Source: Synechococcus sp. BIOS-U3-1 | GTDB taxonomy: Bacteria; Cyanobacteriota; Cyanobacteriia; PCC-6307; Cyanobiaceae | DNA length: 64,000 bases | Direction of reading: 5' to 3' | Assembly: GCF_014279975.1 (NCBI RefSeq) | Contig: NZ_CP047936.1 | Coordinates: 434,001 to 498,000, forward strand | Shown: positions 1 through 64,000 of the stretch, piece by piece | How the letters are laid out: every line of letters begins with the position of its first letter | How positions within the stretch are numbered: position 1 is the first letter of the stretch | Made by a program: the position numbers and the translations under genes | The notes under the pieces: model-generated | What the model saw: only the letters and a program-made list of their open reading frames with translations | What the model was told of the DNA's origin: nothing | Databases searched by the model: none

Positions 1-564
<564 letters not shown>

Positions 565-649
565 AGGAAACTCCGGGGTGGGGCGTAAAAAGGCGGGTGA
601 GATCCTACAGGTCCGCCCCGAGCAAACGAGGCTTCAGAGCGGTGTTGGA

Positions 650-1120
650 TCAGTAGCGGTAGTGGGCGAAAGCCTTATTGGCTTCGGCCATCTTGTGGGT
701 TTCTTCGCGCTTGCGAACGGCACTGCCGGCTTCATTGGCAGCATCCATCAGTTCACCAGCAAGCTTTTGAGCCATGCTGCGGCCATTCCGAGCACGCGAG
801 AAACTCACGAGCCAGCGCAGCGCCATGGCTGTGCCGCGCTCCTGGCGCACTTCCATGGGCACCTGATAGGTGGCACCACCGACGCGGCGGGCACGCACTT
901 CAACAAGAGGAGTCGCGTTTTTCACGGCCGTCTCAAAGAGTTCGATGGGGTCGCCACCGGTGCGGTCGCCGATCAGGCTGAAGGCATCGGACAGGATTCG
1001 CTGCGCCGTGGACTTTTTGCCATGCTTCATCAGCCGGGCCACAAGCATCGTGGCGAGTCGGTTATTGAACTGGGGATCTGGGAGGACCGGGCGCTTGACG
1101 GCGGCGTTACGGCGTGACAT
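650..1120 (-). CDS. rpsG: 30S ribosomal protein S7
   Basis: Primary 16S rRNA-binding protein that nucleates assembly of the small-subunit head and lines the E site. It has 156 residues, the normal bacterial length. It begins [16 protein letters not shown] and contains the conserved segments [23 protein letters not shown] and [17 protein letters not shown]. It lies between rpsL (77 nt upstream) and fusA (85 nt downstream) on the minus strand, so it is very likely cotranscribed with both. Nothing unusual was seen. Confidence 0.98.
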
Positions 1121-1197
1121 GGACTGTCAAATGAAGAAGGAACGGGGAAGGGTGAAGGTGATGGACAGAAACGATCCAGAAGGCGGATCGTTGGCGA

Positions 1198-1572
1198 TCA
1201 TTCCTTCGGAGACTTGGCGCCGTACTTGGAACGGGACTGACGGCGGTCCTTGACCCCTGCGGTGTCAAGAGTTCCGCGAATGATGTGGTAGCGAACTCCG
1301 GGGAGATCCTTGACGCGACCGCCACGGATCAGCACAACCGAGTGCTCCTGCAAGTTGTGGCCGATGCCACCGATGTAGGCGGTGACCTCGAATCCGGAGG
1401 TGAGGCGCACACGCGCCACTTTGCGCAAGGCCGAATTGGGCTTCTTGGGGGTGGACGTGTACACACGGGTGCAAACACCACGGCGTTCGGGGCAGGCTTT
1501 CAGAGCTGGCGATTTGGTTTTCGCTTTTGAGCTCTGGCGCTCGGTCCGGATTAGTTGCTGAATGGTTGGCAT
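1198..1572 (-). CDS. rpsL: 30S ribosomal protein S12
   Basis: Decoding-centre protein and classical site of streptomycin-resistance mutations. It has 124 residues starting [12 protein letters not shown]. The conserved loop [17 protein letters not shown], with the Lys of PNSALRK, and the segment [16 protein letters not shown] are both intact. It is the first gene of the visible str operon (rpsL-rpsG-fusA, all minus strand). The 76 nt between it and the Fe-S protein gene upstream would have to hold the operon promoter, but no convincing -35/-10 pair was seen there. Confidence 0.98.
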
Positions 1573-1648
1573 CGACGGTCGCGTAGCGGCCGGAGATCCG
1601 ACCTGTTCGACAATCCATCACAATACTGGTTCGACCTGCCCGTTTAGA

Positions 1649-1966
1649 TCAAAGGCGGCTGAAAGCATTACCGCAGGCACAGCAGCGCACGGCATCGCCG
1701 TTCAGGATCAGGAAGCCTCCGCCACTGATGTCACTTCGATAATCCAGTGTCAGCCCCTCCAACAAAGCGTGCTGAGCATCAGGAACATGCAGGGTGACTC
1801 CCTCTGCTCTGGCAACGGGTGTTCCGCTGAGTTGGCCTGGCTGAAGACGGATGATGTTCTGTTCACAGTGTCCGGCGGTGAGGTCCAGATGCATCACTCC
1901 TGGAGTGCCTGCAACAGCAGCCTGTCGCCCCAGTTCGGCGGCTGCAGTTGCGGTGATTTGCAGCAT
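1649..1966 (-). CDS. A-type iron-sulfur cluster carrier-like protein (HesB/IscA family)
   Basis: This 105-residue protein begins MLQITATAAAELGRQA and has the HesB/IscA core pattern (ITxxAAxxL, GxxHLDLTAG, LLEGLTLDYRSDISGGGF). It ends with a cysteine-rich tail, CCACGNAF, at about residues 94-101. Typical A-type carriers have one central Cys and a C-terminal CGCG motif. Here the tail is CCACG, and the central Cys may be the one in GHCEQN, so cluster binding is plausible but the geometry is not canonical. It starts 50 nt after the end of the glycosidase gene on the same strand. The exact role (carrier or degenerate homologue) is not known. Confidence 0.8.
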   Translation of the reverse strand: MLQITATAAAELGRQAAVAGTPGVMHLDLTAGHCEQNIIRLQPGQLSGTPVARAEGVTLHVPDAQHALLEGLTLDYRSDISGGGFLILNGDAVRCCACGNAFSRL

Positions 1967-2016
1967 GGCGCCCTCAGACCGAAGTTTGGGAAAGGGTTCA
2001 GTTTGCCAGCCGTTGT

Positions 2017-3711
2017 TCAGCGGCGAACCAGCCCCAGACCGTTCTGCACCCTGGGCGTCACGCCACGCCCTGTCATCACGGTTCGATTGGCTGCAAGCAG
2101 TGTGGTGGAGCTACCACCGTCGAGGTTGAGGGCATCGAGCATTCCAAGCTGCTGGAGAGCCAGGGTCGTTTCCAGCAGCGTGGGATCACTGCCTGAAGTG
2201 CCTTTAAGTGTCATCAGCCACACATGACTTCGGTCCTGGGCGACGACCGTTCGCGGAGCTGAAAGTGATAGGAATCCGGCACTGAAACCTTCCTGACGAC
2301 CTCGCAGGACAACTTGACCATTTTTCAGCAGAAGGGGGCCACCAGCCAGCACATGCGGTTGCTCTCCGACTGGATTGGATGGCTGCAAGCTAAAGCTGAC
2401 CCGATCGCCAAGTTGAGCGGGAAGCGGTGCTCCAGCGCGCGAAACGATCAAGGAGCTTCCTACTGATAGAGGTACCCCCAGGCTCAATTCGGCGCGCCCG
2501 TGCTGGTCGATGGTGACGCCATCTCTCACGGTGATGGCCTGTTCCTCGCCGCTCAGGGCCTTGTAGACAGGGCCCCATGCGCGGTTGTAGCGACTCAACC
2601 CGCGCTGGACATAGCCACTGTTGAGAAACCCCAGCTTCCAGAGACGCCCTCCGTTGATCTGCATGGACTGGTCGAGGCGTAGACGGTTGAACAACAGTTT
2701 TTCCCCTGCTGCCCAGCCGATGGCACCCCGGTTCAGTATTGGTCCCGAAAGCCAGGTGCCATTCACACGCAGGGCGCCCAGGGGCAGTTGACGAACTCGA
2801 TTGAAGAACCCTCCATTCACTGCCAATAAAGCCTGTTCAGGTTTGGCCAGTTGGCTGAGAAAGTGAATCCCGGTTTGTGCTCCTCGTGCAGCGAGCGGTC
2901 GCAGCTCGAGCGTTGTGCTGTTGAAGGGAACACCTGCCCTATAAATCTTGATCGGCTTTACTCCCACACGAAATGTGCGGGCATCCAGGATCAGTCCTTT
3001 GCGGCTTGCCTCCTGAATCTCTGGATTGAGCAGAGCCGATTGGAACGCATTCCCCGAGGTACGAACGCGGGTGGAACGCGACCTTTTCAACCCATCGATC
3101 ACAAGCCGCCAGGGTGAGGCAAGGGTGAGCGTTGGACGATCGGCACTGCCCTCAAGTCGTAGGCCCTGCCTTTCGCGTTTGGTCTTCAGGCCGATACTGC
3201 GCAACTTGGCTTCTTGGGCGGCAGTGATTGCAACCCCGAGCAACAAGTCGTCGTTCAGCCGTTGCACCAGCGCGGGCCCGGTGAGATCGAGCACCAGCCG
3301 ACCGGCCGTGCTGCCGCGCCCCTGACGCAGATTTTGAACCCTGGGTGCGTTCAGCGAGATCGACAGGACACCATTTCGATAGCGGGTCGCGACGTTGAAT
3401 TCCTTGAACCAGGATGCTGCGTCAATCGCCACCTCATCAGCAAGAGAGCGCTTGGCCAGCGTCCGTAAAGGGACGCGTTGACCAAACCACTCCAGTGCTT
3501 CGCCACGTTCTGTCCCAACCCTCTGGAAGCCGAGTCGTCCGATCAGCACATCGAGCGGAATCCAGAGCTGGAGTGGTGAGCGTTGGTCGTTTCCGACCCA
3601 TTGCCAAGCCCCCTTGGATTCAAGGTCTCCAACCCTCACTTCGCTTCCTGTGACTCGGTTTGCTGTGCGGACTTCGGTAACCGGGACTGGAGGAGGAGGC
3701 GTCAAAAACAT
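2017..3711 (-). CDS. Phosphodiester glycosidase (NAGPA/DUF2233) family protein
   Basis: A protein of about 564 residues with two recognisable parts. The N-terminal half has repeated short beta segments such as RLVLDLTGPA and WRLVIDGL, which resemble AMIN-type envelope-binding domains. The C-terminal half has the NAGPA/phosphodiester glycosidase pattern: LLAVNGGFFNR, VLAGGPLLLKNG, RTVVAQD and LNLDGGSSTTL, ending GVTPRVQNGLGLV. Family members act in the envelope on phosphodiester-linked sugars, but the substrate here is unknown. No clear signal peptide follows ATG 3711; a TTG at 3717 is an alternative start, and a stop codon lies immediately upstream in frame. A 98-nt gap separates it from the divergent glutamate synthase gene. 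Confidence 0.82.
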   Translation of the reverse strand: MFLTPPPPVPVTEVRTANRVTGSEVRVGDLESKGAWQWVGNDQRSPLQLWIPLDVLIGRLGFQRVGTERGEALEWFGQRVPLRTLAKRSLADEVAIDAASWFKEFNVATRYRNGVLSISLNAPRVQNLRQGRGSTAGRLVLDLTGPALVQRLNDDLLLGVAITAAQEAKLRSIGLKTKRERQGLRLEGSADRPTLTLASPWRLVIDGLKRSRSTRVRTSGNAFQSALLNPEIQEASRKGLILDARTFRVGVKPIKIYRAGVPFNSTTLELRPLAARGAQTGIHFLSQLAKPEQALLAVNGGFFNRVRQLPLGALRVNGTWLSGPILNRGAIGWAAGEKLLFNRLRLDQSMQINGGRLWKLGFLNSGYVQRGLSRYNRAWGPVYKALSGEEQAITVRDGVTIDQHGRAELSLGVPLSVGSSLIVSRAGAPLPAQLGDRVSFSLQPSNPVGEQPHVLAGGPLLLKNGQVVLRGRQEGFSAGFLSLSAPRTVVAQDRSHVWLMTLKGTSGSDPTLLETTLALQQLGMLDALNLDGGSSTTLLAANRTVMTGRGVTPRVQNGLGLVRR

Positions 3712-3809
3712 CCGCAAACGCTAGCCGGGGTGGCCAATCCTTAGGATCGGATTTGCTTCGTGATGGATGTTGCATCCAGAGCGGAGTCAGCCCGACTGTT
3801 ATCCAGGTC

Positions 3810-6800
3810 ATGACTCACCTCACCGGCTCCTCCTGGCCTTACAGCGATAGCGCTGCGCCCCAGGCGGTAGCTGGTGAAAGGGATGCCTGTGGCGTGGGAT
3901 TCCTGGCCCAAATGCAAGGGCATCGCAGCCATTGGGTGTTGCAGCAGGCCTTGCGTGGCCTCGGTTGCATGGAACATCGCGGTGGCTGCGGTGGTGACTC
4001 TGACTCCGGAGATGGTGCAGGTGTCTTGTGTGAAATCCCATGGACGTATCTCAGGGCGATCTGGCCAGAAGCCGCTGATGCCAAAGGGCTTGGAATGATG
4101 TTCCTACCCACAGACGCTGAACGTCGTCAGCAGGCTCGCCAATTTTTTGAAGCGGAAGCCGTTGCACTTGGTCTGCAGTTCTCCGGCTGGCGTGAGGTGC
4201 CTGTTGATTCGGCTGTGCTTGGGCCTATGGCCCGTGAAACTGCTCCTGTTATTGAGCAGTGGTTGGTCAATGGCGAGGCTGAAGGTGATGCCTTCGAGGC
4301 GTTGCTTCTACGACTCCGGCGGCGTGTTGGCGCTAGGGCCAGGGAATCGTGGGGGTTTGAAGGCTCACGTGATTTTTATGTGGCGTCCCTGAGCAGCCGA
4401 ACCGTCGTCTACAAGGGCATGGTGCGCTCGGAAGTGCTCGCCAAGTTTTATGCCGATCTGCGCGATTCCCGTTTTGAAGTGAGCTTCGCGGTGTACCACC
4501 GGCGCTTCAGCACCAACACGCTTCCCCGCTGGCCATTGGCCCAGCCGATGCGGCTCTTGGGTCACAACGGTGAGATCAATACTCTGCTGGGCAATCTCAA
4601 CTGGGCTAAGGCCTCTGAAGCCAGCCTCGCCGGAGTCTGGGGAGAAGCAGCGGACGACCTCAACCCCGTGGTGAATCCCGCTTTCAGTGATTCTGCCAAC
4701 CTCGACGCCACCCTTGAGCTGATGGTGCGCAGTGGTCGTTCCGTCACCGACAGCCTGATCACCCTTGTACCTGAAGCGTTCCGCAACCAGCCGGACCTTG
4801 ATAGCCGTCCTGATGTGACGGCCATGTATGAATTCAACGCTGGCATTCAGGAGCCCTGGGATGGCCCAGCTCTGTTGGTGTTTGCTGATGGCAAGCGTGT
4901 TGGGGCCACTCTGGATCGCAACGGTCTTCGTCCCGCTCGCTGGTGCTCTACGGAGGATGGTTTCGTGATTATGGGATCCGAGACCGGTGTGGTGGATCTC
5001 AGCGGCAAGACCGTGGTTCAAAAAGGTCGGCTCGGTCCTGGCCAGATGCTGGCGGTTGATCTGCAGACCGGCCAGCTGCTGGACAACTGGTTGGTTAAGG
5101 AAGACGCCGCCGGACGTTTCCCCTACGGCGATTGGCTGAAGCAGCACCGCCGCAATGTGCCTCCGCAATTTTGGACCCAGTCTCAGCAAGTCGGAGAACT
5201 CGACCTACTGAGACTGCAGACCGCTATGGGCTTCACGGCGGAGGATTTCGATCTGATCATCGGTGATATGGCCTCCCTAGGGAAGGAGCCCACCTTTTGC
5301 ATGGGTGATGACATCCCACTTGCGGTGCTCTCGGATAAGCCTCATCTGCTTTACGACTACTTCAAGCAGCGTTTCGCTCAGGTCACCAATCCGCCGATCG
5401 ATCCCCTCAGGGAACAACTGGTGATGAGTCTGGAAATGCATCTTGGCGAGCGTCGTCCGGCCTTGAAGCCTCAGGCGGAAGCCGCTTCGGTGATTCATCT
5501 CGATACTCCGGTTCTCAACGAGGCCGAGCTGGAAGAGATCAGCCAGCAAGGTCTTCCGGTTCAGTTCCTCTCCACCCAGGTGACAGTTGAATCCTGCACA
5601 GGTGGTTTCCGAACTGTTCTTGATGACTTGTGCCAGGCGGCTGAGCAAGCCGTGCAGGATGGTGCCCAGGTTCTGGTGCTCTCCGATCGCGTTAATTCCA
5701 ACGCTGAGCCCACATCACTGACGGCCACCACGGTGGCGATGCCGGCACTTCTCGCCGTTGGCTCTGTCCACCACCATCTGCTGCGACGCAAACTGCGACT
5801 GCGCTGCTCTCTTGTGGTGGACACCGCTCAGTGCTGGAGCACTCATCACATGGCCTGCCTCATCGGCTACGGCGCCAGTGCCGTTTGTCCATGGTTGACC
5901 TGGGAAACCACCCGCCATTGGCTCCAACATCCCAAAACGAGAAAGCGGATTGAGCAGGGAAAGCTTCCCGACCTCAGTGCTGATCAGGTTCAGGCCAATG
6001 TGCGTCTCTCTCTGGAGAACGGTCTTAGAAAAATTCTGTCCAAGATCGGCATTTCGTTGCTGGCCAGTTACCACGGTGCGCAGATCTTCGAAGCGATCGG
6101 GCTGGGTGCTGATGTGATCGAGACCGCTTTCAGTGGCACGACCAGTCGGGTTGCCGGCATGACCCTTGCGGAACTGGCGAACGAAACACTCTCGATGCAT
6201 GCCAAGGCTTTCCCCGAGCTGAACCGCAGCAAACTCGAGTTCATGGGGTTCGTTCAATACCGCAACGGTGCGGAGTATCACCGCAATAACCCAGAACTCT
6301 CCAAGGCTTTGCACAAGGCCCTGGCCCAGGGCCCCGGCTACGACCATTTCTCTACTTACAAGACCTTGCTTGAGAACCGTCCGGTGATGGCACTGCGTGA
6401 CTTGCTGGAGTTCAAGGTTGCGTCGTCGCCGTTGCCCCTCGATCAGGTGGAGAGTGTGGAAAGCATTTGCACCCGTTTCTGTACAGGTGGCATGAGCCTC
6501 GGAGCTCTCTCTCGTGAAGCGCACGAAGTTTTGGCTGTGGCCATGAATCGCATCGGTGGCAAGAGCAACAGCGGCGAGGGTGGTGAGGATCCCGCCCGCT
6601 TTCAGGTCCTCACCGATGTGGATGACGTCGGCCGGTCCGTCGCCTTCCCCAGCATCGGTGGGCTTCAGAACGGTGATACCGCCTGCTCAGCGATCAAACA
6701 GATTGCCTCAGGCCGCTTCGGCGTGACGGCTGAATACCTGAGGAGCGGTAAGCAGCTGGAAATCAAGGTGGCTCAGGGTGCCAAACCTGGAGAGGGAGGC

Positions 6801-8408
6801 CAGCTCCCCGGTCCGAAGGTCGACCAGTACATCGCCTGGCTTCGCAACAGCAAGCCCGGTGTTGCGTTGATTTCTCCGCCACCTCATCACGACATCTATT
6901 CCATTGAGGACTTAGCCCAGTTGATCCACGACCTGCACCAGGTGCATCCTTCAGCGCCGGTCAGCGTCAAACTGGTCGCAGAGATCGGTATTGGCACCAT
7001 CGCTGCCGGGGTGGCGAAGGCCAACGCGGACGTGATTCAGATTTCAGGCCACGACGGAGGCACGGGTGCTTCCCCGCTGAGTTCGATTAAGCATGCTGGT
7101 GGTCCCTGGGAATTGGGTCTCACTGAGGTGCATCGAGCTCTGCTCGAGAACGGCCTTCGCGACAGAGTTCTGCTGAGAGCCGATGGCGGTCTCAAGACCG
7201 GTTGGGATGTGGTGATCGCAGCTCTTCTCGGGGCTGAGGAATATGGCTTTGGTTCGATCGCCATGATCGCCGAAGGCTGCGTGATGGCGCGTGTTTGTCA
7301 TCTCAACAGCTGCCCGGTTGGAGTAGCAACACAGAAGGAGAACCTGCGTCAGCGCTTCACGGGAGTTCCCGAGCACGTCGTGAATTTTTTCTGGTATGTC
7401 GCCGAAGAGGTGCGTCAGTTGATGAGTTTGCTTGGTCTGGCGCGACTGGAAGATCTCATTGGCCGCAGTGACCTTCTCAAGCCCAGAGGTGTGTCTCTGG
7501 CCAAAACCAAGTGCGTTGATCTCTCCAGCCTGCTTGCACCGATCAGTGGTTCTGAAGATCGCTCATGGCTTACCCATAGTGCTGAAGCTCATGGCAATGG
7601 GCCCATTCTCGAAGACCAACTGCTGGCCGACTCCGAATTGATGGCTGCTATTGAAAGTCAGCAATCCATTCGTCGCACAGTGGAGATCATCAACACCGAC
7701 CGGAGCGTTTGTGCACGTCTCGCCGGTGAGATTGCCCAGCGCTATGGCAATCGTGGCTTTTTGGGTCAGCTGGAGCTCACCTTCCGCGGAGCTGCTGGTC
7801 AAAGCTTCGGGGCTTTTCTGGTTCAGGGCATGAATGTGCGTCTTGAAGGGGAAGCCAACGACTATGTCGGTAAGGGCATGAACAGTGGTCGTATCACGCT
7901 TGTGCCATCGGATTCCACCGCCAATCCCGGTGATCAGGTGATTCTTGGCAACACCTGTCTGTATGGAGCAACCGGTGGCGAGTTGTTCGCTCATGGGCGA
8001 GCCGGCGAGCGCTTTGGTGTACGCAATAGCGGTGCCCGCACGGTGGTTGAGGGCGCTGGCGACCATTGCTGTGAGTACATGACCGGAGGCGTTGTGGTGG
8101 TGCTCGGCAGCACTGGCCGCAACGTCGGTGCCGGGATGACCGGTGGCGTCACGTTCCTTTTGGATGAAGGTGATCGGGTGACTCCACGCGTGAATCCGGA
8201 GATCGTGGAGGTGTGCCCCATCACCACATCTGAGCAGGAGTCCACCCTTAAGGGTCTACTTGAACTGCATGTCGAGGCCACCGGCAGTGAGAAGGCGTTG
8301 GCGCTCCTTTCTGATTGGTCTGCGGCAAGAAGCCGTTTCAAGGTTCTGGTTCCACCCAGCGAACGAGCTGCAATGGGGCTTGCGGATAAACAGGCCGTTG
8401 CGGCCTGA
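3810..8408 (+). CDS. gltB: Glutamate synthase large subunit, probably ferredoxin-dependent
   Basis: Forms glutamate from glutamine and 2-oxoglutarate, the second half of the GS-GOGAT ammonium assimilation cycle. The protein has 1532 residues from ATG 3810. An in-frame TTG start at 3753 would add 19 residues not typical of the family. The amidotransferase nucleophile is Cys27 in GERDACGVGF after a short propeptide. A central FMN-binding synthase domain follows, with the 3Fe-4S cysteines C1157, C1163 and C1168. The C-terminal beta-helix domain has GxxGGxxxV-type repeats (TGGVVVVLG, GMTGGVTFL). No small NAD(P)H subunit (gltD) is adjacent, and cyanobacteria commonly use ferredoxin, so the Fd-dependent type (GlsF) is favoured by inference. 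Confidence 0.95.
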   Translation: MTHLTGSSWPYSDSAAPQAVAGERDACGVGFLAQMQGHRSHWVLQQALRGLGCMEHRGGCGGDSDSGDGAGVLCEIPWTYLRAIWPEAADAKGLGMMFLPTDAERRQQARQFFEAEAVALGLQFSGWREVPVDSAVLGPMARETAPVIEQWLVNGEAEGDAFEALLLRLRRRVGARARESWGFEGSRDFYVASLSSRTVVYKGMVRSEVLAKFYADLRDSRFEVSFAVYHRRFSTNTLPRWPLAQPMRLLGHNGEINTLLGNLNWAKASEASLAGVWGEAADDLNPVVNPAFSDSANLDATLELMVRSGRSVTDSLITLVPEAFRNQPDLDSRPDVTAMYEFNAGIQEPWDGPALLVFADGKRVGATLDRNGLRPARWCSTEDGFVIMGSETGVVDLSGKTVVQKGRLGPGQMLAVDLQTGQLLDNWLVKEDAAGRFPYGDWLKQHRRNVPPQFWTQSQQVGELDLLRLQTAMGFTAEDFDLIIGDMASLGKEPTFCMGDDIPLAVLSDKPHLLYDYFKQRFAQVTNPPIDPLREQLVMSLEMHLGERRPALKPQAEAASVIHLDTPVLNEAELEEISQQGLPVQFLSTQVTVESCTGGFRTVLDDLCQAAEQAVQDGAQVLVLSDRVNSNAEPTSLTATTVAMPALLAVGSVHHHLLRRKLRLRCSLVVDTAQCWSTHHMACLIGYGASAVCPWLTWETTRHWLQHPKTRKRIEQGKLPDLSADQVQANVRLSLENGLRKILSKIGISLLASYHGAQIFEAIGLGADVIETAFSGTTSRVAGMTLAELANETLSMHAKAFPELNRSKLEFMGFVQYRNGAEYHRNNPELSKALHKALAQGPGYDHFSTYKTLLENRPVMALRDLLEFKVASSPLPLDQVESVESICTRFCTGGMSLGALSREAHEVLAVAMNRIGGKSNSGEGGEDPARFQVLTDVDDVGRSVAFPSIGGLQNGDTACSAIKQIASGRFGVTAEYLRSGKQLEIKVAQGAKPGEGGQLPGPKVDQYIAWLRNSKPGVALISPPPHHDIYSIEDLAQLIHDLHQVHPSAPVSVKLVAEIGIGTIAAGVAKANADVIQISGHDGGTGASPLSSIKHAGGPWELGLTEVHRALLENGLRDRVLLRADGGLKTGWDVVIAALLGAEEYGFGSIAMIAEGCVMARVCHLNSCPVGVATQKENLRQRFTGVPEHVVNFFWYVAEEVRQLMSLLGLARLEDLIGRSDLLKPRGVSLAKTKCVDLSSLLAPISGSEDRSWLTHSAEAHGNGPILEDQLLADSELMAAIESQQSIRRTVEIINTDRSVCARLAGEIAQRYGNRGFLGQLELTFRGAAGQSFGAFLVQGMNVRLEGEANDYVGKGMNSGRITLVPSDSTANPGDQVILGNTCLYGATGGELFAHGRAGERFGVRNSGARTVVEGAGDHCCEYMTGGVVVVLGSTGRNVGAGMTGGVTFLLDEGDRVTPRVNPEIVEVCPITTSEQESTLKGLLELHVEATGSEKALALLSDWSAARSRFKVLVPPSERAAMGLADKQAVAA

Positions 8409-8423
8409 TCGATCCTCCGCACC

Positions 8424-8729
8424 ATGCCCTGGTTCATCAAAACAGAAACCTTCACCCCGGAGACGGCCGCCCTGCCGATTGAGCAGAGGCGGCCTCACCT
8501 CAACGCGCATCGTCAATGGCTGTTGTCCCACGGCAATAGCGGACGTCGCATCCACAGCGGTTACCTGGTGGATGCTGAGCAGCGGCCGGGCGGCGGCGGC
8601 TTGTTGATTTTTGAAGCCAGCAGCTTTGAAGACGCTCACCGCTGGGTGCAGGCCGACCCGATGATTCAGTCCGGACTGGTGACCTGGCAATTGCAGGAAT
8701 GGATCCAGATCGGCGGCGATGAGCTCTGA
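8424..8729 (+). CDS. YCII-related domain protein
   Basis: A 101-residue protein starting MPWFIKTETFTPETA, 15 nt after gltB on the same strand. It has the small ferredoxin-like YCII fold pattern: a conserved middle HLNAHRQWLLSHG, then GYLVDAEQRPGGGGLLIFEASS and a C-terminal FEDAHRWVQADPMIQSGL. The His in RPHLNAH is the residue usually proposed as catalytic. The biochemical role of this family is mostly unknown. The distance suggests cotranscription with gltB, but a functional link is not established. Its end faces lipA with only 3 nt between the two. Confidence 0.85.
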   Translation: MPWFIKTETFTPETAALPIEQRRPHLNAHRQWLLSHGNSGRRIHSGYLVDAEQRPGGGGLLIFEASSFEDAHRWVQADPMIQSGLVTWQLQEWIQIGGDEL

Positions 8730-8732
8730 TCG

Positions 8733-9611
8733 TCAGCGTGGGTGGCTGATCATTAGGCGTTGCACTTCACCGGCGTGATAGCTGCTGCGCGTCAGTGGAC
8801 TGCTCACCACTTGCAGACAACCCAGCTCTTCTTCTCCGATGCGCCGATAATGGTCAAATTGTTCAGGAGTCACGAAGCGGTTCACAGGTAAGTGCCTTGG
8901 CCCGGGAGAGAGGTATTGGCCAATGGTCACGATGTCGACTCGGTGCGCGCGCAAGTCGCTCAGCACTCCGATGACCTCGTCATCGTTTTCGCCGAGACCC
9001 ACCATTAGGCCCGATTTGCTGTAGGACCGAGGCCATCCATCCCTCACCCGTTTCAGCAGTTCAAGAGAGCGTTCGTAGCGGCCCTGAGGTCGAGCTCTTT
9101 TGTAAAGGCGTGGAACCGTTTCGATGTTGTGGTTGAGCACGTGCGGCGCAGCGTCCATCACCGTTGCCAACGCGTCCCAATTTCCACAGAGGTCAGGGAT
9201 CAGTAATTCGATTGTGGTGAATGGAGAGCGTTGTTTCACCTGTTCGATGCAGGCAACGAACTGGCTGGCGCCTCCATCACTCAGGTCATCTCGATTCACC
9301 GAGGTGATCACTACGTGCTTCAGCTTCAGTCGGGACACCGCTTCACCGAGGCGTTCCGGTTCAGTGGGGTCCAGTGCTCGAACACTCTTGTCGAAGTCGA
9401 TGTCGCAGTAGGGACAGGCACGCGTGCAGCCCGGTCCCATGATTAAAAATGTGGCGGTTCCCCCGGCGAAGCATTCGCCGATGTTTGGACAACTGGCTTC
9501 CTGGCAAACCGTATTCAGCTTGAGGTCAAGAAGCAGGTCGGCGACAGCTCCAATGCGTTCCCGCTGAGGGGCTTTGACGCGCAACCAGTCAGGTTTCAGA
9601 ACTGAGGTCAT
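8733..9611 (-). CDS. lipA: Lipoyl synthase
   Basis: Radical SAM enzyme that inserts two sulfurs into octanoylated carrier proteins to make the lipoyl cofactor. It has 292 residues. The auxiliary cluster motif C-x4-C-x5-C is visible as [12 protein letters not shown]. The radical SAM motif C-x3-C-x2-C is visible as CTRACPYCD. The family segments [21 protein letters not shown] and [15 protein letters not shown] are all present. It starts just upstream of, and divergent from, tRNA-Pro (18 nt apart) and converges on the YCII gene. Confidence 0.97.
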
Positions 9612-9629
9612 CTTCTACAGTCGGGCCAT

Positions 9630-9703
9630 CGGGATGTGGCGCAGCTTGGTAGCGCACTTCGTTCGGGACGAAGGGGCCGCAGGTTCGAATCCTGTCATCC
9701 CGA
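9630..9703 (+). tRNA. tRNA-Pro (anticodon CGG)
   Basis: A 74-nt cloverleaf. The acceptor strands CGGGATG and CATCCCG pair, with discriminator A at 9703. The D stem is GCGC/GCGC, and the anticodon stem CTTCG/CGAAG encloses the loop TTCGGGA with anticodon CGG. The T arm carries GGTTCGAATCC. G37 after the anticodon is normal for tRNA-Pro. CCA is not encoded. It ends 16 nt before the end of the oppositely oriented cobalamin gene. Confidence 0.96.
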
Positions 9704-9719
9704 CTGCACTAGGTCGTCA

Positions 9720-11609
9720 TCAGCTCAGTGCGGCACCTGGGTAACCCCTGGGGGTCACCATGCGACCGTCCTGAACGCGACTGCTGCTGTTTCCTATTAC
9801 CAACACCGTAAGCATGTCCACGTCTTCAGGCCGCAGGTTGCCCAGGTTGTGAAGGCTGACCTGCTCGTCGCTGCGTCCGAGCTGGCGTGCCATCACCACA
9901 GGAGTGGTCATCGGACGCGCGCAGAGCAGAATCTCCATGGCTTTTGCCAATTGCCAGTCGCGTTCCCTGGAGCGAGGGTTATAAAACGCCACCACAAAAT
10001 CTCCGGCGGCAGCTGCCTCGATTCGGCGTTCGATCACCTCCCAGGGTGTGAGCCGATCGCTGAGAGAGATGGTGCAGAAGTCATGCATCAGTGGTGCTCC
10101 TGCCCTGGCTGCAGCCAGCTGCAGTGCAGAGAGACCGGGATGCACCTGGAACTGAGGACGTTCTGTCTCAGGCAGGTCCATCCAAAGCTGCAGCGCCAGC
10201 CCGGCCATGCCGTAGATGCCGCTGTCTCCTGAGGAGATCAGCGCAACACGGGCGCCCTGGCGGGCGAGATCCAGTGCCTGCCAGCAGCGATCCCGTTCCC
10301 GGGTGAGTTGTCCATCTAATCGGACCTGGTCGCAACGCCGCAGCGGTTCCAGCAGATCCAGGTAAAGGCCATACCCCACCCAGAGGATGCAGCGGCTGAG
10401 CGCTTCGCGGGCATCGGCAGTCAGCAGTTGCAGTGACCCCGGCCCACTGCCGATCAGATGGAGCTCTCCCTTCTTGGGTGCCAAGGGATGGATGGCCTCT
10501 GCGATCGCCACCGTCACGGCCCCCTTCTCGTTGCCCTCGGCATGAAAGATCCGTTTGGCCTGCAACAGCTGTGCGTCTTCTCCAGATGCCAGAAGTGCCG
10601 AGGCTTCCGCAACGGATGCTGTTCCCATCTCCGCCTTCACCACTTCAGAGGGCGTGGGCACGGCGACATCAGCGAGGGCAGGGCCACCGAACAGTCGCAG
10701 AGGCCAATTCCGACGCTCACAAAGGTGTAGCAGGGCCGGCTCGTCACCTTTGGCCTCAATGCTGCTGATGCCTGCCACTGCCTCCTTGGCCAGTCCTGCA
10801 GATTCAAGAGCGTGATCAACGGCTCTTTCAATCAGTTCAAAGCTGCTCAAGCGTTCGCAGCCGATGCCGATCCAGAGCGTGGCTGGATGCCAGCGACAGG
10901 GAGCCCCGACGGAGCGCGGACCGATGGCGAGCGCCAATTCTTGTTCGTTGGCTGCGGCAACGCCGAAGCCTTTGCCGGCGTCACTGTTGCGCCAGACGTC
11001 CGTTCCTGTTTGCTGAAAAATATTCAACGGTTGTCCAGAAGCCTGGAAGAGCATGAGTTCATGCCAGTCCTTTGATGTACCGCCACGCACCCATCCCCAG
11101 GCTTCTCCAAAAGAATCGAGAGCTAGGCGCTGCTGGCTCGCTGCATCACCCGTCAGCACGACCTGTCCCCCCATGGACGCAGCCAGGGCATGGGCCAGCT
11201 GCTCCGCTCCTGCTGCATGACCACCAATCAGGGGCACGATCTGTTGACCGCGTGCATCCATCACCACCACGGCAGGGTCGTTCTGCTTGTCGCTCAGCAA
11301 CGGTGCGATCAGTCGTGTGACCGCGCCCAGTGCTCCGATCACGATCGTGGGTCCTCCGCTAAGCCACTGGCTCGTTAGAAGTTCCGCAGCCGGTGCGACC
11401 AACAGGTTGCTGGGAGGGTTCTTGAGTGCTGCGGCCGCCAGAGGTGTTAGCCCCACACGATCAGCCTGGCCCGCCTGTTGGAGCTGCTGAAGCAGGGGCC
11501 AGGCACTCACCGACAGGCCCAGTGCGAGTGACGCTTCCATCGGCTGGATGGAGGTGGTGTTGACAGCGTTCAGGGCTAGCGGCCTCAGTGAATCAGCGCT
11601 GGGTGCCAT
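9720..11609 (-). CDS. cobJ: CbiG-CobJ fusion: cobalt-precorrin-5A hydrolase / precorrin-3B C17-methyltransferase
   Basis: Two corrin-ring enzymes in one 629-residue chain. The N-terminal part, to about residue 370, is CbiG-like: GGPTIVIGALGAVTRLIAPLL, VPLIGGHAAGAEQLA, then LWIGIGCERLSSFELIERAV and the SIEAKGDEPALL segment. From about residue 380 the CobJ/CbiH tetrapyrrole methylase begins, with GELHLIGSGPG, ALISSGDSGIYGMAGL and the late motif FVVAFYNPRSRERDWQL. Fusions of these two steps are known in cyanobacteria. The start at 11609 overlaps the end of the preceding gene by 17 nt; ATG 11540 is an alternative start. No cobalamin riboswitch was recognised upstream. Confidence 0.93.
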   Translation of the reverse strand: MAPSADSLRPLALNAVNTTSIQPMEASLALGLSVSAWPLLQQLQQAGQADRVGLTPLAAAALKNPPSNLLVAPAAELLTSQWLSGGPTIVIGALGAVTRLIAPLLSDKQNDPAVVVMDARGQQIVPLIGGHAAGAEQLAHALAASMGGQVVLTGDAASQQRLALDSFGEAWGWVRGGTSKDWHELMLFQASGQPLNIFQQTGTDVWRNSDAGKGFGVAAANEQELALAIGPRSVGAPCRWHPATLWIGIGCERLSSFELIERAVDHALESAGLAKEAVAGISSIEAKGDEPALLHLCERRNWPLRLFGGPALADVAVPTPSEVVKAEMGTASVAEASALLASGEDAQLLQAKRIFHAEGNEKGAVTVAIAEAIHPLAPKKGELHLIGSGPGSLQLLTADAREALSRCILWVGYGLYLDLLEPLRRCDQVRLDGQLTRERDRCWQALDLARQGARVALISSGDSGIYGMAGLALQLWMDLPETERPQFQVHPGLSALQLAAARAGAPLMHDFCTISLSDRLTPWEVIERRIEAAAAGDFVVAFYNPRSRERDWQLAKAMEILLCARPMTTPVVMARQLGRSDEQVSLHNLGNLRPEDVDMLTVLVIGNSSSRVQDGRMVTPRGYPGAALS

Positions 11610-13008
11610 CCTCGTTCACCAGCTCCCTTGCTGATCCTCCCAGGCTGCTGGTGATCCGCAGCTTCTCTGGCTCGACGGCCGGTTCAGTCTTCCGGATATT
11701 GCGTTCGGGAACAGCCTTCTCGGCTTTGCTGGTCTCCAGAGACTTTTCTGTGTCAGCCGCTGCCGGATCAGTGACCCTTAGCAGTTCATCATCAGCTTCA
11801 ATCTCTGGAGTTGAGGAGTCGATCAGCCCCTGGCTCGGATTATCCATCGAGTTGGCAGCGCCGACTGCTTCTGAATCCATGGTTTGTTCTTCGGTGGTTT
11901 GTTCGTCCATGGTTTGTGTCTCAAGCGTTTGTGTCTCAAGGGTTTGTCCCACTGGTGTGTGGATCTCTGTTGAGGCCTCTGCTTGTTCAGACTTTTCAGG
12001 TTCAGAAGCAGGCTCGGGTTCAGTTTGCTGCGATGTCGCTTCTCTCTCAGATGCCTGCTCTGGTTCGGGAATGGCTTCGCCAAGCAGGCGCGCCATCTGT
12101 TCATCGTTCAGCCTTGACTGCATCCAGATCGGACGGCCGCCGGGACGCGTAGAGGTGGCTCGCAGCTGATTGTTGAAGACTGGAGTGATCGGATCACCAA
12201 GGCCATCAAGTAGCTCCATTTGCACGCTGCCATTTCCGTTCCCTGGGGTTTTCAGCCAAAGGGCCTCCTGGCGATCCACAAGGAAACTGTCGCCATTCAC
12301 GCTGATTCTCAGCCTCCAGCTGCCATCTCCCTCGCGCAGGTTCTGCAACGGTGCGTTCCAGATCAGCCAGTCGATCAGTAGAGGATCTCCGTTGTTGAGG
12401 TCGGAGGGGCTGACCACCGCAAGCCAGGGAGCATCCTGATCAGGCTGCGTTCCTGAAAGCTGTTGTAAGAGATCCAGCCGCCACTGAAGGCTGGCGCCCT
12501 TTGATTTCACGGCTTCACCCCAGGGCAAGGCGGCATAGGCGGTGAAGCGATGGCTCCCTGGGCTGAGATCGGGAAGCATGATCTGGAGTCGATCGTTGTC
12601 GGCGTGGCCGAAACGCAGCGGCGGACCGTCGTCGATCTGCAGGACTACATGAGCACCAAGGCCCAGCTCAGGATCCTCAGCCATTGGCCAATCCTCGATC
12701 CGCAATGAGAGTTCCACTTCACCGCTTTTCAGCAAATTGCCATCGGAGGGTCTGATCAGTTCAAGGCGGGGCGTATGGCTGCTCAAGGCTGCCTTGAATT
12801 GCTGTACAGCGCCCGGTGGACTGACTTCCTGCAGCCGACCTGATGGCGGCGTGACACTGACAATTTCAGTGGAGTGGTCTTGATTCCCTGAGCCTGATCC
12901 TTCCCAGGGCCAGGCCTGCGCGGCTGAGGCGGGAAGCACCAAGATCAACAAGGCAAGCAGAACCTGCAGCCAGTCATGGAGGTGGTGCGTCCGGCCTGAT
13001 GCCGCCAT
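11593..13008 (-). CDS. Exported hypothetical protein with pentapeptide repeat tract
   Basis: A 471-residue protein of unknown function. Residues 13-32 form a signal-peptide-like hydrophobic stretch (WLQVLLALLILVLPASAAQA) with an AQA cleavage site, so export is likely. Residues of about 80-300 form beta-rich Ig-like or FHA-like segments (LELIRPSDGNLLKSGEVELSLRIEDW, LSPGSHRFTAYAALP). After about residue 310 the protein becomes low-complexity and rich in Glu, Ser and Thr, including five QTxxx pentapeptides. It precedes cobJ with a 17-nt overlap, which suggests cotranscription but not necessarily shared function. The long divergent gap to psaA lies upstream. Confidence 0.72.
   Translation of the reverse strand: MAASGRTHHLHDWLQVLLALLILVLPASAAQAWPWEGSGSGNQDHSTEIVSVTPPSGRLQEVSPPGAVQQFKAALSSHTPRLELIRPSDGNLLKSGEVELSLRIEDWPMAEDPELGLGAHVVLQIDDGPPLRFGHADNDRLQIMLPDLSPGSHRFTAYAALPWGEAVKSKGASLQWRLDLLQQLSGTQPDQDAPWLAVVSPSDLNNGDPLLIDWLIWNAPLQNLREGDGSWRLRISVNGDSFLVDRQEALWLKTPGNGNGSVQMELLDGLGDPITPVFNNQLRATSTRPGGRPIWMQSRLNDEQMARLLGEAIPEPEQASEREATSQQTEPEPASEPEKSEQAEASTEIHTPVGQTLETQTLETQTMDEQTTEEQTMDSEAVGAANSMDNPSQGLIDSSTPEIEADDELLRVTDPAAADTEKSLETSKAEKAVPERNIRKTEPAVEPEKLRITSSLGGSARELVNEDGTQR
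11881..11951 (-). repeat. Tandem 15-bp repeats, about five units, inside the exported protein gene
   Basis: Five consecutive units of 15 bp share GGTTTGT at the left end on the plus strand, starting at 11881, 11896, 11911, 11926 and 11941. Two central units are nearly identical (GGTTTGTGTCTCAAG and CGTTTGTGTCTCAAG). They encode QTLET, QTLET, QTMDE, QTTEE and QTMDS pentapeptides. The array keeps frame, so copy-number change would lengthen or shorten the acidic linker without breaking the gene. Confidence 0.85.
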
Positions 13009-13421
13009 GGGGCAAAGCTTGATTCAACCCATTCTGGGCACCCATGGGAGGGGCGCACTATTGGGAATGGTTTGCATTAAATAGATCGATATCTGCGGCC
13101 TGTTTGTGTTGTACAGCGTGGCTAATCGGGCACTGCTCGCTGATGCTCGGGCTGATCCAGACCCCTGGCCTGGACAGGCTCGCAGCCGGATTGAACCTTT
13201 GTAACTCCCTGCCGTGTGATGCCCGCTCCCCCTCCTATGCTTTTTCAAGCGGTCCCCTCTTTGGGGCTCTAGCTCCAGTGAGAGTCAGAGTTTTACTCTG
13301 AATACCACTGGCGCCCGGTCACGGTGAAGCTTTGCTGAGCCGCGCCCGGGGCCCCGGTAGTCCCAAGGATTTCCGGAGGGGTGTCCCACCACCTCGATCC
13401 CGTCCCTCGAGGAACGACTCG
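13009..13421 (+). other. psaA upstream region (413 bp, no gene seen)
   Basis: Divergent intergenic region between the exported-protein gene and psaA. Short reading frames here have no recognisable protein character. It must hold the psaA promoter and a long leader. A GC-rich palindromic patch (CCCGGGGCCCCGG) lies near 13347-13360. TATGCT at 13236-13241 could be a -10 element, but no -35 element at proper spacing was found, so no promoter is called. Confidence 0.5.
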
Positions 13422-15728
13422 ATGACCATCAGCCCACCAGAGCGTGGGAGCACCGCGAAGACTCAGGTCGAAAAGGTCGACAATCCAGCGACCTTCGAAC
13501 TGTTCGGTAAGCCCGGACATTTTGACCGAGCCCTCGCGAAAGGTCCCAAAACCACCACATGGGTTTGGAACCTCCACGCCAACGCTCACGATTTCGACAG
13601 CCATACGAGTGACCTTGAGGAGGTTTCTCGGAAGATCTTTAGTGCTCACTTCGGCCATTTGGCCGTGATCTTCATCTGGCTGAGTGGTGCCTTTTTCCAC
13701 GGCGCCCACTTCTCCAACTTTTCCGGCTGGCTCGCCGATCCCACCCATGTGAAGCCAAGCGCTCAGGTGGTTTGGCCGATTTTTGGCCAGGAAATCCTCA
13801 ACGGCGACATGGGTGCTGGTTTCCAGGGCATCCAGATCACTTCCGGTCTCTTCCATGTTTGGAGGGCCTGGGGGATCACCAACGAGACGCAGTTGATGTC
13901 TCTCGCCATTGGTGCTCTGGTGATGGCCGGCCTGATGCTGAATGCAGGCGTTTTCCACTATCACAAGGCAGCTCCAAAGCTTGAGTGGTTCCAGAACGTT
14001 GAGTCGATGCTCAACCACCACCTCTCTGGTCTGCTGGGCCTGGGCTCACTGTCCTGGACCGGTCACCTGCTGCATGTGTCCCTGCCCACTACGAAGTTGA
14101 TGGATGCCATCGACGCCGGCCAGCCGCTGGTGTTGAACGGCAAGACCATTGCTTCTGTGGCAGATATCCCCCTTCCCCACGAATTCCTAAATCAGGATTT
14201 GTTGGCTCAGCTTTATCCGGGATTCGGCGCCGGCATCGGTGCGTTTTTCAACGGCAACTGGGCTGCGTACAGCGATTTCCTCACCTTTAAGGGTGGGATT
14301 AATCCTGTAACCGGAAGCATGTGGATGACCGATATCGCTCATCACCATCTGGCTATCGCGGTGTTGTTCATCGTGGCCGGGCATATGTACCGGACCAACT
14401 GGGGAATTGGACACTCCATTAAGGAGATCCTCGAGGGTCAGAAAGGCGATCCTCTGCTCTTTCCTGCAACAAAGGGCCATGACGGCCTGTTCGAGTTCAT
14501 GATCAATAGCTGGCATGCCCAGCTGGCCCTGAACCTTGCAATGCTCGGCTCCCTGAGCATCATCGTTGCTCAGCACATGTACGCGATGCCCCCCTATCCG
14601 TACATGTCGATTGACTACCCGACTCAGATCGGTCTGTTCACCCATCACATGTGGATTGGTGGTTTCCTGATCGTCGGAGCTTCAGCTCACGCAGCCATCG
14701 CGATGATTCGCGATTACGACCCTGCCAAGCATGTAGACAACGTGCTGGACAGAGTCCTCAAGGCCCGTGACGCTCTGATCAGCCACCTCAACTGGGTGTG
14801 CATCTGGCTTGGCTTCCACAGCTTTGGCCTGTACATCCATAACGACACGATGCGTGCTCTGGGTCGTCCCCAGGACATGTTTAGTGATTCCGCGATTCAG
14901 CTCAGGCCCGTTTTTGCTCAGTGGATTCAGGGTCTGCACGCTGCAGCTGCCGGTAGCACTGCTCCCAACGCGCTTGCTGGCGTCAGTGAAGTGTTTAACG
15001 GTTCAGTTGTGGCTGTTGGTGGCAAGGTCGCTGCGGCTCCGATTCCTCTGGGCACAGCGGACTTTATGGTCCACCACATTCACGCCTTCACGATTCACGT
15101 GACGGTGCTGATTCTCCTGAAGGGCGTTCTTTATGCCCGTAATTCCCGTCTGATTCCAGATAAAGCCAACCTCGGTTTCCGCTTTTCCTGTGATGGACCG
15201 GGCCGCGGTGGCACCTGCCAGGTGTCTGCTTGGGACCATGTCTTCCTGGGTCTCTTCTGGATGTACAACTCCTTGTCGATCGTCATTTTCCACTTCTCCT
15301 GGAAAATGCAGAGCGACGTCTGGGGTGCGGTGAGGCCTGATGGCTCAGTCCAGTACCTCACTAATGGCAACTTCGCGAACAGTGCCATCACCATCAACGG
15401 ATGGTTGCGAGATTTCCTGTGGGCTCAGGCTGTGCAGGTGATCAATAGCTACGGCTCCAATACGGCCGGCTACGGAATCATGTTCCTTGGTGGTCACTTC
15501 ATCTGGGCTTTCAGCCTGATGTTCCTTTTCAGTGGCCGCGGCTACTGGCAGGAACTGATCGAGTCCATCGTTTGGGCTCACAACAAGCTGAGGGTGGCCC
15601 CTGGCATCCAGCCTCGCGCGCTGTCCATCATCCAGGGCCGTGCTGTTGGTGTTGCTCACTATCTGTTGGGCGGTATCACAGTTACGTGGTCCTTCTTCCA
15701 CGCCCACATCCTTGTGGTGGGCGGATGA
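13422..15728 (+). CDS. psaA: Photosystem I P700 apoprotein A1
   Basis: Large core subunit of photosystem I, holding half of the P700 pair, antenna chlorophylls and half of the Fx 4Fe-4S cluster. The start at 13422 gives [10 protein letters not shown], the usual PsaA beginning, and 768 residues. An in-frame TTG start at 13332 would add 30 unlikely residues. The Fx loop [10 protein letters not shown] is present near residue 590. Many His residues lie in membrane helices, for example HSHxxHH-type clusters in [11 protein letters not shown]. It is a thylakoid protein. psaB follows after 22 nt, so the two form an operon. Confidence 0.99.
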
Positions 15729-15750
15729 CCTTTCCTGAACTTTCCCTCTA

Positions 15751-17958
15751 ATGGCAACGAAATTTCCTTCGTTCAGCCAGGGTCTGGCACAGGACCCGAC
15801 AACCCGCCGCATTTGGTACGGGATCGCCACGGCTCACGACTTCGAGAGCCATGACGGAATGACGGAGGAGAGGCTTTACCAAAAGCTCTTCTCCACCCAT
15901 TTCGGGCATCTCGCGATCATTGGCTTGTGGGTTTCGGGAAACCTGTTCCATATCGCCTGGCAGGGCAACTTTGAACAGTGGGTCACCGACCCTCTGCACG
16001 TGAAGCCCATTGCTCACGCAATCTGGGATCCCCACTTTGGTCAAGGCGCCATCACCGCCTTTACCCAAGCGGGGGCCACATCACCAGTGAATATTGCCTA
16101 CTCAGGCCTTTACCACTGGTTCTACACAATCGGCATGACGACCAATGCCGAGCTCTATCAGGGTTCCATCTTCATGATGATCCTGTCGGCTTGGGCACTT
16201 TTCGCCGGTTGGCTGCACCTGCAGCCCAAGTTCCGCCCCTCACTTGCCTGGTTCAAGAATGCTGAATCACGCCTGAACCATCACCTGGCTGTCCTCTTCG
16301 GTTTCAGCTCCATCGCCTGGACAGGACACCTGGTGCATGTGGCGATTCCCGAAGCTCGCGGTCAGCACGTTGGCTGGGACAACTTCCTGAGTGTGATGCC
16401 TCATCCCGCCGGTCTTGGGCCCTTCTTCACCGGCAACTGGGGTGTATATGCGCAGAACCCAGATTCCATGGGTCAGATCTTCGGTACTGCCGAAGGTTCA
16501 GGAACTGCGATTCTCACTTTCCTTGGTGGTTTTCATCCTCAGACTGAGGCCCTATGGCTGACTGATATTGCTCATCACCATCTTGCGATTGGCTGCATTT
16601 TTGTGATTGCCGGTCATATGTACCGGACCAATTTCGGAATCGGTCATTCCATTAAGGAGATTCTCGAAGCTCACAATCCACCCAAGGGCACTCCTGGTGA
16701 TCTCGGTGCTGGTCACAAGGGTCTTTATGACACCTTGAACAACAGCCTTCATATGCAGCTCGGCTTGGCTCTTGCCTCGCTGGGTGTGGTCACTTCATTG
16801 GTGGCTCAGCACATGTATGCCATGCCTTCATATGCCTTTATTGCCAAGGCATATACGACGCAGGCTGCTCTGTATACCCACCACCAGTACATCGCCATCT
16901 TCTTGATGTGTGGTGCGTTTGCTCATGGAGCAATCTTCTTCATCCGTGACTACGACCCCGAAGCCAACAAGGACAATGTCCTGGCCAGGATGCTCGAGCA
17001 CAAAGAAGCGATCATCAGCCATCTGAGCTGGATCACTCTTTTCCTTGGCTTCCATACTTTGGGTCTGTACGTCCACAACGATGTTGTTGTGGCGTTCGGA
17101 ACGCCTGAGAAGCAGATTCTGGTTGAGCCCGTCTTTGCACAGTTCGTTCAAGCCGCATCCGGCAAGGCGATCTATGGCTTCGATGTGCTGCTCTCCAACT
17201 CCGGTGGAGCTGCTGCCAATGCCAACGCTGCCTACATGGGTGGCTGGATGGATGCCATCAACGGGAACACAGACGTGTTCTTGCCGATCGGCCCTGGTGA
17301 CTTCATGGTTCACCATGCCATCGCGTTGGGACTGCACACCACAACCCTGATTCTTGTCAAAGGTGCTCTGGATGCCCGTGGCTCCAAGCTCATGCCGGAC
17401 AAGAAAGACTTTGGTTACTCCTTCCCCTGTGATGGCCCTGGTCGTGGTGGCACTTGTGACATCTCTGCCTGGGATGCCTTCTATCTGGCTGTCTTCTGGG
17501 CTTTGAACACGATTGGTTGGGTGACCTTCTACTGGCATTGGAAGCACCTGGCGATCTGGCAAGGCAACGTTGCTCAGTTCAATGAGTCCAGCACCTACCT
17601 GATGGGTTGGTTCCGTGACTACCTCTGGCTGAATTCCTCCCAGTTGATTAACGGTTACAACCCCTTCGGCAGCAATAACCTCGCCGTCTGGGCTTGGATG
17701 TTCCTGTTCGGCCACCTTGTCTGGGCAACAGGATTCATGTTCCTGATCTCCTGGCGTGGTTACTGGCAGGAGCTGATCGAGACCATCGTCTGGGCTCATC
17801 AGCGCACTCCGCTTGCCAATCTGGTGGGCTGGCGCGATAAGCCAGTAGCTCTGTCCATTGTTCAGGCTCGTGTTGTGGGTCTCGCCCACTTCACGATTGG
17901 CTACATCCTCACGTACGCCGCCTTCCTGATTGCATCGACCTCCGGCAAGTTCGGCTGA
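15751..17958 (+). CDS. psaB: Photosystem I P700 apoprotein A2
   Basis: Partner of PsaA in the photosystem I reaction-centre heterodimer, 735 residues starting [20 protein letters not shown]. The Fx cysteine loop [13 protein letters not shown] and the membrane helix segments [21 protein letters not shown] and [11 protein letters not shown] are clear. It ends in STSGKFG, as in most PsaB proteins. Spacing of 22 nt to psaA and a terminator 40 nt downstream define a two-gene operon. Confidence 0.99.
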
Positions 17959-17997
17959 TCAATCCTGGTCGCCCTGGCTGCAGGGCATCTTCAATAC

Positions 17998-18030
17998 ACC
18001 CCTGTCCAGTTCATCTGGCGGGGGTTTTTT
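17998..18030 (+). terminator. Rho-independent terminator of psaA-psaB
   Basis: A hairpin with ACCCC-TG-CCAG at 17998-18009 pairs with CTGG-CG-GGGGT at 18015-18025. Six T residues follow at 18025-18030. It sits 39 nt after the psaB stop and before the convergent cupin gene. Confidence 0.88.
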
Positions 18031-18071
18031 GTTGGGAGAAGCTGAAGGCTGCAGAACAATTCAGCAGTTCA

Positions 18072-18998
18072 TCAGCCGCTAAAAAGAATGTCGAGCGTCC
18101 GTAGGTAGGTGTGTAGGCCTGCGTCCTGAATCGGCAGCACATATGCATCCGCACCCGACTCGTTGTGGTGGGAATGCCAATAGCCCGGTGGAGTCACGAA
18201 AGCGGCACCAGCTGCCCAGTCTTCACGGTGTGGGCGGAGGATGTTTCCCTGATCATCAAGCTCAGTACCAATCAGGGTGTAACAACCGGGCCTGCAGTCC
18301 ACGGCGAAATCCAGGGCGATCGATTGATGTCGATGAGGCTTCTGTTCCTGGCCGGCAGGAAGAATCCCAAGCATGGCCCAGAGGGTGTGGCTGACCGTTC
18401 TTGTCTGTGGGAACGCTGAGTTTCCCAACAGCACGCTGACTCGGTTAGCTCGGGCTCCGCTTGGACTGGAAGCGATCTCAGCGAGACGACCCTGGCTATC
18501 ACGATGGCTGTAAAACGTTGGCTCAAAACGAGTTTCACTGGGAGTGACACCCAGATAACGCAGTAAGGGTGCATCGTGCACCCAATAGAGAGCCGCCTTT
18601 CCAGAGCAGCTGTGGATAGCGTCTCCACCGGCCGGTAGAACGAGCATGTCGCCCTTGCTCCATTGGAAGTGCTCGCCGCAGGCTTCAGTATCTCCTTGGC
18701 CATCGGCCACAAAGAACAACTGGCTTGTTGCGATAGCGGCAGTGCGTAGTTCGTCGCCATCCAGTCGAATGAAGTTGGCGCTCAGAGACGGGCCGGTGGC
18801 GGGTCCAGCGCACTGCAGTTCAGTGCTGAGGTCCAAAGCCATCACTGCACTGCCGTTTTTGGCAAAGAAGGCCGGCGAAAAGGAGCGGTAAGGGACGGCT
18901 CCCGTTAGTCCGCTGCGAATTGGATTGGCAGCTTCGCCATAGGAGAAATACTGAGCTTGGGCGGACGACGCTTGGCGATCTGTTGCGCTGCTCAACAT
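18072..18998 (-). CDS. Bicupin domain protein (gentisate-dioxygenase-like fold)
   Basis: A 308-residue protein with two cupin-like halves. The first half has the segment WSKGDMLVLPAGGDAIHS, around residue 120. The second half has a metal-binding cupin motif 1, HRHQSIALDF, and motif 2, PPGYWHSHHN. The layout resembles the gentisate 1,2-dioxygenase/bicupin superfamily. The first half lacks the HxH triad, so only one metal site is expected. The substrate is unknown. It converges on psaB, with the psaB terminator between them. Confidence 0.75.
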   Translation of the reverse strand: MLSSATDRQASSAQAQYFSYGEAANPIRSGLTGAVPYRSFSPAFFAKNGSAVMALDLSTELQCAGPATGPSLSANFIRLDGDELRTAAIATSQLFFVADGQGDTEACGEHFQWSKGDMLVLPAGGDAIHSCSGKAALYWVHDAPLLRYLGVTPSETRFEPTFYSHRDSQGRLAEIASSPSGARANRVSVLLGNSAFPQTRTVSHTLWAMLGILPAGQEQKPHRHQSIALDFAVDCRPGCYTLIGTELDDQGNILRPHREDWAAGAAFVTPPGYWHSHHNESGADAYVLPIQDAGLHTYLRTLDILFSG

Positions 18999-19154
18999 GC
19001 CGTGACTTCTTCGCTCTTCAGGGGGGAGAACACACCTTACAAATCACTGCATCCCAGCTTCGTATGCAAAGCGTCATTGCTTCGACAGATCTCAGTCACG
19101 TCTTAGCCAGCTTGTTCGCGTCTACTGGACGCTCACCGGTTGGTTGAGTCCTGA

Positions 19155-19445
19155 ATGTCGTTTCCTTCCCTTCCCCCAAGACTGGAGCTCGTGGTGTTGC
19201 TGGTTGGCGTCGTGGCCGGTTACAACCTCACTCTGCAAATCCTGCCAAGAGAGCGAATCGACTTCGCTCAGCTTGAGCTGGATGAGCAGATTGCTGAGCG
19301 AGTTGCACTTCGGCCAACTGTTGCTCCAGTGACTGTCGCTTCGATCGCGAGTACGGAATCAGCTGCTGAACCGTCGTCCGCCGGGACCTGCCTGGTTCCT
19401 CCAGGTGGAGGCCCAGCCGTGAATGATCGCTTTGAGCCCTGTTGA
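19155..19445 (+). CDS. Small membrane-anchored hypothetical protein
   Basis: A 96-residue reading frame starting ATG 19155. One hydrophobic helix at about residues 10-30 (LELVVLLVGVVAGYNLTLQIL) is followed by a charged coil-like segment, RERIDFAQLELDEQIAERV, and a Ser/Pro/Gly tail. It ends 3 nt before the end of the convergent RND gene. A minus-strand frame covers most of the same bases but has no such structure, so this strand is preferred. It is not a recognised family. Confidence 0.55.
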   Translation: MSFPSLPPRLELVVLLVGVVAGYNLTLQILPRERIDFAQLELDEQIAERVALRPTVAPVTVASIASTESAAEPSSAGTCLVPPGGGPAVNDRFEPC

Positions 19446-19448
19446 AGC

Positions 19449-22400
19449 TCATCCGTCTAAATCCGGCCTAGCCGGGCCGACTCCTCTCCAGCGCTTAAAC
19501 AGCAGATAAGTGGCGGGAACGATAAACAGCGAGAGCAGCGTGGACACCAGCAGACCGCTGAATACAACAGTGCCGATGCTGATGCGACTGGCTGAGCCTG
19601 TGCCAGTGGCGAGTAGCAACGGAAGAAACCCGGCTAGCGATGTCACCGCTGTGAGCAAGATCGGCCGCATTCTGTTGAGTGACGCTTCCTCGACCGCATC
19701 AAGTAATGCGACCCCTTGCCTCAGACGCTGATTGGCGAATTCAACAATCAGGATCCCATTCTTGGCTGCCAGGCTCACCAGCACCAGCAGGCCCATCTGG
19801 GCATAAACGTCGAGGCTGAGACCGCGCAGCTTCAGGCCGATCAGTGCTCCCAGCAATGCCATCGGCACTGTGAGCAGGATGATCAGTGGATCCACAAAGC
19901 TTTCATAGAGGCCCGCCAGCAACAGATAAACCACCGTGACGCCAAGGGCGAACAGCACCCAGGTCACGGATTCCGCGCGGTTCTCCTCTCTGGCAAGACC
20001 GGTGAAGGACAGAGCCAGATTGTTGCCTCCGGTCCGATCACTGATCGCTTGTAGGAGATCGATAGCTTGGCCGCTGCTAATTCCATCCGCAGTGACGGCA
20101 GTGATGCTGATGGATCGGTTCTGGTTGTAATGGGTGATTCGATTCGCTCCTGAATCACGCTTTAGTTGTGCAACGTTCGCCAAGGAGACCAGGTCGCCGC
20201 TGCGGTTGCGCACCATCAGGCTTGTGAGATCTCCAGGCTTGCTGCGGTCAGTTCCTTCCAGTTGGATGTAAATGCTGCGGATTTCCCCTCCTGCAAAGGT
20301 GTCATCGATGAAACGACCTCCGATGGCAGTTCCGATGTCCCTCAGAGTCGGACCCACCGGAAGGTCTAGAGCTGCCATCTGGCTGCGGTCCAGCTCCAGT
20401 CGCCATCGTGGTGAGCTTGCATCGAAGCGCGTGCTGACGCGCTGGAACTGTCCTGAGTTCTGGGCAGCGAAGATGAACTGCTGGGCCTGTTCTTCAAAAT
20501 CCTGCAGGCTGAGCTGGCCGCTACTGCGATCCAGAAGCTCCATCTGCAGGCCCGACTCACTGCTGAAACCGCGGACTGTGGCTGGCGTTGTCACAATCAC
20601 TTGAGCGTCGGTGATGCGTCGTCTCAGCTCGCTATTCAGACGCTGCTTCACGGCTTCACTGCTGTTCTGTCGTCCTGGGCGTTCTTTGAGAGGTGTCAGG
20701 CGCAGATAAAAGGATCCTGTGTCCTCGCCGTTTTGTCCGAACGAGCTTCCGGCATAGAAATTGCCGCTCCGGATCAGGGGCTCTTCGGCAACCACCTCGC
20801 GGATGCGGTCCATCACAGCCTCGGTTCGTTCCAGGCTTGCCCCCTCCGGCAGTGTGAAATAACCGCGCACCTGACCCTGATCTTCGTTGGGGATGAAGGA
20901 GGTGGGGATCGTCGCCAGACCAATGCCTGTGAGCATTAGCCCTGCCAGTACAAGAGCGATCACGGTTCTGCCCCTTGCCAGCCACACCGCGAGCATCCGT
21001 GCGTAAACCCGTTGCAACCGGGTCATGCCCTCACGCAGTCTGCGACTGATGAACCTGAGCGGCCTTGGCAATCGTCCGTCGCCTTGTCCAAGCACGCGAG
21101 CGCAGGCCATCGGAGTGAAGGTGAGGGCATTGAACGTTGAGAACAAAATTGCGCCGCTGATGGCCAGTGCAATCGGTTGATACAGGCGGCCGATGGAGCC
21201 AGGAATCAGCAGAACAGGCAGGAAGACAGCCGCTAGAACCAGTGATGTGGCCATCACGGCGCCCGCCAGCTCTGCCATCGCATCTTCCGCAGCCCCCTGT
21301 GGTTCCTCGCCTTGCTCGATTCGGCCGGCAATGTCTTCGCTGACAACGATGGCGTCGTCAACAACGATGCCCGTGGCCAGGACGAGGCCGAACAGGATCA
21401 GGCTGTTGAGATTGGACCCGCTTAGGCGCACCACCACAAGGCTGCCGATCAACGCCACTGGAACCGCCAGGCCAGGAATTAAGGCCAGTCGCCAGCGCCC
21501 CAGAAACAGCACCAGCACCAGCAAGACCAGTAACACCGCGTCCCGGAGGGTGTCTTTGGTGCGATCGAGGTTGGCCTGAACGGTTTCGGCCACATCCACG
21601 ATCACCTGTACGTCCAATCCTGGGGGGAAGCTGCTTTCCAGGCTTTTCAGCCTCTCCCGAACCGCACGGCTGACTTCCAGTGCATTCGACCCATCCCGCT
21701 GGAAGATGCCAACAGCTACAGAGCTTTCGCCTTGAAGATTGAGGGCGCTGCTGCCGTAGTTGCGTTGGCCAAGCTCGACTCGACCTACATCCTTCAGCCG
21801 AACAAGGCCTCCGTTGTTAGTGCGTTTCACCACCATGACTTCAAAGTCAGCCTGGCTGCGTAGACGTCCTTCGGCATCCACCGGCAGGCTGAAGAGTTGC
21901 CCTGCCGGTGCCGGTGCCTCACCCAGGTTTCCCACCGCAGCAAGAACGTTCTGCTCTGCCAGAGCGTTGGTGATGTCGTTGGTGGAGAGACCGAATTGCT
22001 CCAGCCGACTGGGATCCAGCCAAAGGCGATAGGCGAGTTCGCTACTGCCAAAAACGCGGATGTCGCCAACCCCAGGGGTTGTCCGCAGGCCTTCGCTGAG
22101 GCGCTGGTCGAGCCAGCCACCGATGAAGATCGGTTCATACATCCCAGCAGGCGCACTGAAGCCGAGGATCAGCAGAAGATCATTTGTGGAGCGGCTCACA
22201 TTCAGCCCCTGACGAGTCACGACCTGGGGCAGTCGTCGGCTGGCCAGGTTGACCTCGTTTTGAACCTTGATCGCGTTGAGCTCCGGGTCGCCTGACTCGA
22301 AGCGCAGGCTGAGGCTGGCTCCGCCCTGACGGCTACTGGAGGTCATGCTTTCCAGCCCGTCCAGGCCACTGAGCTGGTTTTCCAGCACTGCTGTAACGCT

Positions 22401-22586
22401 TTGCTCCACCACTTCCGGGCCTGCGGCAGGAAAACTGGCGTTCACACTCACGCGGGTGGGTGCCAATTGAGGTAGGTCTTCAAGCCCGAGGCCTACCAGA
22501 GACACCACGCCTGCCAGCAACACCAGCAAGCTGCAGACGATGGTGAAGACGGGCCTTCTCAGAAATGGCTGGGAGATGGACCGCAA
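19449..22586 (-). CDS. RND-family efflux transporter, inner-membrane pump
   Basis: A 1045-residue AcrB-like (HAE1-type) proton-driven exporter. The N-terminal helix is followed by the porter domain with QNEVNLASRRLP. The TM4 proton-relay motif GIVVDDAIVVSEDI, with its two Asp residues, is near residue 405. The segment FIPNEDQGQVRGYFTLPEGASL starts the second half, and AAKNGILIVEFANQRL lies in TM10. Twelve membrane segments are consistent with the length. No membrane-fusion adaptor or outer-membrane channel gene is adjacent, so the partners must be elsewhere. The substrate (drug, metal or lipid) cannot be told from sequence. Confidence 0.93.
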   Translation of the reverse strand: MRSISQPFLRRPVFTIVCSLLVLLAGVVSLVGLGLEDLPQLAPTRVSVNASFPAAGPEVVEQSVTAVLENQLSGLDGLESMTSSSRQGGASLSLRFESGDPELNAIKVQNEVNLASRRLPQVVTRQGLNVSRSTNDLLLILGFSAPAGMYEPIFIGGWLDQRLSEGLRTTPGVGDIRVFGSSELAYRLWLDPSRLEQFGLSTNDITNALAEQNVLAAVGNLGEAPAPAGQLFSLPVDAEGRLRSQADFEVMVVKRTNNGGLVRLKDVGRVELGQRNYGSSALNLQGESSVAVGIFQRDGSNALEVSRAVRERLKSLESSFPPGLDVQVIVDVAETVQANLDRTKDTLRDAVLLVLLVLVLFLGRWRLALIPGLAVPVALIGSLVVVRLSGSNLNSLILFGLVLATGIVVDDAIVVSEDIAGRIEQGEEPQGAAEDAMAELAGAVMATSLVLAAVFLPVLLIPGSIGRLYQPIALAISGAILFSTFNALTFTPMACARVLGQGDGRLPRPLRFISRRLREGMTRLQRVYARMLAVWLARGRTVIALVLAGLMLTGIGLATIPTSFIPNEDQGQVRGYFTLPEGASLERTEAVMDRIREVVAEEPLIRSGNFYAGSSFGQNGEDTGSFYLRLTPLKERPGRQNSSEAVKQRLNSELRRRITDAQVIVTTPATVRGFSSESGLQMELLDRSSGQLSLQDFEEQAQQFIFAAQNSGQFQRVSTRFDASSPRWRLELDRSQMAALDLPVGPTLRDIGTAIGGRFIDDTFAGGEIRSIYIQLEGTDRSKPGDLTSLMVRNRSGDLVSLANVAQLKRDSGANRITHYNQNRSISITAVTADGISSGQAIDLLQAISDRTGGNNLALSFTGLAREENRAESVTWVLFALGVTVVYLLLAGLYESFVDPLIILLTVPMALLGALIGLKLRGLSLDVYAQMGLLVLVSLAAKNGILIVEFANQRLRQGVALLDAVEEASLNRMRPILLTAVTSLAGFLPLLLATGTGSASRISIGTVVFSGLLVSTLLSLFIVPATYLLFKRWRGVGPARPDLDG

Positions 22587-22627
22587 GTCGGCGACCGCTT
22601 AGCAAGGGCTCAGATCCTGGCAGTACA

Positions 22628-22665
22628 AAGCCCCGAATGAGTCACTCAGTACTCGTTCGGGGCTT
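22628..22665 (-). terminator. Long hairpin downstream of psaL
   Basis: A 15-bp stem at 22628-22642 and 22651-22665 has a single G-T pair and an 8-nt loop. It lies between psaL and the RND gene, both on the minus strand. Read on the minus strand, the stem ends GGGGCTT and is followed only by TGTAC, so the U tract is weak. A terminator or transcript-stabilising hairpin at the psaI-psaL 3' end is the best explanation. Confidence 0.7.
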
Positions 22666-22715
22666 GATGGGTCCGATCAATCAGATCGGTTAGGCAGATT
22701 TCTGGAGCTTGGAAT

Positions 22716-23207
22716 TCAGTTGACGCTCCAAACACCGCCAGCAATTTTCACCAACGGAAGAACAAACGTCGAGCTAGCCAGGAACCAGGCGAATGCAGCG
22801 CCTCCGCATCCACCCAGCCAGAAGCCACTGGCAAATTCAGCCCAGCCAGTTTTGGTAAACAGGTCCGCGGGAGGGTTAACGATTGTGGCGTCAGCGGGCT
22901 GCACGTTTGGGCCTCGTCCGGCAGTGCCGTAGATCGATAAGCACACAGTCAGGATTGACACCAATCCGATGGAGGCGAGCAATCCTGCTGTCGCTGCATA
23001 ATCGCCGTTACGGAGAGGTCCGCATACAGCGAAGGGGCCGTACAGCAGGAAGCCGTGCGCCATGCCAATTTCCAGACCGCGACGGTTTGGAGACAAGTCA
23101 GGTCGGTAAGCGGGCAGAGCGTTGAGGTACGCCTTGGTGAAATAGCTGCTGTTCACCGGAGTAGCCAAATTGCCAACCGTTGGATCGGCGACGGGGGAAA
23201 CAGACAT
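22716..23207 (-). CDS. psaL: Photosystem I reaction centre subunit XI
   Basis: PsaL (163 residues) forms the trimer interface of cyanobacterial photosystem I. The N-terminal part has [28 protein letters not shown], with the family's conserved LPAYR and [21 protein letters not shown]. Three hydrophobic helices follow, and the last part is [16 protein letters not shown]. It lies 58 nt downstream of psaI on the same strand, the common psaI-psaL pairing. A strong hairpin follows. Confidence 0.98.
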
Positions 23208-23265
23208 GGATAAAAAAGCGGTGGGTGGGCGGTGCGCTTGATCGTTGCCGGGAGCCTTTGAACGA

Positions 23266-23382
23266 TCAGTCGGTGGTTTCGATCAGGTTGAACATCAGAA
23301 CCATCACGACAGCTGGACCCAAAACCCCAGCTAAGGGAATGAAAACCGACGGCATCCAGGAAGCGACGAAATCTCCAGTCAT
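23266..23382 (-). CDS. psaI: Photosystem I reaction centre subunit VIII
   Basis: A 38-residue single-helix protein. It starts [20 protein letters not shown] and continues with [18 protein letters not shown]. The PSVFIPLxGxxxPAxxM pattern and the C-terminal FNxIE are typical of PsaI, which supports PsaL binding and trimer formation. It is directly upstream of psaL on the same strand, which agrees with the assignment. The ORF is short and easily missed by gene callers. Confidence 0.95.
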
Positions 23383-23436
23383 GGCAGCGACCCAAATGTC
23401 TGCAGTTACTGTAAAGACTGCTTTTCTAGTGGTCTT

Positions 23437-23451
23437 CGACCGGTCCGGTCG
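23437..23451. promoter_or_regulatory. 15-bp palindrome between psaI and the HEAT-like gene
   Basis: CGACCGG-T-CCGGTCG is a perfect inverted repeat with 7-bp arms and a 1-nt centre. It lies 54 nt upstream of the psaI start and 45 nt upstream of the divergent gene at 23497. Its position fits an operator in a shared promoter region, but no regulator is assigned and it could be chance in GC-rich DNA. Confidence 0.4.
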
Positions 23452-23496
23452 GTGACATAAAAGTTCAATCCATTTGGCTTCTGCCGCTTTGAACCC

Positions 23497-23991
23497 ATGA
23501 ATCAGCTGCTTGCAGGTGGTGCCGCTGTTGTGCTGGTGGTTGTGCTGTGGGGTCTTGGCCGACGGCCTGGAAAAACGTTGTTGCGCAGCACTGATGCGAC
23601 TTCGGTGGCAGCAATCAACAGAGCTCAGCTGGGCCTCGTAGAGGCTTCATTGCCACAGACGGATCATGAGATTCAGTCAGTGTCTGCCAAGGGAGCATTT
23701 GATTCTGTCCCGTTCCAGCCCCCGGCTACCAGTGCTGAGCGGATCTCACTGGAGCGCCGGCTCCGCGAGGCGATGGATCAAGGCAACCCAGGTCAGAGGC
23801 TTGAGGCTGTAAGGGTGGCTGGCCAGTGGGGGCATGGATCTGTGCTTCCGTTGCTGAGGCGCGGTCTACGTGACGCCGACAGTCTCGTCGTTGAAGCTGC
23901 TGCAGTTGCCATCGAGCGGCACCGTGGTGCTACCCGACCCTCTCCAGCTCAGGTGGCTCGACCTCCTCGCAACGTTGCCCGAATGCGATAG
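23497..23991 (+). CDS. Membrane-anchored HEAT-repeat-like hypothetical protein
   Basis: A 164-residue protein. Residues 4-20 (LLAGGAAVVLVVVLWGL) form a membrane anchor or uncleaved signal. The C-terminal half has a HEAT/PBS-lyase-like pattern: RLEAVRVAGQWGHGSVLPLLRRGLRDADSLVVEAAAVAIERH, with the RxxAxxALxxLxDxxxxVxxAA spacing. It starts ATG 23497. Its last 43 bp overlap the end of the convergent glycosyltransferase gene. Such proteins often assist phycobilisome or membrane assembly, but no specific role can be given. Confidence 0.68.
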   Translation: MNQLLAGGAAVVLVVVLWGLGRRPGKTLLRSTDATSVAAINRAQLGLVEASLPQTDHEIQSVSAKGAFDSVPFQPPATSAERISLERRLREAMDQGNPGQRLEAVRVAGQWGHGSVLPLLRRGLRDADSLVVEAAAVAIERHRGATRPSPAQVARPPRNVARMR

Positions 23992-24911
23992 ATCGGTCGC
24001 CCTTGGCTTTCGTGGTACGTACGGATTAGCAGCTCTCCCAACAGTCCGAAACAGAACAGCTGAATCCCGGCCAGGCCGAGCACGACCGCCATGGTGAGCA
24101 ATGGTCTGTTGCCGATATCTTCACCTGTCAACTTGATGACGAGCAGGTAGGCGCTTGCTACCAAGCTCGTTGCGATGGCGACGAGGCCTCCAAACCCAAA
24201 GACATACATCGGCCGGGTGAGGAAGCGCTTCATAAACCACACCGTGAGCAGGTCCATCAGGACTCGAAAGGTGCGATCAATTCCGTATTTGCTGGTTCCG
24301 TACTGACGCGCACGGTGATTCACCTTGACTTCGGTAATGCGGGCTCCTTCGATGAAGGCCAGCGCTGGCAGAAAACGATGCAGCTCACCGTATAGACGCA
24401 TGTCAGACAGCACGTCGCGGTCATAGGCCTTGAGCGAGCAGCCGTAGTCATGCAGGCGAACTCCCGTAACGCGTCCGATCAGGCGATTGGCCAACCTGGA
24501 GGGAAGCTTTCTCTGGAGCTCGGCATCCTGGCGATCAAAACGCCAACCGCTCACCAGGTCATAGCCCTCGCGCAGCTTATTCAGCAGCAGCGGGATGTCG
24601 GAGGGATCGTTCTGTAGATCACCATCGAGGCTCACGATCACCTGCCCTTTGGCGACATCGAAACCTGCTGCCATTGCAGCTGTCTGCCCGTAGTTTTTGC
24701 GCAGTAAAACACCCACCAGCTCCGGCACCTTGTTACTGATGCTCTCCAGCACTGATGCGGTGTTGTCTGTTGAACCGTCATTGACCAGCACTAGTTCAAA
24801 GCGCTCTCCAGTGGGTTGCAGCGCGTTAAGCAGCTGGTCGACAAGTTCAGGCAGGCTTTCTTCTTCGTTGTAGAGCGGCACCACAACCGAAAGGTCTAGC
24901 CCAGCAGTCAT
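23949..24911 (-). CDS. Family 2 glycosyltransferase (polyprenyl-phosphate type)
   Basis: A 320-residue protein with the GT2 nucleotide-binding start LDLSVVVPLYNEEESLPELV, the VLVNDGSTDNT motif, and SLDGDLQNDPSDIP with the DxD-like DGD. HDYGCSLKAYDRDVL and HRARQYGTSKYG are typical of GtrB/DPM1-like enzymes that transfer sugars to a polyprenyl phosphate carrier. Two C-terminal membrane helices (about residues 230-260 and 270-300) anchor it. The sugar is unknown. The 3' end overlaps the convergent HEAT-like gene by 43 bp. Confidence 0.93.
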   Translation of the reverse strand: MTAGLDLSVVVPLYNEEESLPELVDQLLNALQPTGERFELVLVNDGSTDNTASVLESISNKVPELVGVLLRKNYGQTAAMAAGFDVAKGQVIVSLDGDLQNDPSDIPLLLNKLREGYDLVSGWRFDRQDAELQRKLPSRLANRLIGRVTGVRLHDYGCSLKAYDRDVLSDMRLYGELHRFLPALAFIEGARITEVKVNHRARQYGTSKYGIDRTFRVLMDLLTVWFMKRFLTRPMYVFGFGGLVAIATSLVASAYLLVIKLTGEDIGNRPLLTMAVVLGLAGIQLFCFGLLGELLIRTYHESQGRPIYRIRATLRGGRAT

Positions 24912-24995
24912 CGGGATCCGATCGATGTTAATGCAACCTAATCGGCGCCTGTTGGACCGATGTTCACGGGCCTTGGGAGACCGGCATCGATCTCA

Positions 24996-25649
24996 TTACC
25001 AGGATCGGTAGCGGCGATAGACGGTCTGTGTTCCTAGTTCAATCTTGCTGCCATCGGGGCAGACGCCCTGCCGTTTGACTTTGAAGTAACCGTTACTGCA
25101 CTGCCCGAGAGGAGTGCGTGAGTAGGAGTATTCCTCGCCAGGGCAGAAGGCATCTTCATCGATGGAGCGAAAATTGCGAGAGCGCTCTCTGTCTTCGGTG
25201 TTCACCATCAGTATCGCGTTGCCTTTGGTCGGTCCATCGGCGTTGCGCGCTTTGGTCACAGACCAGCGAAACTCGTTTTCTCCTGGCGATACGGAGAGAA
25301 AACTGCCGTGGTGCCGATCACCAAGACTGATTGAAAAACTTTCCGAGCGCCTTCTGCCGCTGCCGTATTCACGGTTGGTGTAGCCACCGGTTCGTCGATT
25401 CCGGATCACAATCCGCTGATTGCCTGCCGGTGCTAAGGAGGCCAGAAAACTCATGCCACCGATCGGTTTCACACTCTCGCCAGGACATTCGCCCCGATAG
25501 ATCGTGCGCATCAGTGTCAGTTGCTGGACGGGCTGACTGCGCTGAAGGAATTCACCCTCAGCGCTCATGTTGCTGGTCTCGTTCATCCCTGGAGACCAGA
25601 GATTCATCTGTGCGATTAAAGGGCCAGCGAGCAGTGTCAGCGGATCCAT
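24996..25649 (-). CDS. Conserved-looking hypothetical protein
   Basis: A 217-residue protein with no family recognised. The N-terminus MDPLTLLAGPLIAQMNLWSPG is mildly hydrophobic. The middle is basic and Ser/Arg-rich, and four cysteines occur in short motifs: GECPGES, FCPGEE, GQCSNG and GVCPDGS. The regular Cys-Pro-Gly spacing suggests disulfides and an extracytoplasmic location, but no clear signal cleavage site is visible. It lies between a glycosyltransferase and a peptidoglycan endopeptidase, all minus strand, so an envelope role is an inference from context only. Confidence 0.65.
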   Translation of the reverse strand: MDPLTLLAGPLIAQMNLWSPGMNETSNMSAEGEFLQRSQPVQQLTLMRTIYRGECPGESVKPIGGMSFLASLAPAGNQRIVIRNRRTGGYTNREYGSGRRRSESFSISLGDRHHGSFLSVSPGENEFRWSVTKARNADGPTKGNAILMVNTEDRERSRNFRSIDEDAFCPGEEYSYSRTPLGQCSNGYFKVKRQGVCPDGSKIELGTQTVYRRYRSW

Positions 25650-25686
25650 GGGTCCGTCGTGTGGATAGTTCTTGCATTCTCACTCC

Positions 25687-26427
25687 TCAGGGCAGCGTGC
25701 TGCCGTCATGGCAGCGCATGACCCGACCAGCACCCCGTAATTCAGTTCTGTAGTGATTGGCCACAGGATGAAGATCCTGGGGGTTCAGGCTGTCGATGCC
25801 GATGCCATTGCGGCCGTGTTCAATGCCCGAGCTGTGCATGTAGTGACCGTTCTCGAGATGGATGCCGACATGGGTGCAGCGCTCAGGGCTGCCGAAGAAG
25901 ATCAGATCGCCAGCGCGTAATCCAGACACATCCTCCGGTTGCACCGCCAGCGGCTGGCAGAACCTTTCCTGCTGATAGGCATCTCTGGGCAACCAGATGC
26001 CAGTGCTGGCGAAGGCTGTTTGCACAAGGCCGGAGCAGTCCAGATCGGGCCCGATGGTGCCTCCCCAGAGGTAGGTGTTCTTGAGCTCGGCAGCAGCTTT
26101 CAGCCATTTCAGAACCGCATTCAGCCGGCCGGTGATGTCCGAACTTGACAGCAGACACGGCTGCCGGGCTTCACAGGCCACAGCCTGACCGGCTAGCTCA
26201 TCCATGGAGAGCCAACAGGGGTAGCCGTCCTCGAGAAGCACAACGTGCAAACGACCTCTATCTTCCGGGCGTAAAGATGCGGCGACTTTGAAGACTCGAC
26301 CCGCTGCGGCTTGAGTGGCGAGTCCGTTCTCCGTTGGCCTGGCGTAGCCGTTCTGTCCTCTCAGCAGTTTCCAGCAGCCTCCTGAGCTGATCAGGTCCGG
26401 AGCGATCGGGGTGCCTAGGGTCGGCAT
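25687..26427 (-). CDS. NlpC/P60 family cell-wall endopeptidase
   Basis: A 246-residue protein from ATG 26427; a longer frame upstream has no protein character. An N-terminal bacterial SH3-like part, to about residue 90, precedes the NlpC/P60 domain. Cys131 in GPDLDCSGL is the nucleophile, His186 in CTHVGIHL the base, and HYMHSSG supplies the third polar residue. This layout matches cyanobacterial gamma-D-glutamyl-diamino acid endopeptidases that trim peptidoglycan peptides. No signal peptide was seen, so recycling inside the cell is possible. Its start codon is 17 nt from that of the divergent serine hydrolase. Confidence 0.92.
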   Translation of the reverse strand: MPTLGTPIAPDLISSGGCWKLLRGQNGYARPTENGLATQAAAGRVFKVAASLRPEDRGRLHVVLLEDGYPCWLSMDELAGQAVACEARQPCLLSSSDITGRLNAVLKWLKAAAELKNTYLWGGTIGPDLDCSGLVQTAFASTGIWLPRDAYQQERFCQPLAVQPEDVSGLRAGDLIFFGSPERCTHVGIHLENGHYMHSSGIEHGRNGIGIDSLNPQDLHPVANHYRTELRGAGRVMRCHDGSTLP

Positions 26428-26444
26428 TGCCAGTAGCCAGTGCC

Positions 26445-27341
26445 ATGGCGTTCTACCGTCCCGAGCCGGCGATGCAGCAGCAGCTGGTTGCTCTGCTCGA
26501 CAGGCTGGCGGCCGACGGCCGTCCCGGTTTGCATGATCAGGTGGCTGTGACTTGGGTGCGTTACGACACCGCATCTCCGACCAATGGAAGCGGCAGTGGC
26601 GCAGCCTGGTCTGACCAGAAACTGCTCTACCCCGCGAGTGTGGTGAAGTTGTTCTACGCGGTGGCTGCCGAGCACTGGCTGCAGCGCGATCTGATTCCAG
26701 ACAGCGATGAACTTCGCCGTGCACTGCTCGACATGCTGGCTGATTCCAGCAACGATGCCACTGGATTGATCATGGATCTGCTCACAGGCACAACGAGTGG
26801 TCCAGCGTTGCGTTCCCCTGCATGGGAGCAGTGGCAACGGCAACGACGCCTCGTGAATGACTGGTTTCATGGTTTTGGCTGGCCTGAGTTGGAGCTCATC
26901 AACTGCTGCCAGAAAACCTGGGGAGATGGTCCCTATGGACGGGAGCGGGTGTTTTACGGGGAGAACAACAACAATCGCAATGCCCTCTGTACGGCCGCTG
27001 TCGCCAGGGTTCTCGAAGCGGTCATGACCGATGGCGTGCTTTCACCTCCGGCTTGTCAGAGACTTCGAGCCCGATTGGCTCGCTCACTCGGCAAATCAGA
27101 CAGGCTGAATGATCCAGAGAACCAAGTGGATGGGTTCCTTGGTGAGGGTTTACCTGAGGGCATTCAGCTCTGGAGTAAAGCCGGATGGATGAGTCAGGCC
27201 CGCCACGACGCAGCCTGGTGGAGCATCGATGGAGAGGCGCCCTGCATGCTGGTGGTCTTCAGCGAAGGCAAGGAGCGCGCCGGCGATGAACAACTGCTTC
27301 CTCTGATTGCGACGCAGCTCGCGGCTTACGGAGTCGATTAA
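26445..27341 (+). CDS. Serine hydrolase, class A beta-lactamase-like
   Basis: A 298-residue protein from ATG 26445; a TTG at 26427 would overlap the divergent gene. The catalytic SxxK motif is Ser65-Val-Val-Lys68 in YPASVVKLF. SSNDAT near residue 105 corresponds to the SDN motif, and WSKAGW near residue 245 to KTG with Thr replaced by Ala. Penicillin-binding or beta-lactamase-like activity is plausible but not certain. No signal peptide was seen. It is the last chromosomal gene before the tRNA-Ser island: its stop is 20 nt from the duplicated tRNA end. Confidence 0.85.
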   Translation: MAFYRPEPAMQQQLVALLDRLAADGRPGLHDQVAVTWVRYDTASPTNGSGSGAAWSDQKLLYPASVVKLFYAVAAEHWLQRDLIPDSDELRRALLDMLADSSNDATGLIMDLLTGTTSGPALRSPAWEQWQRQRRLVNDWFHGFGWPELELINCCQKTWGDGPYGRERVFYGENNNNRNALCTAAVARVLEAVMTDGVLSPPACQRLRARLARSLGKSDRLNDPENQVDGFLGEGLPEGIQLWSKAGWMSQARHDAAWWSIDGEAPCMLVVFSEGKERAGDEQLLPLIATQLAAYGVD

Positions 27342-27361
27342 CGACTTGCTTTTCAGTTAAA

Positions 27362-27379
27362 CGGAGAGGGAGGGATTCG
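27362..27379 (+). repeat. Left attachment repeat (copy of tRNA-Ser 3' end)
   Basis: CGGAGAGGGAGGGATTCG is identical in sequence and orientation to 32475-32492. With one mismatch the match extends three bases further left (20 of 21). It lies 20 nt after the serine hydrolase stop. It would be the original chromosomal 3' end of the tRNA gene, displaced by integration. Confidence 0.85.
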
Positions 27380-27446
27380 GCGTGTTTTCACAGGCCAGTC
27401 GTAGAGAGACCAGGGAGTTTTCTGCATTCTCAGAAAAAGAATACCC

Positions 27447-27467
27447 ACAACACATTTTCTGTGTTGT
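27447..27467. other. Hairpin ACAACACA/TGTGTTGT
   Basis: An 8-bp perfect stem encloses the loop TTTTC. No T tract follows on the plus strand, so it is a weak terminator candidate. It lies 68 nt inside the left attachment repeat, where it could also be a recombination accessory site. Confidence 0.4.
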
Positions 27468-27478
27468 CCTGGGAATAG

Positions 27479-27986
27479 ATGATAACTACTGCGTTTGAGA
27501 GGTATAGGGTGCCCCAGATGTGGGAACAAGTGGAGTCGGGCAACCTGAAGCCCCCCTCCTTTAACCGCCGCATTAGTGCGGTGAGCGCTTTTACTGATGG
27601 GCGTCGAAACTTACGAGATCAGCATTGTCAGGAGTGCCGCGGAACCCAATCCCCCAAAGAACAGGAATGGCGGCACCAAATCTGGCCCAACCGCTGGCTG
27701 AGTCTGATCTGACATCATTCCCGGGTCTAATCAGGGCCGCGAAGGTAAAGGGGGCAGCCATCGCAGCGCGTCACTACGTGATGTTCCGCGGGTCTTATTT
27801 GCTCTGTTGCCGTGTGTTCGAGCTGTGCCGCCTCCGCAGGGAAGCCATCGAGCCGCTAGACGGCGGTGGCAAAGTTCGGCGGCTGGGCAAGGGCAGCAAC
27901 CCCGCAACATACGTTTTAGTTCTGCGACGCTGGAGCTGTTCGAGTCGTTGGGCTGCGGGGAGCTTGGGGACTGGCTTTTCCCAAAT
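27479..27986 (+). pseudogene. Tyrosine recombinase (integrase) remnant, frameshifted and truncated
   Basis: Recognisable integrase sequence is split over three frames. Frame 2 (27479-about 27650) has SFNRRISAVSAF, like the core-binding domain. Frame 1 (about 27670-27900) has the catalytic-domain start: RHYVMFRGSYLLCCRVFEL with the box-I Arg, then REAIEPLDGGGKVRRLGKGSN with the beta-hairpin Lys region. Frame 3 (about 27900-27986) continues PRNIRFSSATLELFESLG and GDWLFPN. The second shift fits loss of one base near 27898-27903. The HxxR and Tyr boxes are missing, so the protein cannot be active. It reads away from the left attachment repeat. Confidence 0.8.
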
Positions 27987-28069
27987 CTCACTACGTTCTT
28001 GTCGATCCTGGTGAGAGTTCATCTCTCAAATTGGGTTGATTTACATCTGAGGCAAGGCTTGTCATGACT

Positions 28070-28656
28070 GTTTCAATACTGAGTCGGGACTCTTGAGGAG
28101 TCCTGGGGCTAGAAGGCCCTTATTGATCTCAGGTTTTTCTGGATAACATGATGGCCAAACGTATCGCTTGTATCTCCGCTGCCTCTGGGTTCCAAAGCAG
28201 CTAAAGGACTTCGGAGGTGTCCCCAAAAACATATCCCTTGTATTCGGTTAGGCATAAAAATTGCCCTAGATTCGGAAATTAGCTGGAACGACTCCTCCAT
28301 TTATTGTTCCGTTTTGATGTTTTTTGGGGACATCGATATTGCCAAGTAAAAAATATGTATTGCTTCCCGTCATGTTTCATGTGGTGCCTGCTGATTCAAC
28401 GCTAGGGCTTTGTATCGGAGTGCATTCGCCAATGACAAAGTTAATCTTAGATCGCCGATATTCATCATTATTTAGTCTCATATGAGCCAGCCAGGGCATG
28501 GTTGCTTTCATTTAATTGGGGAAGATCTGCAGGTATGCCTTCTTCTTGGCGTATAGCTCCTCATTGCTGAATCCTAGTTGAGAGCTTTGCTTGCTAGTCA
28601 CTCTTAGTCTTGGACTTGACGCCAGCTTGGTGTGGTTTCTGAGGTATACCCTGGCC
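28070..28656. other. Island non-coding stretch with hairpins and a 12-bp inverted repeat
   Basis: No convincing gene on the plus strand. A short hairpin GGACTC/GAGTCC is at 28087-28103. TGTCCCCAAAAA at 28218-28229 is the exact inverse complement of 28321-28332, with 91 nt between. Composition shifts from GC-rich near the integrase remnant to AT-rich toward the cargo genes, as in decayed mobile DNA. Confidence 0.5.
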
Positions 28657-28709
28657 TTGCTTTTGCTGCTTTCGTGGGAATATGATAAAGTAATAATAAT
28701 TTTCATCAA
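28512..28709 (-). CDS. Doubtful small ORF
   Basis: A 65-codon frame on the minus strand with a Lys/Ser-rich middle and the C-terminus LGFSNEELYAKKKAYLQIFPN split around a plausible helix. The ending looks protein-like, but no family is recognised and the ORF covers the likely promoter of the sulfatase-fold gene. It may be a fragment of a decayed gene. Confidence 0.22.
   Translation of the reverse strand: MMKIIITLSYSHESSKSKARVYLRNHTKLASSPRLRVTSKQSSQLGFSNEELYAKKKAYLQIFPN
28657..28686 (+). promoter_or_regulatory. Candidate sigma-70-type promoter of the island cargo operon
   Basis: TTGCTT at 28657-28662 and TATGAT at 28681-28686 are separated by 18 nt. Transcription would start near 28693, about 23 nt before the GTG start of the sulfatase-fold gene. 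The two following genes are 45 nt apart, so one promoter could serve both. Confidence 0.45.
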
Positions 28710-28715
28710 CCGGAA

Positions 28716-30599
28716 GTGCTATTTTTTTCTAAATTATTGCTTAAATCAATCGCTACTGCGATTGCAATATATGATTCATACGAGCAAACAGTCTTAAATC
28801 GATATCCAACTATTTTCAGGGCTTTGCCGAGAAAGCTGCTGTCTAAAGTAGGCTACTTTTCTAATACTGGCTCATTAATTGTTGACGGAAAATCAATTAA
28901 TTATACGGTTAAAAATAATGGCAATTTTGAAGCCTTTAAAGTGTGGTCTATATCTACAAGCTTGGAAATTTATCCGGGGGAAAGATTTTGCTACGCAGTA
29001 GTTCCGAAAAACAGTATTTACAAGCAGCTTTTTTACTTATCTTGTTATTTTAATGCACTTATTAATCTTAAGAAAAAATCTCAAGACATATTTAATACAG
29101 CCTTTTATTTTCGAGAATCTTTAGATACCGTAAATAGTGCGTTATTAATGCTGCGAGACCAACGCCAAAATACTTCAGAGGTATCATTCGCTAAGGCTTT
29201 TCAGGGCAGAATTCAGCACCAAGAAAATTGCGTAGATGAAGTAATTCAACTTAAATATAAAGATTGTGTCATTTTGAGGTCGGAAATTGGATTATATAAA
29301 AATAACAAAGCAAATCAACTGTCCAAAGGCAATAAATCAAAAAAACCAAAGAGAATCTTTGTAGTTTATTTGGATAATATATCTTATGAAACTTGCTTAA
29401 AGCCTCTGCTGTATTCAGATCAGTTAATTCTTAGAAACCCTATTGCAGATTTATTCTCCAAGTATAAGATCACCGCCTCAAAATTTACATCCACAAGTAA
29501 CTGGACTTTTCCCGCTGCTGTATCGATGTTTTCAATGCAACCATATTGGGTGCATAAAATTTATCATCCAGGCTTTCGTGGACATCATCCTATTAACTCA
29601 CTGATCAGTCGCTCAAAAGAAAATAATAACTACCTTAAAGAGATTTTGCAAGAATACAACTCTTTTATTTCAGGGAGAAATTGGAGGATGAATACGCACC
29701 ATGGTTTAAATAACATTTTTGCTCATAGTATTACTGCTGACTCGAATGAGATTGATATTTATGATGTTGTATCACAATCGTTAAAGCAAATTGATATTGC
29801 TGGCCAGTCATCGTCAATTCATTGGGTTAACATTATGGATACTCATCATCCCATGAATAGTTCGGTTTTGCCTTTGGGTGCGACAAAGTATTTGAGTTCA
29901 ACTAGCTTAATGAATTCCGGGCTTTCGTATGATACTGGGCCGAAGGTTAATTGTTCATCAGAAAAAAAATCAGCATTTTCAATCTATCAAGCGCAAATTG
30001 CATCAGCAGCGAATGCGGTGGATTTAATTTTACAGTCTAGTCTTAAATATATTCCAATAGAGGAGCATTTGATTATGTTTGTCAGTGATCATGGCTCTAA
30101 TTTTCCAGAGACTGAAGACCAGTATGCTTCTCTATTCGAGAAGCATACGCCACTTTTCGCTATTTCTTCTAATTATTTAGATGCAAATATTGAGTGCAAG
30201 GACGCCTCTTTTGCTGAACAGAGATTTGCACATTTCTCTTTGTTCAGCTGTATTCATAAGCTTGCAGGATTTAGTGATGCTTCGTTGCATCATTCATGCT
30301 ATTCAGAAAATCTTTCAAAAATTTCAATTATTTTTTATCCAGGCAAGCCTTTTGAATTTATTTATTTTGATGACGAGGCAAATGCTATATACAGATATGT
30401 TTCGAAGTTGACCGCTCCTGTAAATTCGAAAGTTGATTCTCGGTTTTCTTTATTTTGGTTGGAGCTTAAGGAGCATGTTGCCGTACATAATGGATGGAGT
30501 GTTATTCGTAAAAATGCAGATAGTGCTGATCTGATTTCAGTTGATAATCTCCCTTCAGATGTGCTTTTCTCTTTCGAGGAAATTTTTTCAATGAAATAG
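28716..30599 (+). CDS. Sulfatase / alkaline-phosphatase-superfamily enzyme, island cargo
   Basis: A 627-residue protein from GTG 28716; the start is not certain. Residues 1-20 are hydrophobic and might be an anchor. The C-terminal two thirds follow the sulfatase fold. VVYLDNISYETC (Asp220) is the first metal-binding strand, SNWTFPAAVSMFSM places the nucleophile at about Thr264, WVNIMDTHHPM has Asp375 and His377-His378, and LIMFVSDHG has Asp458-His459. The nucleophile position is Thr rather than the Cys of true sulfatases, so a phosphotransferase or phosphohydrolase (LTA-synthase-like) is more likely. Strongly AT-rich compared with the flanking chromosome, which indicates transfer. The pyruvate-kinase-like gene follows after 45 nt. 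Confidence 0.72.
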   Translation: MLFFSKLLLKSIATAIAIYDSYEQTVLNRYPTIFRALPRKLLSKVGYFSNTGSLIVDGKSINYTVKNNGNFEAFKVWSISTSLEIYPGERFCYAVVPKNSIYKQLFYLSCYFNALINLKKKSQDIFNTAFYFRESLDTVNSALLMLRDQRQNTSEVSFAKAFQGRIQHQENCVDEVIQLKYKDCVILRSEIGLYKNNKANQLSKGNKSKKPKRIFVVYLDNISYETCLKPLLYSDQLILRNPIADLFSKYKITASKFTSTSNWTFPAAVSMFSMQPYWVHKIYHPGFRGHHPINSLISRSKENNNYLKEILQEYNSFISGRNWRMNTHHGLNNIFAHSITADSNEIDIYDVVSQSLKQIDIAGQSSSIHWVNIMDTHHPMNSSVLPLGATKYLSSTSLMNSGLSYDTGPKVNCSSEKKSAFSIYQAQIASAANAVDLILQSSLKYIPIEEHLIMFVSDHGSNFPETEDQYASLFEKHTPLFAISSNYLDANIECKDASFAEQRFAHFSLFSCIHKLAGFSDASLHHSCYSENLSKISIIFYPGKPFEFIYFDDEANAIYRYVSKLTAPVNSKVDSRFSLFWLELKEHVAVHNGWSVIRKNADSADLISVDNLPSDVLFSFEEIFSMK

Positions 30600-30644
30600 T
30601 ATCTTGCTCGTGCATGCTAATCTTTCATTAGTCTTTTAATCCAC

Positions 30645-31712
30645 ATGGTTTGCAAGATTGTTGTAACTGTTGGCCCTGGGTCTCTTAGTGCTGAATCGCT
30701 AAGAGGAATGGTTGAGGCTGGTGCAGAAGATTTCAGGATTAATCTTTCACACTCTGACTCAACGTCTTTGGCCAAATATTATGATATTCTGCTCGATAAT
30801 AATATTTTACCTTGTATAGATACCCAGGGAGCTCAGCTCCGATTGATTGGTTTCCGTATCTCTACTCCTGTTTTACAGATCGGGACCATTTTGTCTGTAT
30901 TCTTTGGTCAGCATGTTCCTGAGCATTTTCAAGGAGATTTTTTATTAGTTAATCATCCAGAAGTTGTTTCTCAAATTTCTGCTGGCGACATACTAAAAGT
31001 TGACTTTGGTGGTCTTGCTCTAAGGGTTTGCCACCAGACAGATGGCTTAGCTTTCAATATGGAAGTTGTTGCATCTGGAAAGATTCTATTGAATAGAGCT
31101 ATTGATGTATCTGGTAAAGATTTGAAGATGAATTGTTTGACTCTATTTGATAGAAAGGCTATTCAATATTCAATTTCTCGGGGTTGCAAGAAAATCTATG
31201 CTTCCTTTATTTCTTCTGCAGAAGATGTTTTAGAGGTTAGATCTTTGGTCCCTGGGGATATTCCAATTGTTTCAAAGATAGAGACAAGGCTGGCACTTGC
31301 AAATTTGCACGATGTACTGGAGGTCTCGGACGCTATTCTCGTCGACAGAGGCGATTTGAGCCGAAGCATTACTATTCCAATGGTGCCTATGGCAGTTAAC
31401 AATGTATTGAAAGTAGCCTCAGCCTTCCAAAAGCCTGTCTACATAGCAACTAATATCCTTGATAGCATGATGGATTCGCCTGTTCCTTCGCGCGCTGAGA
31501 TATCGGACTTGTTTAATCTGCTGGAAAGAGGTGTTAGTGGAATTGTGTTAGCTGCCGAAGCTGCAATTGGGAAACATCCAGTACCGTCAGTTGCGTTAAC
31601 TAAATACATAATAGACATTTATAAGCTTCAAAAAGACGGATTGCTTGGATTGGCTGAGCTCCCCTTGCCGGCTCCTTCTTTGGTCGGTAATGAGCTGTAT
31701 CAATGGCTTTGA
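30645..31712 (+). CDS. Truncated pyruvate-kinase-like protein, island cargo
   Basis: A 355-residue protein clearly related to the barrel of pyruvate kinase. It has KIVVTVGPGS at residues 4-13, FRINLSH with Arg31 and Asn33, VSKIET with the catalytic-type Lys211 and metal ligand Glu213, DRGDLS with Asp237, and YIATNILDSMMDSPVPSRAE with Thr269. The usual DTKGPEIR is changed to DTQGAQLR, and the C-terminal allosteric domain is absent; normal enzymes have about 470 or more residues. A B-domain-like segment remains at about residues 70-160. It is not a housekeeping pyruvate kinase by length or context. Pairing with a surface-type sulfatase-fold enzyme suggests a PEP- or pyruvate-related modification, which is only an inference. 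Confidence 0.8.
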   Translation: MVCKIVVTVGPGSLSAESLRGMVEAGAEDFRINLSHSDSTSLAKYYDILLDNNILPCIDTQGAQLRLIGFRISTPVLQIGTILSVFFGQHVPEHFQGDFLLVNHPEVVSQISAGDILKVDFGGLALRVCHQTDGLAFNMEVVASGKILLNRAIDVSGKDLKMNCLTLFDRKAIQYSISRGCKKIYASFISSAEDVLEVRSLVPGDIPIVSKIETRLALANLHDVLEVSDAILVDRGDLSRSITIPMVPMAVNNVLKVASAFQKPVYIATNILDSMMDSPVPSRAEISDLFNLLERGVSGIVLAAEAAIGKHPVPSVALTKYIIDIYKLQKDGLLGLAELPLPAPSLVGNELYQWL

Positions 31713-31961
31713 ATTGATTCGCCTGAAAGTTCACTTTGCTCGCACAACTTGCGATTTGAGAAGATTTGTTGTAATGCTGATCTCGCTGTTAAGTGACTAA
31801 TGCTGGTTTTATCCATTATATTCATTGTTTATTTGCATTTGTATCGTTCATTGAAATCGGAATTTGTATATTCACGATTTAGTTGAGCGCTGCAATTGCT
31901 GTATTTGCATAAGTCCAGCTGATTTGGTTCGCAGGCGCAAATGTTTCAGCCGCTTCGGAAC
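31713..31961. other. AT-rich spacer after the cargo operon
   Basis: About 250 bp with no gene, repeat or strong terminator seen. The base composition is like the cargo genes. Confidence 0.5.
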
Positions 31962-32315
31962 CTAGCAGACATTAAGTACATAGGTTCTGTCGCCATATGC
32001 ATAGACCTCCTCAACACGGATACGCCTCCTAGTGGCGTTGCCTGACTTGTCGACGTAATTGATCAGGAGATAATCCTTGATCAGGAGCTTCTCACAGAGG
32101 AGAGTGCGCTACATCCTCCTGCACTGCATCGATCTCTGTTCCTTGGGGGCAACCTTTGCCTCTTCCAACCCAAGTGCCTTACTGAGTCAGACCCACTTGT
32201 ACGTGGAGGCAACTCCTGCCTTCCTCTCGGGTTGAGGTGCCTTAAGGCTCAGCTCACCTATGACCCGCCCCTTGAGCTTGGCATCTGCCTTCAGTCCCTT
32301 CAGTTCCTGTTCGGA
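31962..32315 (-). pseudogene. Reading frame with two internal stop codons, WYL-like C-terminus
   Basis: A single minus-strand frame of 118 codons reads as protein but is interrupted by TGA at 32187-32189 and TAG at 32109-32111. Its segments include EQELKGLKADAKLKGR near the start, LSKALGLEEAKVAPKEQRSM in the middle, and INYVDKSGNATRRRIRVEEV with GDRTYVLNVC at the end. The last part resembles the WYL ligand-sensing fold (YxDxxGxxTxRxI...YxxxxC) found in regulators of mobile and defence regions. The family call is tentative. It lies between the cargo genes and the tRNA. Confidence 0.5.
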
Positions 32316-32418
32316 GGGGGGGGATCTCAAGGAATTAATAAACCCCTTGTATCCCACAACATCGAATCGACGCGTTGTTCGAATTTGCAGGAATTTCTAG
32401 GATTTAAATTTAAAGGAT

Positions 32419-32451
32419 CCATTGCGTCACAGTTGGTTTGGGACGCAATGG
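32419..32451 (-). terminator. Hairpin downstream of tRNA-Ser, inside the island
   Basis: CCATTGCGTC at 32419-32428 pairs perfectly with GACGCAATGG at 32442-32451; the loop is 13 nt. On the minus strand it follows the tRNA 3' end by 24 nt and is followed by ATCCTTTAAATTTAAA. It can terminate tRNA-Ser transcription, replacing the terminator that was displaced by integration. Confidence 0.5.
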
Positions 32452-32474
32452 GGAGGTTAGAAACCACCTTGAAG

Positions 32475-32492
32475 CGGAGAGGGAGGGATTCG
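32475..32492 (+). repeat. Right attachment repeat, inside tRNA-Ser
   Basis: Identical 18 bp to 27362-27379. It covers the 3' half of the T loop and stem, the acceptor 3' strand and the discriminator base of tRNA-Ser. This is the usual crossover segment of tRNA-targeting tyrosine recombinases. Confidence 0.85.
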
Positions 32493-32563
32493 AACCCTCG
32501 ACAGAAGTTGCCTCCTGTAACTCCTTAGCAGGGAGCCGCTTTCAACCACTCAGCCACCTCTCC
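32475..32563 (-). tRNA. tRNA-Ser (anticodon GCT)
   Basis: An 89-nt class II tRNA on the minus strand. The acceptor strands GGAGAGG and CCTCTCC pair with discriminator G. The anticodon stem CTCCC/GGGAG type encloses a loop with anticodon GCT. The long variable arm is GTTACAGGAGGCAACTTCTGT-like, as expected for tRNA-Ser, and the T arm is GGGTTCGAATCCC. CCA is not encoded. The 3' end faces the island and serves as its attachment site, while the tRNA itself remains intact. Confidence 0.96.
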
Positions 32564-32597
32564 AGCGGCCCACCCACCCTATCAAGAGGGTGCCCGT

Positions 32598-33779
32598 TCA
32601 GACCACCAGTCGCGGCAGGCGGTGCTTGAAGCTGCACAACACTTCCCAGGGAATGGAACCTGACAGATCCGCCCAATCCTGAGGGCGGATCACCTGATGA
32701 TCGTCCTGTCCGAGAAGTGTGATGACATCTCCGCTTTCAAGATCGGGATGGTCGGTGACATCCAGAATCAATTGGTCCATGGTGATCGCACCAACCTGAG
32801 GAAGGGGCTGGCCTCGATGCAGGGCGTGAATTTGCCCTGATAGGCAGCGGCTGACGCCATCGGCGTAGCCGATACCGATCACGGCCAGCCGACTGGGCCG
32901 ACTGGTGACGAAGCGGTGGCCGTAGCTCACCCCCACACCTGCTGCGACCTCACGGATCAGGCTGACCCGAGCCTTCACGGTCATTGCCGGTTGAAGATCC
33001 AGGTTCTGCTCGAGATAGGCACTTGGGGCATGGCCATAGAGAGCCAATCCCACTCTCACCTGATCGAGATGCAGTGATGGGTCCCGAAGGGTGCCTGCTG
33101 AATTAGCTAGATGTCGCTGTAAACCATGCTGTCGATGCTTGCGCGTCACAGCCTCGAAACGCTCCTGCTGCAGGCGCGTGATTTGTTCGGCATGGCCTGC
33201 AAGCTCGCCATCGGCCAGAGCGAGATGGCTGTAGACCCCACCCAGGTTCAATTGATCGAGTTGCAGGATCGCCTCGGTCAGGCGTTCGCCGTCTTGCCAA
33301 TCGCAGCCGAGCCGAGTCATGCCGGTGTCAAGCTTGAGCTGCACCGTGAACTGACGGCCGCTGCCATTGGCAAGGTTCTGGCAAAGAAGTGCCTCGCGCA
33401 TGCTGCTCAATGTGGGCATCAGTTGCCAGTGCAGGCAGGCACGCAGCTCTTCGGGTTGGGTGAGATTGCCCAGCACGAGGACGGGCAGCTCTAGTCCGGC
33501 GCTCCGTAGCTCGATTCCCTCCTGCAGGGTGGCGACTCCCAGGCTGGTCGCACCACCGCAGATGGCTGCCCTGGCCACTGTTTCGGCTCCATGCCCGTAG
33601 CCGTCAGCCTTGACGACCGCCATTAGGGCGCAGTCTGATGCCAGCACACGCTTCAACGCTCTGGCGTTGTGTTCAACGGCTGAGGCGGACACCTCCATCC
33701 AGGCTCGCTGTCGCGGGTCAGCACCAGCAGCCGTCTCAGGGCCGAAGGGGCTTTGACGATCAGCGGACAGGTCTGGCAT
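32598..33779 (-). CDS. alr: Alanine racemase
   Basis: PLP enzyme that makes D-alanine for peptidoglycan. It has 393 residues from ATG 33779, which gives MPDLSADRQSPFG; a longer frame to 33830 would run close to the divergent gene and is not needed. The PLP lysine lies in MAVVKADGYGHG. The other catalytic Tyr is in GVSYGHRF, and the C-terminal MDQLILDVTDHP is typical. It is the first chromosomal gene to the right of tRNA-Ser. The HNH gene starts 73 nt away on the other strand. Confidence 0.96.
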   Translation of the reverse strand: MPDLSADRQSPFGPETAAGADPRQRAWMEVSASAVEHNARALKRVLASDCALMAVVKADGYGHGAETVARAAICGGATSLGVATLQEGIELRSAGLELPVLVLGNLTQPEELRACLHWQLMPTLSSMREALLCQNLANGSGRQFTVQLKLDTGMTRLGCDWQDGERLTEAILQLDQLNLGGVYSHLALADGELAGHAEQITRLQQERFEAVTRKHRQHGLQRHLANSAGTLRDPSLHLDQVRVGLALYGHAPSAYLEQNLDLQPAMTVKARVSLIREVAAGVGVSYGHRFVTSRPSRLAVIGIGYADGVSRCLSGQIHALHRGQPLPQVGAITMDQLILDVTDHPDLESGDVITLLGQDDHQVIRPQDWADLSGSIPWEVLCSFKHRLPRLVV

Positions 33780-33852
33780 TGGGACTGGGTAGTGAAGGTC
33801 ACAAAGCTGCCCTTGTGACCCCGATAGCATGCCGTGTAATCAGGGAGCTGGC

Positions 33853-34350
33853 ATGGGCCAGGTTCTCGTTCTCAATGCGTCCTATGAGCCGTTGAACATC
33901 ACCACTTGGCGTCGTGCCGTTGTGATGATGATCAAGGGGAAAGCTGAGGGTCTGGAACACGATTCCAAACACCTTGTTCGCAGTGACATGCCTCTGCCGA
34001 CCGTGATCCGTCTGCGTCAATTCGTGCGAGTCCCCTTTCGGCAAGTGCCCATGACACGACGCAATGTGTTTCAGCGAGACAATCACACCTGTCAGTACTG
34101 CGGTAGCCGCGAACTCTTATCCATTGACCATGTGATCCCCCGCAGCCGCGGTGGAACCGATGCCTGGGACAACGTGACTACGGCCTGTACGAGTTGCAAT
34201 GTCCGCAAGGCCAGCCGTACCCCTTCTGAAGCCGACATGCCTCTCAAACGTGTGCCGCGTTGTCCGCTCAGCAGTTTGAGTTTCGAGGCCGTGCGTCAGA
34301 TCGACTCAGGTCGTCACAGTGAGTGGGCCAAATACGTGATCGGCGCCTGA
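33853..34350 (+). CDS. HNH endonuclease family protein
   Basis: A 165-residue protein starting ATG 33853, MGQVLVLNASYEPLNITTW. The HNH core has two CxxC zinc knuckles, CQYC and CTSC, and the active-site sequence SIDHVIPRSRGGTDAWDN with the DH pair and the central Asn. Proteins of this type with the LNASYEPL beginning are widespread in cyanobacteria and are not tied to a mobile element. Their target is unknown, though DNA nicking or repair has been proposed for HNH proteins generally. It converges on prfA with an 11-nt gap. Confidence 0.9.
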   Translation: MGQVLVLNASYEPLNITTWRRAVVMMIKGKAEGLEHDSKHLVRSDMPLPTVIRLRQFVRVPFRQVPMTRRNVFQRDNHTCQYCGSRELLSIDHVIPRSRGGTDAWDNVTTACTSCNVRKASRTPSEADMPLKRVPRCPLSSLSFEAVRQIDSGRHSEWAKYVIGA

Positions 34351-34361
34351 TCCGTTTTTGA

Positions 34362-35459
34362 TCAATCGTCGGTCTGTTGACTGAGTTGCTCCAGTTTGCT
34401 GCGCTGTTCCTCAGCAACACAGGCACCGATCACATCTTCCATCTGTCCTTGAAGAACGGACTCAAGACTGAAATTCCTGCCTAGGCGATGGTCGGTGACC
34501 CTGTTGTCTTTGGCGTTGTAGGTACGGATTTTTTCGCTGCGATCGCCCGTACCCACCTGGGAGCGTCGTGCTGAACTCTCCCGTTGATTTGCTTCGGCGA
34601 GTTGGCGCTCGTAAAGCTTGGCTCGCAGAATCTCCATGGCCCGTTCACGGTTCTGCAGCTGAGAGCGTTGCTGCGTGCAGAACACCCGGATGCCGCTTGG
34701 TTTGTGAAGCAGGTCAACAGCGGTTTCTACTTTGTTCACGTTCTGACCACCGGCTCCTCCCGATCGCGCTGTGCTGATCTCAAGATCTCCGGGTTCAATC
34801 TGAACTTCAACGGGATCGGCTTCTGGCATCACAGCGACCGTCGCCGTGGAGGTGTGCACACGTCCCTGGGATTCGGTGGCAGGGACCCGCTGCACGCGAT
34901 GCACACCGGCTTCGAATTTCAATTCGCTGAAGACGGCATCACCTTTCACGGAAAGGATCAGTTCTTTGTAGCCGCCAAGGTCGGCTTCGTTAGCGCTTAC
35001 GGGCTGGACTATCCAACCGCGTCGGCTGCTGAAACGCTCATACATACGGGCAAGATCTCCAGCCCACAGTGAGGCTTCATCGCCGCCTGCACCGGCTCTG
35101 ATTTCCAGCATCACGCTGCGTTGATCGCGGGGGTCCTTGGGTAGCAGTGCCAGCGTCAGCCGTTGGATCAGCTCGTCATGACGTTCCTCCAGAGAGTGCA
35201 GTTCTAGCTGAGCGAGTTCTTCCATCTCGGCGTCGCCGCGGCTTTCTCGCACCAGAGTTCGCGCCTGTTCTCTTTCATGAAGAACGTTTTGCAAGCTGGT
35301 GTAGTCGACGACCAGAGGTTCAAGACGCGAGCGCTCCTTGGCCACCGACTGCAGGCGCTCTGGATCCGATGCCACGTCAGGGTCAGCGAGCTGGCGTTCC
35401 AGATTGTGGAAACTGCTGGTCGCGGCCTCAAGACGGCTAATCAGAGTTGAGGAGTCCAT
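34362..35459 (-). CDS. prfA: Peptide chain release factor 1
   Basis: Class I release factor that reads UAA and UAG. It has 365 residues. The peptidyl hydrolysis motif GGQ is in [13 protein letters not shown] near residue 240. The codon-recognition element PAT lies in [16 protein letters not shown]. The N-terminal coiled-coil segment and the ending [10 protein letters not shown] are normal. It lies directly after the terminator of the long ribosomal cluster on the same strand, so it probably has its own promoter or depends on read-through. Confidence 0.97.
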
Positions 35460-35508
35460 TGCTTCAGAAGCATGGTCGGGAAAGGACCAGACGGTGATGT
35501 GCTGTCAG

Positions 35509-35549
35509 AAAAAAGCCCCGAAGGCAGAGCAATGTCTGCATTCGGGGGC
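35509..35549 (-). terminator. Rho-independent terminator closing the ribosomal cluster
   Basis: On the minus strand GCCCCCGAA-GCAGA pairs with TCTGC-TTCGGGGC around a short loop (35515-35549), followed by six T residues (35509-35514). It lies 45 nt after rpmE and 50 nt before prfA. It is the only strong terminator seen between rplC and prfA. Confidence 0.92.
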
Positions 35550-35594
35550 AACAATCGTGGCAATCGATCGCTTGTGCGTCGATTCCAGAGAGCA

Positions 35595-35864
35595 TCAGGC
35601 TTCTGCCTTAGCCTCGTCCTTGGCGGGAGCTTGTTTCTCTTCGTTGACACTGGCGGTGCTGCCCATGCCGTACTTGCGCATGAAGCGATCCACTCGTCCT
35701 TCGGTGTCGAGGATCTTCTGGGTACCGGTGAAGAACGGATGGTTTCCGCTCCAGACGTCCACATGGATTTCGGGCTGGGTGGAACCAGTGGTCATGACCA
35801 CTTCTCCGTTGCAAATCACCTTGGCATCGGGGTACCAGGTTGGATGAATGTCGGGCTTGGGCAT
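35595..35864 (-). CDS. rpmE: 50S ribosomal protein L31, zinc-free type
   Basis: An 89-residue protein with the L31 frame MPKPDIHPTWYPDAKV, then NHPFFTGTQKILDTEGRVDRFMRKYG and a charged C-terminal tail. The CxxC zinc ligands of classical L31 are missing: the position normally CSKCHPFFTG reads WSGNHPFFTG, and only one Cys remains. It is the last gene of the ribosomal cluster, 8 nt after rpsI. Confidence 0.95.
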   Translation of the reverse strand: MPKPDIHPTWYPDAKVICNGEVVMTTGSTQPEIHVDVWSGNHPFFTGTQKILDTEGRVDRFMRKYGMGSTASVNEEKQAPAKDEAKAEA

Positions 35865-35872
35865 GGCAGGGA

Positions 35873-36277
35873 TCAGCGCTTGGAGAACTGGGGAGCTTTG
35901 CGGGCTTTCTTGAGGCCGTACTTGCGACGCTCCTTGGCCCGTGGGTCACGGCTGAGGTGACCTTCCGTTTTGAGAGGCTTGCGGTTATCCGGAGAGAGCT
36001 CGCACAGAGCCCTGGCTGCGCCCTGTTTGATGGCATCGGCTTGTCCGGTGAGACCACCACCTCTCACGTTGACGAGCACGTCGTACTCGGTGATCAGACC
36101 CAGCGTCTGTAAAGGCGCCTTGACAGCAGCGATGTAGGCAGGGTTGTAGTTGAGATAGTTATCACCAGGACGGCCATTGATGGTGATCGTGCCGTTGCCG
36201 GGGATCAGGCGGACTCGGGCGACTGAGGTCTTACGACGACCGGTGCCCCAATAGACGACGGAATTGGACGTGCTCAT
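35873..36277 (-). CDS. rpsI: 30S ribosomal protein S9
   Basis: S9 reaches the P-site tRNA with its C-terminal tail. It has 134 residues: [19 protein letters not shown] near the start, [21 protein letters not shown] in the middle, and the basic ending [18 protein letters not shown], which is the conserved tRNA-touching tail. The start overlaps the rplM stop by 4 nt (ATGA), a sign of translational coupling. Confidence 0.98.
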
Positions 36278-36726
36278 TTGGCGGAAGCGGCGGGATCAAG
36301 CTGCAGGGGCTGAGGCTGCTGGGCGGAATGTGGATGATCCGTACCCTTGTACACCTTCAGTTTGCGAAACATCTGGCGACCCAAAGCGTTGTGGGGAAGC
36401 ATCCCCTTGATCGCTTTTTCAACGATTCGCTCAGGAAGACGCTCCTGGAGGTGGGCGAAGGTCTCCACCTTCATCCCACCGGGGCGTCCGGAATGCCGGC
36501 GATACAGCTTCTGTTGCGGCTTGCTGCCACTTACCTTCACCTTGTCGGCATTGACGACAACGACAAAATCGCCGGTGTCGAGATGCGGGGTGTAGCTGGC
36601 TTTGTTCTTGCCGCGAAGCACGGAAGCCACTTCGGTCGCTAAGCGGCCAAGGGTTTGATTCTCAGCGTCCACCAGATACCACTGGCGGTCGATTGAATCG
36701 ATGGAGGGGACGGAGGTCTTGTTCAT
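36274..36726 (-). CDS. rplM: 50S ribosomal protein L13
   Basis: Early-assembly 50S protein of 150 residues. [21 protein letters not shown], the basic loop [22 protein letters not shown] and [22 protein letters not shown] are all typical. It is coupled to rpsI by a 4-nt overlap. The 157 nt between it and truA upstream have no gene and may carry a separate leader or promoter. Confidence 0.98.
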
Positions 36727-36883
36727 CGCGCCGGCATGCCGGTTCGGTTGTGCCCCGTCGCAAGCGACGAAGCTGGGCAGGGAGCTTCAACCACGCCGTG
36801 GCGTGCTGTACGGAGCTCAAAGATCGACTTTACCTGTCGGTGGTTCTCCTCACTGATCGAATCAAATGAGTGGAATCGACTGC

Positions 36884-37651
36884 TCAGGTACTGATTGGCC
36901 ATTGGGGAGGATCCGGTGGTGGATCCTCTGAGGCCAGAAAAAACGTCGGTTGACAATCGTACCAGCCGCCCTTGCTGAAAATCGTCTCTGGATAACCAGC
37001 ACGCAGCAGGCAGAGTCCCTGCGGCGGTGCTCCGTCCTTCACTTCATTCCGGCGAAGCTCTCTCCAACGGCGTTCAAAGTGCTCTGGGGTCAATCGGTGC
37101 TCTCCCACAGCCACCAGCTGGCCCGTCAGCAGACGCACCATTCCATAAAGAAAACCACTGGCCTGTATTTCAAAATGGATCAGGTCTCCATGCCGTTGGA
37201 TGGAGACGTCCTGGACTGTTGTGCGCGAATGGGATCTTCGGCTGCCTGCGCGTTGGAACGCTGCGAAGTCATGACGTCCCAGCAAGCCATGAAGTGCCTG
37301 TTCCATCGCCTGTTCATCCAGTCGTCTCTGGTAGCGATGCCAGCTCCAGGGAGCAAGAAACAGATTTGGCCTTCGTCCGTTGTAAAGGGTGTACCGGTAG
37401 CGCCGGTAGCTGGCGGAGTAGCACGCATGCCATTCAAGCGGACGCTCCACTGCTTCTCGTACCCGGATCGTGGACGGCAAACGGCCATTGAGAGCCGGTG
37501 CCCAGCGGCTGGCTGGAATGGGTCCGCAACTGTCGAAATGCACCACCTGGCCGGATGCATGCACGCCAGCATCGGTTCGCCCTGCAGCCACGGTCCGTAT
37601 CTGCCGATGGGGTTCGAGCGCTGAGATCGCCTTGTCGAGCACCGATTGCAC
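36884..37651 (-). CDS. truA: tRNA pseudouridine(38-40) synthase; start codon uncertain
   Basis: Modifies U38-U40 in tRNA anticodon stems. From GTG 37651 there are 255 residues. The catalytic Asp is in [13 protein letters not shown], and [13 protein letters not shown] and the C-terminal [15 protein letters not shown] fit. Conserved TruA sequence ([20 protein letters not shown]) continues upstream in the same frame to about 37734, but no ATG, GTG, TTG or CTG occurs between it and an in-frame stop near 37816. The real start may be a non-standard ATC or ATT codon, or there is a frameshift. The gene follows rplQ closely. Confidence 0.93.
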
Positions 37652-37794
37652 ACTGGTGCCGTTGGCTTGACGTTGCCATCCACAAAACGAAGACCCCTCG
37701 TACTGGAGACTGAGGGCAATCCGTTTGGGACGGATGCCAACAGAATCAGCCGAGGAGTCCGGGATGGTGATTTGTGTGATGCTGGCGCTGGTTT

Positions 37795-38145
37795 TTAGAC
37801 CAGTTCGATAATGGCCATCTCAGCATTGTCCCCGCGACGGCGCACAGTGCGAGTGATGCGGGTGTAGCCACCTTTGCGATCGCCGTAGCGATCGGGAGCT
37901 TTGTCGAACAGGGCATGCACAAGTTGCTTGTCGTACACGTATCCAAGAACCCTGCGCCGTGAGGCAAGGCTGCCCTCCTTAGCGAGAGTGATCATCCTTT
38001 CGGTTTCGTCACGCAGTGCTTTGGCACGGGCCTTGGTGGTGGTCACACGACCTTCGCGAATCAACTGTGTTGTGAGGCCGCGAAGCATGGCTTTGCGTTG
38101 GTCAGCAGGACGTCCCAGCTTTGGGACTCGACATTGGTGGCGCAT
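37795..38145 (-). CDS. rplQ: 50S ribosomal protein L17
   Basis: L17 lies near the peptide exit tunnel. It has 116 residues from ATG 38145, giving [24 protein letters not shown], the normal start; an upstream in-frame extension has no L17 character. [21 protein letters not shown] and the ending [12 protein letters not shown] are typical. It sits after rpoA in the alpha operon, the usual order. Confidence 0.98.
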
Positions 38146-38182
38146 GGTTCTGGAGGGGCTGCAGTACGGGGGCGGGGAAGAG

Positions 38183-39121
38183 TCAGACGCTGGTGCGGCT
38201 CTGAGGGATCTGGATGCCGATCCTTTCAAGCGCTTCAATTACCTCATCAGCCGACTTGGAACCGAAGTTCTTGATCTCCAGCAGATCCTCGTAGCTGAAG
38301 CCCATCAGATCGGAGACGGAATTGACCTGAGCGCGCTTCAGGCAGTTGTAGGCACGCACAGACAGATTCAATTCCTCGAGAGGAATCTGAGCCTCGGCGG
38401 TGGGCTCAGGTTCTGCCTGAACTTCTTCCACCATGGTGACGGTGGCGAGAGGTTGGAAGAGCTCGATCAGCTGGTTCGCGGACTGAGCGATGGCATCGTC
38501 AGGTGTGATCGAACCATCAGTCACCACTTCCATGCGCAGGCGCTCGCGAGCGGAACCACCTTCAGCGACTGCCGTTTCATCAATAGTGAAGTTCACCCGT
38601 TGCACGGGCATGAACACAGAATCGATCTGGAGAAGATCGATAGCACTGGTGTCCTCGTTGTGACGATCGACGGGGCGATAGCCCACACCGCGCTCGACAT
38701 GAACCTCGAGCTCGAGGCTGTAGCCATCGCTCACTGTGGCGATCACGCGCTCTCCGTCCACCACCTGAACCTGCGAGGAGAACTGGAGATCGCGTGCCTT
38801 CACCGTTGCGGGACCGGCAATCACAAGACGGCCGATCTCTAACTCGTTGGTGCGGCTATTAACCGTGATCTGTTTGCAGTTCAGCAGGATGTCGAGCACG
38901 TCTTCCCGAACTCCGGGAATGGTCGCGTACTCGTGATTGACGCCGGCAATCCGGACTGCAGTGACAGCGGTGCCTTCAAGGTTGCCCATGAGCACACGCC
39001 GCAGGGAATTGCCCAGGGTTGTGGCTTGGCCTCGTTCGAGGGGGCCAATGAGAAAGACACCGGTTTGGGAGCGATCGTCAGAGATCTGATGCTCGATACG
39101 GTCGATCTGGTATTGCAACAC
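38183..39121 (-). CDS. rpoA: RNA polymerase alpha subunit
   Basis: A 312-residue subunit that starts polymerase assembly and binds upstream promoter DNA and regulators. The N-terminal domain has [20 protein letters not shown] and the dimer region. The C-terminal domain, after a short acidic linker at about residues 235-245, has [20 protein letters not shown] and [15 protein letters not shown]. It is placed between rpsK and rplQ in the alpha operon. Confidence 0.98.
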
Positions 39122-39166
39122 GGTCTGAGGCGGGGGAGAGAGGGACCTGAACAGGGACGCGTTGGT

Positions 39167-39559
39167 TTAGACGCGCCGACGCTTGGCACGACGACAGCCG
39201 TTGTGTGGCAAGGGAGTGACGTCTCGGATCAGCGTGATTTCCAAACCTGCAACTTGTAAAGCACGGATGGCGGTTTCACGACCTGATCCGGGGCCACGCA
39301 CAAGCACTTCGATCTGGCGCATGCCCTGCTCTAGAGCCCTGCGAGCGGCTGCTTCGGCTGCAGTCTGCGCTGCAAACGGGGTGCCCTTGCGAGCACCTTT
39401 GAAGCCGCTGGCACCTGCCGAAGACCAGGAGATCACTTCTCCGGTGGTATCGGTGATCGAGACGATCGTGTTGTTGAAGGTGCTCTGGATGTGGGCAACG
39501 CCGTTGGGAACGTTGCGCTTGGCCTTCTTGGGGCCTGATTTTTTGACTGTTTTGGCCAT
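39167..39559 (-). CDS. rpsK: 30S ribosomal protein S11
   Basis: Platform protein of the 30S subunit with 130 residues. [20 protein letters not shown] and [20 protein letters not shown] are conserved, and the ending is the usual [18 protein letters not shown]. It lies in the rpsM-rpsK-rpoA-rplQ order on the minus strand. Confidence 0.98.
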
Positions 39560-39615
39560 GGGCCTGGAGATGGAGAGGTCTTAAGGGACTGAAGGATCCG
39601 ATTGGCCGAAGTGGC

Positions 39616-39981
39616 TTATTTCTTCTTGCCGGCCACGGTCTTGCGAGCTCCGCGACGCGTTCGTGCGTTCGTGCGTGTCCGCTGTCCGCGCACTGGAAGA
39701 CTCATTCGATGGCGACGACCGCGCACGCAACCGATGTCCTGGAGGCGCTTGAGGGCCATGCCCTCTTGTCGGCGCAGATCACCTTCGATGGTGAAGGCTT
39801 CGGTGGCACCGCGCAGTTTCTGCACATCACCGTCCTCAAGATCCTTCACCCTGATGTCGGGGTTGACACCGCTTTTGGAAAGGATGGTTCTGGCCCGGGT
39901 GGGGCCGATTCCGTAGATGTAGGTGAGTGCGACTTCGATCCGCTTATCGCGGGGAATGTCGACACCAGCAATCCGTGCCAC
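39616..39981 (-). CDS. rpsM: 30S ribosomal protein S13
   Basis: Head protein that bridges to the 50S subunit. It has 121 residues from a GTG at 39981, giving [24 protein letters not shown], the family's normal start. An upstream in-frame start at 40005 adds eight atypical residues. [11 protein letters not shown] and the C-terminal [19 protein letters not shown] are clear. Confidence 0.97.
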
Positions 39982-40082
39982 TGAGCAATTAATCGAGGTG
40001 GACAATGACTTCCATTACCTGGGAAGTCTTCAATTCAGGTTGGCAGAGTCAGGTTCCCTGCCTTAAACGACTGACCGAGGCT

Positions 40083-40199
40083 TCAGCCTTGGCGTTGTTT
40101 GTTGCGAGGGCGCTTCTTGTTGATCACGTAGATGCGACCTCTGCGCTTAACGATTTGATCGTCAGGGCTGATTTTTTTAACTGAGGAACGCACCTTCAT
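40083..40199 (-). CDS. rpmJ: 50S ribosomal protein L36, zinc-free type
   Basis: A 38-residue protein, easily missed. It begins [20 protein letters not shown], continues with [18 protein letters not shown], and matches L36 end to end. The four zinc ligands (Cys or His) of the classical form are absent, as in the C-minus paralogues. It lies between adk and rpsM, where cyanobacteria normally keep it. Confidence 0.95.
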
Positions 40200-40246
40200 G
40201 GGGCGAAGCTCTCCATTGTTGCAAACAGCTACCGTACCACAGTGGG

Positions 40247-40798
40247 TCAAGCAACAATTCTTTCAATCCTCTCAGCAATGGCTTCAACACTGCCGTTGGC
40301 CTGCACTCTGACCAGCAGGTTTTGACTGCTGTAATGATTGATTAGGGGAGCTGTTTGCTGCTTGTAGACCTCAAGACGGTTACGGATCACATCCTCGTTG
40401 TCGTCTGCACGACCGCGGCCGAGCAGTCGCTCAATCAGTACGGAGTCATCCAGTTCCAGCAATACGACGCTCTCAATGGCTTGATTGAGTTCCTGGAGCA
40501 GCGGCGCCAGCGCTTCGGCCTGGGCCACGTTGCGTGGAAAGCCATCCATAAGCCAGCCCTGGCCATTGAGAGCAGACAGCTGTGCCTTAACGATGGCCAG
40601 CACCAGGCTGTCTGTGACTAGTTCCCCCCTGTTCATCACGGCTTCTGCCTCCTTGCCGAGGTCGCTGCCTGCGGCAACCTCAGCTCTGAGTAGATCGCCG
40701 GTGGATAGGTGACGAAGTCCGTGCTTTTCGCAGAGGAGCGCAGCTTGTGTGCCCTTTCCGGCTCCGGGCGGGCCCACGAACAGAAGACGTTGTTTCAT
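40247..40798 (-). CDS. adk: Adenylate kinase
   Basis: Converts AMP and ATP to two ADP. It has 183 residues. The P-loop [10 protein letters not shown] starts near residue 9, AMP-binding segments [11 protein letters not shown] and [10 protein letters not shown] follow, and the LID region [19 protein letters not shown] is the short form without a zinc-binding insert. It follows secY in the spc operon, a conserved position. Confidence 0.97.
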
Positions 40799-40892
40799 GG
40801 CGGTTCTGGGTGGTTGGGTTAAAGGGGATCTTCAGGTGTGGAAGATCAGTTGCGGTTGTGTTGCTTCGTAGCGACTTCCTGAATGTGCTGTG

Positions 40893-42212
40893 TCACTGGC
40901 GCACCATTCCCTCGTAGCGCTGAGAGATCACATAGGTCTGGACCTGCTTGGCAGTGTCAATGGCAACACCCACCAGGATCAGCAGCGAGGTGGCTCCAAG
41001 TCCTTGGAACGTCTGCACATTGGTTGCTCGTTCCACGGCGGAGGGAATGATCGCGACAGCCCCAAGGAAAAGTCCGCCCAGCAGGGTGAGTCTGTTTTTG
41101 ACACCTTCGAGGTAATTCGCCGTTGCGGTTCCAGGCCTGACCCCTGGGATCGCCACCCCTCCGCGCTTGAGATTGCTGGCGACATCCACAGGGTTAAAGG
41201 TCAGAGATGCATAGAAGTAGGAGAAGCCAAGAATCAGGGAGAAGAACACCAGGGCATAAGGCCATGGATTTGAGCTGCCTGGATTCAAGGCAGTGGCTGC
41301 TCTGATCAGAAATGAATTTTGGCTGAAGTTGGCGATCGTGATCGGCAGAAAAATCAGGGCCGAGGCAAAAATGATCGGCATCACGCCGCCGGCGTTGAGC
41401 TTTAGAGGCAGGTAGCTCTGCCGATTGGGCAACACGGCTCCGCCACCCACCTGACGCTTCGCGCTGACGATCGGAAGCCGGCGCTGTCCCTCCTGCACAA
41501 AGATGATTCCCACGATCGTGACCAGGAACACCAGAACCAGGATCACGATCCCAAACACATCATTGCGATCACCGGTCTGAGCTTTTTCAATCGTGGAACC
41601 GAGGGCCTGAGGCAGGGTGGCCACGATGTTCAGGAAGATCACAAGAGAGGCTCCCTGGCCGATGCCTCGCTCCGTGATCACTTCGCTGAGCCACATCACG
41701 ATCATCGATCCGGTGACTAGAGCAAGGGCCGTCTGCACGACGAACACCCCAACAGGAAGTCCTTCCATTGCATAGGGGCGCAGGATCATGGCGAAGACCA
41801 CGCTCTGAATCAGACCCCAGCCAAGTGCGACATAGCGAGTGATCTGAGCGAGTTTGCGGCGACCTGCTTCTCCCTCATTCTTTTGTAGATCTTCCAGTTG
41901 AGGCAGGGATGCTGTGAGCAGCTGAAGGATGATCGAGGCATTGATGAACGGCAGGATCCCCAGAGCGAAAATCCCCAGGGTGGAAATTCCGCCACCGGTG
42001 AAGATGTCGAGAAAACCAATCAGTTGTCCACCCTGCTGGATGAACTGCTCGAAAGCGACACGGTCGATGCCTGGCATCGGGATATAGATGCCGAGCCGCA
42101 CCAGCATTAACAATCCCAGGGTTGTGAGAACCCTTCCCCTCAGCTCAGGGTTCTGAACCAGCTGGGTGATGACTTCACTGGCGCTGGGATTACGTCCCCG
42201 ACTGACGAGCAT
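40893..42212 (-). CDS. secY: Preprotein translocase subunit SecY
   Basis: Channel protein of the Sec translocon in the plasma and thylakoid membranes. It has 439 residues from ATG 42212, MLVSRGRNPSASEVITQL; an upstream in-frame start adds 12 unlikely residues. Ten membrane helices are visible. GIYIPMPGID and GVMPIIFASALIFLP mark the conserved helix 2 and helix 7 regions, and the cytosolic loop with RPGTATANYLEGVKNRL is normal. It lies between rplO and adk. Confidence 0.97.
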   Translation of the reverse strand: MLVSRGRNPSASEVITQLVQNPELRGRVLTTLGLLMLVRLGIYIPMPGIDRVAFEQFIQQGGQLIGFLDIFTGGGISTLGIFALGILPFINASIILQLLTASLPQLEDLQKNEGEAGRRKLAQITRYVALGWGLIQSVVFAMILRPYAMEGLPVGVFVVQTALALVTGSMIVMWLSEVITERGIGQGASLVIFLNIVATLPQALGSTIEKAQTGDRNDVFGIVILVLVFLVTIVGIIFVQEGQRRLPIVSAKRQVGGGAVLPNRQSYLPLKLNAGGVMPIIFASALIFLPITIANFSQNSFLIRAATALNPGSSNPWPYALVFFSLILGFSYFYASLTFNPVDVASNLKRGGVAIPGVRPGTATANYLEGVKNRLTLLGGLFLGAVAIIPSAVERATNVQTFQGLGATSLLILVGVAIDTAKQVQTYVISQRYEGMVRQ

Positions 42213-42316
42213 GGAACAGAGATTGGGTGATTGAGCTTGAAGCAGCAAAGCCGTCCGCGGATGATGATCCGGCGGACGGCGCAGACATTAGATCCGTGGA
42301 GGTCGATCGATGGATC

Positions 42317-42769
42317 TCAGTCCAGCAGTTCGCAGGTGCCACCGGCGGCTTCGATTTTAGTTCGAGCTGATGCCGTGAAAGCGGCGGCCTGAACCGTGAG
42401 CTTGGCCTTGAGTTCCCCATTACCAAGGATTTTCAGAGGGTGCTTAGGGCTGGTCACAATGCCAGCCTTGACCAGTGAGTCGAGGTTGACAGTGCTGCCG
42501 GCCTTGAGCTCATTCAGTGCTGACACATTCAAGACGGTGAAGTTCTTTGGATTCACCAAAGTGAAGTGCTTCAGCTTGGGCACTCGCCTGTACAGAGGCA
42601 TTTGACCACCCTCAAATCCAGGGCGGGTCGGCCGGCCGGAACGGGATTTTTGGCCACGCATGCCGAAGCCACAGCTCGCACCTTGGCCGGCGGCGATGCC
42701 GCGACCTTTGCGTAGTTTGCGGCGTCGGGCACCTTTATTGGGCTTGAGGGAATCGAGTCGGAGAGTCAT
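42317..42769 (-). CDS. rplO: 50S ribosomal protein L15
   Basis: Late-assembly 50S protein of 150 residues. The N-terminal glycine- and arginine-rich part, with [22 protein letters not shown] and [17 protein letters not shown], and the C-terminal globular domain [20 protein letters not shown] are typical. It starts 6 nt after rpsE; the rpmD (L30) gene that sits here in many bacteria is absent. Confidence 0.98.
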
Positions 42770-42775
42770 GGGGAA

Positions 42776-43420
42776 TCAGGAATAGATCTGCTCGAGGGAG
42801 ATCCCCCGTTCCTTGGCGGTCTCCTTGTGAGTGCGGAGACTGTTGAGAGCCACCATGGCGGCTCTTGCGTTGTTCAGAGGGGTTTTGCTGCCCAGTCGTT
42901 TAGCCAGCACGTTTTTAATGCCAGCCAACTCGAGAACTGTGCGAATCGAGCCGCCTGCGATGACGCCGGTACCAGGAGCTGCGGGACGAATCAACACGCT
43001 GGCCGCACCGTCGCGACCGTTGGACAGGGTCGGAATGGAGTTGTGACGGGTCAGAGGCACTTTGACGAGATGCTTCTTGCCGTCAGCAACACCCTTGCGT
43101 ACGGCACCGATCACGTCGCCGGCCTTGCCGACACCGACGCCGACCTGACCGCGTTCATTTCCGACAACAACAATGGCCCGGAAGCTCATCTTCTTGCCGC
43201 CTTTCACGGTTTTAGACACGCGGCGGATCTGTACAACCCGCTCCTGCCATTCGGAGTCACGCTCTTGATTGCGTCGGTCACCACGGCGTCCGCCACGGCG
43301 ATCACCACGGTCGCGCCCCCCTCCACGGCGCTGCTCCTGCTGTTGGCCTTCAGCCGCAGCAGGCACATCGGCCGCCGAGGGCACGTTGTTGGGATTGGTC
43401 TGGGTGTTGGAATCGGTCAT
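42776..43420 (-). CDS. rpsE: 30S ribosomal protein S5 with RG-rich N-terminal extension
   Basis: Decoding-fidelity protein, 214 residues from ATG 43420. The core has [25 protein letters not shown] and [10 protein letters not shown]; the C-terminal domain has [23 protein letters not shown]. Compared with about 166 residues in E. coli, there is an N-terminal tail of some 50 residues rich in Gln, Gly, Arg and Asp, including [20 protein letters not shown]. The upstream in-frame region to 43471 is not used. Confidence 0.97.
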
Positions 43421-43433
43421 GTTGAGAGCAGGA

Positions 43434-43802
43434 TCAGAACTGAAGGCCCGCTTCCCGGGCGGCGTCGGCAAGGGCTTTCACCCGGCCGTGGTATAGGTTG
43501 CCGCCGCGATCGAAGACCACCTGTTGGATGCCCTTGGCGAGAGCGCGCTTGGCCACCAGTTCACCGACGGCTACAGAAGCATTGCAGTTGTTGCCGTTGG
43601 CCTTGAGGCTAGTGCGTAGGTCTTTATCAACGGTCGACGCTGAACAGAGCGTGCTCTGGGCGTCATCGTCAATGACCTGGGCATAGATGTGAGTGTTGGA
43701 ACGGAATACGGCCAGGCGGGGTTTGCCGGCAGTGCCGCTTAGGTGACGACGCAGGCGTCGATGACGCTTCTGGGTCTGTTGTTTACGGGAGAGGGTCGAC
43801 AT
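43434..43802 (-). CDS. rplR: 50S ribosomal protein L18
   Basis: 5S rRNA-binding protein of 122 residues. [34 protein letters not shown] is the typical N-terminal half, and [26 protein letters not shown] is the C-terminal half with the invariant DRGG. It lies between rplF and rpsE with 13-33-nt gaps, as in the spc operon. Confidence 0.98.
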
Positions 43803-43835
43803 GTTGGATAAAGAAGAACGGCGTCTAGCAGTGAA

Positions 43836-44375
43836 TTACTTTTTGCCCGACTTGCCTGCCTTGCGGAGGATCCATTCGCCCTCGTACCGGATTCCTTTGC
43901 CCTTGTAGGGCTCAGGCGGACGGATGGCGCGAATTTTGGCGGCTTCATTACCCACCAATTCCTTGTCGATCCCAGAAACAATCACCTTGGTGTTGTTCTC
44001 AACTTTGAAGGTGATGCCGTCAGGAGCTGCAAGCTCGATGGGGTGGCTGTAACCAGCCGAGACAACAAGGGTTGTGCCTTTCACTTGAGCCCTGGAGCCA
44101 ACACCAATGATTTCCAGGCTTTTGCTGAAACCGCTCTCCACGCCAACGATCATGTTGTTGACGAGAGCGCGGCAAAGGCCATGGCGCTCGCGGGAGGTGC
44201 GCTTGCTGCTGGTGGGGGACAACACGATGGTGTTCTCCACCTGATCGATGCTGACGCCCTCAGGAAGTGTGCGTTTGAGCTCACCCTTCGGTCCCTTGAC
44301 GGTGACAGCGAGTCCGTTGAGGCTCACGGTCACCTTTTCAGGGATGGGGATGGGGGATTTACCGATACGTGACAT
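43836..44375 (-). CDS. rplF: 50S ribosomal protein L6
   Basis: Factor-binding-site protein of 179 residues: [17 protein letters not shown] at the start, GPKGEL in the first domain, and the C-terminal signature [15 protein letters not shown]. It lies between rpsH and rplR. Confidence 0.98.
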
Positions 44376-44390
44376 GGTTGTGGCTCCAGA

Positions 44391-44792
44391 TCAAAGGACG
44401 TAGCAGAGCACTTCACCGCCTACGCCCTGCTTTCGGGCGTCGCGGTCGCTCATCACACCTTTGGAGGTGGAGATGATCGCCACCCCCAGTCCGCCGAGGA
44501 CCTTGGGAAGGCCTCGGGTGTTCTTATAGATGCGCAGGCCTGGCTTGCTCACCCGCTGCATGGAGCGGATCGTGGGTTGGCGGTTCTTGCCGCTGTACTT
44601 GAGTTCCAGAACCAAATTGGTCTGGACTCCCTCGCCTTCTTCGCTGATCTCAGCGATGAAGCCTTCCTGTTGCAGCACTTTGGCGATGCTGCGAGACATT
44701 CGGGAAGCAGGTACTTTCGTGCTCTGGTGACGTTTCTCACTCGCATTACGAATGCGGGTAAGCATGTCGGAAATAGGGTCGTGATTGGCCAT
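44391..44792 (-). CDS. rpsH: 30S ribosomal protein S8
   Basis: Central-domain organiser of the 30S subunit and a known translational repressor of the spc operon in E. coli. It has 133 residues from ATG 44792, [17 protein letters not shown]; the longer upstream frame is not protein-like. [41 protein letters not shown]-like, and [23 protein letters not shown] are conserved. The rpsN (S14) gene often found before it is missing here. Confidence 0.98.
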
Positions 44793-44811
44793 AGTTTTTT
44801 CCGAGGAGGGC

Positions 44812-45351
44812 TCAGTTACTGCGGAACGGCATTCCCATCTCGCGGAGGAGGGACCGGCCCTCTTCATCCGAACGGGCAGTGGTCACGATGGTGATGTCCA
44901 TGCCCCTGATGGCGTCGATTTTGTCGAAGGAGATTTCAGGGAAGATGATCTGTTCTCTCACTCCCAGGGTGTAGTTGCCACGTCCGTCAAAGCTCTTAGG
45001 GCTGACGCCACGGAAATCGCGGATGCGTGGCAGTGCCAGGTTGATCAGTCGCTCCAGGAATGCGTACATCCGATCACCGCGCAGAGTTACGGCACAGCCG
45101 ATCGGCATGCCTTCGCGGATCTTGAAGCTGGCGATGGCTTTCTTGGCTCGGGTCACCACCACTTTCTGGCCGGTGATCTGAGCAAGTTCGTTGACCGAGG
45201 CTTCTAGGGCCTTGGCATTCGCTGCAGCTTCGCCAAGCCCCCTATTGACGGTGACTTTGACCACCTTGGGGACTTCATGGACGTTGGAGAGACTGAGATC
45301 TTTCAGCAATTTGGGCTGAATGGTCTCCCAGTAGCGCTGTTTCAGTGACAT
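44812..45351 (-). CDS. rplE: 50S ribosomal protein L5
   Basis: 5S rRNA-binding protein at the central protuberance, with 179 residues. [42 protein letters not shown] and [17 protein letters not shown] are typical. It lies between rplX and rpsH. Confidence 0.98.
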
Positions 45352-45400
45352 GGCTGGGGAATGAGACTTCTGGACTTGGTCAGAAGGCGGATCGAGGTGA

Positions 45401-45757
45401 TCAGTCGATCACTTCGCCGGTTTTCTTGAGGCGACGCTTTTTGCTGCCGTCCTTTTCAGTGATCAGCTCGACTCGGCTGGTCACTTTCTTGTCGGTGGAA
45501 TAGATCATCACGTTGGAGGCATGCAGTGATGCCTCTTCGGTGACGATTCGACCGCTTTCACCCTCTTGAGTGGGTTTGACGTGGCGAGTGCGCATGTTCA
45601 CGCCCTCCACGATCACGCGGTTTTCAGTGGGCAAAGTGCGCAGGACCTCTCCGGTCTTGCCCTTGTCCTTCCCAGTGATCACCTGAACGGTGTCGCCTTT
45701 ACGGAGGCGCATCTTGATGCGCTGCGCTGCGGCGGATTTCGGAGTTGCAGTTGCCAT
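45401..45757 (-). CDS. rplX: 50S ribosomal protein L24
   Basis: Assembly initiator of the 50S subunit with 118 residues. The KOW motif [21 protein letters not shown] begins near residue 19, followed by [20 protein letters not shown]. It is separated from rplN by 1 nt, so translation is probably coupled. Confidence 0.98.
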
Positions 45758-45758
45758 C

Positions 45759-46124
45759 TCAGATCACCTCCGGAGCGAGAGAGACGATTTTGGTGAAGTT
45801 CCGGTCGCGCAATTCGCGGGCCACAGGCCCAAAGACGCGGGTGCCTTTGGGGTTTTTGTCATCGTTAATGATGACGGCGGCATTGTCGTCAAACCGGATG
45901 GAGTTGCCGGTATCACGACGAAGTGTGGCTTTGGTGCGGACCACCACGGCCTTGACCACGTCAGACTTTTTCACGCCCATATTGGGCATGGCGTCTTTCA
46001 CAGCCGCCACGATCACGTCGCCCACATGGGCGTAGCGACGATTGCTTCCCAGCACGCGGATGCACTGGATGCGCTTGGCTCCGCTGTTGTCGGCAACGGT
46101 GAGAAAGGATTCCTGCTGAATCAT
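45759..46124 (-). CDS. rplN: 50S ribosomal protein L14
   Basis: Intersubunit-bridge protein of 121 residues beginning [53 protein letters not shown] and [23 protein letters not shown] are all present. It overlaps rpsQ by 4 nt (ATGA). Confidence 0.98.
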
Positions 46125-46387
46125 TTGTTGACCTCCTCAGCCTTCTGGCTGTGGCTGATCACTTCGGCGACGGCCCAGCGCTTGTGGCGGCTGAGCGGAC
46201 GGGTCTCAGTGATGCGAACACGGTCGCCAACGCGAACACTGTTGTTTTCGTCGTGAGCTTTGTAACGGGTGGTACGGCTAACCGTCTTTTGGTAGATGGG
46301 GTGGGGAAAGCGGTTTTCCACCGCAACCACCACCGTTTTGTCCATCTTGTCGCTGACGACGGTGCCGACCCTTTCCTTAAGTGCCAT
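46121..46387 (-). CDS. rpsQ: 30S ribosomal protein S17
   Basis: Early 30S assembly protein of 88 residues from ATG 46387, [42 protein letters not shown] and [21 protein letters not shown] are conserved. The much longer frame upstream is the shadow of rpmC and rplP. It ends in a 4-nt overlap with rplN. Confidence 0.97.
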
Positions 46388-46404
46388 GGGTATGAATTGA
46401 AGGA

Positions 46405-46614
46405 TCAGGAGGCGGTGGAGCTTTGGCGCTCCTTCTGCACCGTCAGCAGTTGGGCCAGCTTGGTGCGGCTCTGCTTGAAGCGGTGGGTGTTGGCCAGCTG
46501 CCTGGTGGCTTGCTGGAAGCGCAGATCGAACAGCTCGCGACGGAGACCGACGATCTGCTCTGTGATGTCTGCATCGGAGAGCTGACGCAGTTCGGAGGCA
46601 TTGGGATTGGCCAT
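46405..46614 (-). CDS. rpmC: 50S ribosomal protein L29
   Basis: Small protein at the polypeptide exit, next to L23, where signal recognition particle and trigger factor bind. It has 69 residues: [17 protein letters not shown], then [22 protein letters not shown] with the usual helical hairpin. It sits 2 nt after rplP and 17 nt before rpsQ. Confidence 0.97.
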
Positions 46615-46616
46615 GA

Positions 46617-47090
46617 TCAGGACTCCACGGAGGCGGAAGCAGCGGCCGGAGCTTCCGCACCGGATGTCTGCTCCTGTTCATCGAGAGTGATGAACTTGGT
46701 CTTTACAGGCAGCTTGTATTGCGCAAGGCGCATGGCTTCCTTGGCAATTTCAGGAGTGATTTCGTCACCCCCCATCTCAAAAAGAATCCTGCCTGGCTTA
46801 ATCACCGCCACCCAGAATTCTGGGTTGCCTTTACCTGAACCCATTCGGGTCTCGGCAGCGCGCATGGTGACTGGCTTGTCAGGGAAGATCCTGATCCAGA
46901 TTTTTCCGCCGCGTTTGACATAGCGGGTCATGGCACGACGGCTGGCCTCGATCTGGCGCGAGGTGATCCAGCCGCACTCCTGTGCTTGCAGAGCGAACTG
47001 GCCGAAGGCGATGGTGTTGCCACGAGTGGCGACACCGCGCATGCGGCCGCGTTGCTGCTTACGGAATTTGACGCGTTTTGGACTAAGCAT
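46617..47090 (-). CDS. rplP: 50S ribosomal protein L16
   Basis: A-site-region protein of 157 residues, [19 protein letters not shown] at the start, with [21 protein letters not shown] and [21 protein letters not shown]. An extra C-terminal tail of about 15 Ala/Glu/Ser residues follows the family's normal end. It lies between rpsC and rpmC. Confidence 0.98.
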
Positions 47091-47106
47091 GGTTCAGGCC
47101 TCCTGT

Positions 47107-47838
47107 TCAACCCTCGTTGGAGCGGTCTTCGAACTGTTGGGGCCTGCGACCGGCCCGACGCCGTGGGGATGCCCCCACAGGCAGTTGCTGCTGGGCTTCG
47201 TCACCCAGCACTTCGCCCTTAAACACCCAGACCTTGATGCCGAGCACCCCGTAAGTGGTGCTGGCGACCTTGGTGGCGTAGTCGATGTCAGCGCGAAGGG
47301 TGTGCAGCGGCACCCGACCTTCACGCGTCCATTCGGTGCGGGCGATCTCAGCCCCGTTGAGGCGACCTGAAACCTGGATTTTCAGGCCAAGAACGCCGGC
47401 TCGTTGAGCTCGCTGAACGGCCATGCGGATCGTGCGACGGAACGCCACACGCTTCTCAAGCTGTTGAGCGATGTACTCGGCAAGCAGGAAGGCATCAGCA
47501 TCGACACGCTCGACCTCGACCACATTGATCCGAACCTGACGGTTGAGATCACCAACGGTTTTCTGAATGCCTGAGCGCAGCTCTTCGATGCCACTGCCCT
47601 GGCGTCCAACCAACACACCGGGGCGTGCGGTTTTCAGCTCCACTTCGAGCTGATCTGCCTTGCGGGCGATCAGCACGTCACTGATACCTGCGGAGCCATA
47701 TTTCTTGTGGATGAACTTGCGAATCCGGTCGTCCTCTTGAAGGAGGCTCGGATAACTCTTGCTGGGTGCGTACCAGCGTGACCGGTGTTCCTGGGTAATC
47801 CCCAGGCGTAAGCCGGTTGGATGGATTTTGTGTCCCAT
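47107..47838 (-). CDS. rpsC: 30S ribosomal protein S3
   Basis: mRNA-entry-tunnel protein, 243 residues from ATG 47838, [20 protein letters not shown]. The KH domain has [17 protein letters not shown] with the GxxG loop, and the C-terminal domain has [13 protein letters not shown] and [17 protein letters not shown]. The tail is basic ([15 protein letters not shown]). An upstream in-frame start at 47925 lies inside rplV and is not used. Confidence 0.97.
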
Positions 47839-47857
47839 CAGTCGGGGTGCTCGGGGG

Positions 47858-48223
47858 TCAGGAGTCGGTCTGGGGTGCCACAGCAATGCTGATGTGGCAG
47901 GTCTGCTTTTTGATCGCGAATGCACGACCTTGGGCTCGGGGGCGATAGCGCTTCATGGAGGGACCCATGTCGGCGCTGGCCTGTGAGATCACCAGGGTTG
48001 AAGGGTCAAGTCCGAGGTTGTGCTCGGCATTGGCCACTGCAGAACGCAGAACCTTGGTGATAGGACCCGTGGAGCGGTACGGCATGAACTCGAGCATGAT
48101 CAGCGCGTCGCGATAACTGCGACCGCGGATCTGATCGAGCACCCGCCGAACCTTGGATACGGAACCGCGGATGAAGCGACCGTGGGCCTGGGCGGTAGTT
48201 GCCGTTGGGGATGACGTTGTCAT
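47858..48223 (-). CDS. rplV: 50S ribosomal protein L22
   Basis: Exit-tunnel protein of 121 residues from ATG 48223, with a short Ser/Thr-rich start. [39 protein letters not shown] and [21 protein letters not shown] are conserved. It lies between rpsS (4 nt upstream) and rpsC. Confidence 0.97.
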
Positions 48224-48227
48224 GGTC

Positions 48228-48503
48228 TCAGCGGCCTCCTTTCTTGTCTTTGATGTGGCCTTTGAAGGTGCGAGTCGGTGCGAATTCACCGAGCTTGTGG
48301 CCCACCATTTGTTCGGTCACGAAGACCGGCACGTGGGTACGGCCGTTGTGAACTGCAATGGTGTGGCCGATCATCATCGGCAGGATCGTGGAAGCCCTTG
48401 ACCACGTCTTGATTACCGATTTGTCATCGGCGGCATTTTGCTTTTCAACCTTGCGAAGCAGGCTGTCGGCAATGAAAGGGCCTTTTTTAAGTGAACGTCC
48501 CAT
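48228..48503 (-). CDS. rpsS: 30S ribosomal protein S19
   Basis: Head protein that forms a complex with S13. It has 91 residues, beginning [44 protein letters not shown]-type sequence and [15 protein letters not shown] are typical. It lies between rplB and rplV. Confidence 0.98.
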
Positions 48504-48538
48504 GGCGGATTAAGCGAACGACAGAATGGTGTGCAGCA

Positions 48539-49402
48539 TCATGAGTCGCGTCCGCCACGGCTCCGCTTGGACGTCTTGCGACGTTTGCGGAGGACGAACT
48601 TGTTACTCGGCTTGTTGCGCTTGCGAGTCTTGAGGCCCAAAGCAGGCTTGCCCCAAGGAGTGACAGGACCGGAGCGGCCAATTGGAGCTCGACCTTCACC
48701 ACCACCATGAGGGTGATCGCAGGGATTCATCACACTGCCCCGCACCTGAGGTCGGCGTCCAAGCCAGCGGCGTCGACCTGCCTTGCCAAGGCTGGTGTTG
48801 CGGATCTCCGAGTTACCGACTTCTCCGATGGTGGCGTAGCACTCACGGCGGACTAGGCGAACCTCAGTGGATGGCAGCTTCAGGGCGACGTAATCACCCT
48901 CCTTGGCCATCACCTGAGCGCTGGCTCCAGCAGTTCGGACCATTTGACCACCGCGACCGGCGTAAAGCTCGACGCAGTGAACGCTGGAACCGAGAGGAAT
49001 GTCGGAGAGTGGCATGGCATTGCCAATCTCAATGGGAGATTCAGGGCCAGACACCACGGTTTGACCAATGGTGACTCCCGCAGGCGCCAAGATATATCGC
49101 TTCTCACCATCGGTGTAGAAGAGAAGGGCCAGCCGCGCATTGCGGTGCGGGTCGTAATGAATCGCGGCCACCTTGGCGGGCACGCCGAGTTTGTTGCGTC
49201 GGAAATCGACGATGCGGTATTGCCGCTTATGGCCACCGCCACGATGGCGGCAGGTGATCACACCGCGGTTGTTGCGTCCTTTGCGGCGGTGCTTAGACCC
49301 CACAAGTGAACGTTCCGGTTTGCGGCCGGTGACTTCACTGAAGTCAGTGACGACCCGGGTTCGGGTGCCGGGTGTATAGGGACGGAAGGTACGGATTGCC
49401 AT
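48539..49402 (-). CDS. rplB: 50S ribosomal protein L2
   Basis: Near the peptidyl transferase centre, 287 residues. [16 protein letters not shown] at the start, [20 protein letters not shown] in the N-terminal half, and [19 protein letters not shown] near residue 225 with the conserved His. The ending KRSRGGRDS-like tail is normal. Confidence 0.98.
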
Positions 49403-49417
49403 GACGTTTCAGACTCC

Positions 49418-49720
49418 TCAGGACTCAGGGAAGAGTTGGATGGAGTTGCCCTCAGCGAGGCGTACCACGGCCTTTTTCACCTGAGAGCGCTTGCCGGCAT
49501 ATTTGCCGATCCGACGACTGCGGCGGGGAGGATTCATGGTGCTCACGCCGGTGACCTTGACATCGAACAACTGCTCGACAGCAGCTTTAATGTCTGGCTT
49601 GGCAGCTCGGTGGTCCACTTCGAAGGTGTACTGGTTGAGTTCCAGTGCTCGGGTGGCTTTTTCTGTAATCAGGGGCCTGCGGATCACATCCGCCAGGCGT
49701 CCCGTGAAGCGCTCAGTCAT
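49418..49720 (-). CDS. rplW: 50S ribosomal protein L23
   Basis: Exit-site protein and dock for trigger factor. It has 100 residues: [42 protein letters not shown] and the ending [16 protein letters not shown]. It overlaps the rplD end by 8 nt, which supports translational coupling. Confidence 0.98.
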
Positions 49721-50348
49721 CTCCGTAGACCTCCTGGATGGTTGCGAGTGCCTCTTCGCCCAGCACCAATGAATTGGCGTGGAGCAGATCGAAGACGTTG
49801 AGCTGGTCTGCCGCGATCAGCTTCACCTTCTCGAGGTTGCGAACAGAACGCCGCAAAACCTCATTGGGGGAGTTCAGCACGATCAGAACCTTGGCGTCGG
49901 CAGCAACTCCGAGGCGCCCAAGTGCGTCAACGACTTGACGGGTTTTTGGAGCTTCAAGCGCTGTTCCAAAATCCTTCACCACAATCACGTCGTCGATGCG
50001 TGCCATCAGCGCGGTGCGCAGGGCCAAACGACGTTCCTTGCGGTTCATCGCAAGGTTGTAGGTGCGTGGCTTTGGACCAAACACGATGCCGCCACCGGGA
50101 CGCAGAGGAGTACGGATCGATCCCTGACGAGCACGACCGGTTCCTTTCTGCTTGTAGGGCTTGCGTCCGCCACCACGTACTTCCGCACGGGTGAGGGTGC
50201 TGGCGGTTCCCTGACGGCTATGAGCCTGCTGGCGCAGCACTGCGCGGTGCATCAGGTCGACTGCGGTGGTTTCCTTGGCCACCTTCAGGTCCAGAGACGC
50301 CTTACCGGCTTCCTTGCCCTGCCAGTCACGAACAACACAATTGGCCAT
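49713..50348 (-). CDS. rplD: 50S ribosomal protein L4
   Basis: Exit-tunnel constriction protein; a repressor of its operon in E. coli. It has 211 residues from ATG 50348, [21 protein letters not shown], with the extended loop [36 protein letters not shown] (two blocks) and the core [14 protein letters not shown] at the end. Its ATG shares one base with the rplC stop (TGATG). Confidence 0.97.
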
Positions 50349-51004
50349 CACTTACCTCCTTTGGCGGGCTTTGCACCCACACGATTGGCGGGTCGGATGT
50401 TCAACAGCGATCCAGGCTTGCCAGGAACAGAACCCTTCACTACGAGCAGGTTGCGGTCGCTGTCCACCTTGAGGATCGTGAGGGCCCGAGTGGTGATTTT
50501 CTTGCCGCCGTAGCGACCAGCCATCCGTTTGCCGGGGTAAATGCGACCAGGTGTCGTGCCGGCACCGATTGAACCAGGCTCGCGATGATTCTTCGAGCCG
50601 TGGGTCATCGGACCTCGGCTGAAGCCATGACGCTTTTGGTAGCCGGCGAAGCCACGCCCCATGGTGTCGCCGCTGACGTCGACCTTCTGGCCTGCCTCGA
50701 AATCACCCACGGTGATGGCGCTACCCAGCTCGAGACCATTCAGGTCGTCAACGCGATATTCGTGCAGGTGGCGGAGTAGACCTTCGCCGGATTTGGCGAG
50801 GTGACCCTTGGCTGGCTTGTTGATCAGCTTTTCGCGTATTTCGCCAAAGCCGATCTGTACGGCTGCATAGCCGTCAGTTTCACTGGTCTTGAGTTGGGTG
50901 ATCCGGCAAGGCCCCGCCTCGATCAAGGTGACCGGGACGGCTTTGCCTTGCTCATCGAAGAATTGGGACATACCCAGCTTCTTCCCAAGGATGCCGATGG
51001 ACAT
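50348..51004 (-). CDS. rplC: 50S ribosomal protein L3
   Basis: First gene of this ribosomal cluster, 218 residues from ATG 51004, [20 protein letters not shown]. The central loop region [24 protein letters not shown]-like segment with the tip near the peptidyl transferase centre is present, as is [21 protein letters not shown]. rpsJ (S10), which heads this operon in many bacteria, is not here; in cyanobacteria it is usually in the str operon. Confidence 0.97.
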
Positions 51005-51400
51005 GGGAGGTAATGACGCCAGCGTGAATAACCTCAGCCTTTGCAACTTGACGCTGCTGGAGCTGTGGCCTGAAGGGCGCTGATTGAAATGACGCAGTCA
51101 TGGCCGAATGCTTCAACGGAAAGCGTTGCTGCAATTCAGATTGGGGCTAGCGAGCGAATCAGCTGGCTGGGACTTAATCAACCTGAGAGGTCGGTAGTTT
51201 CCCGGCAATTCAACGAATGGAATCGTTGAAGTGCACTGGCCTGACGATCCGGCGCACACGCCGGACCTGCTCTTGGAACTGGAGGCCCGGCTAGCGGACG
51301 GGCACAGATCGGCAGAGCGAAAGAAAACACTACACCACTGCCTTCCGGCTTCCATTCATCCCTGATCAGCTGCCAGACTCACACCATCTGAACTGATTCC
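51005..51400. other. Divergent promoter region between rplC and ndhN (396 bp)
   Basis: No gene was recognised on either strand. It must contain the promoter and leader of the long ribosomal cluster on one side and the ndhN promoter on the other. No convincing sigma-70 boxes, attenuator or protein-binding leader structure was identified by eye. Confidence 0.5.
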
Positions 51401-51862
51401 ATGCCGCTGTTGCTTTCAGGTCGGGGTTTCCGCCGTGAACTGGAATCTGCCGGTGTCATGGCAGTCCATGCTCCCCTAGAAGGTGGCGCAGAAACGCGTC
51501 TGCTCAGGCGACTTCGCGCAGCCGGTTATCGAACACAGATTTCTTCGGCAAGGGGTCTCGGGGATCCGGAGGTGTTTCTCTTTCAGAAACATGGCGTACG
51601 ACCTCCACACTTGGGACATCAAAGCGTTGGACGTGGTGCGGCGGTCGGGGAGGTGCAAGAGGTCATGCCACAGCTTGGAGAAATGTTGCTTGGCAACAAG
51701 CCTGTAGTGCTTTGGCTCATCGAGGGGCAGGTGCTATCTCGTTCGGAATTGCTTTCTCTCTGTGACCTTTGCCGGCGTGAGCCGCGTTTGAAGGTGGTGG
51801 TGGAAATGGGTGGTGCGCGCAGTCTGCGCTGGCAGCCGATGACACGGCTGCTGGGAGCCTGA
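51401..51862 (+). CDS. ndhN: NAD(P)H-quinone oxidoreductase subunit N
   Basis: A 153-residue peripheral subunit of cyanobacterial NDH-1, the thylakoid complex used for respiration and cyclic electron flow. It begins [60 protein letters not shown] and [15 protein letters not shown] are characteristic. The stop overlaps or closely precedes the beginning of the LdpA homology on the same strand. Confidence 0.97.
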
Positions 51863-51936
51863 ACGCCTGTCTTCTGCCGGTCACTGGTTTACAGGGCGCC
51901 GGTGATGAGGCCCTCGGTGAGGGTCGTTGGGTCAAG

Positions 51937-52908
51937 TTGATCTGCGGGGCCAGCAATCAGGATCTGGCTGCAGTCGCTGATCTTTGCGCCCTGTATGCCG
52001 TTGCAGGCGTTCAGTGTGTTGACGTGGCAGCCGACTCAGCTGTGGTGAACGCTGCGCGCACGGGTCTCAACTGGGCCCGAGAACGCACCGGTTACTCCCC
52101 ATGGTTAATGGTCAGTGTCAGCGACGGTCGCGATGCCCATTTTCGTAAGGCTGTCTTTGATCCTTCCCGCTGCCCTTCTGACTGTGCGCGACCCTGCGAG
52201 AGGGTCTGCCCAGCTGATGCCATTCAATTTGGGCCCGGTGTCGACCCCAACCGTTGCTACGGCTGTGGGCGCTGTTTACCGGCCTGCCCCCTGGGCCTGA
52301 TTGAAACCTCCGATCACCGGGTGGGGCTCGACAACCTCGCCCATCTGCTGACGGAGCTTCAACCCGATGCACTTGAGGTTCACACTGCACCTGGGCGTGC
52401 GCTGGACTTTGATCGCACGCTTAATCAGGTTGTAGCTGCCTCGATTCCACTGCGAAGGCTTGCGGTGAGCTGCGGCCTTGAGGGGCATGGCTTGCGCCCC
52501 GAAGACCTGGTCACGGAGCTCTGGGGGCGCCACGAGGCCCTGCGCAAACATGGGTTTCGTCCTCTCTGGCAGCTTGATGGGCGGCCGATGAGTGGCGATG
52601 TCGGTGCAGGCACGGCTCGTGCGGCCCTGCGGCTCTGGCAGCAGGTTCGGACCAGCGCACCTCCAGGGCCGTTGCAGTTGGCGGGAGGAACCAATGGCGC
52701 GACCATTGGCCTGCTGGATGCTCTTGGTCTGCCGCGTTCCAGTGGTCCGGCCGGTGTCGCGTTCGGGGGCATGGCACGTTCGATTGTGCAACCTCTTCTG
52801 CAGGAGGCGGAATCGCGCCGAAGCACTCTGCGGGACTGGCCCTTGGGCTGGGACAGAGCTCTGGCGCTGGCGCGGGATCTTGTGATTCCCTGGCTTTCTC
52901 GCCCCTGA
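51937..52908 (+). CDS. ldpA: LdpA-like Fe-S protein (circadian input); start uncertain
   Basis: Cyanobacterial Fe-S protein, proposed to sense redox state for the circadian clock. From TTG 51937 it has 323 residues. Two ferredoxin-type cluster motifs are visible: CPSDCARPCERVCP near residue 80 and CYGCGRCLPACP near residue 107. The conserved beginning GRWVKLICGASNQDL lies partly upstream of TTG 51937, and the open frame continues back to the ndhN stop without any ATG or GTG; only CTG codons such as 51859 are available. The true N-terminus is therefore unresolved. It is close to and probably cotranscribed with ndhN. Confidence 0.85.
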   Translation: MICGASNQDLAAVADLCALYAVAGVQCVDVAADSAVVNAARTGLNWARERTGYSPWLMVSVSDGRDAHFRKAVFDPSRCPSDCARPCERVCPADAIQFGPGVDPNRCYGCGRCLPACPLGLIETSDHRVGLDNLAHLLTELQPDALEVHTAPGRALDFDRTLNQVVAASIPLRRLAVSCGLEGHGLRPEDLVTELWGRHEALRKHGFRPLWQLDGRPMSGDVGAGTARAALRLWQQVRTSAPPGPLQLAGGTNGATIGLLDALGLPRSSGPAGVAFGGMARSIVQPLLQEAESRRSTLRDWPLGWDRALALARDLVIPWLSRP

Positions 52909-52977
52909 CTGTCTCGATTAGGGACTTAGTCCTGCTAGAAGGCGTTCAGGTCCTGATGAGCACTGGGAGCCTGGGCC

Positions 52978-54612
52978 ATGAGTACCGAGCGCATCACCGA
53001 TGACTTGCAACGGCTGCTCGCGCTGTTGCCAACTGAAGTACAAGAGTTACTTGCATCCGCTGACCGACGGGATCAGCTGCTGGAGGTCGTGCTCGATCTC
53101 GGTCGGATTCCTGAAGCTCGTTATCCAGGTCGTTCGGTTGAACTCGGTGAGCGCTGCCTCGAGCCCCAGGATCTTCAGGAGATGGTGAGCAGGATCGGTC
53201 AATTCGGTGCCGATAATCGAGCAGGTATTGAGCGAACACTGCACCGCATCAGTGCCATCCGTAATCGGAGAGGTGATGTCATTGGCCTCACCTGTCGAGT
53301 TGGACGTGCCGTTTTCGGAACAGTCGCCATCGTTCGCGATTTGCTCGATAGCGGAGAGTCATTGCTGCTGATGGGACGCCCCGGTGTGGGTAAGACCACA
53401 GCTCTGAGGGAAATTGCCCGTGTTCTCGCAGATGATCTGCACAAGCGGGTCGTTGTAATCGACACCAGTAATGAAATTGCTGGTGACGGAGATATTCCAC
53501 ATCCAGCCATCGGACGTGCCAGGCGTATGCAGGTGGCCAGGCCGGAACTCCAGCATCAGGTGATGATCGAAGCGGTGGAAAACCACATGCCTGAGGTCAT
53601 CGTGATTGATGAGATCGGCACTGAGCTGGAAGCTCAGGCCGCACGCACGATCGCTGAGCGGGGGGTGATGCTTGTAGCCACCGCCCATGGCAATGCTCTC
53701 GTCAATCTGATCAAGAATCCGACGCTGTGCGATTTAGTTGGGGGGATTGAGTCCGTCACCCTGGGTGACGATGAGGCACGCCGACGCCGAACACAGAAAA
53801 CGGTTCTGGAGCGTGCTGCTGAACCCACCTTCCCGCTCGCAGTGGAGATGCACAGCCGTCATCGCTGGTCCGTCCATGACGACGTTGGACGCACGGTGGA
53901 TCTGTTGCTGCGGGGACAGAGCCCCAGACCTCAGGAACGTGAACTCATGGCGGATGGCGATGTCAGGCTGATCGACCCAGAGCCGTCAACACCGCAACCT
54001 CCTCAGCGGCGGCCAGCTCTGGCGGTTGTCCCTTTGCCCGATCCTGGCCGTTCCGTTCGCAGGAACAATGATCAACAGAAGCCTCCCATTGCTGAGGCCC
54101 CGCGTGAGGCAAAGCTGCACGTGCTCTGTTGCGGTCTCAGCAGGCAGCGACTGGAAGAGGCTGTCCGCTGCCATGGATGGCCTATCTGTGCCGTGGACGA
54201 TCTGTCTGCTGCTGATGTGCTGCTGAGTGTGCGTCAGGGTTTGGGACGCCAGCCCGAGCTTCGCCGACAGGCAAGGGAAGCCGGGGTGCCCATTCTTGTG
54301 ATCAAGTCGGACTCTTTGGCTCAGGTGGAGCGAGCTCTTGAGCGCCTGCTCAACCGCCAGCCTCTGCCAAGGAAGGACCTGGAACCTGAGGGGGGATCAG
54401 GTCAGCGGGATCGAGCCGATGCTCTGGCTGCTCTAGAGGAATGCCGTTTGGCAGTGGAGCAGATTGTGATGACGCAGGGTCGACCGGTTGAACTTCTGCC
54501 GCGCAATGAGAATGTCCTTCAAATGCAGGCGGATCTTGTGGCGCGTTACAGCCTTCAAAGCGACGTCTATGGATCCAGTGATCAACGCCGGCTCAGGGTT
54601 TTCCCCCCATAA
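52978..54612 (+). CDS. R3H-domain AAA-type ATPase, Ycf45-like
   Basis: A 544-residue protein known in cyanobacteria and some algal plastids as Ycf45, related to SpoIIIAA ATPases. The Walker A motif [13 protein letters not shown] is near residue 133; Walker [11 protein letters not shown] is near residue 205, and ATAHGN follows. After a Pro-rich linker (about residues 335-370) the C-terminal part ends in an R3H-type segment, [23 protein letters not shown], expected to bind single-stranded nucleic acid. Its cellular role is not established. tRNA-Gln follows by about 100 nt. Confidence 0.88.
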
Positions 54613-54716
54613 TCCAAACCCGAAAGCTCGAATGGATTGACGAAGGTCACTCCATTGTGAGTAACTATCTGAACCCCAGAGTTGATCTCCGTAGGGAGTC
54701 TCAGCGCTGGCGTCAA

Positions 54717-54788
54717 TGGGCCGTCGCCAAGCGGTAAGGCAGCGGGTTTTGGTCTCGCCATTCCTAGGTTCGAATCCTAGCGGCCCAG
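54717..54788 (+). tRNA. tRNA-Gln (anticodon TTG)
   Basis: A 72-nt cloverleaf. The acceptor TGGGCCG pairs with CGGCCCA and discriminator G is at 54788. The anticodon stem GCGGG/CTCGC (with one G-T pair) encloses TTTTGGT with anticodon TTG. The T arm is CTAGGTTCGAATCCTAG. CCA is not encoded. The HAD hydrolase gene starts 13 nt later. Confidence 0.96.
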
Positions 54789-54801
54789 TTTTTCTTGATA
54801 C

Positions 54802-55569
54802 TTGGTGCTGACCCCCCGTCTGCTGGTCTTTGATTTTGATGGCGTGATTGTGGATGGGATGAACGAGTACTGGTGGAGTGCTCGTCATGCCTGTCTGCGG
54901 CTGAATCCCACTGTTGATCTTTCTGAGTCCATACCTCCACAGTTTCGGCAGCTCAGGCCCTGGATTCATCACGGTTGGGAGATGGTGCTGATCGCGGCAT
55001 TGATCTCTGAGCAACGCGGACCTCTCGAGCAGCTCGGGGTCCAAGCGTTTGTGCACGACTACGCGGCGCATTGCACAGCTGCGCTGGAGCGTTTTCGTTG
55101 GAACCCTGTTTTGCTGCAGCAGACTTTGGAGGCGGTGCGGGCCGATGCCGTGCGCGGCGATCGGGACGCTTGGCTGGCTCTGCATCAGCCTTATCCAGGA
55201 GTGCCTGAGCGTTTGACCGCTTTTTCGGAAGAGAACATTGCCTGGGCGGTGCTCACCACCAAGGCAAGTGATTTCACCTCCGAGCTACTTGCCTCCATGG
55301 GGCTCAAGCCAGAACGGCTGGATGGCCACGAGTCTGGATCGAAGCCTGAGGTGCTGCGCCGCCTGGCCTGCAACTGGAGACTGGACGGTTTTGTTGAGGA
55401 CCGTCGCCCCACTTTGGAAACTGTTCGCACCACCGCAGGCCTCGAAACCGTGCCCTGCTGGCTTGTCAGCTGGGGATACCTGAGGCCCACGGATGTGACG
55501 GATCTCCCCAGTGGAATTCGCCTGCTCAGGCCAGAGCAGTTCGCAACCCCCTTGGCGGACTGGCCCTAA
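54802..55569 (+). CDS. HAD-superfamily hydrolase
   Basis: A 255-residue protein. Motif I is LLVFDFDGVIVDGM with the nucleophile Asp; motif II is AWAVLTTK; the Lys of motif III is in SGSKPEVLRRL, and motif IV is GFVEDRRPTLE. The helical cap lies between motifs I and II. The start is TTG 54802 or GTG 54805. HAD enzymes dephosphorylate many small metabolites and the substrate here is unknown. It lies just after tRNA-Gln and before recA. Confidence 0.88.
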   Translation: MVLTPRLLVFDFDGVIVDGMNEYWWSARHACLRLNPTVDLSESIPPQFRQLRPWIHHGWEMVLIAALISEQRGPLEQLGVQAFVHDYAAHCTAALERFRWNPVLLQQTLEAVRADAVRGDRDAWLALHQPYPGVPERLTAFSEENIAWAVLTTKASDFTSELLASMGLKPERLDGHESGSKPEVLRRLACNWRLDGFVEDRRPTLETVRTTAGLETVPCWLVSWGYLRPTDVTDLPSGIRLLRPEQFATPLADWP

Positions 55570-55578
55570 TTCGATAAC

Positions 55579-55590
55579 GTACATCTGTAC
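55579..55590. promoter_or_regulatory. LexA-like operator upstream of recA
   Basis: GTACA-TC-TGTAC is a perfect inverted repeat of the type bound by cyanobacterial LexA (GTAC half-sites). It lies 132 nt upstream of the recA start and 10 nt after the HAD stop. Within the TAATTCGATAACGTACATC context it could cover the -10 region. Damage-inducible repression of recA is the inference. Confidence 0.6.
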
Positions 55591-55721
55591 TACGTGAGAC
55601 GGATGGCCTGGATCGGGGCACTGGATGATTTGTCCGGCCTCTGATCCCACCGAGGCGTCGGTTCATCCGCCGTCCCGATCAGCTGCCTGCGGCGTTCTTC
55701 TGCTCCTTAACTGTTTTAGCC

Positions 55722-56864
55722 ATGCCAGCCGACGTGAAAGCCTCCCAGTCCTCCGGTGGAGATGTCCGCCCCGGTGAGCGCGACAAAGCGCTCAATCTCG
55801 TGCTCGGTCAAATCGAGCGTAACTTCGGCAAGGGTTCGATCATGCGTCTCGGGGACGCATCCAGGATGCGGGTGGAAACAGTTTCCACAGGAGCCCTAAC
55901 TCTTGATCTCGCATTAGGTGGTGGGTATCCCAAGGGGCGTGTCGTTGAGGTCTACGGGCCCGAAAGTTCCGGCAAGACCACGCTGACGTTGCATGCCATT
56001 GCCGAGGTTCAGCGCAACGGAGGCGTCGCAGCCTTTGTTGATGCAGAGCATGCTCTTGACCCGGTTTATGCCGCATCCCTGGGAGTGGATGTGGAAAATC
56101 TGCTGGTATCTCAGCCGGATACAGGCGAGATGGCGCTTGAGATCGTGGATCAGTTGGTCCGTTCCGCAGCTGTCGACATCGTTGTGGTCGACTCTGTGGC
56201 CGCTCTTACGCCCCGTGCCGAGATCGAGGGTGAGATGGGCGATCTTGCAGTAGGCAGTCAGGCACGTCTCATGAGCCAAGCGATGCGCAAGATCACCGGC
56301 AATATCGGCAAGTCTGGTTGCACGGTGATTTTCCTCAACCAGCTGCGTCTCAAGATTGGTGTCACCTACGGCAATCCAGAAACCACTACTGGTGGTAACG
56401 CTCTCAAGTTCTATGCCTCAGTGCGGCTTGACATTCGTCGTATTCAGACGCTTAAGCGCGGCACCGAGGAGTACGGCATTCGCGCCAAGGTGAAGGTGGC
56501 CAAAAACAAGGTCGCTCCTCCCTTCCGAATCGCCGAATTCGACATTCTCTTTGGTCGAGGGATCAGCACGCTGGGTTGTGTGCTCGATCTGGCTGAGGAG
56601 ACGGGTGTCGTCACTCGCAAGGGTGCCTGGTACAGCTATGAGGGCGACAACATCGGGCAGGGTCGTGACAACACCATTGGTTGGCTGGAGCAAAATCCGG
56701 AAGCCAAGGACGCCATTGAAGTGTTGGTGCGGCAGAAGCTGACGGAAGGTTCGGAAGTTAAGTCCAATTCCATGCGTCCTCTTGCTGCTGCTGCACGCTC
56801 GGCTGCTGCTAAGCCTGTCGATAAGTCTGCTGTGGTTGCTTCGCCGTCGAAGGACGCAGCCTGA
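55722..56864 (+). CDS. recA: Recombinase RecA
   Basis: DNA strand-exchange ATPase and LexA coprotease, 380 residues. Walker [11 protein letters not shown] begins near residue 87. [19 protein letters not shown] and the L2-loop segment [21 protein letters not shown] are typical. The C-terminal tail is rich in Ala, Ser and Lys. The start gives [13 protein letters not shown]. The gene follows a LexA-like box by 131 nt and directly abuts the end of the convergent DUF1815 gene. Confidence 0.98.
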
Positions 56865-57218
56865 TTAGCTCTGCAGGAGCTGTGAGGGGCTGCATGCACT
56901 GCGGCCCTTTTGCAGATGTTCTGTGATGCGTTGAAGTTCCTGAATAGCTTCAGCCCCTTCGAATTTCACCAGTTCGCGTCCGTTGCGGGATTCGACCCAG
57001 CTGATGCCGAAGTCAGAGACCAGGAAGCGCACCATGTGCTCCTCGCCCAGCTCGGCCATGAATGAGGCTCCGCTTCCTTCCTGGCCGTCATTGCAGGTGT
57101 AGCAAGTCGCGGTGATGCCCTGTTTTCTGAGATTTGTCGCCAAAGCCTGCAGGCTCATGACCAGATCTTGGACGACCGAGCGGTATTGCTCGGAAAGTCG
57201 GAGGAACAAGCAGAGCAC
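56865..57218 (-). CDS. DUF1815 family protein
   Basis: A 117-residue cyanobacterial protein of unknown function. FLRLSEQYRSVVQDLVMSLQALA, CYTCNDG and HMVRFLVSDFGISWVESRNG are family-like segments. The start is GTG 57218 (MLCLFLRL) or TTG 57209, which would give MFLRLSEQ and fits the usual family start better. It converges on recA with no gap between the two stop codons. Confidence 0.82.
   Translation of the reverse strand: MLCLFLRLSEQYRSVVQDLVMSLQALATNLRKQGITATCYTCNDGQEGSGASFMAELGEEHMVRFLVSDFGISWVESRNGRELVKFEGAEAIQELQRITEHLQKGRSACSPSQLLQS
56885..56911 (+). terminator. Possible recA terminator inside the DUF1815 3' end
   Basis: AGGGGC-GCA and TGC-GCCCT halves can pair around GCATGCAC, and TTTT follows at 56908-56911. 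The stem is imperfect. It lies 20 nt after the recA stop. Confidence 0.4.
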
Positions 57219-57285
57219 CGTTCAGGTGCATATGAGCCTAAAGGTTTCCTTTGGAATTCAGTGTTCCTGGTGAGCGTTCTCGGTT

Positions 57286-57525
57286 TTACGGGCTGTCGGC
57301 AAGTGTCCAGAATCCTGCGGCAGGGCCGATGAAACGAACCACCACCCAGAGAAGCACCAGGGCTGCGATGCCAATCCAGGCGCCTCGCGTTGTGACTGAC
57401 ACGAATTGCGTGGCCTGGGCTCGAGTTAGCGGCAACCAGGCGATAAAACGCTCAGCGTCCTTGGGGTCGGGTTTGCGCTGGCGCGGTGGCAGTCCCTGGC
57501 TGGCACGACGTCGTGCTTCTCCCAT
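57286..57525 (-). CDS. DUF2839 family membrane protein
   Basis: A 79-residue protein from ATG 57525 (MGEARRRASQGLPPR), the usual start of this family; an in-frame start at 57537 adds four residues. A short basic N-terminus, KDAERFIAWLPLT in the middle, and one C-terminal membrane helix (AWIGIAALVLLWVVVRFI) are visible. The function of DUF2839 is unknown. It lies alone between DUF1815 and the helicase-like gene, all on the minus strand. Confidence 0.82.
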   Translation of the reverse strand: MGEARRRASQGLPPRQRKPDPKDAERFIAWLPLTRAQATQFVSVTTRGAWIGIAALVLLWVVVRFIGPAAGFWTLADSP

Positions 57526-57565
57526 TTCTGGCCTCACAAGCTGTAGGCCAGCCTAGAAGTGACTG

Positions 57566-59008
57566 TCAGTCTGGACGAAGTCTCTGCAACGAGTCCCAGG
57601 GTTCAAGTGCGCGCAACACCTGCTCTCCCCAGCTGCGTCCGCGTACCCTCCCGTCGAGGATGGCTAGGCGACCGCCGCTGCGTCTCAGAGAGGCAATGGC
57701 AGGGATCAGAATCGCCAATGCTTCGGGAAGCAGAAGCGTGCGAAACCAATCACGCCCTTGGCGCTTCAGCGACTCCACGCGAGCTGCGGTGAGTGGGTCC
57801 TCCAGACTGGCGATTGGCAGCATGGCCGCAATCAGTTGTTCGGGTTCAGGAAGCAGATGCTGATGGCTTAACCACCAGCTCCAGCTGCAGCAGATCACTC
57901 CGTTTGACTCCGGAGCCGTGCTTTCAAGTGTGACCCTGCTGCCGAATTCTGCTGCTAGCTCACTGCAGAGGCGCTGACGCATGCAAGGAGCATCAACTAG
58001 AACACCGGTCAATCCAGATCGGCCCAGGATCAGGCGTCGGCTCTGCTCCAGAAGATGGCCAGCAAAAATTTCTGTGTTCGGCAGTGGCTGACGTTTTGGC
58101 AGATAGATCGGTAGGGGCTCCCCACGCGGTGCATCGCGCAGATCGAGTCGCAGCTCATCGCTGTCGCTACGAGTCTCTTCGCCATGACGACGACAGCCTC
58201 CATCCCCATGAATCAATGTCCAGGGATGTTTCAAGAAGAGTGATGCCAGCGTGATGAGTGGTTCAAGCGGTTGTAGCTGCCAGCTCCACTGAAGGGTGTT
58301 CGAATTCACTCGAGCCCAGCTGGCCCATGACGGCTGGTCCATGGACATCAGCTGGCACCAGGGTTCTGGTGTTGAACCCAGTAGCTGCAGCAGATCGCGA
58401 ACCAGGGTCAGAGCGCTCTCGGGCATGGCGAGGTCGCGGTTTGTTCCGCCACCAAGGACGACAAGCTGGCGGCTCAGGCGTTCATGCAGGTCCATCAAAC
58501 CCTCTCCGGCGGAGGGAAATGCTGCTCGCAGCTCCTCCCAGTGGCAGGGGTCGATCTTCACGGTCATGGCACGTCGAAGACGGTCTGGCAGCCACTCCGC
58601 CTCAGGAATAACTAGGTGGTCGTCAGGACGGAGTTGCCCGCGGCGATGGACATCGAGAAGCTGTTGGGGTGTCAACAGCCAGATCTGTTCCCCGGGAGGG
58701 GGTTCAAGTCCGGTCCAGCATCCCAGTTTTAATCCGCTCTCCAGCAGACGAGGTCGTTCCACATGCAGCAATCGCTGGTGTTGAGTCGGGTCAAGAATCA
58801 GCACTGTGTGATTGCTGCGCAGGCTGAGTGGCACCAGCAGGGCCAGCCACCAACGGTCGCTGCTACCTGCAGACAATTGGATTCTGGTTCGATCCTGTCG
58901 TCGCAGACTCCGGCCTACTAGACGGCTCAGGGTCAGTTGGTGCTCCCATTGACCCGCTTCTCCCCTGAGCAGGTGCTTGAGCTGCTGATGGGCCTGAACT
59001 TCCAGCAT
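57566..59008 (-). CDS. Degenerate DinG-like helicase homologue
   Basis: A 480-residue protein with helicase-like organisation but altered motifs. At the Walker A position, about residues 43-54, it reads QLSAGSSDRWW rather than a GKT/S loop. At the DEAH position it reads VIPEAEWLPD (about 134-141). The C-terminal part is DinG-like, GGRLAILDGRVRGRSWGEQVLRAL. ATP hydrolysis is unlikely. Marine picocyanobacteria carry a similar protein annotated as a helicase, to my recollection. The function is unknown, and it may act as a non-catalytic partner or be decaying. Confidence 0.6.
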   Translation of the reverse strand: MLEVQAHQQLKHLLRGEAGQWEHQLTLSRLVGRSLRRQDRTRIQLSAGSSDRWWLALLVPLSLRSNHTVLILDPTQHQRLLHVERPRLLESGLKLGCWTGLEPPPGEQIWLLTPQQLLDVHRRGQLRPDDHLVIPEAEWLPDRLRRAMTVKIDPCHWEELRAAFPSAGEGLMDLHERLSRQLVVLGGGTNRDLAMPESALTLVRDLLQLLGSTPEPWCQLMSMDQPSWASWARVNSNTLQWSWQLQPLEPLITLASLFLKHPWTLIHGDGGCRRHGEETRSDSDELRLDLRDAPRGEPLPIYLPKRQPLPNTEIFAGHLLEQSRRLILGRSGLTGVLVDAPCMRQRLCSELAAEFGSRVTLESTAPESNGVICCSWSWWLSHQHLLPEPEQLIAAMLPIASLEDPLTAARVESLKRQGRDWFRTLLLPEALAILIPAIASLRRSGGRLAILDGRVRGRSWGEQVLRALEPWDSLQRLRPD

Positions 59009-59074
59009 TCGAGAAGCCTAAGAACCGCCCGGCCGCTCATCGGTTCAGGCTGAGCTGTTCCAATCCCTGCATGG

Positions 59075-60013
59075 GTGAGCAACATGGGCTGGATGGGGAC
59101 CGTGGTGATGGATCAGGAGCAGATCGCAGAATTGGCTGGTTTCAGCAGGGTCGGAATTGTGGGCCTTGGCCTGATCGGTGGCTCGATCGGTCTTGATCTG
59201 CGTGCTCTTGGGGTCAGCGTTCAGGGCCTTGTGCATCGAGATAGCACAGCGGAACGTGCCCTCCAGCGTGGGCTTGTTGATGCTGTCAGCTGCGATCCTG
59301 ACTGTCTAAAAAACTGTGATCTTGTTGTGCTGGCTTTGCCGCTGGAGGCCCTGCTGCAGCCTCAAGATGCTCTGCTCAAAGCTCTCCCGTCTGAGGCAGT
59401 GATCACGGATGTGGGGTCGGTGAAGGGAGCCGTTCTCGATGTCTGGAGAGGTCGTCACCCACGTTTCGTGGCATCTCATCCGATGGCAGGGACTGCCGAG
59501 TCAGGGGTGGATTCTGGTTGCCGTGGTCTGTTTAGAGGACGCGCCTGGGTCGGTACGCCGGAAGCCGACACAGATCCCGAAGCCCTGAAGCAGGTCAGAG
59601 CCTTGGCTTGCTCGCTTGGTGCGCACTGGGTCAGTGCGGATCCGCTCATTCATGACCAGGCCGTTGCTTTGATTTCGCATCTACCCGTGATGGTGAGTGC
59701 AGCACTGCTACGCGTACTCGGGGAGGAGCGAGACCCCCGTGTGCGTGATTTGGCACGTCAACTGGCCTCCAGCGGTTTCGCAGATACAACTCGAGTTGGT
59801 GGAGGCAATCCAGCGCTGGGTACGGCGATGGCTTGCCACAACACCTCTGCGTTGCTGAAGTCTCTTGCTGCCTATCGATGGAGCCTCGAGCAGCTTGAAG
59901 AGGCAGTCCTTAACGGCCACTGGGCTCAACTGGAACAGGAGCTGGAGAAGACCCGCTCACTGCGCCCCGGTTTCCTGGAGCACCCATCTCAACCAGCTAA
60001 GCCGCAAGATTGA
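59075..60013 (+). CDS. tyrA: Arogenate/prephenate dehydrogenase
   Basis: Last steps of tyrosine synthesis. The Rossmann motif GIVGLGLIGGSIGLDLR is near residue 27. VITDVGSVKGAVL, SHPMAGTAESGV with the catalytic His, and ISHLPVMVSAAL are typical. The frame gives 312 residues from GTG 59075; ATG 59084, 59093 or 59108 are alternatives. Cyanobacterial enzymes usually prefer arogenate with NADP, which is an inference here. Its end overlaps crtD, on the other strand, by 17 bp. Confidence 0.94.
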   Translation: MSNMGWMGTVVMDQEQIAELAGFSRVGIVGLGLIGGSIGLDLRALGVSVQGLVHRDSTAERALQRGLVDAVSCDPDCLKNCDLVVLALPLEALLQPQDALLKALPSEAVITDVGSVKGAVLDVWRGRHPRFVASHPMAGTAESGVDSGCRGLFRGRAWVGTPEADTDPEALKQVRALACSLGAHWVSADPLIHDQAVALISHLPVMVSAALLRVLGEERDPRVRDLARQLASSGFADTTRVGGGNPALGTAMACHNTSALLKSLAAYRWSLEQLEEAVLNGHWAQLEQELEKTRSLRPGFLEHPSQPAKPQD

Positions 60014-61511
60014 GGGTTAAGCCGCGCGCTGCCATCAATTGCCTGCATGCCATTAATGCGGACAGGCTGACGCCGGCGGTGCCCTCTCCAGGATGAATCG
60101 AATCACCGCACAGCCACAGTTGGGGAATTGGTGTGCGGCTGGCCAGTCCGAAGGGCCCAAAGCGACCTGGGCTCTGACCAAGACCTCCCACCACGCCATC
60201 CGGTCGACCGGTCCAGTGGGCAAATCCTCGCGGAGTTGCCAATTCCTGATGCAGCCAGGCGTGATCTGGCAGGTTCAGAGCGGAGTTCACGTCCCGACGA
60301 ATTGAATCCTGAAGCTCTCGTTTGCGCCGCTGGTAAGCCTTCTCATCCATGTCGTGCCAACCCTCCGGTGAGGTGAAGACGCTGGCGATCACGGTGGCCT
60401 GGCCCTTCGGAGCTCGACCGTCACCGTCGTGACTGATCGACAAGAAGAGAGATCCAGGGGAGTTGCCGTCGCGCTGGAGGTGTCCGGGGCAATTGTCGGG
60501 TAGGTAACGCCGTTCGACACCGCCGTAAAACACGATCGCTCCGCTCGGCGCCTTGAGGGTGTTGAGATGCTTCCGGTAATCGTTGGGCATCTGTTCAAGA
60601 TCCGGAATCAGTCCTGGTAAGCACTGCGGCGGGAGGCTGCAGATAATCTCCCTGGCTCGCAGGCAGTGCTGCCCTTTCGAAGCCGCTTCAACCGTGACTG
60701 ACCACCCGGAGTGACCGTCGTTGTGATCCAGTTCCAGAGCGCGATGGCGCAGAAGCACATTCCCACCATCGCGTTCCAGGGCTGTCGCAAGCTGGTCGCT
60801 GAGGCTCTGCATCGATCCATGGAGATGCCATAGACCGAGTGGGGCCTGGCACATCTGCAAGACCGTTGCGCCGTAGAGGGCTGCAGTGCGCTCACTCGGT
60901 TGCTGTGAATACAGCCGCAGCTGTAGGTCGAGAAAGCGTCGCAGTCGTTGGTCTCCAGCGCATCCACTGAGGGTCAGCAGATCGGAGACCGTCAGCAGAG
61001 TGAGGGGGGCGCAAGCCAGATTTCCAGGGGTCAGCGCAGCCAGCGTGCGTCCAAGATCCCAGCCCGTGCGAATTGGCAGCACTGGATCGGCCGCAGCGAA
61101 CTGCCAGTTCTGACGATGAATCCAGCTGCACAGCTGCCAGAAGCGCTCGCTGCCTGGAAATTGCTGGCTGCGCTCTTGGCGCCAACGCTGAGCGTCGTGC
61201 CAGAGATGCACTGGAGGAGACCCGTCATTGAAGTCCACCACGCAGCCAGGGTCGAGCCGTTCGGCTTGCGGAGGTTTGATGTCCAGGTGCTGAAAAAGTC
61301 GTGCATGACTACCACCAGGTTCTAGTCCTGCAACCTGTGTGGCACCGACATCAAAGGTGAATGGACCCCGTCGGAACGTTCCAGCACAGCCGCCAAGCTG
61401 ATGGTGCGCCTCAAGCAGTGTGACGGTCAATCCCTCATGGGCCAGGAGGGCCGCAGCGGTGAGACCGGCAATCCCGCCACCGATCACGATCACGTCCTGG
61501 ACCTGTTCCAT
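59997..61511 (-). CDS. crtD: Carotenoid C-3',4'-desaturase-type FAD oxidoreductase
   Basis: A 504-residue protein from ATG 61511, MEQVQDVIVIGGGIAGLTAA. It has the N-terminal FAD-binding Rossmann motif GGGIAGLTAAALLAHEG, then the crt-desaturase segments HHQLGGCAGTFRRGPFTFDVG and, at the end, QLWLCGDSIHPGEGTAGVSLSALMACRQL. Among crt-type enzymes the best match by memory is CrtD, which acts in myxoxanthophyll-type carotenoid synthesis; CrtH/CrtP remain alternatives. The 3' end overlaps tyrA by 17 bp. It starts 35 nt from the divergent kinase-like gene. Confidence 0.85.
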   Translation of the reverse strand: MEQVQDVIVIGGGIAGLTAAALLAHEGLTVTLLEAHHQLGGCAGTFRRGPFTFDVGATQVAGLEPGGSHARLFQHLDIKPPQAERLDPGCVVDFNDGSPPVHLWHDAQRWRQERSQQFPGSERFWQLCSWIHRQNWQFAAADPVLPIRTGWDLGRTLAALTPGNLACAPLTLLTVSDLLTLSGCAGDQRLRRFLDLQLRLYSQQPSERTAALYGATVLQMCQAPLGLWHLHGSMQSLSDQLATALERDGGNVLLRHRALELDHNDGHSGWSVTVEAASKGQHCLRAREIICSLPPQCLPGLIPDLEQMPNDYRKHLNTLKAPSGAIVFYGGVERRYLPDNCPGHLQRDGNSPGSLFLSISHDGDGRAPKGQATVIASVFTSPEGWHDMDEKAYQRRKRELQDSIRRDVNSALNLPDHAWLHQELATPRGFAHWTGRPDGVVGGLGQSPGRFGPFGLASRTPIPQLWLCGDSIHPGEGTAGVSLSALMACRQLMAARGLTLNLAA

Positions 61512-61546
61512 CGCGGCATGCTGGCAGCAGAGTTGGATCAGCGTGG

Positions 61547-62425
61547 ATGCGTGATCAGCTGGAACGCGCCCTGGCGACTGCTGACTTGCTTCAAGGGCGA
61601 AAATTGGTTGGTGTACGCAGTGTGGGCGGCAGCAGTGTCGGGTCCACATGGCGGTTGAGCCTGAGCGATGGTGAGGAGCTCTTCGTCAAGGTGGCCCAGA
61701 CGGCCAACTTGTTGGCTGAACAGTCAGGCCTGCAGGCCTTACGTCACTGGTCTGATCCAGCCTTAATCGAAGTGCCCCAGGTGCTCGGCTGCATACCTCT
61801 GTCAGGGCAGTCAGCCTTGGTGATGGCCTGGTGGGATGCCAGCAAGGGCGATCAATTCCGTCTTGGTCAAGGACTGGCGCAACTTCATCGTGCATCGGCT
61901 GCTGCCGGACCGGGTTGCTTCGGCTGGGATCACGATGGCTTCATTGGTCTGGGGCCCCAGCCTTCCGGATGGTGTGACAACTGGGGCGATGCGTTCACTC
62001 AACTCAGACTTCACCCTCAGCTCTGCCTGGCCATGCAGTGGGGGCTGGCTGCGCAGGATTGGGAGCCACTGCTTGGACCGATCGCTGCTTGGCTGAATCG
62101 TCATGCGCCTGAGCCCTGCCTTGTCCATGGCGACCTCTGGGCTGGCAATGCAGCCGTGCTGGCTGACGGTCGTGGTCTGTTGATCGATCCCGCGAGCTGG
62201 TGGGCTGATCGTGAAGTCGATCTGGCGATGACCCGTCTGTTCGGTGGCTTCTCTCGTCGATTGATGGAGGGATACTCCAGTGAATGGCCTTTGCCAGCTG
62301 GCGCAGAACAGAGAGTTGAGACTCTCAATCTCTATCACCTGTTGAATCACGCCAACCTTTTTGGCGGTGGATACCAACAAAGAAGCCGCGAGATCCTTAC
62401 GGATCTGCGGCTCTCCTTGCTCTGA
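61547..62425 (+). CDS. Fructosamine-kinase-family protein
   Basis: A 292-residue protein of the fructosamine kinase/APH fold, which removes sugar adducts (ketosamines) from proteins by phosphorylation. VGGSSVGSTWRLSLSDGEELFVKV holds the nucleotide-binding Lys. CLVHGDLWAGNAAVL is the Brenner-type catalytic motif, followed by LLIDPASWWADREVDLAM with the metal-binding Asp. It starts with ATG 61547, 35 nt from divergent crtD. The substrate is inferred from family only. Confidence 0.92.
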   Translation: MRDQLERALATADLLQGRKLVGVRSVGGSSVGSTWRLSLSDGEELFVKVAQTANLLAEQSGLQALRHWSDPALIEVPQVLGCIPLSGQSALVMAWWDASKGDQFRLGQGLAQLHRASAAAGPGCFGWDHDGFIGLGPQPSGWCDNWGDAFTQLRLHPQLCLAMQWGLAAQDWEPLLGPIAAWLNRHAPEPCLVHGDLWAGNAAVLADGRGLLIDPASWWADREVDLAMTRLFGGFSRRLMEGYSSEWPLPAGAEQRVETLNLYHLLNHANLFGGGYQQRSREILTDLRLSLL

Positions 62426-62463
62426 AAATTGGGAATGAAACTTGTGTCTCATCCCAGGCGGTT

Positions 62464-62820
62464 TCAGCCCAAGTACTCCTTTCGCAGCGTCTGAATGCGG
62501 GTCAAAAGTTCATTGCGCTTGTCGCTGGTGGTGAGGTTCTTCCAGCTCCATTGGCCCACAACCACAACGCCGAGTAGTTCGAGCAGGCCAGGAACAACAG
62601 GCAGCAGGTTGATCGTGTCGAGAATCCCTTTGATCAGGATTTGGGCAACGATCACAGCGGCGAAAATGCCTACAACTTTGCCGATACGCCCTGCCTGGCT
62701 CCAGTCGACCTTGTCGAGAGTTTCATTCACCTTGCCTAGGACGTCTTTGTAGCGCTCGGCGAATGCGACGTTGTCGCCTGTGGCGCTTTCAGTCGACTGC
62801 GTAGTGGTTTCGTCGCTCAT
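62464..62820 (-). CDS. CAAD-domain thylakoid membrane protein
   Basis: A 118-residue protein with an N-terminal Thr/Ser/Glu-rich segment, a helix KYKDVLGKVNETLDKVDW-like region, and two adjacent hydrophobic helices, VVGIFAAVIVAQILIKGIL and LLPVVPGLLELLGVVVVGQWSW. An amphipathic C-terminal helix (LLTRIQTLRKEYLG) follows. This is the CAAD fold shared by CURT1 proteins that bend thylakoid membranes, and by the appendix of some cyanobacterial aminoacyl-tRNA synthetases. It converges on the kinase-like gene across a 38-nt gap. Confidence 0.9.
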   Translation of the reverse strand: MSDETTTQSTESATGDNVAFAERYKDVLGKVNETLDKVDWSQAGRIGKVVGIFAAVIVAQILIKGILDTINLLPVVPGLLELLGVVVVGQWSWKNLTTSDKRNELLTRIQTLRKEYLG

Positions 62821-62873
62821 GACGCCTAAGCTGGCTACTAATACTCCGCGACGATATCGGCAAGATCACTGGA

Positions 62874-63425
62874 ATGCCATGCCGGCTCCGTATCGATCTG
62901 GATTGTCTGATGATTCTCAGGGCCTCACTAAGTGCTGTGTCACCTGAAGAAGGCTGCGCATTGCTGCTGGGGGAGTCATCTCCTGAACTCAACGTGCGCT
63001 TCGTGTGGCCCTGTTGCAATGTCTGGCGCCCTGGTTTCGGCGGATTCAGTGATGTGATCTCGGTGGATGGCGATCAAGCGCCGGTCTCCGTTTCGCGACG
63101 ATCAAGGTTTGCATTGGACCCTCGTGAGCAGATCGCTGCCCAGCGATGGTCTCGCCAAAGAGGTTGGCGGGTTCTCGGCAGTGCACACTCCCATCCAGAG
63201 GGTGATCCGGTGCCGAGTGTGCTGGACAGGCAATGGGCTGCCTGCGCAGGAGTCATGCTCATTGATGCCGGTGTCTCTGGTGTCCGTGCCTGGTGGCTGC
63301 AGGGGGCCGAGCAGGGGGGGGGCGACAAGCCTGTCATCGCTCTTTCGATGCTTGTCCACAGTCACGCAATGGTGGGAGACACTGTGAAGTCGAGTCCCGA
63401 TGGCGCATCTCGGCCTGTGCAATGA
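62874..63425 (+). CDS. JAMM/MPN-domain metallopeptidase (M67 family)
   Basis: A 183-residue protein with the JAMM signature: Glu in SPEEGCALLLGES near residue 26, then GSAHSHPEGDPVPSVLDRQ with HSH, Ser and Asp as zinc ligands. Prokaryotic members remove ubiquitin-like or sulfur-carrier proteins such as ThiS and MoaD from their targets. Its stop overlaps the start of the E1-like gene (ATGA), which agrees with a sulfur-carrier role. Confidence 0.9.
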   Translation: MPCRLRIDLDCLMILRASLSAVSPEEGCALLLGESSPELNVRFVWPCCNVWRPGFGGFSDVISVDGDQAPVSVSRRSRFALDPREQIAAQRWSRQRGWRVLGSAHSHPEGDPVPSVLDRQWAACAGVMLIDAGVSGVRAWWLQGAEQGGGDKPVIALSMLVHSHAMVGDTVKSSPDGASRPVQ

Positions 63426-64000
63426 CGGAACACCTTCCAGATCGTGACCTGAGTGTGCAGGAGCGGGGACGTTATGCCCGTCATCTCACACTCCCGGAGT
63501 TTGGGGTCGTCGGCCAGCAGCGGTTGAAAACAGCATCGGTGCTGTGCGTTGGCGCAGGTGGGTTGGGCTCACCTTTATTGATGTACCTAGCGGCGGCTGG
63601 TGTTGGTCGTATCGGCATCGTTGACGATGACCGGGTGGAGGTCTCCAACCTGCAGCGGCAGGTGATTCATGCTGAAAGTGGAATCGGCCAGCTCAAGACA
63701 GACTCTGCCTGTCAAAGGATCGTGGGTCTTAATTCGCATTGCAGGGTTGAGCAGCATGCTTGTCGGCTCACCACCACGAATGCCATCGAGCTGATCGAGA
63801 GCCATGACCTGGTGGTGGATGGGTCCGATAACTTCCCCACGCGCTATCTGATCAACGATGTCTGCGCCTTGCTCAAGAAGCCTTGGGTGTACGGATCTGT
63901 TCAGCGTTTCGAGGGGCAGGTCAGTGTTTTTAACCAAGGTCTTCAGTCCCCGGATTACCGCGATCTGGTTCCAGAGCCACCGCCCCCGGGCCTTGTTCCC
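63422..64000 (+). CDS. moeB: MoeB/ThiF-type E1-like adenylyltransferase (runs off the window)
   Basis: Activates the C-terminus of a sulfur-carrier protein by adenylation. Only the first 193 codons are here. The ATP-binding GAGGLGSPLLMYLAAAGVG is near residue 44; VDDDRVEVSNLQRQVIH, with the Arg that contacts ATP, and DGSDNFPTRYLINDVC are conserved. MTEHLPDRDL at the start overlaps the JAMM gene by 4 nt. The full protein may carry a rhodanese domain, as many MoeB homologues do, but that part is beyond base 64000. Confidence 0.93.
   Translation, partial: MTEHLPDRDLSVQERGRYARHLTLPEFGVVGQQRLKTASVLCVGAGGLGSPLLMYLAAAGVGRIGIVDDDRVEVSNLQRQVIHAESGIGQLKTDSACQRIVGLNSHCRVEQHACRLTTTNAIELIESHDLVVDGSDNFPTRYLINDVCALLKKPWVYGSVQRFEGQVSVFNQGLQSPDYRDLVPEPPPPGLVP

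Follow-up and report, generated by a model that had tools for sequence, protein, structure and literature searches.

A decayed and mosaic genomic island at tRNA-Ser(GCT) in Synechococcus sp. BIOS-U3-1 with two open cargo genes

In the 64-kb stretch of Synechococcus sp. BIOS-U3-1 DNA that we analyzed (the window), a serine hydrolase gene and a tRNA-Ser(GCT) gene enclose a tyrosine-integrase pseudogene, two open cargo genes and the remnant of a further gene, all lying between two copies of an 18-bp sequence that are 5.1 kb apart (Table 1). On its + strand the window holds just two copies of this 18-mer (CGGAGAGGGAGGGATTCG), which start at 27362 and 32475 in the same orientation, and on its - strand it holds none; by simple arithmetic, a given 18-mer is expected by chance about 1e-6 times per strand in 64 kb. 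The left copy lies 20 bp downstream of the serine-hydrolase stop codon. Since ARAGORN and Rfam both place the tRNA on the - strand with its end at the right copy, 32475-32492 is the 3' end of tRNA-Ser(GCT). Thus, the exact same-orientation repeat of the tRNA end reported in a preliminary description of this DNA is confirmed.

Table 1. Features of the tRNA-Ser(GCT) locus (positions within the window)
Feature	Position	Strand	Evidence or remark
Flanking chromosomal gene, beta-lactamase-fold serine hydrolase (PF13354)	26427-27341	+	Pfam 4.9e-13
Left direct repeat	27362-27379		Exact 18-bp match; displaced 3' end of original tRNA-Ser
Tyrosine-integrase pseudogene	27397-28036	+	5'-truncated, frameshifted, ~190 bp internal deletion
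Cargo 1, 627-aa probable alkaline-phosphatase-superfamily (sulfatase-like) protein, intact	28716-30599	+	Open frame, weak profile matches
Cargo 2, 355-aa pyruvate-kinase-like protein, intact	30645-31712	+	PF00224 4.4e-54
Remnant of 477-aa WYL-like gene	31974-32282	-	tblastn 50-51% identity, with stops
Right direct repeat	32475-32492		3' end of regenerated tRNA-Ser
tRNA-Ser(GCT), target gene	32474-32563	-	ARAGORN; Rfam RF00005, 62.9 bits, 32475-32563

The serine hydrolase is matched in 29 of the 31 genomes of the genus (BIOS-U3-1 itself counted). As predicted for the empty chromosome, the hydrolase is joined directly to the tRNA at 15 of the 28 other orthologous loci, the tRNA beginning 5-21 bp past the hydrolase stop codon, and the five closest relatives are all empty, with 20-21 bp between the two genes. 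The flank of the left repeat is homologous to these empty sites and hence ancestral, whereas the flank of the right repeat is element DNA and has no such homology, as befits an island bounded by the tRNA. The site is not simply empty or filled, since 326-699 bp separate hydrolase and tRNA in 11 of the 28 relatives and 2.8 kb in one. An ORF scan of these longer gaps revealed none above 106 aa, and one genome (G016) has a different gene at this place. The preliminary description had held that finding the cargo at this place in all relatives without the repeat would speak against an island; the gene for the first cargo protein was found in one of the 31 genus genomes, namely its own.

The broken recombinase noted earlier is indeed a pseudogene, its damage being evident from an alignment with two intact integrase genes; 27397-27912 matches residues 91-257 of 361 with five stops, and the C-terminal end is still recognizable in frame 0. 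Intact homologues share 65-69% protein identity with the remnant over 95-96 residues. As the recognizable remnant begins 18 bp after the left repeat and lacks its first part, the left end of the element is damaged. The best matches of the remnant adjoin tmRNA in 12 of 16 loci, and its integrase family is present in 24 of 241 genomes of the bacterial family. Because this integrase family normally sits at tmRNA, it may not be the enzyme behind the insertion at tRNA-Ser. Searching three stretches for the direct repeats of tmRNA elements yielded nothing apart from one 12-base match. The right-hand remnant matches three places at the DNA level, one of them elsewhere in the BIOS-U3-1 genome, and its intact kin in two genomes have tRNA-Phe ~2.2 kb away; the intact gene itself matches WYL weakly (Pfam, E=0.003). 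The stop-riddled frame of the preliminary description applies to the two remnants but not to the AT-rich cargo between them, whose two frames (627 and 355 codons) are uninterrupted.

The GC content in 500-bp windows is 0.31-0.46 between 28.0 and 32.25 kb compared with 0.54-0.64 in the flanks (22.0-27.5 and 32.25-38.0 kb), a drop that had been foreseen. The cargo is AT-rich as described, with a GC3 of 0.30 and 0.34 in its two genes versus 0.60-0.65 in the four flanking genes computed. The broader statement that all of the DNA enclosed by the repeats differs from the flanking chromosome holds for the cargo (GC 0.35 and 0.41) but not for the integrase remnant (0.55) or the right-hand remnant region (0.52), which are near-native; the island is a mosaic. 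The AT-rich cargo and the near-native ends possibly have separate histories. Promoter and terminator scans returned sites no more numerous than in shuffled sequence, and no structural phage gene was recognized among the island ORFs by eye or, for five of them, with Pfam.

The cargo had gone unrecognized and can now be named in part, one protein being alkaline-phosphatase (AP)-superfamily-like and the other pyruvate-kinase (PK)-like. Cargo 1 probably belongs to the AP superfamily. It has no Pfam match above a curated cut-off, hhalign against two clearer sulfatase-like proteins gave 16% probability, and the single sequence retrieved one chance match among solved structures. A four-sequence profile retrieved weak sulfatase matches among solved structures (best E=0.00049), while the predicted structure was worthless (mean pLDDT 28.8). 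Cargo 1 has conserved D220, D458 and H459 and a Ser/Thr-rich presumed nucleophile region that may correspond to those of sulfatases and other AP-superfamily enzymes (PF00884, DUF229), but the similarity is very weak. The formylglycine motif of sulfatases has a Cys or Ser nucleophile. Unlike in the PF00884 sulfatases, the corresponding residue in cargo 1 is a threonine, the presumed nucleophile T264, which lies within SNWTxPAA and is invariant across four aligned proteins.

Cargo 2 comprises the barrel region only. The residues that we take to be catalytic in PK (R31, N33, S35, D59, R66, K211, E213, D237 and T269) do not vary among all 22 PKs aligned (11 short, 11 long), and 14 aligned positions differ in a fixed way between the short and the long proteins. 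Cargo 2 resembles pyruvate kinase (PF00224; TIGR01064) in having the barrel with its phosphoryl-transfer residues, but departs from it in these 14 fixed changes, in lacking the C-terminal domain and in its score of 213.2 bits, below the NCBIfam pyruvate-kinase equivalog cut-off of 306.4. The short PKs are a discrete subfamily, found in 11 of 400 genomes of the bacterial family and on one phage contig. Sulfotransferase- or sulfatase-like genes adjoin 9 of these 11 short PKs (5 of the 9 above curated cut-offs), and the other two (L049 and L151) have no sulfo-type neighbor by Pfam. Besides this locus there are ten short-PK stretches, each 12-18 kb long; nine of them were scanned for tRNAs, and none was found.

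The two cargo genes also occur adjacent and in the same order in one Prochlorococcus single-cell genome, AG-363-P19. Neither cargo protein found a relative among the viral contigs scanned, nor did the integrase, the AP alignment or the predicted attP; the scan with the PK alignment found the one phage contig with a short PK. A P-loop gene near this phage PK, taken by eye for an APS kinase, was rejected as such: it matches Pfam AAA_18 (E=0.0019), and PHROGs call it only "kinase". Among phage records there was no AP relative, and 22 records have PK-like stretches, with 25-37% identity among the 20 matches listed. DNA matches to plasmids (20 records) covered the tRNA only, and 151 plasmid records have PK-like proteins (32-34% identity in the best 15 of the 151).

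We conclude that the locus is a tDNA-integrated genomic island that is decayed and mosaic. In tDNA integration, an element recombines with the 3' end of a tRNA gene and its own copy of that end restores the gene. The locus shows the repeat, the empty site in relatives, an integrase (as a pseudogene only) and foreign composition (in the cargo, the ends being near-native). We propose that an element recombined in this way with the 3' end of tRNA-Ser(GCT), the element-borne copy restoring the gene; the original tRNA end lies displaced at 27362-27379, and the complete tRNA carries the element-side flank. The integrase is now a pseudogene and a second gene a fragment, while the two adjacent same-strand cargo genes are open and may be retained by selection and act together. 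A surface glycan may be where the AP-superfamily enzyme transfers or removes a phospho- or sulfo-group; the short PK-like enzyme may use phosphoenolpyruvate with an acceptor other than ADP. For the explanation as a whole, a decayed tDNA island, we estimate a probability of about 0.8. The joint action and function suggested for the pair are tentative and much less certain than this. Equally speculative is the wider idea that the short PK represents a new family, a PK-derived phosphoenolpyruvate-dependent phosphotransferase that would act on a sulfated or phospho/phosphono surface-glycan intermediate, partner the neighboring sulfotransferase or AP-superfamily transferase, and have spread by islands and phages among picocyanobacteria.

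A real but lesser possibility is a composite history, in which the tRNA-Ser element is old and decayed where it stood. The AT-rich pair of genes would have been acquired afterwards by a different path, such as homologous recombination with another picocyanobacterium, the tRNA-targeting element never having carried it. The GC steps from integrase remnant to cargo to right-hand remnant region point in this direction, as do the kin of the integrase at tmRNA and of the WYL-like gene near tRNA-Phe in other genomes, and the nine tRNA-free short-PK stretches. However, mosaic composition is also usual for islands that acquire cargo before moving, and an unsystematic look at the interior of the element showed no further pair of boundaries. 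An ancestral cargo that the relatives have lost is highly improbable: the longer gaps in 12 of the 28 relatives could be read as leftovers, but they hold no sizeable ORF, or a different gene in G016, and the empty sites of the five closest relatives would require repeated precise losses.

Tycheposons use seven tRNAs. It is unlikely that the island is a true tycheposon, small and degenerate. The tRNA border, the tyrosine recombinase remnant and the 5.1-kb length fit the summary in PMC10872708, but the integrase family of the remnant lies mostly at tmRNA and is confined to the minority of genomes given above. Moreover, PMC10187409 describes a second type of picocyanobacterial integrase that is distinct from those of tycheposons, and finding a tyrosine recombinase beside a tRNA is therefore no proof of a tycheposon. 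The tycheposon assignment in the preliminary description is not supported, since tDNA islands in general combine a tRNA with a repeat and a tyrosine recombinase. Less likely still is a prophage or phage-satellite remnant, for which the relic prophage island bounded by tRNA-Ser in Synechococcus RS9917 (as outlined in PMC2784084) and the phage-borne short PK could be cited; against it, no structural phage gene was recognized in the island by eye or, for five ORFs, with Pfam, and the cargo proteins, AP alignment, integrase and predicted attP found no relative in the viral contigs.

The island is ordinary in kind, and its interest lies in the cargo. Because the sites in relatives are empty, the integrase is dead and the cargo survives, the decayed tDNA island offers a clean case of what a host keeps once mobility is lost. 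What was kept is unusual: a barrel-only PK relative in which fixed changes lie close to the active site, next to a probable AP-superfamily protein that is very rare. If the wider idea of a new enzyme family is true, the short PK belongs to the one module that has survived in a dead tRNA island. Should the pair modify surface glycans, it would bear on variation in the surface that marine cyanobacteria present to phages and grazers, and the short PK is an enzyme candidate open to direct assay.

Among known systems, the tDNA islands of the Islander catalogue, as described in PMC4383910, have a regenerated tRNA at one end, a displaced fragment at the other and a tyrosine integrase. The same layout and integrase type are found here, but the integrase is dead, the fragment is just 18 bp, and what is left of the integrase gene lies on the side of the fragment. 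The tycheposons of Prochlorococcus, according to the summary in PMC10872708, span 4-200 kb and have a tRNA border, a tyrosine recombinase and ecological cargo; the island shares the tRNA-Ser border, the recombinase (as a pseudogene), such cargo and a length within this range, whereas its recombinase has kin mostly at tmRNA. A further element of Prochlorococcus and Synechococcus, outlined in PMC10187409, sits at tRNA-Phe or tRNA-Cys and has a tyrosine-type integrase and variable cargo. It resembles the island in integrase type and tRNA target, and the intact kin of the right-hand remnant lie near tRNA-Phe, but the target here is tRNA-Ser(GCT) and the integrase remnant has its kin at tmRNA.

The genome of Synechococcus sp. 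BIOS-U3-1 is a single contig of 2.71 Mb, of which the window covers positions 434001-498000, and the stretch beside its tRNA-Ser(GCT) gene is a real but decayed island, seen in a single genome out of 31 from the genus. The preliminary description had claimed that the end of this tRNA recurs around AT-rich cargo. Indeed, both copies of the 18-mer were found, exact and identically oriented, with no third copy in the 64-kb window. From 28.0 to 32.25 kb, GC content is lower than in the flanks, at 0.31-0.46, and the two cargo genes have GC3 values of 0.30 and 0.34, compared with 0.60-0.65 for four flanking genes.

Features of the island, in window coordinates
Feature	Position	Strand	Remark
Left repeat copy	27362-27379		exact 18-mer
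Integrase remnant	27397-27912		residues 91-257 of an intact 361-aa tyrosine integrase (L078); five stops
AP-superfamily gene	28716-30599	+	intact ORF, 627 aa
Short pyruvate kinase (PK)	30645-31712	+	intact ORF, 355 aa
WYL-like gene remnant	31974-32282	-	stop-broken; 50-51% identity to part of a 477-aa gene
tRNA-Ser(GCT) 3' end	32475-32492	-	second copy of the 18-mer

The predicted empty chromosome, in which the serine hydrolase gene left of the repeat is joined to the tRNA, was recovered in relatives. The hydrolase is matched in 29 of the 31 genus genomes, own genome counted, and its stop lies 5-21 bp from the tRNA in 15 of the 28 other loci; the gap measures 326-699 bp in 11 and about 2.8 kb in one (G016), and in the G015 genome the contig ends after the hydrolase before any tRNA appears. 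All five genomes with the nearest hydrolases (84-91% identity) are empty, with a gap of 20-21 bp. There the tRNA end directly adjoins sequence homologous to the left side of 27362, as had been anticipated, while they have no counterpart to the bases preceding 32475. This asymmetry is the signature of integration into tRNA-Ser with regeneration of the tRNA gene. An ORF scan of the 11 intermediate gaps (L017, L020, L022-L025, L027-L030, and L032; GC from 0.36 to 0.59) revealed no ORF longer than 106 aa. A second core copy was absent from eight stretches of seven genomes searched, including the G015 stretch, where the core is missing entirely. In G016, a HEAT-repeat gene lies between the same hydrolase and tRNA-Ser (L054 2135-4938), and the second repeat copy is absent.

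The broken recombinase reported previously proved to be a tyrosine-integrase pseudogene. Its DNA is 76-77% identical over 478 bases to two intact integrase genes, and alignment with these places a deletion of about 190 bp in the remnant, after which the integrase C-terminal end (SHYVLVDPGESSSLKLG plus stop) runs to about 28036. The intact L078 protein carries a phage integrase domain (PF00589, 3.8e-28), and integrases of its family are matched in 24 of the 241 genomes covered in the same taxonomic family. Among the 16 loci with matches of at least 340 bits, a two-piece tmRNA gene turned up within the fetched stretch at 12, and no tmRNA or tRNA at the other four; the 14 further fetched loci, the window's own among them, hold partial copies, with tmRNA in none and tRNA-Val in one. 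Only two matches occur in the own genome, each with stops, the second being a piece 71% identical in DNA (L002/L056, G000:C1:1648791-1648987). Either a relative of a tmRNA-type integrase made this insertion, or the pseudogene is debris from a different event.

These 16 integrase loci (L121-L136, in G012, G006, G253, G316, and others), with different genes behind the integrase in G012 and G006, are likely a tmRNA-targeting island family of marine Synechococcus; a search of three stretches for attachment repeats returned none, save one 12-base match. At the right end of the island, the 477-aa gene matched by the remnant occurs intact in the own genome (at 554.7 kb), G017, and G009 (L085 9535-10968, L086, and L087, respectively), with a weak WYL-domain match (E=0.003, under cut-off). 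In the own genome and G017, tRNA-Phe is about 2.2 kb away from it, and the G009 stretch yielded no tRNA.

Both cargo ORFs are intact and 45 bp apart. The 627-aa protein matches alkaline-phosphatase-superfamily (AP) models weakly (DUF229 9.4e-4, under cut-off), as does its homolog in G459 (30% identity, E=6e-73 by BLASTP) an arylsulfatase model (4e-4). When these two were combined with two 571-aa proteins from loci L052 and L053 into a profile, it retrieved sulfatases among solved structures (best E=5e-4), but hhalign of one pair against the other gave a probability of only 16% (E=0.0016). D220, T264, D458, and H459 are identical in all four; with threonine as the presumed nucleophile, the protein is more probably a phospho-type hydrolase or transferase than a true sulfatase. 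Very few genomes carry the gene: it was found in 1/31 genus and 1/386 phylum genomes, in 2/400 family genomes by profile search, and at one locus, in Prochlorococcus sp. AG-363-P19, in a GTDB contig scan.

The 355-aa ORF is a PK barrel (PF00224, 4.4e-54) that stops where the C-terminal domain would start, and scores below the PK equivalog cut-off (213.2 versus 306.4 bits). With a profile of ten short PKs, 11 of the 400 genomes searched in the family proved to have such a protein, scoring 449-515 bits and encoded by a frame of 354-383 aa; the best other match was a housekeeping PK at 228 bits, and housekeeping PKs among the matches listed have frames of at least 485 aa. In a midpoint-rooted tree with no outgroup beyond the family, 11 short and 11 long PKs separated fully (support 1.0). 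Nine catalytic residues of PK are invariant in all 22 aligned proteins. Short and long forms show fixed differences at 14 positions (long to short, P63A, K64Q, A234D, V240R, and Q270N among them), one being the last residue and possibly an alignment effect; these changes may alter the acceptor pocket. The short-PK signature (GAQ; DRGDL[ST]R; ATN) also marks a short PK in an 88.8-kb IMG/VR phage contig (IMGVR_UViG_3300027779_001649, L153 4004-4981), adjoining an SbcC-like phage gene, with a kinase-like gene and peptide deformylase close by.

An AP/sulfatase-like gene lies immediately upstream of the short PK, on the same strand, in the window, L046, L052, and L053, and an adjacent gene matches a sulfotransferase model in L045, L047, L048, L050, and L051 (same strand in L047 and L050, not in the other three). 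Nine of 11 short PKs therefore have a sulfo-type neighbour, five above the curated cut-off (L047, L048, L050, L051, and L053); no such match adjoins the short PK in L049 and L151. As a control, Sulfotransfer or Sulfatase matches (1e-3) occurred in 7 of 20 immediate neighbours (ORFs of at least 150 aa) at the ten other loci. Their other 88 ORFs include no sulfo family among the 25 most frequent; these 25 all have at least three members, which caps every sulfo family at three there. In L053 (G486:C37), the sulfatase-like gene and short PK directly follow PEP mutase, TPP enzyme, and LicD genes, a gene order like that of a phosphonate cluster and possibly a phosphonoglycan cluster. Judged from gene neighbourhoods, the short PK thus sits mostly in surface-glycan islands, with ties to sulfo- or phospho-groups. 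A literature search for the family alongside sulfotransferase, sulfatase, polysaccharide, or cyanobacteria, with most subscription papers outside its reach, found no paper on it. The surviving cargo, the short PK subfamily foremost, is the part of the island worth following.

The proposed assignment to tycheposons, elements of 4-200 kb that are bordered by a tRNA and carry xerD according to the summary in PMC10872708, is unproven; 12 of the 16 loci with close kin of the remnant integrase have it beside tmRNA. PMC10187409 sets a picocyanobacterial integrase at tRNA-Phe/Cys apart from tycheposon integrases. Near the 477-aa gene of G009 (L087) are, by eye, a candidate integrase ORF (6604-8061) and a candidate serine resolvase ORF (12219-12788), an arrangement resembling the element of that paper. 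Prochlorococcus islands are described as carrying phosphonate cassettes (PMC8931226), and 'pyruvate kinase' and 'sulfatase' are both absent from the main text of that paper. Islands of marine Synechococcus are reported to be rich in glycan genes (PMC2441476), and Synechococcus RS9917 to have a relic prophage island with a tRNA-Ser boundary (PMC2784084). The kind of island is already known, and the BIOS-U3-1 case adds another member.
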